NCBI GenBank assembly: GCA_022572185.1
Contig: JACZWL010000036.1
Span: 1-33,250, forward strand
DNA length: 33,250 nucleotides
Direction: 5' to 3'
From: Pseudomonadota bacterium
GTDB lineage: Bacteria; Pseudomonadota; Gammaproteobacteria; Steroidobacterales; Woeseiaceae
The translations under genes were made by a program, and so were the position numbers. The notes beneath the pieces were generated by a model that worked only from the letters and a program-made list of their open reading frames with translations, searched no databases and was not told the origin of the DNA. Below are positions 1 through 33,250 of this stretch, in pieces (the stretch's first letter is position 1; each line of letters starts with the position of its first letter).

Positions 1-2
1 AC

Positions 3-131
3 AAGCAAGTGGCATATGCCAAGGTCCTCCGGCGCAAACACGCGGGCATTTTTAAGCACTTCAAGCAAGGAATCGTCCAGGCGCAAAAGGGGCGATATAT
101 TACACTAGCGAAGCAGCCCCTGTGTCATTAG
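3..131 (+). CDS. C-terminal tail of an unidentified protein (partial)
   Basis: The third forward frame is open from the window edge to a TAG at 129-131 and gives about 42 residues rich in Lys and Arg, ending ITLAKQPLCH. The stop lies 17 nt before the queF start, so the two could be cotranscribed. I do not recognise the family. Another forward frame is also open for most of this stretch, so coding status rests on plausible composition and close spacing to queF. Confidence 0.35.
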   Translation, partial: KQVAYAKVLRRKHAGIFKHFKQGIVQAQKGRYITLAKQPLCH

Positions 132-148
132 CTAAGGAGTAAATCTGG

Positions 149-958
149 ATGCCCGGCAAATCCCTACTCGGCGAGAAAGCGGAATATCGAAGCAGTTATT
201 CGCCGGATCTCCTCCAGCCGATTCCACGCGAGGAAAACCGGCGGATTCTCGGCCTCGCCGCCGAGTTGCCTTTTCACGGGGAAGATATCTGGAACGCCTA
301 CGAATTGACCTGGCTAAACATGAGGGGCAAGCCTCAGGTGGCGACTGCGGAACTCCGTTTCCCTGCGGATTCCCCGAACATCATCGAGTCGAAGTCGATG
401 AAGTTGTACCTGGACTCGCTTTCCATGACGCAATACCAGGGACCAGACACTGTCACAAAAGCAATTCTTGCAGACCTGTCCAGAGCCGCCGGGGCCCCGG
501 TCACGGTGCAGCTGCATCCGCTTATCGCCTCGGGATCCATCAGGGAATTCCCCGGCAACTGTATTGACAATCTGGACGTCGATTGTGGCAGTGAGAATGT
601 CGATCCCGACATCCTCAGTTACGCGAGTGACGCCACCGTGTCCGAGGCGCTGACTTCGAATTTGCTCCGCAGTTTGTGCCCGGTCACCGGCCAGCCGGAT
701 TCGGGCGGCATTTTGATTCGCTACCATGGACGACAGATCGATCCGGGCTCTCTGCTTCGTTACATCGTTTCTTATCGCAAGCACCAGGACTTCCACGAGA
801 GCTGTGTCGAGCGCATCTTTCTCGACATCAAAAAGCAGTGTGGCCCGGAGCGGCTAAGCGTATATGCACGCTATAATCGCCGCGGCGGATTGGATATCAA
901 TCCGTTTCGCAGTGATTTCGAACCGACGGCCGAGAACCTGAGACTCTGGCGGCAATAA
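149..958 (+). CDS. queF: NADPH-dependent 7-cyano-7-deazaguanine reductase QueF
   Basis: QueF reduces preQ0 to preQ1 with NADPH in queuosine biosynthesis; it is cytosolic. The 269-residue length fits the bimodular (E. coli type, about 280 aa) class rather than the short unimodular class. The N-terminal module holds the substrate-binding ESKSMKLYL segment (residues 80-88). The C-terminal module holds the catalytic Cys177 in SLCPVTGQPDSGG with a following Asp184, and HES near residue 216. The ATG at 149 has a good AAGGAG at 134-139, 9 nt upstream. The gene is convergent with ribA, and a perfect 10-bp hairpin follows its stop. QueF and GTP cyclohydrolases both belong to GTP-derived pteridine, deazapurine and flavin metabolism, but ribA is on the opposite strand, so no operon link is claimed. 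Confidence 0.96.
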   Translation: MPGKSLLGEKAEYRSSYSPDLLQPIPREENRRILGLAAELPFHGEDIWNAYELTWLNMRGKPQVATAELRFPADSPNIIESKSMKLYLDSLSMTQYQGPDTVTKAILADLSRAAGAPVTVQLHPLIASGSIREFPGNCIDNLDVDCGSENVDPDILSYASDATVSEALTSNLLRSLCPVTGQPDSGGILIRYHGRQIDPGSLLRYIVSYRKHQDFHESCVERIFLDIKKQCGPERLSVYARYNRRGGLDINPFRSDFEPTAENLRLWRQ

Positions 959-963
959 CTGGT

Positions 964-985
964 ATCGCCCGTCCTGACGGGCGAT
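964..985. terminator. Perfect hairpin between convergent queF and ribA
   Basis: ATCGCCCGTC and GACGGGCGAT form a perfect 10-bp stem with a CT loop between the two convergent stops. There is no clear T tract, so termination is inferred from position. The 19 nt GCCCGTCCTGACGGGCGAT (967-985) recur exactly at 28667-28685 and belong to the dispersed repeat family described in the findings. Confidence 0.55.
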
Positions 986-993
986 GTGATTCC

Positions 994-1029
994 GGGGTCT
1001 GTCCCGGGGTCTGTCCCGGGGTCTGGCCC
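994..1029. repeat. Three tandem 12-bp units (GGGGTCTGTCCC)
   Basis: GGGGTCTGTCCC occurs at 994-1005 and 1006-1017, and GGGGTCTGGCCC follows at 1018-1029. It ends just before the ribA stop codon. Unit ends GGGG and CCC pair across unit borders (CCCGGGG), so the array can form several alternative small hairpins. Confidence 0.85.
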
Positions 1030-1032
1030 CAT

Positions 1033-1848
1033 TTATTCGATGTCTTCCGGATCGAGTTTGTGGCCCCAATCGCGTTTGGCCGACAGATAGTCGCGGTTTG
1101 CGTCGCCCACCCCGATAACATGCTTGACCGGCGTGATATTCCTCAGCCCATGCTCGTTGAGGTCATCTACTTTCTTGGGATTGTTTGTGAGGAGTCGAAA
1201 TGGCCGGTCTCCCTGGAAGTACTTCAACAGCGACGCGGCATCCACGAAATCTCGTGAATCATCCGGCAGCCCGAGGCTTCGATTCGCCTGGTAAGTATTC
1301 TCACCCGAGTCCTGCAGCAGATAAGTCGCCGCTTTTGCCCACAACCCGATGCCCCTGCCTTCGTGCCCCGACATGTAAATGATCATGCCGCCTGCCGTAT
1401 CGGCGGCGATGCGCTCCAGCGCCGAGACAAACTGCGGTCCGCATTCGCAACGCATCGAACCGAACACATCACCCGTCAGGCAGCTGGAGTGAACACGAAT
1501 AAGTGGATTCTCCCAGTTCGCGGGCTCACCCATGATCAATACGCTGTTCACGGCCATTGACGACGCAAGGAGGGCAAATGACCGCTGACCACCACGTTCG
1601 CGCAGTTCATCGGCGAGTTCCTGAGCCTGACTCAATTCAGTGTGCCGCACGCTTGCATACCACTGAACATCGTAACGCTTACCGTCCCGCTCAAGCGGCA
1701 GCGGAATCGGGCCGAGTATGCTGATCGCCCCGGCGCCAGGAACCGGCGCCTGATTCGCGTCGGTCAGCTGGCCCTCGGTGTCGATCCGGATGAGCTTGCC
1801 CTGCTCGACCAGCCTGGTGCGAACGCTTGGATCGATATAGGTGAACAT
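1033..1848 (-). CDS. ribA: GTP cyclohydrolase II
   Basis: GTP cyclohydrolase II opens GTP to the first committed intermediate of riboflavin synthesis and is a cytosolic zinc enzyme. The zinc ligands are visible as C-x10-C-x-C in CLTGDVFGSMRCEC. GHEGRGIGL and the C-terminal LLTNNPKKV segment are family hallmarks. At 271 residues it is about 75 longer than E. coli RibA (near 196). The extra length is an N-terminal region (residues 1-85) without a recognisable DHBP-synthase motif, so this is not a fused RibBA. The start is ATG at 1848 without a strong Shine-Dalgarno site. Just upstream, GAGAGA-N6-TCTCTC (1852-1869) could form a hairpin in the leader or act as an operator. It is divergent from the tetR operon. 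Confidence 0.93.
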   Translation of the reverse strand: MFTYIDPSVRTRLVEQGKLIRIDTEGQLTDANQAPVPGAGAISILGPIPLPLERDGKRYDVQWYASVRHTELSQAQELADELRERGGQRSFALLASSMAVNSVLIMGEPANWENPLIRVHSSCLTGDVFGSMRCECGPQFVSALERIAADTAGGMIIYMSGHEGRGIGLWAKAATYLLQDSGENTYQANRSLGLPDDSRDFVDAASLLKYFQGDRPFRLLTNNPKKVDDLNEHGLRNITPVKHVIGVGDANRDYLSAKRDWGHKLDPEDIE

Positions 1849-1931
1849 GCCGAGAGACTACCATCTCTCCCGCGAGCTGAGCATTGCCGCAGGCATTGTC
1901 CGCGCTGCCGCAGGCTTCCAATAGATAATGC

Positions 1932-1982
1932 TTGCTGACCGATGAGTCAGCTATTATACTTACTGACCCAGCAGTCATTAAG
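1932..1982 (+). promoter_or_regulatory. Promoter with two tandem TGAC-N6-GTCA operators ahead of tetR
   Basis: A sigma-70-like promoter can be read as TTGCTG (1932-1937), a 17-bp spacer and TATACT (1955-1960). Two dyads with the same half-sites overlap it: GCTGAC-N6-GTCAGC at 1934-1951 and CTTACTGAC-N6-GTCATTAAG at 1959-1982. The shared core is TGAC-N6-GTCA, repeated 28 bp apart. One covers the -35 and spacer, the other the -10 and start region. This suits autorepression by the TetR protein encoded next, and may also affect divergent ribA. Confidence 0.7.
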
Positions 1983-1994
1983 ATAGGATTTTCC

Positions 1995-2636
1995 ATGCCA
2001 CAGCCACGTTTTCAGCGGCGCAAGGAGCAGCGGCCGGCAGAAATAACCCAGGCGGCGCTGGAGGCGTTCGCGGAACATGGTTATGCCGCAACCCGCGTTG
2101 ACGACGTCGCCAAACGAGCCGGCGTCAGCAAGGGCCTGCTCTACCTCTACTTCAAGACCAAGGAAGAGTTGTTCAAGGCTGTCATACGCAGTGTGGTGGT
2201 GCCACGAATTGACGCCCTGAAAACCGACATCGCCGATACGGAACTGTCGGCAGAAGAGTTTCTGCGGGGGCCCTTCCTCGAATTCATCAAGAAATTACCG
2301 GACTCGCCGGCGCGCATCGTCGTACGTCTCATGATTGCTGAGGGGCCAAAGCATCCAGACCTCACAGCGTATTACTGTGACAAGGTCATTTCCGGTGGCT
2401 TGGCCGCGCTACGGCAACTGATCAGCCGCGGCGTCAGGCAGGGGGAATTCCGCCAATCGAGTCTCGATGAGTTTCCGCAATTATTGGTTGCTCCTGCTCT
2501 GCTATCAATAGTCTGGAGGACGCTGTTTCAGAAGCACTATCCCCTTGACACAGACAAACTTCTTGAGACCCACATCGAACTTATTCTTCGTGCAATCAAG
2601 GTGGAGCAAGGCGACGCACGCGGAGGTGCGATGTGA
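1995..2636 (+). CDS. TetR/AcrR family transcriptional repressor of the efflux operon
   Basis: A 213-residue TetR-type protein. The N-terminal helix-turn-helix is clear: ITQAALEAFAEHGYAATRVD, then VAKRAGVSKGLLYLYFKTKEE. The C-terminal ligand domain (about 60-213) is variable, as usual. The ATG at 1995 is preferred because MPQPRFQRRKEQRP starts like a TetR N terminus; the upstream in-frame start at 1932 would place coding sequence across the promoter and both operator dyads. It is the first gene of a four-gene run (TetR, HlyD, ABC ATPase, ABC permease) in which each gene overlaps the next by 4 nt. It most likely represses that operon from the TGAC-N6-GTCA sites. The inducer is unknown. Confidence 0.92.
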   Translation: MPQPRFQRRKEQRPAEITQAALEAFAEHGYAATRVDDVAKRAGVSKGLLYLYFKTKEELFKAVIRSVVVPRIDALKTDIADTELSAEEFLRGPFLEFIKKLPDSPARIVVRLMIAEGPKHPDLTAYYCDKVISGGLAALRQLISRGVRQGEFRQSSLDEFPQLLVAPALLSIVWRTLFQKHYPLDTDKLLETHIELILRAIKVEQGDARGGAM

Positions 2637-3613
2637 AAACTTTACGGTCCCTGATTCCATTGTCGATATGTGCCGCAACTGCCGTCGCCATTGCCGGCTG
2701 CGATTCGTCCGGTGACGACACGAGAGTTGTTGGCCAGCTCGAGTCCGACCGGATTGAAATCACCGCCGAAGTTTTCGAGCCGATTGTGGAGATCTTCGTA
2801 AAGGAAGGACAGCGCGTTACGGCCGGAGACCTTCTTTTGCAGCAGGACAACCGGCGAATATTATCCAGGATCAGGGAAACCAAGGCAGCGCTCGCACAAA
2901 GCAAGGCAAGGCTGGATGAACTCGTTCGAGGGCCGCGAAAGGAACAAATCGCCGCCGGCCGTGCAAATGTGCAGGGCGCAACCCACGAGCTCGAATTCCG
3001 CAAGACCGAGTACGCGCGTGCGCAAATGGTTTTCCAACGGGACCTCGCATCGCCGGAAACGCTGGACCGTGCCAAGGCAGAACTGGACAGGGCAGAAGCC
3101 AATCTCCAGGTACAACAAGCACGGTTGGAGGAAATGCTGAGCGGCACGACGATCGAGGAGTTGGCACAGGCTCAACAGGCAGTGCAGCAGATCGAGGCCA
3201 GACTATCGATACTGCAGATAGATCTCGAGCGTCACGCTCCGCTTGCGCCGGTTGACGGGATTGTCGACAGCAGGCTGTATGAGCCTGGAGAGCGTCCGGC
3301 GATTGGCAAACCGATGCTGATCCTGCTGTCGGGCGAACAACCTTACGCGCGGGTCTACGTGCCGGAGTTATTGCGGGTTCGTCTTTCGCCAGGAACAGAT
3401 GCGCGCGTGTATGTTGACGGATTAGCAGAACCTCTGGATGGAACAGTCAGGTGGGTATCCAGTGAAGCTGCGTTCACACCCTACTTTTCCCTGACCGAAA
3501 GAGACCGTGGGCGGCTCAGTTACATCGCAAAGATCGACATACTTAATGTTGATCGACGATTGCCTGACGGCGTGCCCGTAGAGGTCGAATTGATACTTGA
3601 CGCAGCTGAATGA
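2633..3613 (+). CDS. HlyD-family periplasmic adaptor lipoprotein
   Basis: A membrane-fusion adaptor subunit of an ABC efflux system. It starts at GTG 2633, overlapping the tetR stop, with GGAGG at 2622-2626. Residues 1-23 form a lipoprotein signal with lipobox AIAGC (Cys23), so it is probably anchored to a membrane on the periplasmic side. A biotinyl-lipoyl-like segment (about 45-75, EPIVEIFVKEGQRVTAGDLL) is followed by a long alpha-helical coiled-coil hairpin (about 85-200, rich in Ala, Gln, Glu and Arg). A beta-barrel region comes after it (LAPVDGIVDSRLYEPGE). The layout resembles YbhG/YhiI adaptors that work with ABC-2 exporters. The substrate cannot be deduced. Confidence 0.9.
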   Translation: MKTLRSLIPLSICAATAVAIAGCDSSGDDTRVVGQLESDRIEITAEVFEPIVEIFVKEGQRVTAGDLLLQQDNRRILSRIRETKAALAQSKARLDELVRGPRKEQIAAGRANVQGATHELEFRKTEYARAQMVFQRDLASPETLDRAKAELDRAEANLQVQQARLEEMLSGTTIEELAQAQQAVQQIEARLSILQIDLERHAPLAPVDGIVDSRLYEPGERPAIGKPMLILLSGEQPYARVYVPELLRVRLSPGTDARVYVDGLAEPLDGTVRWVSSEAAFTPYFSLTERDRGRLSYIAKIDILNVDRRLPDGVPVEVELILDAAE

Positions 3614-4566
3614 ACGTCGTGAACACCGATCTCGTCATCAAGGCACGGGGCCTCAGCAAGAATTTTGGAAATCTCGCAGCCGTCAGTGATCTCGATCTCG
3701 ATGTACCACGCGCCATGATCTACGGCTTTCTGGGCCCGAACGGCTCCGGAAAATCAACAACGATTCGCATGCTATGCGGTCTGTTGACGCCCTCGAGTGG
3801 CAGCGCAGTTGTACTCGGCACTGAAGTGCCCGGTGACACCGAAGCACTCAAACCTCGCATCGGCTATATGACGCAGAAGTTCTCTTTGTATGGTGATTTG
3901 ACCTGTATTGAGAATCTTCGCTTCATAGCCGACATCTATAGCTACCCGCGCGAGAAAAAAGCGGCGCGAATAAATGAGCTCATCCACAAGTACGACTTGA
4001 CTGCACAAGTGCATCAATTCACCGGTACATTGAGTGGCGGTGAAAAACAAAGACTCGCCCTCGCCTGCGCAGTACTTCACAAGCCCGAGCTGTTGTTTCT
4101 TGACGAGCCGACAAGCGCCGTCGATCCAAAGTCCCGACGCGATTTCTGGGCGAGTTTGTTTGAACTGGTGGAGATGGGAACGACTATTCTCGTATCGACG
4201 CATTACATGGATGAAGCAGAACGCTGCCATCGCCTGGCCATTCTGGACCACGGCACAAAGGTTGCGGACGGTACGCCGACGGATCTGCAGGCCAGCACAG
4301 GCATGACTGTTATCGAGGTGCTGGCGGACAATCCGGCCAGGGCCCAGGCCCTTATCAAGCGGCTCCCGGACGTAACGAGCGTTACGCAACTTGGCTTAAA
4401 GCTCAGGGTATTGATTCCAAACACTACTCCCGAACCGCTGTCGCTCGTTACAACGATGCTGTCCGAGCACGATATTCATGCAAGCACCGAAGAAGTTCCT
4501 GCATCACTCGAAGACGTCTTCGTGGCCGTGACTCAGAAAAAACGAGCGCCGGAGACTTCAGAATGA
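3610..4566 (+). CDS. ABC-2 type exporter ATP-binding subunit
   Basis: A 318-residue single-domain ABC ATPase. Walker A GPNGSGKST (residues 42-50), the Q-loop region (MTQKFSLY), signature LSGGEKQRLALA and Walker B LLFLDEPTSAVD are all intact, with a switch His in STHYMDEAE. The last 100 residues form the C-terminal domain usual in ABC-2 exporter ATPases (VTSVTQLGLKLRVL and LEDVFVAVT). The start overlaps the adaptor stop as ATGA, and the stop overlaps the permease start in the same way. It resembles one half of YbhF or RbbA, which carry two such domains. Here there is only one ATPase and one permease, so the active transporter is probably a homodimer of each. Confidence 0.94.
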   Translation: MNVVNTDLVIKARGLSKNFGNLAAVSDLDLDVPRAMIYGFLGPNGSGKSTTIRMLCGLLTPSSGSAVVLGTEVPGDTEALKPRIGYMTQKFSLYGDLTCIENLRFIADIYSYPREKKAARINELIHKYDLTAQVHQFTGTLSGGEKQRLALACAVLHKPELLFLDEPTSAVDPKSRRDFWASLFELVEMGTTILVSTHYMDEAERCHRLAILDHGTKVADGTPTDLQASTGMTVIEVLADNPARAQALIKRLPDVTSVTQLGLKLRVLIPNTTPEPLSLVTTMLSEHDIHASTEEVPASLEDVFVAVTQKKRAPETSE

Positions 4567-5663
4567 ATTCGCTGGGCCGCCTGTTCGCCGTTATGGGCAA
4601 GGAATTACGCCAACTTCGCCGCGACAGGCTTACGTTTGCGATGATTGTCGGCATACCGATCATGCAAATTCTCCTGTTCGGCTATGCCATCAATACCGAC
4701 GTAAGAAATCTCAAGTCGGCTATCGCCGATCAGGCCGGCACGCACTTGTCGCGGCAATTCATCTCTGATCTGAAACAGACGCAGGTGCTCGATTTTCAGT
4801 ATGTCGTCGAGACGCCAATGGAAATCGAGGAACTTCTTCGTACGGGGCGGATTTCAGCCGGCGTCTATATTCCGTACGACTTCGACCGGCGTGTCATTGA
4901 CGGCAACAGATTTGCTGCCCATTTGCTGGTCGATGGTGCGGATCCAACTATCGTGGGGGTTGCAAACCAATTGCGCAGCATGCGCGTCACCTTCGATACC
5001 TGGGAAGCACCATCAGAGTCTGCAGGAACCCTCGAAGTTCGACCTTTTTATAATCCCGATCAACGTTCTGCTGTCTATGTTGTGCCTGGGTTAATCGGCA
5101 TCATTCTTACATTTACAATGATGCTGTTCACGGCAGTCTCAATTGTGCGCGAGCGAGAACTCGGAAACCTGGAACTACTTATCAACACTCCGGTAAGAAC
5201 AATCGAACTAATGGTCGGAAAAGTGGTTCCGTATATTGTCATTGGACTCGTCCAGCTCGGACTGATTGTCGCCGTCGGACAACTACTGTTTAACGTACCT
5301 CTGCGAGGCAGTTTTGTAGATCTCTATCTGGCAGCGTCGGTTTTCATAGCCGCCAATCTTGCACTCGGTCTTTTTGTATCGACCATAGTCAAGACTCAGT
5401 TTCAGGCGATTCAGGCAACAATCTTCATGATAATGCCGTCGATTCTAATAACCGGTTTCATATTTCCGTTCGATGGAATGCCCAAAATCATCCAATACAT
5501 CGGGGAAATACTGCCAAACACGCATTTCATCCGCATGACTCGAGGCATCATGCTACGCGATGCCTCTCTCGGTGACATGGCAAGCGAGCTCTTGATCCTG
5601 GTGGTATTTACCTTTGTCGCAATGACCGCGGCTATTTTACGATTCTCGAAACGCCTGGACTAG
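4563..5663 (+). CDS. ABC-2 type exporter permease
   Basis: A 366-residue ABC-2 permease of the YhhJ/YbhR type. The first membrane segment (about residues 22-42, FAMIVGIPIMQILLFGYAIN) is followed by a large extracytoplasmic domain (about 45-175). Five further hydrophobic segments follow, with the family motif around RERELGNLELLINTPV on the cytoplasmic side and PNTHFIRMTRGIMLRDA near the end. It is the last gene of the TetR-controlled operon. Its TAG stop (5661-5663) is the first CTAG of a 37-bp palindromic repeat, so insertion of that repeat may have set the present C terminus. Confidence 0.93.
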   Translation: MNSLGRLFAVMGKELRQLRRDRLTFAMIVGIPIMQILLFGYAINTDVRNLKSAIADQAGTHLSRQFISDLKQTQVLDFQYVVETPMEIEELLRTGRISAGVYIPYDFDRRVIDGNRFAAHLLVDGADPTIVGVANQLRSMRVTFDTWEAPSESAGTLEVRPFYNPDQRSAVYVVPGLIGIILTFTMMLFTAVSIVRERELGNLELLINTPVRTIELMVGKVVPYIVIGLVQLGLIVAVGQLLFNVPLRGSFVDLYLAASVFIAANLALGLFVSTIVKTQFQAIQATIFMIMPSILITGFIFPFDGMPKIIQYIGEILPNTHFIRMTRGIMLRDASLGDMASELLILVVFTFVAMTAAILRFSKRLD

Positions 5664-5696
5664 TACTTCATCAATATCACCTTGACGGAGTACTAG
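5660..5696. repeat. 37-bp CTAG-bounded palindromic repeat, copy 1
   Basis: CTAGTACTTCATCA and TGACGGAGTACTAG can pair as a 14-bp stem with one mismatched position around a short loop (ATATCACCT). The reverse complement of this copy matches 23522-23558 at 35 of 37 positions. Both end CTAG sequences carry stop codons: TAG at 5661-5663 for the plus-strand permease and TAG (as CTA, 5693-5695) for the minus-strand antiporter. It fills the whole gap between two convergent genes and may also terminate both transcripts. Confidence 0.9.
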
Positions 5697-6973
5697 ATGG
5701 ACCTGGCGGCCGCGGCATTGTAATACGGCCGCCACCAGCGGATCGTCAATGGCACGGCAACGTTCAGGAAAAATGCCGTGATCATCAAAGTAAAGAATGC
5801 GTCGACATGCAGGATCTGGTGCTGAACGTAGGCGATATCCATGACGACGAACGCCAGCTCCGCCCGCCCGAGCATGCCGAAGCCGATCATCAGGCTTTGG
5901 TGCCAGGTCATGCCACCTGTGTATTTCGCCGCTAAGCCCGCCGTGGAAACCTGAACCAGAAAAAGCCCGATTGTCAGGGCGGCAGCGTACGGCAGTATTC
6001 GCAACATCAGCTCCCAGTCGAAGAGCAGCTTTGCGCCAAGATCGACAAAAAAGACCGGGCCTATCCAGAGGAATGCGGCATTGTCGATGATAATTTTCGT
6101 TTCCTCATAAGCGCTTTCAACCCGCCCGACGTAAACGCCGGTCTCTTTTTTATCATCGATATGGAAATACTCTTCCTTGACGATCAGGCCCGCCATATAT
6201 GCGCCGATGGCCGGATGAAAGCCGAAGTAGCTGGCCAGCAGGCCGACCACCAGGGCAACCAGCAGAATAACCAGCGTCGCATAACGTCCGTGGTCGAAGG
6301 TCAGCATGTGCTTTACGCCGAACCGCCCGATAATGGGTACATGCCGGAACCAGCCGGACGGTTTATGCGGAAAAATCCAGGCGCCGATGATTGTGACGAG
6401 AACAAAGAAAAGCGCTGCTTTGCCGCCTGTAATTACCAGGCTCGCCATGCTGAACGACTCCTGGCCGACGGCAAGCGGCACCATAATGGCCAGTGCCACT
6501 AACGCGCCGATATTATCGATGACGGCAGAGGTCATTATTCTGGTTGCGACAACCGAGTGCTGCAGGCCCTCGCCGCGTAACGACACCATCGTTAACGACA
6601 CAGCCGTGGCGGTCATTGCCAGCGCACACATCAATGAAATATTCGGATCGTTCCAGATAGTGTCGGTGATGACATAGGCAACGGCGAAAGGACCGAGCGC
6701 GCCAAAGAGGGCAATCCCCCAGCTTTTCTTCAGGCTGCTGATAAAATTGTCTGTGGACTCATCGAATCCCAGCGCAAACATGATAAAGATGATGCCGAGT
6801 TCGGCAAATTCGCGAATGAATGGGCCAGATTGTTTCGGCAGAACACCGACGTTGACCAGCAGGAATCCGATAAACAGGTAGAAAAGAACCGGCGTCAGGC
6901 GAGTCTTTTTTGCTGCAACGGCAGCAGCAAAAACTCCGGCCCAGATCAATGCCAGATGAGCTAGTGGATGCAT
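5693..6973 (-). CDS. CPA2-family cation:proton antiporter
   Basis: A 426-residue polytopic membrane protein with about 12 hydrophobic segments from residue 5 to 415, typical of the NhaA/KefB-like monovalent cation:proton antiporter fold. The FAELGIIFIMFALGFDES and AMTATAVSLTMVSL segments resemble the discontinuous helices of CPA2 exchangers, and VIDNIGALVALAIM has a conserved Asp in a membrane helix. No RCK/TrkA-N nucleotide-binding domain follows, so it lacks the regulatory tail of Kef proteins. The start ATG has GGAG 5 nt upstream. It stands alone; ion specificity (Na+ or K+) is not readable. Its stop is supplied by the 37-bp repeat. Confidence 0.88.
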   Translation of the reverse strand: MHPLAHLALIWAGVFAAAVAAKKTRLTPVLFYLFIGFLLVNVGVLPKQSGPFIREFAELGIIFIMFALGFDESTDNFISSLKKSWGIALFGALGPFAVAYVITDTIWNDPNISLMCALAMTATAVSLTMVSLRGEGLQHSVVATRIMTSAVIDNIGALVALAIMVPLAVGQESFSMASLVITGGKAALFFVLVTIIGAWIFPHKPSGWFRHVPIIGRFGVKHMLTFDHGRYATLVILLVALVVGLLASYFGFHPAIGAYMAGLIVKEEYFHIDDKKETGVYVGRVESAYEETKIIIDNAAFLWIGPVFFVDLGAKLLFDWELMLRILPYAAALTIGLFLVQVSTAGLAAKYTGGMTWHQSLMIGFGMLGRAELAFVVMDIAYVQHQILHVDAFFTLMITAFFLNVAVPLTIRWWRPYYNAAAARSI

Positions 6974-7083
6974 TTACTCCAATACCCTATTCCCTTACAC
7001 CCCCATTTGCCGATATCCTACTACACTGAGGGAAGACACTGCGGGGACGCAACGCTATTCGCCAACGTCTGTGGATAAGCATC

Positions 7084-7698
7084 ATGAATAACGACTCTGA
7101 ACAAAAATCGACGGTTTTCATTGTCGATGATGACCAAGCGATTCGCCATGCGATGGAACTGCTGATGCGGTCCGTCGGGCTCGGCTACGAGATTTATCAT
7201 TCTGCGGACGATTTCCTGGCTGCGTTTTCCCATGAGAAAGGGGGCTGCCTGGTACTGGACATTCGCATGCCAGGGCTTGGCGGGCTGGAACTCCAGGACA
7301 AGTTGATTGAAATGCGGAGTTCCCTGCCTATTATCTTTATTACGGGTCACGGCGACGTGCCCATGGCCGTCGAGGCCATGCAAAAAGGCGCGGTCGATTT
7401 TATTCAAAAACCTTTCAGGGATCAGGAGCTGCTCGATCGTATCGGCGAAGCGCTGAAGACGGATCAGGAACGTCGTACTGAACGGGAAGAGCACGCTGAA
7501 GTGCAAAGCCGCGTCAATAAACTCACCAAACGGGAGCACGAGGTTTTCGACCTCGTCGTTACCGGAAAACCGAACAAAGTGATTGCGTACGAACTTGGTG
7601 TCAGTCAGCGCACAGTCGAGATTCATCGCGCAAGAGTCATGGAAAAAATGCAGGCACGATCACTCGCTGATCTTGTCCGCATGCACCTGGCCGCCTGA
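7084..7698 (+). CDS. FixJ-type two-component response regulator
   Basis: A 204-residue regulator of the FixJ/TtrR/StyR class. The receiver domain (about 10-125) has the acidic pair in VDDDQA, phosphoacceptor Asp near residue 60 in LVLDIRMPG, the switch Thr in FITGHGDVPM and Lys in IQKPF. A linker rich in Glu and Arg leads to a LuxR-type helix-turn-helix (about 140-200) with LTKREHEVF and GVSQRTVEIHRARVMEKM. Such proteins bind DNA as phosphorylation-driven dimers. No kinase gene adjoins it. The PAS-PAS hybrid kinase at 15955-17847 is a possible partner because FixL-type kinases pair with FixJ-type regulators, but this is an inference. The start has only a weak ribosome site. Confidence 0.93.
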   Translation: MNNDSEQKSTVFIVDDDQAIRHAMELLMRSVGLGYEIYHSADDFLAAFSHEKGGCLVLDIRMPGLGGLELQDKLIEMRSSLPIIFITGHGDVPMAVEAMQKGAVDFIQKPFRDQELLDRIGEALKTDQERRTEREEHAEVQSRVNKLTKREHEVFDLVVTGKPNKVIAYELGVSQRTVEIHRARVMEKMQARSLADLVRMHLAA

Positions 7699-7758
7699 TC
7701 GGGCTGGCACATTGCCGGCTGGGAATCGCCTGTATCGCGGGCTGCGTGCGGCTCTTGC

Positions 7759-8721
7759 CTACGCGGCCTGGTCGCTGGACATCTCGACAGGGGTCTGGAA
7801 CCAGTCCGGCTTGACGATCAAGAGGTCGCAGGGGACGAACTCGAGGGTCCGTTCGGCCGTTGCCCCGATGAAGAGTCGCTTCCAGCGGTTTCTCGCGACG
7901 GCACCCATCACGATGACGTCGGCATGCATCTTCTCCGCCATGATGGGCAACTCTTCGTGCGTCACGCCGGCGACAAGATGTGCGTGCTTATCATCGAGGC
8001 CATGAAATTCCGTTACCTCGATGAAACGCTTTTCGTGCTGCTCATGCATTTGCTTCTCAATCTCGTCGAACGGCAGAGAAACGGGAATATAGGCGTTGGC
8101 GGTGGCTGTCGCGACGGCGATCCGCGGATCATAGGAGTGAAATGCGTGTACCTCGCCGTTGGCTTCCTCGGCCAGCATCTTTGACAGGACGAGAATTTCG
8201 TCATCGAGTGCGGCCGGCTTATCGTGTTGATTCAACGGATCGATTGCAGCCATGAATACCGGCTTGTCGGCAATCTCGTGCGGCTTGACGAGCCACAGGG
8301 GCACGGGACAGGTGCGAATAAGATTCCAATCGGTATTCGTAAGCAGTGCGCGCGTCAACGCCGCATGGTGATGCGTATCCTTGAATACGACATTGGCGCC
8401 GATCGCATGTGCGCGCCGAACGATGCCCTCGTAAAGCGGGTGATCCCAGGTCGCCGCAGTGCGCACGATCAGCCCGGAGCTGCGTAATGGCTCAGCAAGT
8501 TTTTCCAGGTGCTTTTCATGACCACCGATGACTTCGCGCCGGGCCTTTTCCAGGGAGGGCGAATCAAAAAGGCGGTCGCCACTCAGGTACTCATTGTAGT
8601 AACAAACGAATAATTCCAGTTCTGCGCCCACATTCCCGGCAAGCCAGGCAGCGCGACGCATTGCCGGCTGCTCCGCTATCGTCGGATCGATAACACACAG
8701 TATTCGGGAGATTTTATGCAT
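7759..8721 (-). CDS. uspE: Tandem universal stress protein, UspE-like
   Basis: A 320-residue protein made of two Usp domains (about 5-150 and 165-305), the same size as E. coli UspE (316). The first domain starts with ISRILCVIDPT. The second ends with the nucleotide-binding-like signature VIVMGAVARNRWKRLFIGATAERTLE, where G-x2-x-R...G-x-[S/T]-AE is close to the ATP-binding loop of Usp proteins, followed by CDLLIVKP. UspE-type proteins act in the cytosol under stress and growth arrest. AGGTG precedes the ATG by about 6 nt. It is convergent with the FixJ gene and divergent from the DksA-like gene. Confidence 0.9.
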   Translation of the reverse strand: MHKISRILCVIDPTIAEQPAMRRAAWLAGNVGAELELFVCYYNEYLSGDRLFDSPSLEKARREVIGGHEKHLEKLAEPLRSSGLIVRTAATWDHPLYEGIVRRAHAIGANVVFKDTHHHAALTRALLTNTDWNLIRTCPVPLWLVKPHEIADKPVFMAAIDPLNQHDKPAALDDEILVLSKMLAEEANGEVHAFHSYDPRIAVATATANAYIPVSLPFDEIEKQMHEQHEKRFIEVTEFHGLDDKHAHLVAGVTHEELPIMAEKMHADVIVMGAVARNRWKRLFIGATAERTLEFVPCDLLIVKPDWFQTPVEMSSDQAA

Positions 8722-9020
8722 GCTGACACCTGTCGAACTCGGGCTCTAACGACGTCTTGTGGTCATTGTGGCTATCGTATTTCCATGCCGAACCGATGTG
8801 AATAAGGCGTGTTGCCTAGGCAATAACGGAATTTACTTACCCATGGCCGAGTATAAGCCGGCAACGGGTGCTGGCCTGAATCACACAGGATTCCGGCAGC
8901 CCTCGTAGGTGATTTTACTGATTCCAGGCGAGTCCGCCGTCCGGTCTAATGAAGCTCTCACAGGAACCTGATATTTATGCCAATTTGGCAGGATCGGGCT
9001 CGACCGGGAGATACAACAGC
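8722..9020. promoter_or_regulatory. Divergent intergenic region with two TGCC/GGCA dyads
   Basis: This 299-bp region separates divergent uspE and the DksA-like gene. It holds two perfect short palindromes: TTGCCTAGGCAA (8812-8823) and TGCCAATTTGGCA (8978-8990). The second is 31 nt before the chosen DksA-like start. No tRNA, FNR-type box or convincing promoter hexamers were found by eye. An in-frame ATG at 8949 exists but lacks a ribosome site. Confidence 0.45.
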
Positions 9021-9371
9021 ATGGCGAAAACCTCGCCTGACAGGCTTCGCGGCGCATTGCTGCGGAAGAAAGAAGAGTTGACAGCGCGGCTCGAGCGCAT
9101 CACTGCGAACCTGCGGCGTGGTTACGAAGCTGATTCCAAAGAGCGGGCCAAACAGCTCGAAGACAGCGAAGTCGTGGATGCGCTGGGTAACGAGGCGAGG
9201 TTAGAGCTCAAGAAAATAACGGCGACGCTGGCACGAATGGAGTCGGGTGACTTCGGTATCTGTATCGATTGCGGCACGCCGATCGATGAGGGCCGGATTG
9301 AAGCCTATCCCTATGCCCTCGAGTGTATCGACTGTGCGACGCTGGACGAGCGCAGGAAAGCCAGACCATAA
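9021..9371 (+). CDS. DksA/TraR-family zinc-finger protein
   Basis: A 116-residue protein with the C4 zinc finger C-x2-C-x17-C-x2-C (CIDCGTPIDEGRIEAYPYAL, then CIDC) at the C terminus. It has an N-terminal alpha-helical coiled coil (about 5-75) rich in Lys, Glu and Arg, as in DksA-like RNA polymerase secondary-channel proteins. It is shorter than E. coli DksA (151). The DALGNEA stretch sits where DksA has its coiled-coil tip Asp region, but I cannot assign ppGpp function. I chose ATG 9021 (MAKTSPDRL) because GGGAG at 9006-9010 precedes it; the in-frame ATG at 8949 has no such site. It is transcribed divergently from uspE. Confidence 0.9.
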   Translation: MAKTSPDRLRGALLRKKEELTARLERITANLRRGYEADSKERAKQLEDSEVVDALGNEARLELKKITATLARMESGDFGICIDCGTPIDEGRIEAYPYALECIDCATLDERRKARP

Positions 9372-9401
9372 AACGATAATCCGCGGCGCATCGCAGGAAC
9401 T

Positions 9402-9463
9402 GTCCGACCGCCAGGGATGGCGGGAGTGCAAGTGTTGCAGGAGCATTCACCTGCCTGACGGGC
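9402..9463. repeat. Composite intergenic repeat, internal module (copy A)
   Basis: These 62 bp, starting GTCCGACCGCC and ending CACCTGCCTGACGGGC, match 20964-21025 at 55 of 62 positions without gaps. The copy lies between the convergent DksA-like and porin genes and reaches to 3 bp before the porin stop codon. Confidence 0.9.
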
Positions 9464-9465
9464 AA

Positions 9466-10707
9466 CTAATAATTCGCGGTTAGCATGATCCAGAACTTGT
9501 TGGTATCGACAAAGGATGTCGCCGCAGAGTCCGCATTGAAGAAAGCTGCTTTCAAGAGTAATCCATAGCGATCGCCGAGCTTTCTTGAGGCGGCAATGTC
9601 GAGTTCCGTGCCAAAGTCACCGCTCCCGGCTTCGGATGAGAAATCATGATAGACGGCCTGCAGATTCCAGGATGCTGCCTTGTACTTCACGGTAACGTAG
9701 CGATCATCGACACCGGAGCCCGGCGTTGCAAGAAACTGATCCGCCCAGCCCTGAAAAGCGTGCAGCGTGGCCAGCGGTGTACGGAACGACATTCCGGCGG
9801 ACGCTGCATCACCACCAAGTGACTCATAGGCGGCGCCGAGTGCCAGTCCGTTTTTCGCCGTCCAGAGTATATTGATGTGCGCATAGTCGGCGTCGTAATT
9901 CACCGGGTTATCGGCCGCGTCGGACTGAGTCGCCAGTTCGGCAGTGAAGTTTATCGTGCCTGCTCCTGCCGCCGCCTTGCCCGTAAAGCGCGCACCAAAG
10001 GTTGATGTCGAGAATAACGGAACATCCTCGTTGTCGATGTAGTAGGCATAAGGTGTAATCGACCAGGCATCGCCAAGTTTGATTTTCGCGTTCAACAGAT
10101 GCGTATTTACGCTGTGGTCGCCGGCCGGAACTTTGTCGCCGAAAATCCGGTTAACGTTTTTAATATAGCTGTAGAAAAGCTCGGTGTTCGGAATGCTCCT
10201 GATCGTCAGGCTGAGAGCATCAAAGGTCTGCTCGTTCTGCCGCCAGCCTACCGCACCGACAAAGCGCTGGTTGTCGAGGTTGATTTTTTGCCTCCCAAGG
10301 CGCATTTGCCAGTCGTCCGATGGGCTGTATTGCAGGTACAGCTGATTCAGATCCGATCCCCTTGGGTCGGCTACGGTCGAGTACTGAATACGGCCCGGAC
10401 TGGTACCCGCGCCGCTGTTGAAGTCATTCAGGATGACCTCGGCGATATGATCGAACTCCACGAAACCCAACCAGTCGCGCCAGTCCGCAGTCTTGTAATT
10501 CAGCCTGATCCGAACTGTCGACGCGTTGGCATCTTTCAGGGCATTGTCCTGATTGACGTGTTCATACCGGTACCGGAGGGCTACATGCGCTTTACCCGAC
10601 GTCAATGCCTCGTCCAACGCAAGCTCGTCGGCCGAGGCGTATGCGAACGGGTTCAGGCACGCCATAATAAGAATTAATCCGGCGAAGACTTTATTTGTGC
10701 GTTTCAT
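9466..10707 (-). CDS. Outer-membrane beta-barrel porin (alginate-export-like)
   Basis: A 413-residue outer-membrane protein. Residues 1-25 form a signal peptide (KVFAGLILIMACLNPFAYASA). The rest consists of amphipathic beta strands with many aromatic girdle residues, a conserved WQMRLGRQKINLDNQRFVG segment seen in alginate-export-domain porins, and a C-terminal aromatic residue (MLTANY). AAGGA lies 8 nt before the ATG. It is the third gene after the TonB receptor and nirS on the same strand, 37 bp after nirS, so it is probably cotranscribed with them. A passage role for small anions or organic ligands is possible; the substrate is unknown, and true alginate export is unlikely as no alginate genes are near. 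Confidence 0.85.
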   Translation of the reverse strand: MKRTNKVFAGLILIMACLNPFAYASADELALDEALTSGKAHVALRYRYEHVNQDNALKDANASTVRIRLNYKTADWRDWLGFVEFDHIAEVILNDFNSGAGTSPGRIQYSTVADPRGSDLNQLYLQYSPSDDWQMRLGRQKINLDNQRFVGAVGWRQNEQTFDALSLTIRSIPNTELFYSYIKNVNRIFGDKVPAGDHSVNTHLLNAKIKLGDAWSITPYAYYIDNEDVPLFSTSTFGARFTGKAAAGAGTINFTAELATQSDAADNPVNYDADYAHINILWTAKNGLALGAAYESLGGDAASAGMSFRTPLATLHAFQGWADQFLATPGSGVDDRYVTVKYKAASWNLQAVYHDFSSEAGSGDFGTELDIAASRKLGDRYGLLLKAAFFNADSAATSFVDTNKFWIMLTANY

Positions 10708-10744
10708 CGTATATTTCCTTATCTGACGCCTGCTTGACTGTTGA

Positions 10745-15165
<4,421 letters not shown>

Positions 15166-15191
15166 CGGGTAGACGTACCTGTAGAATCGTT

Positions 15192-15253
15192 AATTTCTCA
15201 CGCGAAATTTTTGCCAAAAAGCGGCTGTAAAACCATAGGTACGTTCACCTATG
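15192..15253 (-). promoter_or_regulatory. Two N6-spaced dyads upstream of the receptor-nirS operon
   Basis: AATTTC-N6-GAAATT lies at 15192-15209 and CATAGGT-N6-ACCTATG at 15234-15253, both perfect. Their centres are 43 bp apart, close to four helical turns. They lie 27-88 bp upstream of the receptor start, in the region shared with the divergent SirB2 gene. Neither resembles an FNR/DNR box (TTGAT-N4-ATCAA), so control by another dimeric regulator is more likely. Confidence 0.55.
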
Positions 15254-15353
15254 AGGCACCGGCTTGCCCCTATCGAGCTCGGCGGTCAGAATCAATGCTC
15301 GCGCGTCAGGACGGGCTCCAACTCAGGCTCGAGAATTGTAAATCTGGACATCC

Positions 15354-15746
15354 ATGTATGCTGCACTGAAGATCGTTCACGTCAGTTTTGCCATCTTGAG
15401 CATCGCCGGATTCGTCCTTCGCGGCGTTTGGATGTTCGGCCACTCAGCGAATTTGCAGCGACGAATTGTTCGAATTGCCCCGCATGTCGTTGATACGGCA
15501 TTCCTGATAAGTGGCATCTGGCTCGTCGTCATTCTTCATCTGGCGGTGCGCGAGCAGGCCTGGCTCATCGCGAAGCTTGTCGCGCTCATTCTCTACATCG
15601 TATTTGGCGCGATTGCGTTAAGGCGGGGCAGGACGCTGCAGATCAGGGCTGCGGCATTTGTCGCCGCGCTGTTGGCATACTTATATATAGGGGGCGTCGC
15701 TCTAAGCAGATCGCCGACGAGCTGGGTAACATTCTTTGGAGGCTGA
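15354..15746 (+). CDS. SirB2-family integral membrane protein
   Basis: A 130-residue protein with four hydrophobic segments (about 6-26, 45-64, 69-88, 97-114), the size and layout of the SirB2 family. ALKIVHVSFAILSIAGFVLRG at the start and the APHVVDTAFLISGIWL segment fit that family. Its function is not established. The start is ATG 15354; the reading is well supported by hydrophobicity. It is divergent from the receptor-nirS operon and followed by a copy of the composite repeat. Confidence 0.85.
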   Translation: MYAALKIVHVSFAILSIAGFVLRGVWMFGHSANLQRRIVRIAPHVVDTAFLISGIWLVVILHLAVREQAWLIAKLVALILYIVFGAIALRRGRTLQIRAAAFVAALLAYLYIGGVALSRSPTSWVTFFGG

Positions 15747-15761
15747 TTCGTCATTAATCAT

Positions 15762-15893
15762 CCGTCAGGACGGGCTCCTGCGACGATTCTATTACCACCT
15801 GTTGGGATCCGTTCTGCCGGCGAATCAATAAATGTCAGTCGACATCAGTCACGCTGCAACGGATAACGTTGCGAGCACACTGCATCCTGACGG
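15762..15893. repeat. Composite intergenic repeat (copy with 9-bp inverted ends)
   Basis: CCGTCAGGA at 15762-15770 and TCCTGACGG at 15885-15893 are exact inverted ends of a 132-bp unit between the SirB2-like gene and the hybrid kinase. The left part (CGTCAGGACGGGCTCC, then CTGCGACGATTCT) matches 20922-20943 in outline. The right part (GGCGAATCAA ... ATAACGTTGCG ... CTGCATCCTGAC) matches 21022-21083 and the reverse complement of 18888-18976. The 16 nt CGTCAGGACGGGCTCC also recur exactly at 15304-15319. Confidence 0.85.
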
Positions 15894-15954
15894 GCGACTT
15901 GCGATCGTGCCAAAAGATACGGGAAGGAGCCTCCCACCGTTGCAGGCAATTCTG

Positions 15955-17847
15955 CTATTCCGTTGGGACGACGCCTGTGACGATCGCAGTCCTTGCCAAC
16001 TCCAGCAACCGGATCGTATTGACCGGTTTGCTCATGATCGCGCTGTTCTCGAGCGATTTTGCATCCTGAACCACCTGTGACGTATCACCGCTGACGATAA
16101 ATGCCGGCACGTTTTTGCCGACATCTTTGCGAATCGAAATGACCGCTTCAACGCCGGTCGATCCGTCCAACAGGTGAAAGTCGGAAATGATCAACTGTGG
16201 ATCAGCATCCAGATGTTTCACGACAGCCCGCGCCTCGGTTGCCGATGCGGCCGTTGCAACGCGGAATCCTTCAGCCTCGAGTAACAGGCCCCAGGCGTCG
16301 GCGACTTTGACGTCGTCTTCAATCAGGATAATGAGACCGGATACCTTGGCGTCGGGCGCCGCCTTGTCCGATGCCGGCGTCGTTTCGACCGCAGATTGCT
16401 CCGTGACAACAGGGATGGAAATGCAGAAACAGGATCCTTCGCCGGGTTTTGACTCGACCGTTACCTCGTGGCCGAGAAGATCGGCCAGCCGGCGCACGAT
16501 TGCCAAACCCAGGCCGAATCCTTCTTTGTTCGATCCTGGCGTCTTGCATTGATGGAATTCCTTGAATATGTCCTCTAACTGATCTTCCTCGATGCCGATG
16601 CCGGTATCAGTTACTTTGACCCTCAAGGTATTGCCCAGATCATCGCAGGACAGATGCACGCTGCCCTTGTCCGTGTAGCGAATCGCGTTGGACACGAAAT
16701 TCTGGATGACTTCACCAAGTAAGTTCGGGTCGCTGCGAATGACGGTGTCGCAGGACCCGGCGTCGAATTTCAGGCCCTTGTGAATGGCCTGTCGCGAAAA
16801 CTCCGCAGACAGCCGGTCGATAAGTCTTTGAATCGAAAAGTCCTCGATCTCCGGGCTGACGGCGCCAGCATCGAGCCGGCTGATGTCGAGAAGCGAATTG
16901 AGGAGATTTGTCATCGCGTCCAGCGAACGCTCCTGACTCTCCACCATTTCCAGGGCAAGCGGATCTTTAACCGTTCTGCGCAAGGCGCCGTTCAGGAGAC
17001 TCAATGCTTGTACGGGCTGCCGCAAATCGTGACTTGCCGCTGCGAGAAAGGCACTGTTTGCTTTGTTCGCGCGCTCCGCTGCCTGGCGCGCCGCAATAAT
17101 TTCCTGCTCCATTTTTTTGCGTTTGGTCACATCCCGTATGACGCTTGAAACGAAAGATCCGGAGCCGGTTGTCACGGGGCTCAGGCTGATTTCCACCGGG
17201 AACTCGCTGCCGTCACTACGGCAGCCCTGCAATTCCATGCCACTACCCATGGGTCGCACGGTCGGCTTCTCGGCATAAGCATCGCGGCGCTTGATGTGCC
17301 CATCACGCAGTCGCGATGGCAGTAGAAACTCGATTGGTTTGCCAACCATTTGCTTGCGGCTGTAGCCGAACATTTTTTCCGCCTGTTTGTTCACGACCGT
17401 AATCTTGCCTTCCTCATCAACAATGATCATTGCGTCCGGCGCGGATTCCAGCAGGTTCCGAAAGAAGGGCTCCGAGGTTTCTTTCTCACTGATATCGCGG
17501 ATTGCGCTGGACACAAGCATGCCTTGCTCGGTTTCGATGGGCGTCAGCGCAATCTCTGCGTCGAAAGTCTCACCGTTCTTGCGCAGGCCTTGCAGATTGA
17601 GGCCCGATACAAGCGGTCGCGCACGCGGTGCTTTCACAAAGCGTTTGCGATGTTTTTTGTGCACGTCACGCATTGCGTCCGGCATGAGCATCTCGACTTT
17701 CTTGCCGATCATCTCATTCTCGTCGTAGCCAAACAGCAGTTGGGCCTGCTGATTCACGAACTCGATCAGCCCGCCGTCGTTTACAATGACAATGGCCTCT
17801 GTCGATGCATGCAGAACTTCGTTCGCGACATCTGGCGGCAGATTCAT
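15955..17847 (-). CDS. PAS-PAS hybrid sensor histidine kinase with C-terminal receiver
   Basis: A 630-residue soluble hybrid kinase without membrane segments. In order: PAS1 (about 8-120), PAS2 (about 130-245), HisKA with phospho-accepting His273 in ASHDLRQPVQAL, HATPase_c with N, G1 and G2 motifs (NFVSNAIRYT, VTDTGIGIEEDQ, GFGLGLAIV), and a receiver (about 490-630) with IEDD, phosphoacceptor Asp in IISDFHLL and Lys in SKPV. Both PAS domains resemble FixL and carry an R-x2-H at the position of the FixL heme His (His63, His184). The FixL Gbeta Arg is replaced by Leu and Met. ATG 17847 (MNLPPDV) has AAGAG upstream; an in-frame ATG at 17877 is possible. Confidence 0.92.
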   Translation of the reverse strand: MNLPPDVANEVLHASTEAIVIVNDGGLIEFVNQQAQLLFGYDENEMIGKKVEMLMPDAMRDVHKKHRKRFVKAPRARPLVSGLNLQGLRKNGETFDAEIALTPIETEQGMLVSSAIRDISEKETSEPFFRNLLESAPDAMIIVDEEGKITVVNKQAEKMFGYSRKQMVGKPIEFLLPSRLRDGHIKRRDAYAEKPTVRPMGSGMELQGCRSDGSEFPVEISLSPVTTGSGSFVSSVIRDVTKRKKMEQEIIAARQAAERANKANSAFLAAASHDLRQPVQALSLLNGALRRTVKDPLALEMVESQERSLDAMTNLLNSLLDISRLDAGAVSPEIEDFSIQRLIDRLSAEFSRQAIHKGLKFDAGSCDTVIRSDPNLLGEVIQNFVSNAIRYTDKGSVHLSCDDLGNTLRVKVTDTGIGIEEDQLEDIFKEFHQCKTPGSNKEGFGLGLAIVRRLADLLGHEVTVESKPGEGSCFCISIPVVTEQSAVETTPASDKAAPDAKVSGLIILIEDDVKVADAWGLLLEAEGFRVATAASATEARAVVKHLDADPQLIISDFHLLDGSTGVEAVISIRKDVGKNVPAFIVSGDTSQVVQDAKSLENSAIMSKPVNTIRLLELARTAIVTGVVPTE

Positions 17848-17887
17848 TCTGTTACTCTTATGTGCCCGGCGGTACATCAGCCCTGGT

Positions 17888-18006
17888 GATTCCGAAAATC
17901 ATACACTCCGGTATCAGAATGGCTTTCCGGCCACTCACCTATACGTAGTAGTACCTAATTCGCGGAAATCAACATGCTCACTGGCGGAATGGCGAGCCAG
18001 CAACAT
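17888..18006. promoter_or_regulatory. Short leader of the hybrid kinase gene with ACCTA repeats
   Basis: The region between the hybrid kinase and fghA contains ACCTATACG and GTACCTAATT about 18 bp apart (17937-17960), around TACGTAGTAGTA. The ACCTAT half also forms the arms of the CATAGGT-N6-ACCTATG dyad ahead of the receptor-nirS operon. A shared regulator is possible but weakly supported. Confidence 0.25.
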
Positions 18007-18861
18007 TCACTTGGCGAGCAGGCTTGAGTGATGCTCCAGTTGGTCTTTCATGAGTGTGGAAATGAAGTAATAACCGTGATCGTAGCCTTGGTGCCGACGT
18101 AATTCGAGATCGACCGAATGCTCGGCACAGGCGGCCTCGAACAGATGGGGATGCAGTTCCTGCTCGAGAAATTGATCGTCAAGTCCCTGATCGATAAGGA
18201 TTTTGTTTTGCGGACGTGAGTCGCCAAGGCCCTTGACCAACTCGGTGGCATCGTATTCCATCCATGACGCTTGATCGGCGCCGAGATAATTCGAAAAAGC
18301 CTTCTGCCCCCAGGGACAATTCATCGGGCTACAGATCGGTGCAAACGCCGAAATCGATCTAAATGTGTCCGGGTTCCTGAGGCCGACGGTCAGGGCGCCG
18401 TGGCCACCCATCGAGTGTCCGAAGATGCCCTGGCGATCCCTGTCGCCCGGGAATTCTGTAAATATGATATCCGGCAGTTCTTTGGTCACATAATCGTACA
18501 TCTGGAAGTTGGCCGACCACGGCGCCTCTGTCGCATTGAGATAAAAGCCGGCGGCAATCCCGAAATCGTAAGCGCCGTCCGGGTCGTCTGGCACTTCGTC
18601 ACCGCGCGGGCTCGTGTCCGGTGATATGAGCATCAGCCCAAGCTCGGCTGCGATTCGCTGCGCCCCGCCCTTGATCATGAAGGTCTCTTCCGTGCAGGTG
18701 AGCCCGGAAAGAAATGTCAGCACCGGTACCCTTGTGTTTGCAGCCTGTGGCGGCACGAAAACCGCAAACCGCATGTCGCAACTGTTGGCGGACGAGCGGT
18801 GACGATAGAAGCCGACCTTGCCACCAAAGCAGCCGTGCTCGCTGATGGTCTCTATCGACAT
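18007..18861 (-). CDS. fghA: S-formylglutathione hydrolase
   Basis: This enzyme hydrolyses S-formylglutathione to formate and glutathione in glutathione-dependent formaldehyde detoxification. The esterase-D alpha/beta-hydrolase triad is visible: Ser in GHSMGGHGAL, Asp in LIDQGLDDQF and His in GYDHGYYFI. FLSGLTCTEETFMIKGGAQR is the family oxyanion region with the typical Cys. Length is 284 residues, near the usual 280. ATG 18861 (MSIETISEHGCFGG) agrees with the family N terminus; a GTG 24 nt upstream would add eight residues. The partner glutathione-dependent formaldehyde dehydrogenase is not in this window. It sits between the kinase and a repeat copy. Confidence 0.95.
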   Translation of the reverse strand: MSIETISEHGCFGGKVGFYRHRSSANSCDMRFAVFVPPQAANTRVPVLTFLSGLTCTEETFMIKGGAQRIAAELGLMLISPDTSPRGDEVPDDPDGAYDFGIAAGFYLNATEAPWSANFQMYDYVTKELPDIIFTEFPGDRDRQGIFGHSMGGHGALTVGLRNPDTFRSISAFAPICSPMNCPWGQKAFSNYLGADQASWMEYDATELVKGLGDSRPQNKILIDQGLDDQFLEQELHPHLFEAACAEHSVDLELRRHQGYDHGYYFISTLMKDQLEHHSSLLAK

Positions 18862-18887
18862 AACTTCATATTCGTCTTGTATCACCT

Positions 18888-18976
18888 GTCAGGAATGCAG
18901 TCCGCCCGCAACGTTATTTGCGGTAATGCGATTGACGCAGACCGATCTTTATTGATTCGCCCATCGGGCGGGCGAA
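18888..18976. repeat. Composite intergenic repeat, right module in reverse orientation (copy B)
   Basis: The reverse complement reads GGGCGAATCAATAAAGAT, then TCAATCGCATTACCG, then CAAATAACGTTGCGGGCGGA, then CTGCATTCCTGAC. This aligns block by block with 21022-21083. It fills most of the gap between fghA and fabB. Confidence 0.8.
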
Positions 18977-18990
18977 CTTCAACAATATGG

Positions 18991-20205
18991 CTACATCCGT
19001 TGCAAGACCAGGGTCGCGTTCGTACCACCGAAACCAAAGCTATTGGTCATGGCCGTCCTGATGCCGGCATTGTCGATCCGTTCCGTGACCAGCGGCATGC
19101 CTTCGGCCGCCGGGTCCATGTCAACGACATTTATTGACGGCGCGATGAAGTCATGCTCCAGCATCAGCAGGCAATGAATTGCTTCATGCACGCCGGTTGC
19201 GCCCAGCGAATGACCACACATGGATTTACTCGAAGCGAATCTTGGCATCTCTTCGCCGAATACATCGCGCATCGCCTGCAGCTCGCGGGTATCACCGACC
19301 GGCGTGCTGGTACCATGCGTGTTTATATAATCGATTGGTGCGTCGGCCGTCGAGCACGCTAATTCCATGCAGCGCCTGGCGCCCTCGCCGGACGGCGCAA
19401 CCATGTCATGGCCGTCCGATGTCGCACCATAGCCTATTATTTCGGCATAGATTTTCGCTCCGCGTGCCTTCGCGTGCTCGAACTCCTCAACGACGACCAT
19501 GCCCGCACCGGCAGCGATCACGAACCCGACCCGGTTCTGGTCGTAGGGCCTGGATGCTTTCGTCGGATCGTCATTGTATTTTGACGACAACGCACCCATC
19601 GCGTCGAAAAGACCGGCGAGGCACCAGTGCTCCTCTTCCCCCCCGCCTGCAAAAATCAGATCCTGCTTGCCGAACTGGATCTGCTCCATCGCAATGCCGA
19701 TACAGTGTGCGCTCGTCGCACAGGCAGAGGTTACCGAGTAATTGAGGCCCCTTATCTTGAACGGCGTAGCCAGGCAGGCAGAGACTGAGCTGCCCATTGT
19801 CCGCGGAACCATGTAGGGACCCATCCGGCGAACGCCCTTCTCACGCGTGATGTCCGCACTGGCAATGATATATTCGGTCGATGCGCCGCCGGATCCGGCG
19901 ATCAGACCGGTACGGGTATTGGAGATATCAGATTCTTCCAGGCCGGCGTCATCAATCGCCTGTTGCATGGAAATATAGGCGTAAGCTGCGGCGTCACCCA
20001 TGAACCGGCGCACCTTGCGATCGATGTGTTCGCTGATGTCGATATCGACGCTGCCGCAGACCTGGCTTCTTAGCCCCATCTCTTTGAATGTCTCGTTGAA
20101 GCTGATGCCAGAGCGGCCCTCTTTCAGTGACTCCAGGACGTCTTCCTTGCGATTACCCAGACAGGACACGACACCGATGCCGCTTATGACCACACGTCTC
20201 ATCAC
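18991..20205 (-). CDS. fabB: 3-oxoacyl-ACP synthase I (FabB)
   Basis: A condensing enzyme of fatty-acid elongation that is needed after FabA for unsaturated fatty acids. It has 404 residues, like E. coli FabB (406). The catalytic Cys lies in [11 protein letters not shown]. His residues lie in [12 protein letters not shown] and [10 protein letters not shown], with GFGGTNA near the end. It starts 6 bp after the fabA stop, so the two are one operon. Two adjacent Met codons (20205 and 20202) make the exact start uncertain by one residue. Confidence 0.97.
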
Positions 20206-20211
20206 TACGCC

Positions 20212-20769
20212 CTAAAAATTATCCGTCGATGTGAACAGGCCGACTCTCAAGTCTTCCGCCGTGTATATTTGCCTGCCGTCTACCGCGACTGTGCCATCGG
20301 CGATGGCGAGAATCAGCTTGCGAGTAATCAGTCGCTTGAAGTCAAGCTGAAACGTTACGAGTTTGGCTGTCGGCAATACCTGTCCAGTAAACTTGACCTT
20401 GCCGACGCCAAGCGCCCTGCCCCTTCCCGGGCAACCACTCCAGACCATGAAAAAACCGACGAGCTGCCAAAGCGCATCGAGCCCGAGACAACCAGGCATG
20501 ACCGGGTCGCCGACAAAGTGGCAGTCAAAGAACCAGAGATCCGGCCGGACATCCAACTCCGCCACAATCTCGCCCTTGTCAAATTTGCCCCCGGTGTTCG
20601 TGATCCGGGTGATCCGGTCAGTCATGAGCATATTCGGCATCGGTAACTTGGCGTTGTCCGGGCCGAACAGCTCGCCGCGCGCACATGATAGCAATTCGTC
20701 ACGGTTGTACGAACGCTGCCTGCCGGGCGGCAGGCCGTCAGGGTCAGGGCTTTTGCTGGATTCGGCCAT
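20212..20769 (-). CDS. fabA: 3-hydroxydecanoyl-ACP dehydratase/isomerase (FabA)
   Basis: FabA dehydrates 3-hydroxydecanoyl-ACP and isomerises the trans-2 product to cis-3, starting unsaturated fatty-acid synthesis. The hot-dog active site is plain: [20 protein letters not shown] carries the catalytic His and Asp. It has 185 residues; E. coli FabA has 172, and the difference is at the N terminus. ATG 20769 (MAESSKSPD) has GGAGG 6 nt upstream; the longer frame to 20829 has no such support. It is the first gene of the fabA-fabB operon. A GC-rich dyad (GCCGCT-N5-AGCGGC, 20834-20850) lies in its leader region. Confidence 0.96.
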
Positions 20770-21090
20770 ACACCCTCCGGAGCATTCTTGATAATTCGGT
20801 GATAGCGGACGTGGCAATTGGCGACGCACAAACGCCGCTCTTTCAGCGGCTTATCTGCCGTAGCGTAGTTTACCGGACACAGTGGCAAAGCGCCTAGGAA
20901 TTGCAGACATTTCGCCTCTGAAGACGGGTTCCTGCAACGATTCTGTTGCTGTCTGCAGGCGCCGTCCGACCGCCGTGGATGGCGCGAGTGTGGGTGTTGC
21001 AAGAGCATTCACCTGCCTGACGGGCGAATCAAAAATGTCAATCGCACCGCAGCAAATAACGCGGTGGGCGGACTGCATCCTGACCGGCGT
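20770..21090. other. Intergenic region between paaE and fabA, mostly repeat
   Basis: These 321 bp follow the paaE stop and precede fabA, which is transcribed in the same direction. The paaE-proximal half is the long copy of the composite repeat (20916-21087). The fabA-proximal part holds a 6-bp GC hairpin at 20834-20850 and presumably the fabA promoter, for which I see no strong hexamers. No gene is evident. Confidence 0.6.
20916..21087. repeat. Composite intergenic repeat, most complete copy (copy C)
   Basis: Three modules follow one another: a left end (AAGACGGGTTCCTGCAACGA at 20921-20940), the 62-bp central block (20964-21025) shared with 9402-9463, and the right block (21022-21087: GGCGAATCAAAAATGTCAAT, CAGCAAATAACGCGGTGGGC, CTGCATCCTGACCGG) shared with 15820-15893 and 18888-18976. 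It lies directly downstream of paaE, ending 3 bp before its stop codon. Confidence 0.88.
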
Positions 21091-22167
21091 TCAGGCCTTA
21101 TCGTAGTCGAGAACCACTGATTGGCTGACCGGGTGAGATTGGCAGGCAAGGACGTAGCCTTTCTCCACCTCCCAGGGTTCCAGACCGTAATTGGTTTCCA
21201 TCTGGACTTCGCCTTCCTGGACATGTGTTCGACAGGTCGCACACACGCCGCCTTTGCAGGAGAAAGGCAGTTCCACGCCGTTCGCGGCGGCGGCATCGAC
21301 GATATTGTCGCCCGCCTTCGGCATATCGAACGACTTGCGATGGCCATCCATGATGACGGTAATTGTAGACAAGTCCTTCAGCTCGGCTGCGCTTGCTTCG
21401 GGTTCGGCGGCATGCTTGCCCTTTCTCGGCGAGCCGTATCTCTCTTTATGGATTTTGTCGCCGTCGAGGCCAAGCTCAGCCAGTGCATTTGTAATCGTTT
21501 CGATCATCGGGAATGGACCGCAAACGAACGCCTCATCCGGATGGAGCCCAGCACAGAATTCGGTGAACAGCTCGCGGACTTTTGCATCATCCATTCGGCC
21601 ACTAAAGATTGGAAACTCCTGTTCTTCCTGAGTGAACAGGAAGTAGAGCTGCAATCGTTCGGGAAATCGATTCTTTAACGCATACAGTTCATCGATGAAC
21701 ATCGTCGTGCTTTGTCGGCGGTTGCCATAAAACAGCACGAACTTGGCATGCGGTTCGCCCTCCAGCGTCGCTCGGATTATCGACATTATGGGTGTGATGC
21801 CGCTGCCCGCTGCAAACGCGAGATAGGTTTTCTTACTTTCCGGGTCCACGCTTACATGAAACTGGCCAAACGGCGGCATGACATCCAGTTCGTCACCGGC
21901 TGCCAGCTCGTTTGCGACGAATTCTGAGAACAATCCTCCGGGCTGGACCCTCACGCCGAGCATTAGTGGCTGCTCACCCGGTACTGAGCAAATGCTGTAT
22001 GTACGACGGATCATCTTGCCGTCGACAGAAATTTGAATCGGCAGATGCTGCCCCGGCAGGAAATCGTATTGTTCCTTCAATTTCTCCGGTACCTGCAGGG
22101 TGACGCGCATCGAGTCGGCAGTTTCCTGGTCGACGCTTTTTACCTTCAGTGAATGAAATTGTCTCAT
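21091..22167 (-). CDS. paaE: Phenylacetyl-CoA epoxidase reductase subunit
   Basis: PaaE passes electrons from NADPH through FAD and a [2Fe-2S] cluster to the PaaA diiron centre. It has 358 residues. The N-terminal FAD domain contains RRTYSICSVPGE, the NAD(P) domain contains FAAGSGITPIMSIIRA and CGPFPMI, and the C-terminal plant-type ferredoxin domain has C-x4-C-x2-C (SCKGGVCATCRTHV) and a fourth Cys in LACQSHP. ATG 22167 (MRQFHSLKVK) matches the usual PaaE start; the longer frame to 22293 would overlap paaD by more than 80 nt. The ribosome site is weak. It is the last gene of paaABCDE. Confidence 0.95.
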   Translation of the reverse strand: MRQFHSLKVKSVDQETADSMRVTLQVPEKLKEQYDFLPGQHLPIQISVDGKMIRRTYSICSVPGEQPLMLGVRVQPGGLFSEFVANELAAGDELDVMPPFGQFHVSVDPESKKTYLAFAAGSGITPIMSIIRATLEGEPHAKFVLFYGNRRQSTTMFIDELYALKNRFPERLQLYFLFTQEEQEFPIFSGRMDDAKVRELFTEFCAGLHPDEAFVCGPFPMIETITNALAELGLDGDKIHKERYGSPRKGKHAAEPEASAAELKDLSTITVIMDGHRKSFDMPKAGDNIVDAAAANGVELPFSCKGGVCATCRTHVQEGEVQMETNYGLEPWEVEKGYVLACQSHPVSQSVVLDYDKA

Positions 22168-22210
22168 GTCGTCGTCAAATCGCGGCTGGACCCCCGGGGT
22201 CCGTGTCCAT

Positions 22211-22723
22211 TCAAATACATTTGAAATATTCAAATGGCTCAAGACATTCGTCGCACTTGTACGATGCCTTACAGGGTGTCGATCCGAATTCACTGACCAG
22301 CGTCGTGTTGTCGACGCCGCAACGCGGACAGTGAACCGTTCGTTTGATGCCTGTTAATTCTCGCTTGCTCATGCTCCCCTCGGGCGGAGCGATGCCATAC
22401 GCTCGCAGCTTGTCTCTGCCGACTTCGCTGATCCAGTCTGTTGTCCATGGCGGCGACAAGACCCGTTTCAGCGAAACGTTTTGGACACCGTTTTTTTGTA
22501 ATTCCGCGATAATGCTTTGCTCGATAACCTCAGTCGCCGGACACCCCGAGTAGGTAGGTGCAACGGAGACTTCGACACCATCGGAACTGATCGCCACGCC
22601 CCGGACAATACCGAGATCGACGAGGCTCAAGACCGGAATCTCGGGATCGGGCACGTCGGCCAGCCAGGCCCAAATCTGTTCCTCCCTCTCGCAGCTGCCA
22701 GTTTTAGGTTTCACGACCTGCAT
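22211..22723 (-). CDS. paaD: Phenylacetyl-CoA epoxidase assembly protein PaaD
   Basis: A 170-residue PaaD (also called PaaJ) protein. The N-terminal MIP18/DUF59-like domain (about 14-95) has WAWLADVPDPEIPVLSLVDL and YSGCPATEVIE. The C-terminal zinc-ribbon-like region has paired Cys in VHCPRCG and SYKCDECLEPF. PaaD is linked to Fe-S or diiron maturation of the epoxidase rather than to catalysis. It starts 7 nt after the paaC stop and lies 43 nt ahead of paaE. Confidence 0.94.
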   Translation of the reverse strand: MQVVKPKTGSCEREEQIWAWLADVPDPEIPVLSLVDLGIVRGVAISSDGVEVSVAPTYSGCPATEVIEQSIIAELQKNGVQNVSLKRVLSPPWTTDWISEVGRDKLRAYGIAPPEGSMSKRELTGIKRTVHCPRCGVDNTTLVSEFGSTPCKASYKCDECLEPFEYFKCI

Positions 22724-22730
22724 CCGGCGA

Positions 22731-23489
22731 CTACCAGCTTGCGCCCGGATAGGCGCGCTGCATGTATTGCATTTCGGCGATCAGGTAACCGAAATGTTCT
22801 GTGTGGTGCCCTTGTTTGCCACCAGCAGCCATCCACTGTTCCCCGGGCAGAGAAATTGTTGCTTCATTGAGAATCACAGCGACTTCTTTTCGCCACTCGT
22901 CTTTCAGCAGCTTGAGATCGGGGCCGTTCCATTCCTTTTTCATGGCATCATCGAGTTCATCGCCCGAAAGCATTTCACCCGTATATCGCCAGAATTTCTG
23001 CACCGATTTCGTAATGCGCTGGTGGCTTTTCTCCGTCCCATCGCCCAACCGAATCAACCATTGTTTGCCATGCCTCAGGTGGTAGAGAATCTCCTTTACA
23101 GACTTTGCGGCGATCTCGGCAAGGCGCTCGTCGCTGCAAAGTATCAGCGCATCGAGTTGCAGCCGGTAGAAGACGTCGAACAGCACCTGCCGTGCGATCG
23201 TATCGGCGAAATTGCCGTTTGGCTGCTCGACGAGCAAAAAGTTTTTGAATTCGTGCTCATCCCGCAGAAACGCAAAATCGTCCTCACCGCGACCATTCCC
23301 TTCCAGTTCGCCGGCGTAGGAATAAAACATTCGCGCCTGACCGAGATAGTCGAGCGCAATATTCGCGTTCGCAAGTTCTTCTTCCAGTTCCGGGCCATTG
23401 GCGACAATTTCTATCAAGCGCTGCCCGAGCACAAGGGCATTGTCACCAAGCCGGAGGAGATATGAAATGAGGGCTTCTTCCTTGTTCAT
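22731..23489 (-). CDS. paaC: Phenylacetyl-CoA epoxidase structural subunit PaaC
   Basis: A 252-residue ferritin-like all-helical subunit that pairs with PaaA; the family has lost the iron ligands and serves structurally. YLLRLGDNALVLGQRLIE, ANIALDYLGQARMFYSYAGE, LRDEHEFKNFLLVEQPNGNF and KEILYHLRHGKQWLIRLGDG are typical. ATG 23489 (MNKEEALISYLL) is the natural start. A GTG at 23519 would extend to the edge of the 37-bp repeat and has no better ribosome site. The 65-nt gap to paaB contains that repeat. Confidence 0.95.
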   Translation of the reverse strand: MNKEEALISYLLRLGDNALVLGQRLIEIVANGPELEEELANANIALDYLGQARMFYSYAGELEGNGRGEDDFAFLRDEHEFKNFLLVEQPNGNFADTIARQVLFDVFYRLQLDALILCSDERLAEIAAKSVKEILYHLRHGKQWLIRLGDGTEKSHQRITKSVQKFWRYTGEMLSGDELDDAMKKEWNGPDLKLLKDEWRKEVAVILNEATISLPGEQWMAAGGKQGHHTEHFGYLIAEMQYMQRAYPGASW

Positions 23490-23521
23490 TCGAAATTGCT
23501 CAATGCCTGGGCTCAGCACAT

Positions 23522-23558
23522 CTAGTACTCCGTCACGGTGATATTGATGGAGTACTAG
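23522..23558. repeat. 37-bp CTAG-bounded palindromic repeat, copy 2 (inside paa operon)
   Basis: CTAGTACTCCGTCA pairs with TGATGGAGTACTAG (one G-T position) around CGGTGATAT. Its right-hand CTAG contributes the paaB stop codon (TAG, read as CTA at 23555-23557). It lies between paaB and paaC within one operon, so in the mRNA it would form a hairpin and could cause partial termination or set an mRNA processing boundary. Confidence 0.9.
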
Positions 23559-23842
23559 AGGTTTTCCACGCCATCGGGGATTTCATAGAACGTCGGGTGC
23601 CGATAGATTTTGTCCGCCGCCGGCTCAAACAATGCCGACGATTCTGCCGGGTCGGACGCGATGATTTCGCTCGATTTGACAACCCAAATGCTCACGCCTT
23701 CATTGCGCCGCGTATAGACATCTCGCGCGTGGTCTATCGCCATCTGGTCGTCTGCCGCGTGTACGCTGCCCGCGTGCTTGTGGCTCAAGCCGGAGCGCGA
23801 GCGTATGAATACTTCGTAAAGTGGCCAGTTCTGATCAGCCAT
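23555..23842 (-). CDS. paaB: Phenylacetyl-CoA epoxidase subunit PaaB
   Basis: PaaB is the small bridging subunit of the PaaABCE complex. It has 95 residues, the normal size. LYEVFIRSRSGLSHKHAGSV near the N terminus and ADQMAIDHARDVYTRRNEGV-like sequence (here DDQMAIDHARDVYTRRNEGV) are clear family signatures. It starts 20 bp after the paaA stop. The end (DGVENL) is followed at once by a TAG contributed by the 37-bp repeat. Confidence 0.95.
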   Translation of the reverse strand: MADQNWPLYEVFIRSRSGLSHKHAGSVHAADDQMAIDHARDVYTRRNEGVSIWVVKSSEIIASDPAESSALFEPAADKIYRHPTFYEIPDGVENL

Positions 23843-23862
23843 CGTGTTACCCTCTTCCTTCT

Positions 23863-24855
23863 CTAGGCGGCCTTATCAGCAGCATGCTTGGCCGCATAAG
23901 CCCTTGCTGCTTCGCGTACCCAAGCCCCGTCATCATGAGCTTTTTGGCGGTTGGCCATCCTCTGCGTGTTGCACGGGCCGTTCCCCGCCAACACGTCGTA
24001 AAATTCCTGCCAGTTGATTTCGCCGAAGTTGTAGTGGCCCGTTTCTTGGTCAAATTCGAGATCGTCATCGGGCACTCTTAATCCCAGGAACTCGGCCTGC
24101 GGCACCGTCACGTCGATAAATTTCTGCCTCAACTCATCGTTGGAAAATCGTTTGATCTTCCAGGCCATTGACTGTGCCGAATGTTTGGAATCCGTATCGC
24201 TGGGCCCGAACATCATGAGCGACGGCCACCACCAGCGGTTCAACGCGTCCTGCGCCATTTCTTTTTGTGCATCGTTGCCCCGCGACAAGGTCAACATGAT
24301 TTCGAAACCCTGACGCTGATGAAAGCTTTCTTCTTTGCAGATGCGGACCATCGCCCGCGCGTACGGGCCGTATGAACAACGGCAAAGCGGAATTTGATTC
24401 ATGATCGCGGCGCTGTCGACCAGCCAGCCGATCGCGCCTATGTCGGCCCAGGTAATCGCTGGATAGTTGAAGATGCTCGAATACTTCGCTTTGCCGCTTA
24501 GTAAATCAGCAACCATCTGATCGCGGGACGTGCCGAGCGTTTCGCCGGCACCGTACAGGTAAAGGCCGTGTCCCGCCTCGTCCTGAACCTTGGCCAGCAG
24601 GATAACCTTGCGACGCAAAGTCGGCGCACGCGTCAGCCAGTTGCCCTCCGGCTGCATACCGATGATCTCGGAATGCGCATGCTGGGAGATCTGGCGCACC
24701 AGCGTCTTGCGGTACGCTTCCGGCATCCAGTCTTTCGCTTCTATTTTTTCTTCGTCGTCGATGCGCGCCTGAAATGCTGCCAGCCGCTCCGCTGACTCGA
24801 CCGGCTCTGGCCCCTCTGTCTTATTTCCTTGTTGATCAAGACCTTGCGTGTACAT
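23863..24855 (-). CDS. paaA: Phenylacetyl-CoA epoxidase catalytic diiron subunit
   Basis: PaaA is the oxygenase subunit that makes the ring 1,2-epoxide of phenylacetyl-CoA. It has 330 residues, close to E. coli PaaA (309), with about 20 more at the N terminus. Diiron ligand motifs are present: E-x2-H in [17 protein letters not shown] and [11 protein letters not shown], with [17 protein letters not shown] earlier. [14 protein letters not shown] is another hallmark. It is the first of paaABCDE and lies 68 bp after the paaI stop; an extra promoter may exist there, but no strong hexamers are visible. Confidence 0.96.
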
Positions 24856-24923
24856 GTCGCCTGCCTCAGATCGAATGCCGTTGGCAATCGTCTAATGTGT
24901 CACGCTTTTTTGGAATTTTCAAG

Positions 24924-25373
24924 TTATTCTGTATCATAAATGGGCTCATCACCGGACACGAGAGATTGCCTCGTCGCCACCGAACGGCCTTTGAAAACGG
25001 CAACCTCCTCACCGTTCTGATTGGTGACCGTCACCTCGTAGATGCCCGACCGGCCGCCTCGGTAACGCTCCGTGGCGACGGCAAGGAGCTGATCACCTGC
25101 TTTCGCCGGGCGCAGGAAATCGATCGATGCACTTCCAGCGTAGGTCACTTTGTCATAAGTATTGCAGGCATACGCGAAAGCCGTGTCGGCGAGCGAAAAA
25201 ATAAAGCCGCCATGACAGACATCAAAACCGTTGGTCATGCTGGGTGACACTTTAACGCGTGCTTCCGCTTGCCCAGCGCCGGTCACTTCGACGCTGATAC
25301 CAAGTCCCCTCGATGCAGTGTCCGCGTCATACATCGCGGCGGCGCATTTCTTAGCGAGATCGAGCTGATTCAT
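24924..25373 (-). CDS. paaI: Hydroxyphenylacetyl-CoA/acyl-CoA thioesterase PaaI
   Basis: A hot-dog thioesterase of 149 residues that removes dead-end CoA esters and keeps CoA cycling in the phenylacetate pathway. VCHGGFIFSLADTAFAYACN carries the active-site Gly and Asp pattern, and SIDFLRPAKAGDQL and YEVTVTNQNGEEVAVFKG are typical. A strong AGGAGGT lies about 11 nt before the ATG. It is placed between paaX and paaA on the same strand, so it probably belongs to the operon. Confidence 0.93.
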   Translation of the reverse strand: MNQLDLAKKCAAAMYDADTASRGLGISVEVTGAGQAEARVKVSPSMTNGFDVCHGGFIFSLADTAFAYACNTYDKVTYAGSASIDFLRPAKAGDQLLAVATERYRGGRSGIYEVTVTNQNGEEVAVFKGRSVATRQSLVSGDEPIYDTE

Positions 25374-25449
25374 TCTGTTCGCTACCTCCTGTCAACCGTC
25401 CGTCAGGACAGGCCCCAACGATACGACAGCGTAGCACTCATCGATACGG

Positions 25450-26373
25450 CTATCTGAGACCGCCAAACCGGTCGAAAAACTCCGGCGACGGCGATGGTAA
25501 CGGCCCATCTGCCGTTTCCATCGTCGCCGTCATGAATTGGTCGGCAGGATCAAATATACGCCGGTAAAGATCGCGGCAAAGCTGATACGCCTCTTTGCCA
25601 TGCCAGCCCTGCGGCAGCATTTCCGCCGGCAACAACGGATCTCGCAGCAATATTTTTCTGTACTCCTGAATGAGCAGCGTACGAATCTGAAACGCGTTTT
25701 TCGGAGACAGGTTCTTGTATTTGCGAACCGCCGAACTGACCGGGCGAAAGTGCTCGACGAAATGTTCGTATCGATTATCGATCTCCTCGAGATTCCAGCT
25801 GCGATGGACGAGGTCCCGCATCGCGTTGTCCTGACTTTCGTCCAGCGTACGACCGTTCATGACAACCACATCGGTCTGCACGCCCAGGCGTATCAGCAAC
25901 GCTTGCAGGTCCTCCAGGTCCGGTGCAGGATGCGCCATGAGACTTGTTGAAATCGTGCCGAAACCCAGCCACGACAGCTCCTTGCGTACGGATTCCCTTT
26001 GCAGCGCAAGGAGTCCCGACAGCAGTACGAGACACCAGTCTCCGGACCAGTCAAGGAGAGGCTCGCCGTATATCCGGTGTGTCGCCTGTGCGAATTTCTG
26101 GGCACCCTCTTCGGTCAGACCGTAATAACTACGCCGTCCAACCTGGTTTACATCGAGCCAACCATCGCGTGACAGACGAAAGACGGAAGTCCGGACAAGT
26201 CTTTCGCCGATGCCAAACCCGCTCAAGATCCTGATCAGACTGCCGATCCAGATCGTGCCGCCGCGAGGCGCGATCGAATCCCCAAGAACTGTCACGATCA
26301 GAGACCCGGCGCGCAGTGTCGGCCGCGAGCGAAACTCATCGACGAGTAATTTTGTAATAGTGCTGATCGACAT
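25450..26373 (-). CDS. paaX: Phenylacetate operon repressor PaaX
   Basis: PaaX is a GntR-like repressor released by phenylacetyl-CoA. It has 307 residues, as usual. A winged-helix N-terminal domain (about 15-100) includes RAGSLIVTVLGDSIAPRGGT and GERLVRTSVFRLSRDGWL, and the C-terminal domain follows (SWNLEEIDNRYEHFVEHF, LLRDPLLPAEMLPQGWHG). No good ribosome site precedes ATG 26373, so expression may be low or the start may differ slightly. It is divergent from paaZ; 76 bp separate it from paaI and contain a CCGTCAGGAC core of the composite repeat. Confidence 0.95.
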   Translation of the reverse strand: MSISTITKLLVDEFRSRPTLRAGSLIVTVLGDSIAPRGGTIWIGSLIRILSGFGIGERLVRTSVFRLSRDGWLDVNQVGRRSYYGLTEEGAQKFAQATHRIYGEPLLDWSGDWCLVLLSGLLALQRESVRKELSWLGFGTISTSLMAHPAPDLEDLQALLIRLGVQTDVVVMNGRTLDESQDNAMRDLVHRSWNLEEIDNRYEHFVEHFRPVSSAVRKYKNLSPKNAFQIRTLLIQEYRKILLRDPLLPAEMLPQGWHGKEAYQLCRDLYRRIFDPADQFMTATMETADGPLPSPSPEFFDRFGGLR

Positions 26374-26552
26374 TAGAGTGAGGTACGCGTTGATTCTTTT
26401 CCAGGTTTCCCGGGCACGCTTGCTTTAGCGTCGGCCGACCGTACAATGTGATACCGAAAAATTCAAATTTTTTGACTTTTTGTGTCCCCAAAGTTCTTCG
26501 CCGTTTCTCTTAATCACAACGTTCAGCCGGAAAGGCTGCAGAGGATAACTTG
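26374..26552. promoter_or_regulatory. paaX-paaZ divergent control region with inverted TGTGAT half-sites
   Basis: AATGTGATAC (TGTGAT at 26447-26452) and, inverted, AATCACAAC (ATCACA at 26513-26518) lie in the shared 179-bp region. The latter reads TTGTGATT on minus, which resembles part of the known PaaX operator (TRTGATTC). This is only a partial match. GAGG at 26541-26544 is the paaZ ribosome site. No good -35/-10 pair could be fixed. Confidence 0.35.
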
Positions 26553-28604
26553 ATGAAACTGCAAAACTACGCAGTAAATGAGTGGATTACAGGCAGCGAT
26601 GACGGGCGCGAACTGACGAGTGCCGTAGACGGACGACCGATCGCTGCTATTTCCAGCCAGGGAATAGACTTTGCCGCGATGCTCGATTACGCGCGCAATG
26701 TTGGTGGCACTAATCTTCGTAAGTTCACATTTCACGAACGTGCTCTCATGCTTAAAGAACTTGCGAAGCATTTGACCGAGCACAAGAAAGAGTTCTACGA
26801 GCTATCGACCGAGACCGGCGCGACCAGGAACGACAGCTGGATAGATATCGACGGTGGCATATCAACCCTGTTTGTTTTTTCGAGCAAAGGGCGGCGGGAA
26901 ATGCCGAATGATCATGTTTACCTGGACGGACCGCCGGAATTTCTTTCCAAGAACGGCACGTTTGTTGGACAACACATATTCACACCGCGTCTTGGTGCCG
27001 CCGTGCACATCAACGCTTTCAATTTTCCTTGCTGGGGCATGCTGGAAAAACTTGCCCCTGCGCTGCTCGCCGGCGTGCCTGCCATTGTGAAACCGGCCTC
27101 GAGCACAGCCTATCTGACAGAGCTCGTCGTACGCCGGATGGTCGAGTCCGGCATTTTGCCGGAAGGCTCGGTGCAGCTGATCTGCGGCGGTGTCGGCGAT
27201 CTGTTCGATCATTTGAACTGTCAGGACACAATTGCCTTTACCGGCTCCAAAGGAACGGCCGAACGCTTGCAACAGCACCCACGCGTGATTTCCGAGTCTG
27301 TTCGTTTCACTGCCGAGACCGATTCGCTCAACGCATCCGTTCTCGGAGCGGACGCGACGCCGGACACACCTGAGTTCGATCTGTTCATCAAGGAAGTTAC
27401 GCGAGAAATGACGAGTAAGGCAGGTCAGAAGTGCACAGCGATCCGGCGAATCATTGCACCTGCATCGATTACCGCTGAGCTGGTCAAATCACTCTCCACC
27501 GCTCTCGGCGATATCCGTGTCGGAAACCCCGCCCGCAAGGACGTGGATATGGGGGCCCTGGCCAGTTTGGATCAGCGAGATGAAGTGCGCGAGAGGGTGG
27601 CGGAATTGTCGAACCAGGCAACGGTGGTATTCGGTAACCAGGACGATTTTCACGTCGTAGATGCCAACGTTCAAAATGGCGCGTTTTTCATGCCAACGCT
27701 GTTGCATTGCGAACGACCGCTGTCATCGGCCTTGGTTCATTCCGTGGAGGCTTTCGGTCCGGTCAGCACGGTGTTGCCGTACGAGAATCTCGACGAAGCA
27801 ATCGAGCTCATGCGTCTTGGCGAAGGCAGCCTCGTCGGTTCCATTTTTACGAATGACGATGCCGTTGCGCGCGAACTCGTCTTGGGTAGCGCAGCTTACC
27901 ACGGTCGACTGCTCGTCATTAACCGGCACTGCGCCGGCGAATCGACCGGCCATGGATCTCCGTTGCCGCATCTCGTCCATGGCGGCCCCGGCCGCGCCGG
28001 CGGCGGTGAAGAGCTCGGCGGTATCAGAGGTGTGTTGCACTACATGCAGCGAACTGCTCTTCAAGGCTCGCCGGCGACACTGGCTCGAATCGGCAACCGT
28101 TGGATCCGTGGCGGTACTGAAAACGATCCGGGCGTGCATCCGTTTCGAAAGACATTCGAGCAACTCGAGATCGGCGACACATTGCATACAGACGCACGCG
28201 AAGTCACTCTGGATGACATCGATCATTTCGCCGAATTTACGGGCGACAAATTCTATGCGCACACGGACGAGGAAGCGGCCAGAAAGAACCCGTTTTTCGA
28301 TGGCCGTGTCGCGCACGGCTACCTGATCGTCTCGTTCGCCGCAGGACTATTCGTTGACCCCGATTTCGGCCCGGTGCTTGCGAACTACGGCGTCGATGAA
28401 CTTCGTTTCGCACAGCCGGTTAATTACGGTGATTCCCTAAAAGTACGACTGACGTGCAAGCAAAAGACGCTGCGTGAGGGATCGGGCTACGGTGAAGTGC
28501 GTTGGGACACAGAGGTAAGCAATCAGAATAATGAGATTGTCGCCGCGTACGATGTGCTGACGATGGTCGCTACCGACGAACAATGGGCGTCGGTTAATTC
28601 TTGA
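26553..28604 (+). CDS. paaZ: Bifunctional oxepin-CoA hydrolase / 3-oxo-5,6-dehydrosuberyl-CoA semialdehyde dehydrogenase
   Basis: PaaZ opens the oxepin-CoA ring (C-terminal MaoC hot-dog domain) and oxidises the resulting aldehyde with NADP+ (N-terminal ALDH domain). It has 683 residues, like E. coli PaaZ (681). In the ALDH part, Glu255 in [10 protein letters not shown] and Cys294 in GQKCTAIRR are the catalytic pair. In the hydratase part (about 540-680), [20 protein letters not shown] and [17 protein letters not shown] carry the Asp and His dyad region. ATG 26553 has AGAGGA 8 nt upstream. An intact hydratase domain matters because without it the reactive aldehyde pathway stalls. It is divergent from paaX. 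Confidence 0.97.
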
Positions 28605-28623
28605 TCGTCAGATAATCGCCCAT

Positions 28624-28648
28624 CTTCTCTGATAGCTAATCAGAGAAG
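28624..28648 (+). terminator. Hairpin after paaZ
   Basis: CTTCTCTGAT and ATCAGAGAAG form a perfect 10-bp stem with loop AGCTA, 19 nt after the paaZ stop. No T run follows. About 20 nt further on lies a second hairpin, GCCCGTC-CT-GACGGGC (28667-28682), identical to the repeat core after queF. Confidence 0.6.
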
Positions 28649-28666
28649 ACTGCCAACATACAAGGA

Positions 28667-28685
28667 GCCCGTCCTGACGGGCGAT
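28667..28685. repeat. Short palindromic core of the composite repeat
   Basis: GCCCGTCCTGACGGGCGAT is identical over 19 nt to 967-985. It forms a 7-bp stem with a CT loop. Both copies sit just after a plus-strand gene. Confidence 0.8.
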
Positions 28686-28790
28686 TAAAGAGCAGGCGGA
28701 CGCACGTGACCGTCCACGTAAGCGGACGCCGACGAATCACACTACTGCAATCGCGGAGCTTTTTTGTTTTGAGCATGCGATGATGCACGG

Positions 28791-29837
28791 ATGCTGGCCA
28801 GCAAACTGAAAAAAGAAATAACTTACGAATTTCCGGAGAGACCCGAAACCGGTGGCGTGATGCAGGTAGCACCCGGTGTTCTATGGCTGCGCATGCCCCT
28901 CCCTTTTGCGCTTGCCCATATCAATCTTTGGCTGCTTGAGGACGATGACGGCTGGGCGATCGTCGATACGGGCGTCTTCACAGACGAATCTCAGGAGATC
29001 TGGGAACAAACCTTTTCCAATGCGATGGAAAAGCAACCGGTAACGCGCGTATTTGTGACCCATTTGCATCCCGACCATGCCGGCTGCGCGGGCTGGCTCA
29101 CGAAAAAACTCGCCGTCGAGCTTTTGATGTCCCGCGAAGAGTATCTGCTGTGCCGGATTCTCGTGGCCGATACCGGGAGACCTGCGCCTGACACCGGTAT
29201 TCGCTTTTATCAATCGGCCGGATATTCGCCGAAAGCCCTTGAAATCTATAAGAAAATGTTCGGCTCGTTCGGGCAGTATGTCTCACCATTGCCTGAGTCT
29301 TACCGGCGCCTCAAGGACGGTGATCTCGTATCTATTGGCGCGAATGACTGGGAAATTATTATCGGCCGCGGACATTCTCCGGAACACGCCTGCCTGTATT
29401 GCGCCGATCTCAAACTATTCATATCCGGAGACCAGTTGCTGCCGACCATTTCTTCAAATGTCAGTGTGCATCCGACAGAACCGGCAGCCGACCCTTTATT
29501 AGACTGGATGGCTTCACTCCGAGAGCTCAAAGACAGGATTCCGGAAGACGTTCTCGTTTTGCCCGCGCACGGCAAGGCGTTCAGAGGCGCACATGCGCGC
29601 CTCGATCAGCTCATTGACGAGCATGGCACAGGCCTCGCTGCACTGCAGGAGTTATGCAAGGAACCGAAGCGCGCGATCGACGTTTTTCCCGCGTTGTTCA
29701 AAAGCAAGATTACCGGCACGAATCTGTTTTTTGCGATCGGAGAATCAATCGCACATCTGAATTACCTGCTCAACACGGATCGCATGACGGTTGAGACTGA
29801 CAAGAGCGGCGTGCACTGGTATCAATCCACACGGTAG
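28791..29837 (+). CDS. MBL-fold metallo-hydrolase
   Basis: A 348-residue metallo-beta-lactamase-fold hydrolase. The zinc-binding motif THLHPDHAGC gives His91, His93, Asp95 and His96. Later ligand positions are likely in GRGHSPEHACLY and FISGDQLLP, and VLPAHGKAF is near the end of the core. A C-terminal helical region (about 265-335) may form a winged-helix-like cap. No signal peptide is seen. It follows paaZ after 186 bp with two hairpins between, so it may have its own promoter. The substrate is unknown; a thioester or glutathione-type ester is possible for this fold. ATG 28791 has no clear ribosome site; ATG 28860 is an alternative. Confidence 0.88.
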   Translation: MLASKLKKEITYEFPERPETGGVMQVAPGVLWLRMPLPFALAHINLWLLEDDDGWAIVDTGVFTDESQEIWEQTFSNAMEKQPVTRVFVTHLHPDHAGCAGWLTKKLAVELLMSREEYLLCRILVADTGRPAPDTGIRFYQSAGYSPKALEIYKKMFGSFGQYVSPLPESYRRLKDGDLVSIGANDWEIIIGRGHSPEHACLYCADLKLFISGDQLLPTISSNVSVHPTEPAADPLLDWMASLRELKDRIPEDVLVLPAHGKAFRGAHARLDQLIDEHGTGLAALQELCKEPKRAIDVFPALFKSKITGTNLFFAIGESIAHLNYLLNTDRMTVETDKSGVHWYQSTR

Positions 29838-29848
29838 GACTTTTCAAC

Positions 29849-30354
29849 ATGCCTGTTCGTAGCATCTCATCTATCTTGCTGGTGTCGGCCTGCCTGATAT
29901 TCGCCGCGTGTTCCCCCGCGACGGATCAGGCGCCGTCGCCGCATGCAGCGCAGCCCACAGTTCAGGAAGCCGGCAGCAAGGCTGCGGTCGCGATGCCGGA
30001 CAAGTACGGGGCACAGGTAAGCGAAGATATTTTGCGCGCCGGTGGTAATGCGGTGGACGCTGCGATCGCGGCCGGTTTTGCCCTGGCCGTCACCTACCCG
30101 GAGGCCGGCAATATCGGCGGTGGCGGTCTCATGCTGATACACATTGACGGCCAAGCCACGTTCCTGGATTACCGCGAAACGGCCCCGCTCACCGCGATAT
30201 GTATCTGGATGAGCAAGGAGAAGTCATTGAGAAGACAAGCCTGATCGGTATTAAAGCTGCCGGTGTGCCCGGCACGGTCGCCGGGCTACGGGCGACCCAT
30301 CAGCGCTACGGCACATTAGCGTGGAAAGACCTGCTGATGCCGGCAGCGCTTTGA
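29849..30354 (+). pseudogene. Gamma-glutamyltransferase remnant, frameshifted and truncated
   Basis: The first frame (29849-30244) gives a lipoprotein signal (LIFAACS) and GGT N-terminal sequence (AAVAMPDKYGAQVSEDILRA, GNAVDAAIAAGFALAVTYPE, GGGGLMLIHI, DYRETAP), then runs into nonsense after about 30190. Another frame continues the family at once (RDMYLDEQGEV, GIKAAGVPGTVAGLRATHQR, TLAWKDLLMPAAL) to a TGA at 30352-30354. So one frameshift lies near 30190-30205. The protein would normally go on for about 400 residues, including the catalytic Thr of the small subunit; all of this is missing. A toxin-antitoxin pair begins 22 bp after the break. Confidence 0.88.
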
Positions 30355-30376
30355 AGCCCTTTTCGTCCGTAACAAC

Positions 30377-30736
30377 TTAATTTGCGCTTATTAGATTCTC
30401 CAGCGGGATATTGAGTCCGTCGTGCAGCTTACGAATTTGGCTCTTCGACAGGTTTCGCTTTCTGTTCAAGACTTCAGATACTCTGTTGCGCCCGCCAAGA
30501 AACGGTTCCAACGCCTTGCGATCAATTCCCATCTGTTCCATTCGAAATAGGATTGCCTCAACCGGATCGGGCAATTCGACCGGAAAGTGATCGCGCTCAT
30601 AGGCTTCCACCAATGTTGCAAGAACATCAAGTTCGTCGCCTTCTTCGGTACCAGGTACCGCATCCATCAGCGCACCAATCCGCAACATCGCATTGTTGTA
30701 ATCGTCTTCTGTCTTAATAGGATGAATAACCATCAC
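30377..30736 (-). CDS. higA: HigA-type antitoxin with helix-turn-helix
   Basis: A 119-residue antitoxin of the HigA class. The N-terminal half (HPIKTEDDYNNAMLRIGALM, DELDVLATLVEAYERDHFPV) is the HigA region that contacts toxin. The C-terminal Xre-type HTH (about 65-115) has RMEQMGIDRKALEPFLGGRN and VSEVLNRKRNLSKSQIRKL. It overlaps the toxin gene by 4 nt; the toxin comes first, as is usual for higBA. It would repress the operon through the dyad at 31042-31060. Confidence 0.92.
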   Translation of the reverse strand: MMVIHPIKTEDDYNNAMLRIGALMDAVPGTEEGDELDVLATLVEAYERDHFPVELPDPVEAILFRMEQMGIDRKALEPFLGGRNRVSEVLNRKRNLSKSQIRKLHDGLNIPLENLISAN

Positions 30737-31029
30737 ACTTCCTCCGCATCAATTCGATCATATTCAGCGTGTGTCCCGATGAATCGAACATACCCAATTC
30801 GATATGGGTAATTGAACTTCACAATCAACCGGTACTTGTTGCCAGCAATATTGAATACGATACGGTTGTCTCCAATTACGCTTGCGTTTCGATACATTGC
30901 CTTAACCTGGTGAGGTATCGCCCAATCTGCCGATTTGGCTTCCTGGTACCAAACCTTCAGAGGCTCCTCAGCATCCCTGTTTAGCTCCCAAAAGATACGC
31001 AGGCTGCTGATGGCAATAATTCTCACCAC
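30733..31029 (-). CDS. higB: HigB-type mRNA interferase toxin
   Basis: A 98-residue toxin of the HigB_toxin family (RelE-like fold). LKVWYQEAKSADWAIPHQVK, VFNIAGNKYRLIVKFNY and RFIGTHAEYDRID are family features; the THAEYD Lys/His region near the C terminus is where ribosome-dependent mRNA cleavage residues lie. It starts with GTG at 31029. Base composition of the pair is visibly more A+T-rich than the paa block, which suits acquisition by transfer. Confidence 0.92.
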   Translation of the reverse strand: MVRIIAISSLRIFWELNRDAEEPLKVWYQEAKSADWAIPHQVKAMYRNASVIGDNRIVFNIAGNKYRLIVKFNYPYRIGYVRFIGTHAEYDRIDAEEV

Positions 31030-31041
31030 GACAATCTAATA

Positions 31042-31060
31042 TGTTCCCATTTTGGGAACA
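31042..31060 (-). promoter_or_regulatory. higBA operator dyad
   Basis: TGTTCCCA and TGGGAACA are perfect 8-bp inverted arms with a 3-bp spacer, centred 22 bp upstream of the toxin start. TATTAG, a -10-like hexamer on minus, lies just between it and the start. This is the expected place for HigA autorepression. Confidence 0.75.
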
Positions 31061-31123
31061 AGCAGGTATTTCACATAATCGGAGAAGTTGTTAGACACCC
31101 TAAGCCAAAGGGTTACTGAGTTC

Positions 31124-31274
31124 TGCGGATATTAGAGGTCATTTTATCCGCATTTTTCGCAGAGAATAATAGGGTTGCGGAGGCTAAACGCACTATTCTC
31201 CGTGTTTTCTGCGGATTTTAATTGTCAGTGCGGAGAATATGGCTCATAATATCCGCAAAATATACGGAGATTAT
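31124..31274 (+). promoter_or_regulatory. Fic leader with clustered TGCGGA boxes
   Basis: About eight related boxes occur in 150 bp: TGCGGATATT (31124), ATCCGCA (31146, inverted), TGCGGAGG (31176), ATTCTCCGTG (31195, inverted), CTGCGGATTTT (31209), GTGCGGAGAAT (31228), AATATCCGCA (31248, inverted) and TACGGAGATTAT (31263). The last includes the GGAG ribosome site of the Fic gene. Several pair in opposite orientation, so both operator and RNA-hairpin roles are possible. Confidence 0.65.
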
Positions 31275-31276
31275 GA

Positions 31277-32380
31277 GTGATCTACATCTGGAAACAGCAA
31301 GAATGGCCTGAACTGAGCTGGGATGAGCGGCGGCTCTCCAAGCTGCTTGGCGCTGTCTCACAGGAGCAAGGGCGCCTGCTCGGCAAGATGGAGTCGATTG
31401 GCTTTGACCTGCGAAGTGAGGCCCATCTCCTTACCCTCACCGAAGACGTCGTCAAATCAAGCGAGATCGAAGGCGAAAAGCTGGAGCGCGATCAGGTCCG
31501 CTCGTCGATCGCTCGCCGGCTCGGCATGGACATCGCCGGCCTCGTGCCGGCCGACCGCAACGTAGAAGGCGTGGTCGAGATGATGCTGGATGCGACTGGC
31601 AACTATGGCCAGGCGCTGACAGATGAGCGTCTATTTGACTGGCATGCTGCCCTCTTTCCAACAGGCCGAAGCGGCATGACAAAGATCAATGTAGGCATGT
31701 GGCGCGATGATGCCAGCGGGCCAATGCAGGTCATATCGGGGCCAATGGGCCGGGAAACAGTCCATTATGAAGCACCACCGGCTAAAAGCGTTCCTGACGA
31801 GATGCGACACTTTCTCGAGTGGTTCGAAAACCCTGGAGAAAGTCATCCCCTGCTGATCGCCGCACTCGCGCATTTGTGGTTTGTAACAGTCCATCCATTC
31901 GATGATGGGAACGGGCGTATTGCACGTGCAATAACCGATATGGCCCTGGCACGTTCTGAAAACAGCGGGCAGCGCTTCTACAGCATGTCCGCGCAAATTC
32001 AGAAGGAGCGCAAAGACTACTACTACACTCTCGAATGGACACAAAAAGGTGATATGGATGTCACGCGCTGGCAGAACTGGTTTTTGAATTGCCTGCTCCG
32101 CGCAATAGAAGGTAGCGAAGAAACTTTGGATGCCGTCATGGTGAAAGCGCGGTTCTGGGATCGCTTCGCGAAGGCACCGCTTAATGATCGTCAGATAAAG
32201 GTAATAAACAAACTACTCGACGGTTTTGAAGGAAAACTGACGACATCCAAGTGGGCCAAAATAGCAAAGTGTTCTCAGGATACCGCCTATCGAGATATCC
32301 TCGATCTTGTCAAGCGCGGCGCGCTGCAAAAAGACCCCGGTGGCGGTCGCAGCACGAGTTACTCCGTCGTCGACCAATAG
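31277..32380 (+). CDS. Class II Fic-domain protein (probable AMP-transferase)
   Basis: A 367-residue Fic protein. An N-terminal helical domain (1-110, DUF4172-like, beginning IYIWKQQEWPELSWD) carries the inhibitory motif SSEIEG (residues 61-66, the [S/T]-x3-E-[G/N] pattern), so it is a self-inhibited class II member. The Fic core (about 115-260) has an intact HPFDDGNGRIAR (206-217) with catalytic His206. A C-terminal winged helix-turn-helix (about 300-365: NDRQIKVINKLLDGFEGKLT, CSQDTAYRDILDLVKRGAL) suggests DNA binding or target docking. The start is GTG 31277, 8 nt after GGAG. Such proteins modify a protein hydroxyl with AMP; the target is unknown. Confidence 0.93.
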   Translation: MIYIWKQQEWPELSWDERRLSKLLGAVSQEQGRLLGKMESIGFDLRSEAHLLTLTEDVVKSSEIEGEKLERDQVRSSIARRLGMDIAGLVPADRNVEGVVEMMLDATGNYGQALTDERLFDWHAALFPTGRSGMTKINVGMWRDDASGPMQVISGPMGRETVHYEAPPAKSVPDEMRHFLEWFENPGESHPLLIAALAHLWFVTVHPFDDGNGRIARAITDMALARSENSGQRFYSMSAQIQKERKDYYYTLEWTQKGDMDVTRWQNWFLNCLLRAIEGSEETLDAVMVKARFWDRFAKAPLNDRQIKVINKLLDGFEGKLTTSKWAKIAKCSQDTAYRDILDLVKRGALQKDPGGGRSTSYSVVDQ

Positions 32381-32404
32381 CACTTCTTGAGCACCACTAA
32401 TCAC

Positions 32405-32500
32405 ATTTACACAGTGTGTAACGAAGGGAAAAGGTGCCAGGGAAAAGGCGCCGAAACCGGGTCAAATGTACATGCGATTTACACATAGCGTGTCCCTGGC
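32405..32500. repeat. REP-like cluster between fic and the NorB remnant
   Basis: GGGAAAAGGTGCC (32426-32438) is repeated as GGGAAAAGGCGCC (32440-32452). ATTTACACA occurs at 32405-32413 and again at 32477-32485, each followed by GTGT. GCCAGGGA (32436-32443) and TCCCTGGC (32493-32500) are perfect inverted arms. The mix resembles REP sequences served by Y1 (RAYT) transposases, but no such gene is in the window. Confidence 0.55.
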
Positions 32501-33103
32501 TAAGTCGCGGCGGCAGGTTGTGACAGCGGCTCGTCGTCAGTTGGCTCGATGCTTGAGCGAACGACTTTGATGGCCCGGACTTCTTTTCGGCCAATCGTCA
32601 ACATGTCCCAGAAGAGAAGAACTATGCCTGCAGCCGTGACCCAGCCGAAAATCATTCGCCAGTACATGGCCTGTATGAACCACGGGTGAGTCTGCGCTTC
32701 AAAATACGCGCTCCAGGTGGAGCCACCTACTGCGCGCTCGATGAATGATTGTTCGTATCCTGCGATCAATAGCGCAATCGTCATGCCGAGAACGCCGGCG
32801 TTGAGCAGCCCCAACGACCATTTCCACTTCCAGCCGCCGCCCGGAAGCTGATCCGACATCCATACATCGCCTCGCCATTTCTGAATAGCGATATAAATCA
32901 TCGCAATATTTATCGTGGCATAGGCGCCAAAGAAGGCGAAATGGCCATGAGACGCGGTCCACTGGGTACCGTGAGTATACAAATTGATCTGCGGCAGCGT
33001 ATGCATGAAACCCCAAACCCCGGCACCGAAAAAGTTACCGAAGGCGTGTGCAATCAACCACGCCAGTGCCGGACGCTATCTCCTGTTTCTTCACCAGGGC
33101 GTG
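32500..33103 (-). pseudogene. NorB-like heme-copper (nitric oxide reductase) large subunit, C-terminal remnant
   Basis: The frame 32500-33075 encodes the last four or so membrane helices of a NorB-type subunit: ALAWLIAHAFGNFFGAGVWG, FMHTLPQINLYTHGTQ, SHGHFAFFGAYATINIAMIY and QAMYWRMIFGWVTAAGIVLL. The HGH pair corresponds to axial ligands of the two b-type hemes. A TAG (33076-33078) closes this frame, and a different frame continues plausible sequence (HALVKKQEI, 33077-33103), so a frameshift near 33076 is likely. Further upstream is an 8-G run (33105-33112) and no NorB-like sequence that I can see. The upstream helices with the FeB histidines are not found in the window. This is a broken or rearranged norB, or a sequencing error. 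Confidence 0.6.
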
Positions 33104-33250
33104 CGGGGGGGGCGCCAGCAGTCATTTGTAACCCGAATTGCCCCTCGTCCAGAATGCCACGCGCCTTCAACAACCCGCGGTACGTGGCCCGAAGTCCCTG
33201 AGTTCGAATATACCGCCTGATCGGCCGGAAGTACGTCGGCGGATCGTATA
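33104..33250 (-). other. Open minus-strand frame of unknown origin at window edge
   Basis: One minus frame is open from the window edge (33249) into the NorB remnant and reads YDPPTYFRPIRRYIRTQ, then LRATYRGLLKARGILDEGQF, then GLQMTAGAPP. It looks protein-like, but I recognise no family and it does not resemble the NorB helices expected here. It may be coding sequence shifted by the 8-G run or another gene's end. Confidence 0.25.

Follow-up and report, generated by a model that had tools for sequence, protein, structure and literature searches.

The intergenic repeats described here are probably non-autonomous mobile DNA of the REP/REPIN type, with a longer unit that carries a two-hairpin cassette and would be moved in trans by an enzyme of the HUH class. 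They were found in a stretch of 33,250 nucleotides from a gammaproteobacterium of the Woeseiaceae ("the window"; contig C43 of genome G000, a 3.14 Mb assembly of 99 contigs called the own genome below). An earlier sequence-only reading of the window had proposed a non-autonomous mobile element of modular build, and this is supported by the dispersal of the copies, a natural empty site and nested insertions; its suggestion that the element is structured is strongly supported by compensatory changes in the stems. REP-type repeats are common in bacteria, and the way in which they spread is poorly understood (PMC8266576).

Short and long repeat units in the window and its genome

The core of the short unit, GGAGCCCGTCCTGACGGGCGA, is present at 70 places in the own genome when up to three mismatches are allowed (42 forward and 28 reverse, 12 of them perfect), while the reversed pattern, used as a control at the same tolerance, is present at none. 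A search with the fullest window copy gave 23 places at E ≤ 0.001 in the 3.14-Mb assembly. These counts, set against the empty control, show that the similarities first noticed within the window belong to a genome-wide family and not to local duplication of one spacer. The short-unit consensus, (G)TNGGAGCCCGTCCTGACGGGCGAT, consists of a GTAG-like head followed by GAGC, a single hairpin and a GCGA tail, and folds as DNA with −7.0 kcal/mol (z −3.2). The head is not a constant GTAG; by eye, GTAG, GTTG, GCAG, GTGG and others such as CAAG are seen in the displayed copies. Short units occur both singly and as inverted pairs: 42 of the 70 have no neighbour within 120 bp, and 10 of the 15 neighbouring pairs within that distance are inverted with starts 42–57 bp apart (the other five are three direct pairs on the plus strand, one direct pair on the minus strand and one pair inverted the other way). 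Its copy number and inverted doublets fit the REP/REPIN kind, and from the 70 places, the empty control and the ten inverted pairs we take the short unit to be an ordinary REP-like repeat. We say "REP-like" because no RAYT gene flanked by the same repeat was found in the own genome, though such a gene may be missing from an assembly that is 96% complete; REP families without a RAYT of their own are on record, namely the CGTC type (PMC3733652). The resemblance to GTAG-type REPs and REPINs lies in the short palindrome, the GTAG-like though variable head, the unpaired tail, the high copy number and the inverted pairing (PMC3733652, PMC3116915). The family differs from them in having a 74-nt long unit, in which two extra hairpins replace the loop, and in that no transposase gene flanked by it was found.

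The window's short-unit copies are located at gene ends. On the minus strand, short REPs lie at 15299–15319 (one mismatch) and 15758–15778 (two mismatches), the latter forming the left part of an inverted pair with a decayed short REP on the plus strand at 15801–15824 that faces it (similarity by eye). Further decayed minus-strand units are found at 20913–20935 (also by eye) and 25396–25416 (more than three mismatches from the consensus), and a perfect unit lies on the plus strand at 28664–28684. Positions 964–985, just after a QueF-type gene at 149–958, hold a perfect 22-bp palindrome, ATCGCCCGTCCTGACGGGCGAT, that looks like two fused REP tails. The four short cores reported earlier are thus all present (964–985, 15299–15319, 25396–25416 and 28664–28684). 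Elsewhere in the window, several copies of a TCTGCGGAT / ATCCGCA-like motif were seen by eye at 31060–31277, upstream of the ORF at 31277–32380, and could be operator sites.

The long unit is sharply bounded at 74 nt; in an alignment of 18 copies mean column identity is 92%, the ends are sharp and the flanks are unlike, and a covariance model of the central module has 20 matches in the own genome at E ≤ 0.001. Its order is head GCAGGAGC, an outer stem, hairpin H1 (loop ATGGAT), hairpin H2 (loop GCAGGAGC) and tail CTGACGGGCGAT, and the consensus strand folds as DNA with −19.8 kcal/mol (z −3.6). The loop letters are near-constant in the own genome, where the search pattern did not fix them. By inspection of own-genome copies, the head and tail are common to the short and long units and the extra sequence replaces the short unit's loop, so that the long unit looks like a REP with a two-hairpin cassette in its loop; we infer that a cassette which entered a short REP gave rise to it. 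It works like a standard REP and is not classed as one, since it is 74 nt long with three stems and a standard REP is a single palindrome of 20–40 bp.

The window holds two long units, both on the plus strand. One, at 9393–9466, takes up the whole space between a DksA-like and an alginate-export-like gene that converge, and its tail enters the stop codon at 9466; H1 occupies 9408–9423 and H2 9428–9454 (match to cassette model R2 at 9407–9455). The other, at 20955–21028, is the fullest copy. When the structure of model R1 is mapped on it, the outer stem pairs 20963–20968 with 21021–21026, and inside this stem lie H1 at 20970–20985, with loop GTGGAT in place of the family consensus ATGGAT, and H2 at 20990–21016, with loop GCAAGAGC in place of the consensus GCAGGAGC (model R2 match at 20969–21017). 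A right module follows at 21023–21089 on the same strand and ends beside the stop codon of the oxidoreductase gene at 21091–22293. This module has four fair-length copies in the own genome, plus two tail-only matches; the other two window copies are at 15819–15900 (plus strand, ending in the REP tail TCCTGACGGGCGA) and, reversed, at 18882–18961 on the minus strand.

These boundaries correct the limits given earlier for the fullest copy, 20916–21087, which do not coincide with those of its units: the copy is real and is composed of the decayed inverted short repeat at 20913–20935, the long unit and the right module. The likeness among the four sizeable copies is borne out. Within the 33-kb window, 20900–21095 matches 9393–9472 over 80 nt at 82.5% identity (blastn E 4e-19), 18885–18936 in reverse at 83% and 15845–15896 at 73%; the 55/62 identity of 9402–9463 is exact when it is compared with 20964–21025, and the 9-bp inverted ends of 15762–15893 are as described. 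The copies had all been placed between genes, which is mostly so; the one at 18882–18961 overlaps the predicted GTG start of the ORF at 18007–18885 by a few bases.

Other modules join the same units. A further hairpin (TCTTCTCTGAT-AGCT-AATCAGAGAAGA; 28615–28649 in the window, plus strand) is joined to a perfect short REP in three places: L063 (window 28615–28685), L065 and L067. Another composite, at L056 and L057, consists of a GCCATGGATGG-type hairpin and, some way after it, GCGGATTGCATCCTGACGGGCGA, and links an H1-like hairpin to the tail of the right module. REPs combined with unrelated stem-loops are known from P. putida and P. fluorescens, where some RAYT genes have degenerate GTAG units adjoined to such structures, in hundreds of copies (PMC3733652). 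The likeness is the combination of degenerate GTAG units with other stem-loops; the difference, as far as descriptions alone can be compared, is that those stem-loops are described as adjoined (PMC3733652), whereas the cassette here lies inside a hairpin and is found class-wide.

The two-hairpin cassette across Gammaproteobacteria

In genus g4 of the same family, the long unit at L028 reads GTAGGAGCCCGC-ACGACC-H1-H2-GA-GCGGGCG, and the outer stem varies again at L027 and L030. The outer and H2 stems of this genus differ from those of the own genome; the H2 loop is identical, and the H1 loop is identical or one letter off. For a wider search, one genome per species was scanned with the pattern GCCATGGATGGC, 12–20 free positions and GCAGGAGC. 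At least 118 stretches match, nearly all of them from Gammaproteobacteria and a few labelled only Proteobacteria; the genera include Microbulbifer, Thalassolituus, Methylotuvimicrobium, Saccharospirillum, Marinobacter, Halopseudomonas, Dokdonella and others. Microvirga and Pseudoduganella clearly stand outside this class, and their matches, spaced by 14 and 17, look fortuitous; among the matches listed, the free spacing is 15 in 113 of 123. The 49-nt cassette model (R2) has matches at E ≤ 1e-8 in 73 of 369 class genomes and at E ≤ 1e-12 in 54 (few candidates were scored per genome). At E ≤ 0.001 the number of genomes rises to 197 of 369, with many weak matches; those with E between 1e-8 and 1e-3 include fragments of ~20 nt and were excluded from copy counts. 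Deeper scoring at E ≤ 1e-4 gave 161 matches in G331 (M. buryatense) and 148 in G068 (Methylomicrobium sp. wino1), both methanotroph genomes, and 16 in G446.

The stems of the cassette covary. Among 90 distinct copies, which have 44 different H2 5′ arms, none of 500 shuffles came up to the eight main pairs of H2, to a ninth one (x15-y2) or to the two that close H1. Three more possible pairs in these copies (the third pair of H1, x6-y11 and x15-y1) did not reach this level; y1 is A in 84 of the 90 and is read as a bulge. An alignment of 56 copies has 91.6% paired cells against 74.5% in shuffled alignments, a covariation score of 0.439 against 0.141 shuffled and at most 0.134 when slid, and 161 cells in which both sides have changed, against 51.8. 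Pairs with at least one double change number 11 against 9.6, a value that 91 of 500 shuffles reach, and so are not in excess of the shuffles. The cassette is conserved across Gammaproteobacteria by its shape and its loop letters, not by its stem letters, with the proviso that in the class-wide copies the loop letters were fixed by the search pattern itself. The outer stem is not universal: it scores at least 20 in 33 of 109 class-wide copies, while 5.5% of the mismatched flanks used as a control do so.

In the plasmid database PLSDB, a 76-nt query that included the cassette of Marinobacter had no match at E ≤ 0.01. The sequence-only reading knew of no named family with this sequence. That holds for the two-hairpin cassette, of which limited literature searches found no description, and does not hold for the short core, which fits REP/REPIN.

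Insertion sites and nested copies

A natural empty site suggests that the cassette is mobile. A Methylobacter sp. MAG (L164) and M. tundripaludum SV96 (L123) are ~89–90% identical on both sides of a gap flanked by what we take to be atpA and atpG; directly after the upstream stop codon L164 has ~71 extra nt that include the cassette, and L123 is without the insert. No target duplication is visible at this, the single site compared, and either state could be ancestral. A second candidate pair, L093/L132, was discarded, since the site is not cleanly empty.

In methanotroph genomes, a 48-nt copy of the cassette also lies inside the H2 loop of another copy. When TGCAGGAGCA was scanned at seven cut points, TGC^A had 45 cases and TGCA^G, one ambiguous base away, had 41; each of the other five had 27–30, and their displayed rows are mainly tandem arrays. 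After removal of the tandem arrays 17 rows were left, ten of which are separate cases of a 48-nt copy nested at a single position of the loop; their hosts have no fewer than three kinds of stem (GCAGATATT; GCAGATTTT or GCAGGTTTT; and GTCGATTTT). The other seven comprise two L284 rows that are one palindrome, L368 and L370 with inserts of 119 nt, an L349 row that is a longer version of its neighbour, and the rows at L348 and L177, which were rejected since they look like chance. Hosts that differ in stem type carry the same insert, which speaks for repeated insertion into the H2 loop; part of the nested forms could have come from one compound in which the host stem was later exchanged. At the M. 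buryatense loci L368 and L370, tandem arrays of the 49-nt cassette are accompanied by the larger 119-nt inserts at the same point of the H2 loop, giving several levels of nesting.

The two sites of long units in the window were compared with those of relatives. After the alginate-export-like gene (stop at 9466) a strong cassette match is present in 2 of 23 loci fetched, those of the own genome and G018, and L314 has a weak match of 21 bits on the other side of the gene. By eye, G003 has an inverted pair of short REPs at this site and G013 a single short REP with the stem that serves as outer stem in the long unit of G013 itself; no REP was seen, again by eye and with some slices shifted, in 16 other relatives. 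That sites of one kind take both short and long forms suggests repeated insertion more than inheritance. Vertical inheritance of the 9393–9466 copy, suggested by a GGGCAAC tail common to the own genome and G018, was set aside as the less probable reading because the congeners G003 and G013 carry short REPs there. At the 20955 site, only the own locus among 24 fetched has a strong cassette match; other REP-like repeats were seen by eye near the equivalent site in L331 and L332.

Gene context, candidate enzymes and alternative explanations

Gene context was assessed with a crude ORF caller that may overextend 5′ ends, and copies at most 250 nt from a locus end were excluded. Sixteen of 19 own-genome copies lie between ORFs (10 between convergent and 3 between divergent genes, 1 sense and 2 antisense in same-direction gaps), two lie inside an ORF and one at a contig edge. 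Class-wide, 62 copies lie between ORFs (16 convergent, 11 divergent, 17 sense and 18 antisense), 35 inside a called ORF, perhaps through 5′ overextension, and three at edges. The preference for convergent genes is thus seen only in the own genome (10 of 16) and not in the class-wide set (16 of 62), and the same-direction gaps of both sets together, with 18 sense and 20 antisense copies, show no strand bias relative to genes. Replication strand has no visible effect in M. buryatense either: 52 places run with replication and 43 against it, by hand-made sums from 500-kb bins over 95 merged places (103 listed of 161 matches). This counts against a simple lagging-strand inserter, of which a bias would be expected.

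The Y1_Tnp domain (PF01797) is present in 25 of 29 cassette-bearing genomes, with 97 matches, 12 of them in Methylomicrobium sp. wino1, and four genomes are without a match. No cassette was found within ~1.5 kb of such a gene by regular expression and model R2 at any of 32 loci (the two of the own genome and 30 of the 97 matches); a single regular-expression hit, at the edge of L218, has no counterpart among the matches of model R2. Both Y1_Tnp genes of the own genome are flanked by repeats other than the family studied here. The second, L025 (C89:6216-6539), has copies of GTAGGAGCGGCTTCAGCCGCGATC on both sides, which looks like a GTAG REP with a stem unlike that of our family, and the flank of the other has GGGG...CCCC repeats, consistent with GGGGWSAS, a motif reported for TIR-type transposases (PMC3733652). 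Apart from the family under study, GGGGTCTGTCCC repeats occur in the window at 994–1017, near the palindrome at 964–985, and at L024, and a like repeat flanks the own-genome Y1_Tnp gene at C61:20760-21098; they are similar to the TIR-type elements of the same source (PMC3733652). Among ORFs within 2.5 kb of copies, none of the 25 largest clusters occurs in more than seven loci and none is transposase-like by eye.

A different lead comes from ISCR/IS91. At three distinct loci in three genomes (L029 = L239, L157, and L170 = L274) the cassette abuts the same point in the C-terminal part of an ISCR-type transposase fragment, and at L029 an N-terminal fragment lies on its other side; family scores of these short pieces are far below the full-length cut-off. 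Two loci that seemed similar by eye, L032 and L115, gave no significant hit and were dropped. The abutment is a possible link to a rolling-circle HUH enzyme, and no transposase is firmly linked to the cassette. TnpA-REP of E. coli depends on the GTAG head and on a bulge in the folded strand (PMC8266576); the cassette is reminiscent of that substrate, no more, in the bulged A of its H2 and in loop letters that resemble a REP.

That the cassette is an RNA element in mRNA tails, binding or titrating CsrA through the GGA of its loops (AUGGAU and CAGGAGC), we consider unlikely. CsrA/RsmA sites contain GGA, conserved loops on covarying stems are what a loop-reading partner would be expected to leave, and the RNA folds with −33.9 kcal/mol (z −2.3); against this, the class-wide loop letters were fixed by the search pattern, and the even sense and antisense counts, in the own genome (1 and 2) as in the others (17 and 18), argue against function as an RNA of one strand and show no preference for the transcribed strand of the kind that a CsrA-type RNA would have. 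The fullest window copy is antisense to both of its neighbours. Rfam scans of the window and 18 other loci at gathering thresholds assigned the cassette to no family, and weak rows without relation to it were all that permissive scans of small sets produced. The earlier suggestion of an RNA or termination module is not supported, given copies in both orientations and no Rfam family at threshold. The TwoAYGGAY RNA motif, listed for human gut, Gammaproteobacteria and Clostridiales (PMC2864571), resembles the cassette in that, to judge from its name, it has two AYGGAY stretches; the cassette differs in its H2 loop, GCAGGAGC, and in its lack of strand bias. The title of the sequence-only reading suggests a MITE that derives from a classical (DDE) transposon and ends in the inverted repeats CCGTCAGGA/TCCTGACGG. 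This would account for the ends of the copy at 15762–15893, which are of that type, and is the least probable of the rivals: the left end of that copy is a short REP that is also found alone, the spacing of pairs varies, the 74-nt unit lacks such inverted ends, so that they are not a feature of each copy, and the one empty site of the cassette has no target duplication.

We give the same low probability as for the RNA element to kinship of the cassette with the YPAL/RU-2 element of Yersinia (~168 bp, mobile and intergenic), in which case it would spread by YPAL's own route and not by a RAYT-like enzyme. What speaks for it is that the flank of a Methylotuvimicrobium composite (L377, 266–363, minus strand; GACGCCGUAAAUAC..AUGUAGGC) matches the Yersinia sRNA family Ysr224 of Rfam, perhaps a transcript of YPAL, over 107 model positions with 24.3 bits (E 0.0012 in a search of 221 bases, 0.018 in one of 3,206 bases). 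This score is far below the Ysr224 gathering score of 70, and the matched part adjoins the two-hairpin cassette rather than lying within it; similar flanks are present at other Methylotuvimicrobium copies. YPAL is the nearest larger element by habit, being a mobile intergenic repeat with internal inverted repeats that targets sites in or beside dyad symmetry (PMC2229807). It differs in its length and in its target duplications of 3–26 bp (PMC2229807), of which none was seen at the single empty site of the cassette, and its sequence link is limited to the sub-threshold match beside the cassette.

The explanation that we favour, mobile DNA of the REP/REPIN type, would work as follows. The substrate would be a folded single strand of DNA, and the enzyme that recognises it, working in trans, a single-strand transposase of HUH class; we infer both the single-stranded state and the enzyme class. 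Copies would insert without visible target duplication, often beside stop codons, and would also enter the loops of other hairpins, including the cassette's own H2 loop (cut GC^A/GCA^GGAGC). A bolder reading, which we put forward tentatively and hold to be considerably less probable, is that the cassette is an independent mobile unit of the whole class that inserts into the hairpin loops of folded DNA, those of REPs and of its own H2. Its loop GCAGGAGC, which repeats the REP head, would then be both recognition mark and insertion point, and the cassette would parasitise hairpin elements, giving nested and three-way structures, with stems that drift under the constraint of pairing alone. Roles for the host, such as mRNA stabilisation or an effect on supercoiling, have been hypothesised for REPs (PMC3733652), and a function of this sort is possible for the window's family too.

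With its constant loops, freely covarying stems, far more than 100 copies in some methanotrophs and recurring single cut point, the cassette offers a concrete substrate for an enzyme search, and it could explain composite hairpins in gammaproteobacterial spacers that have no Rfam name.
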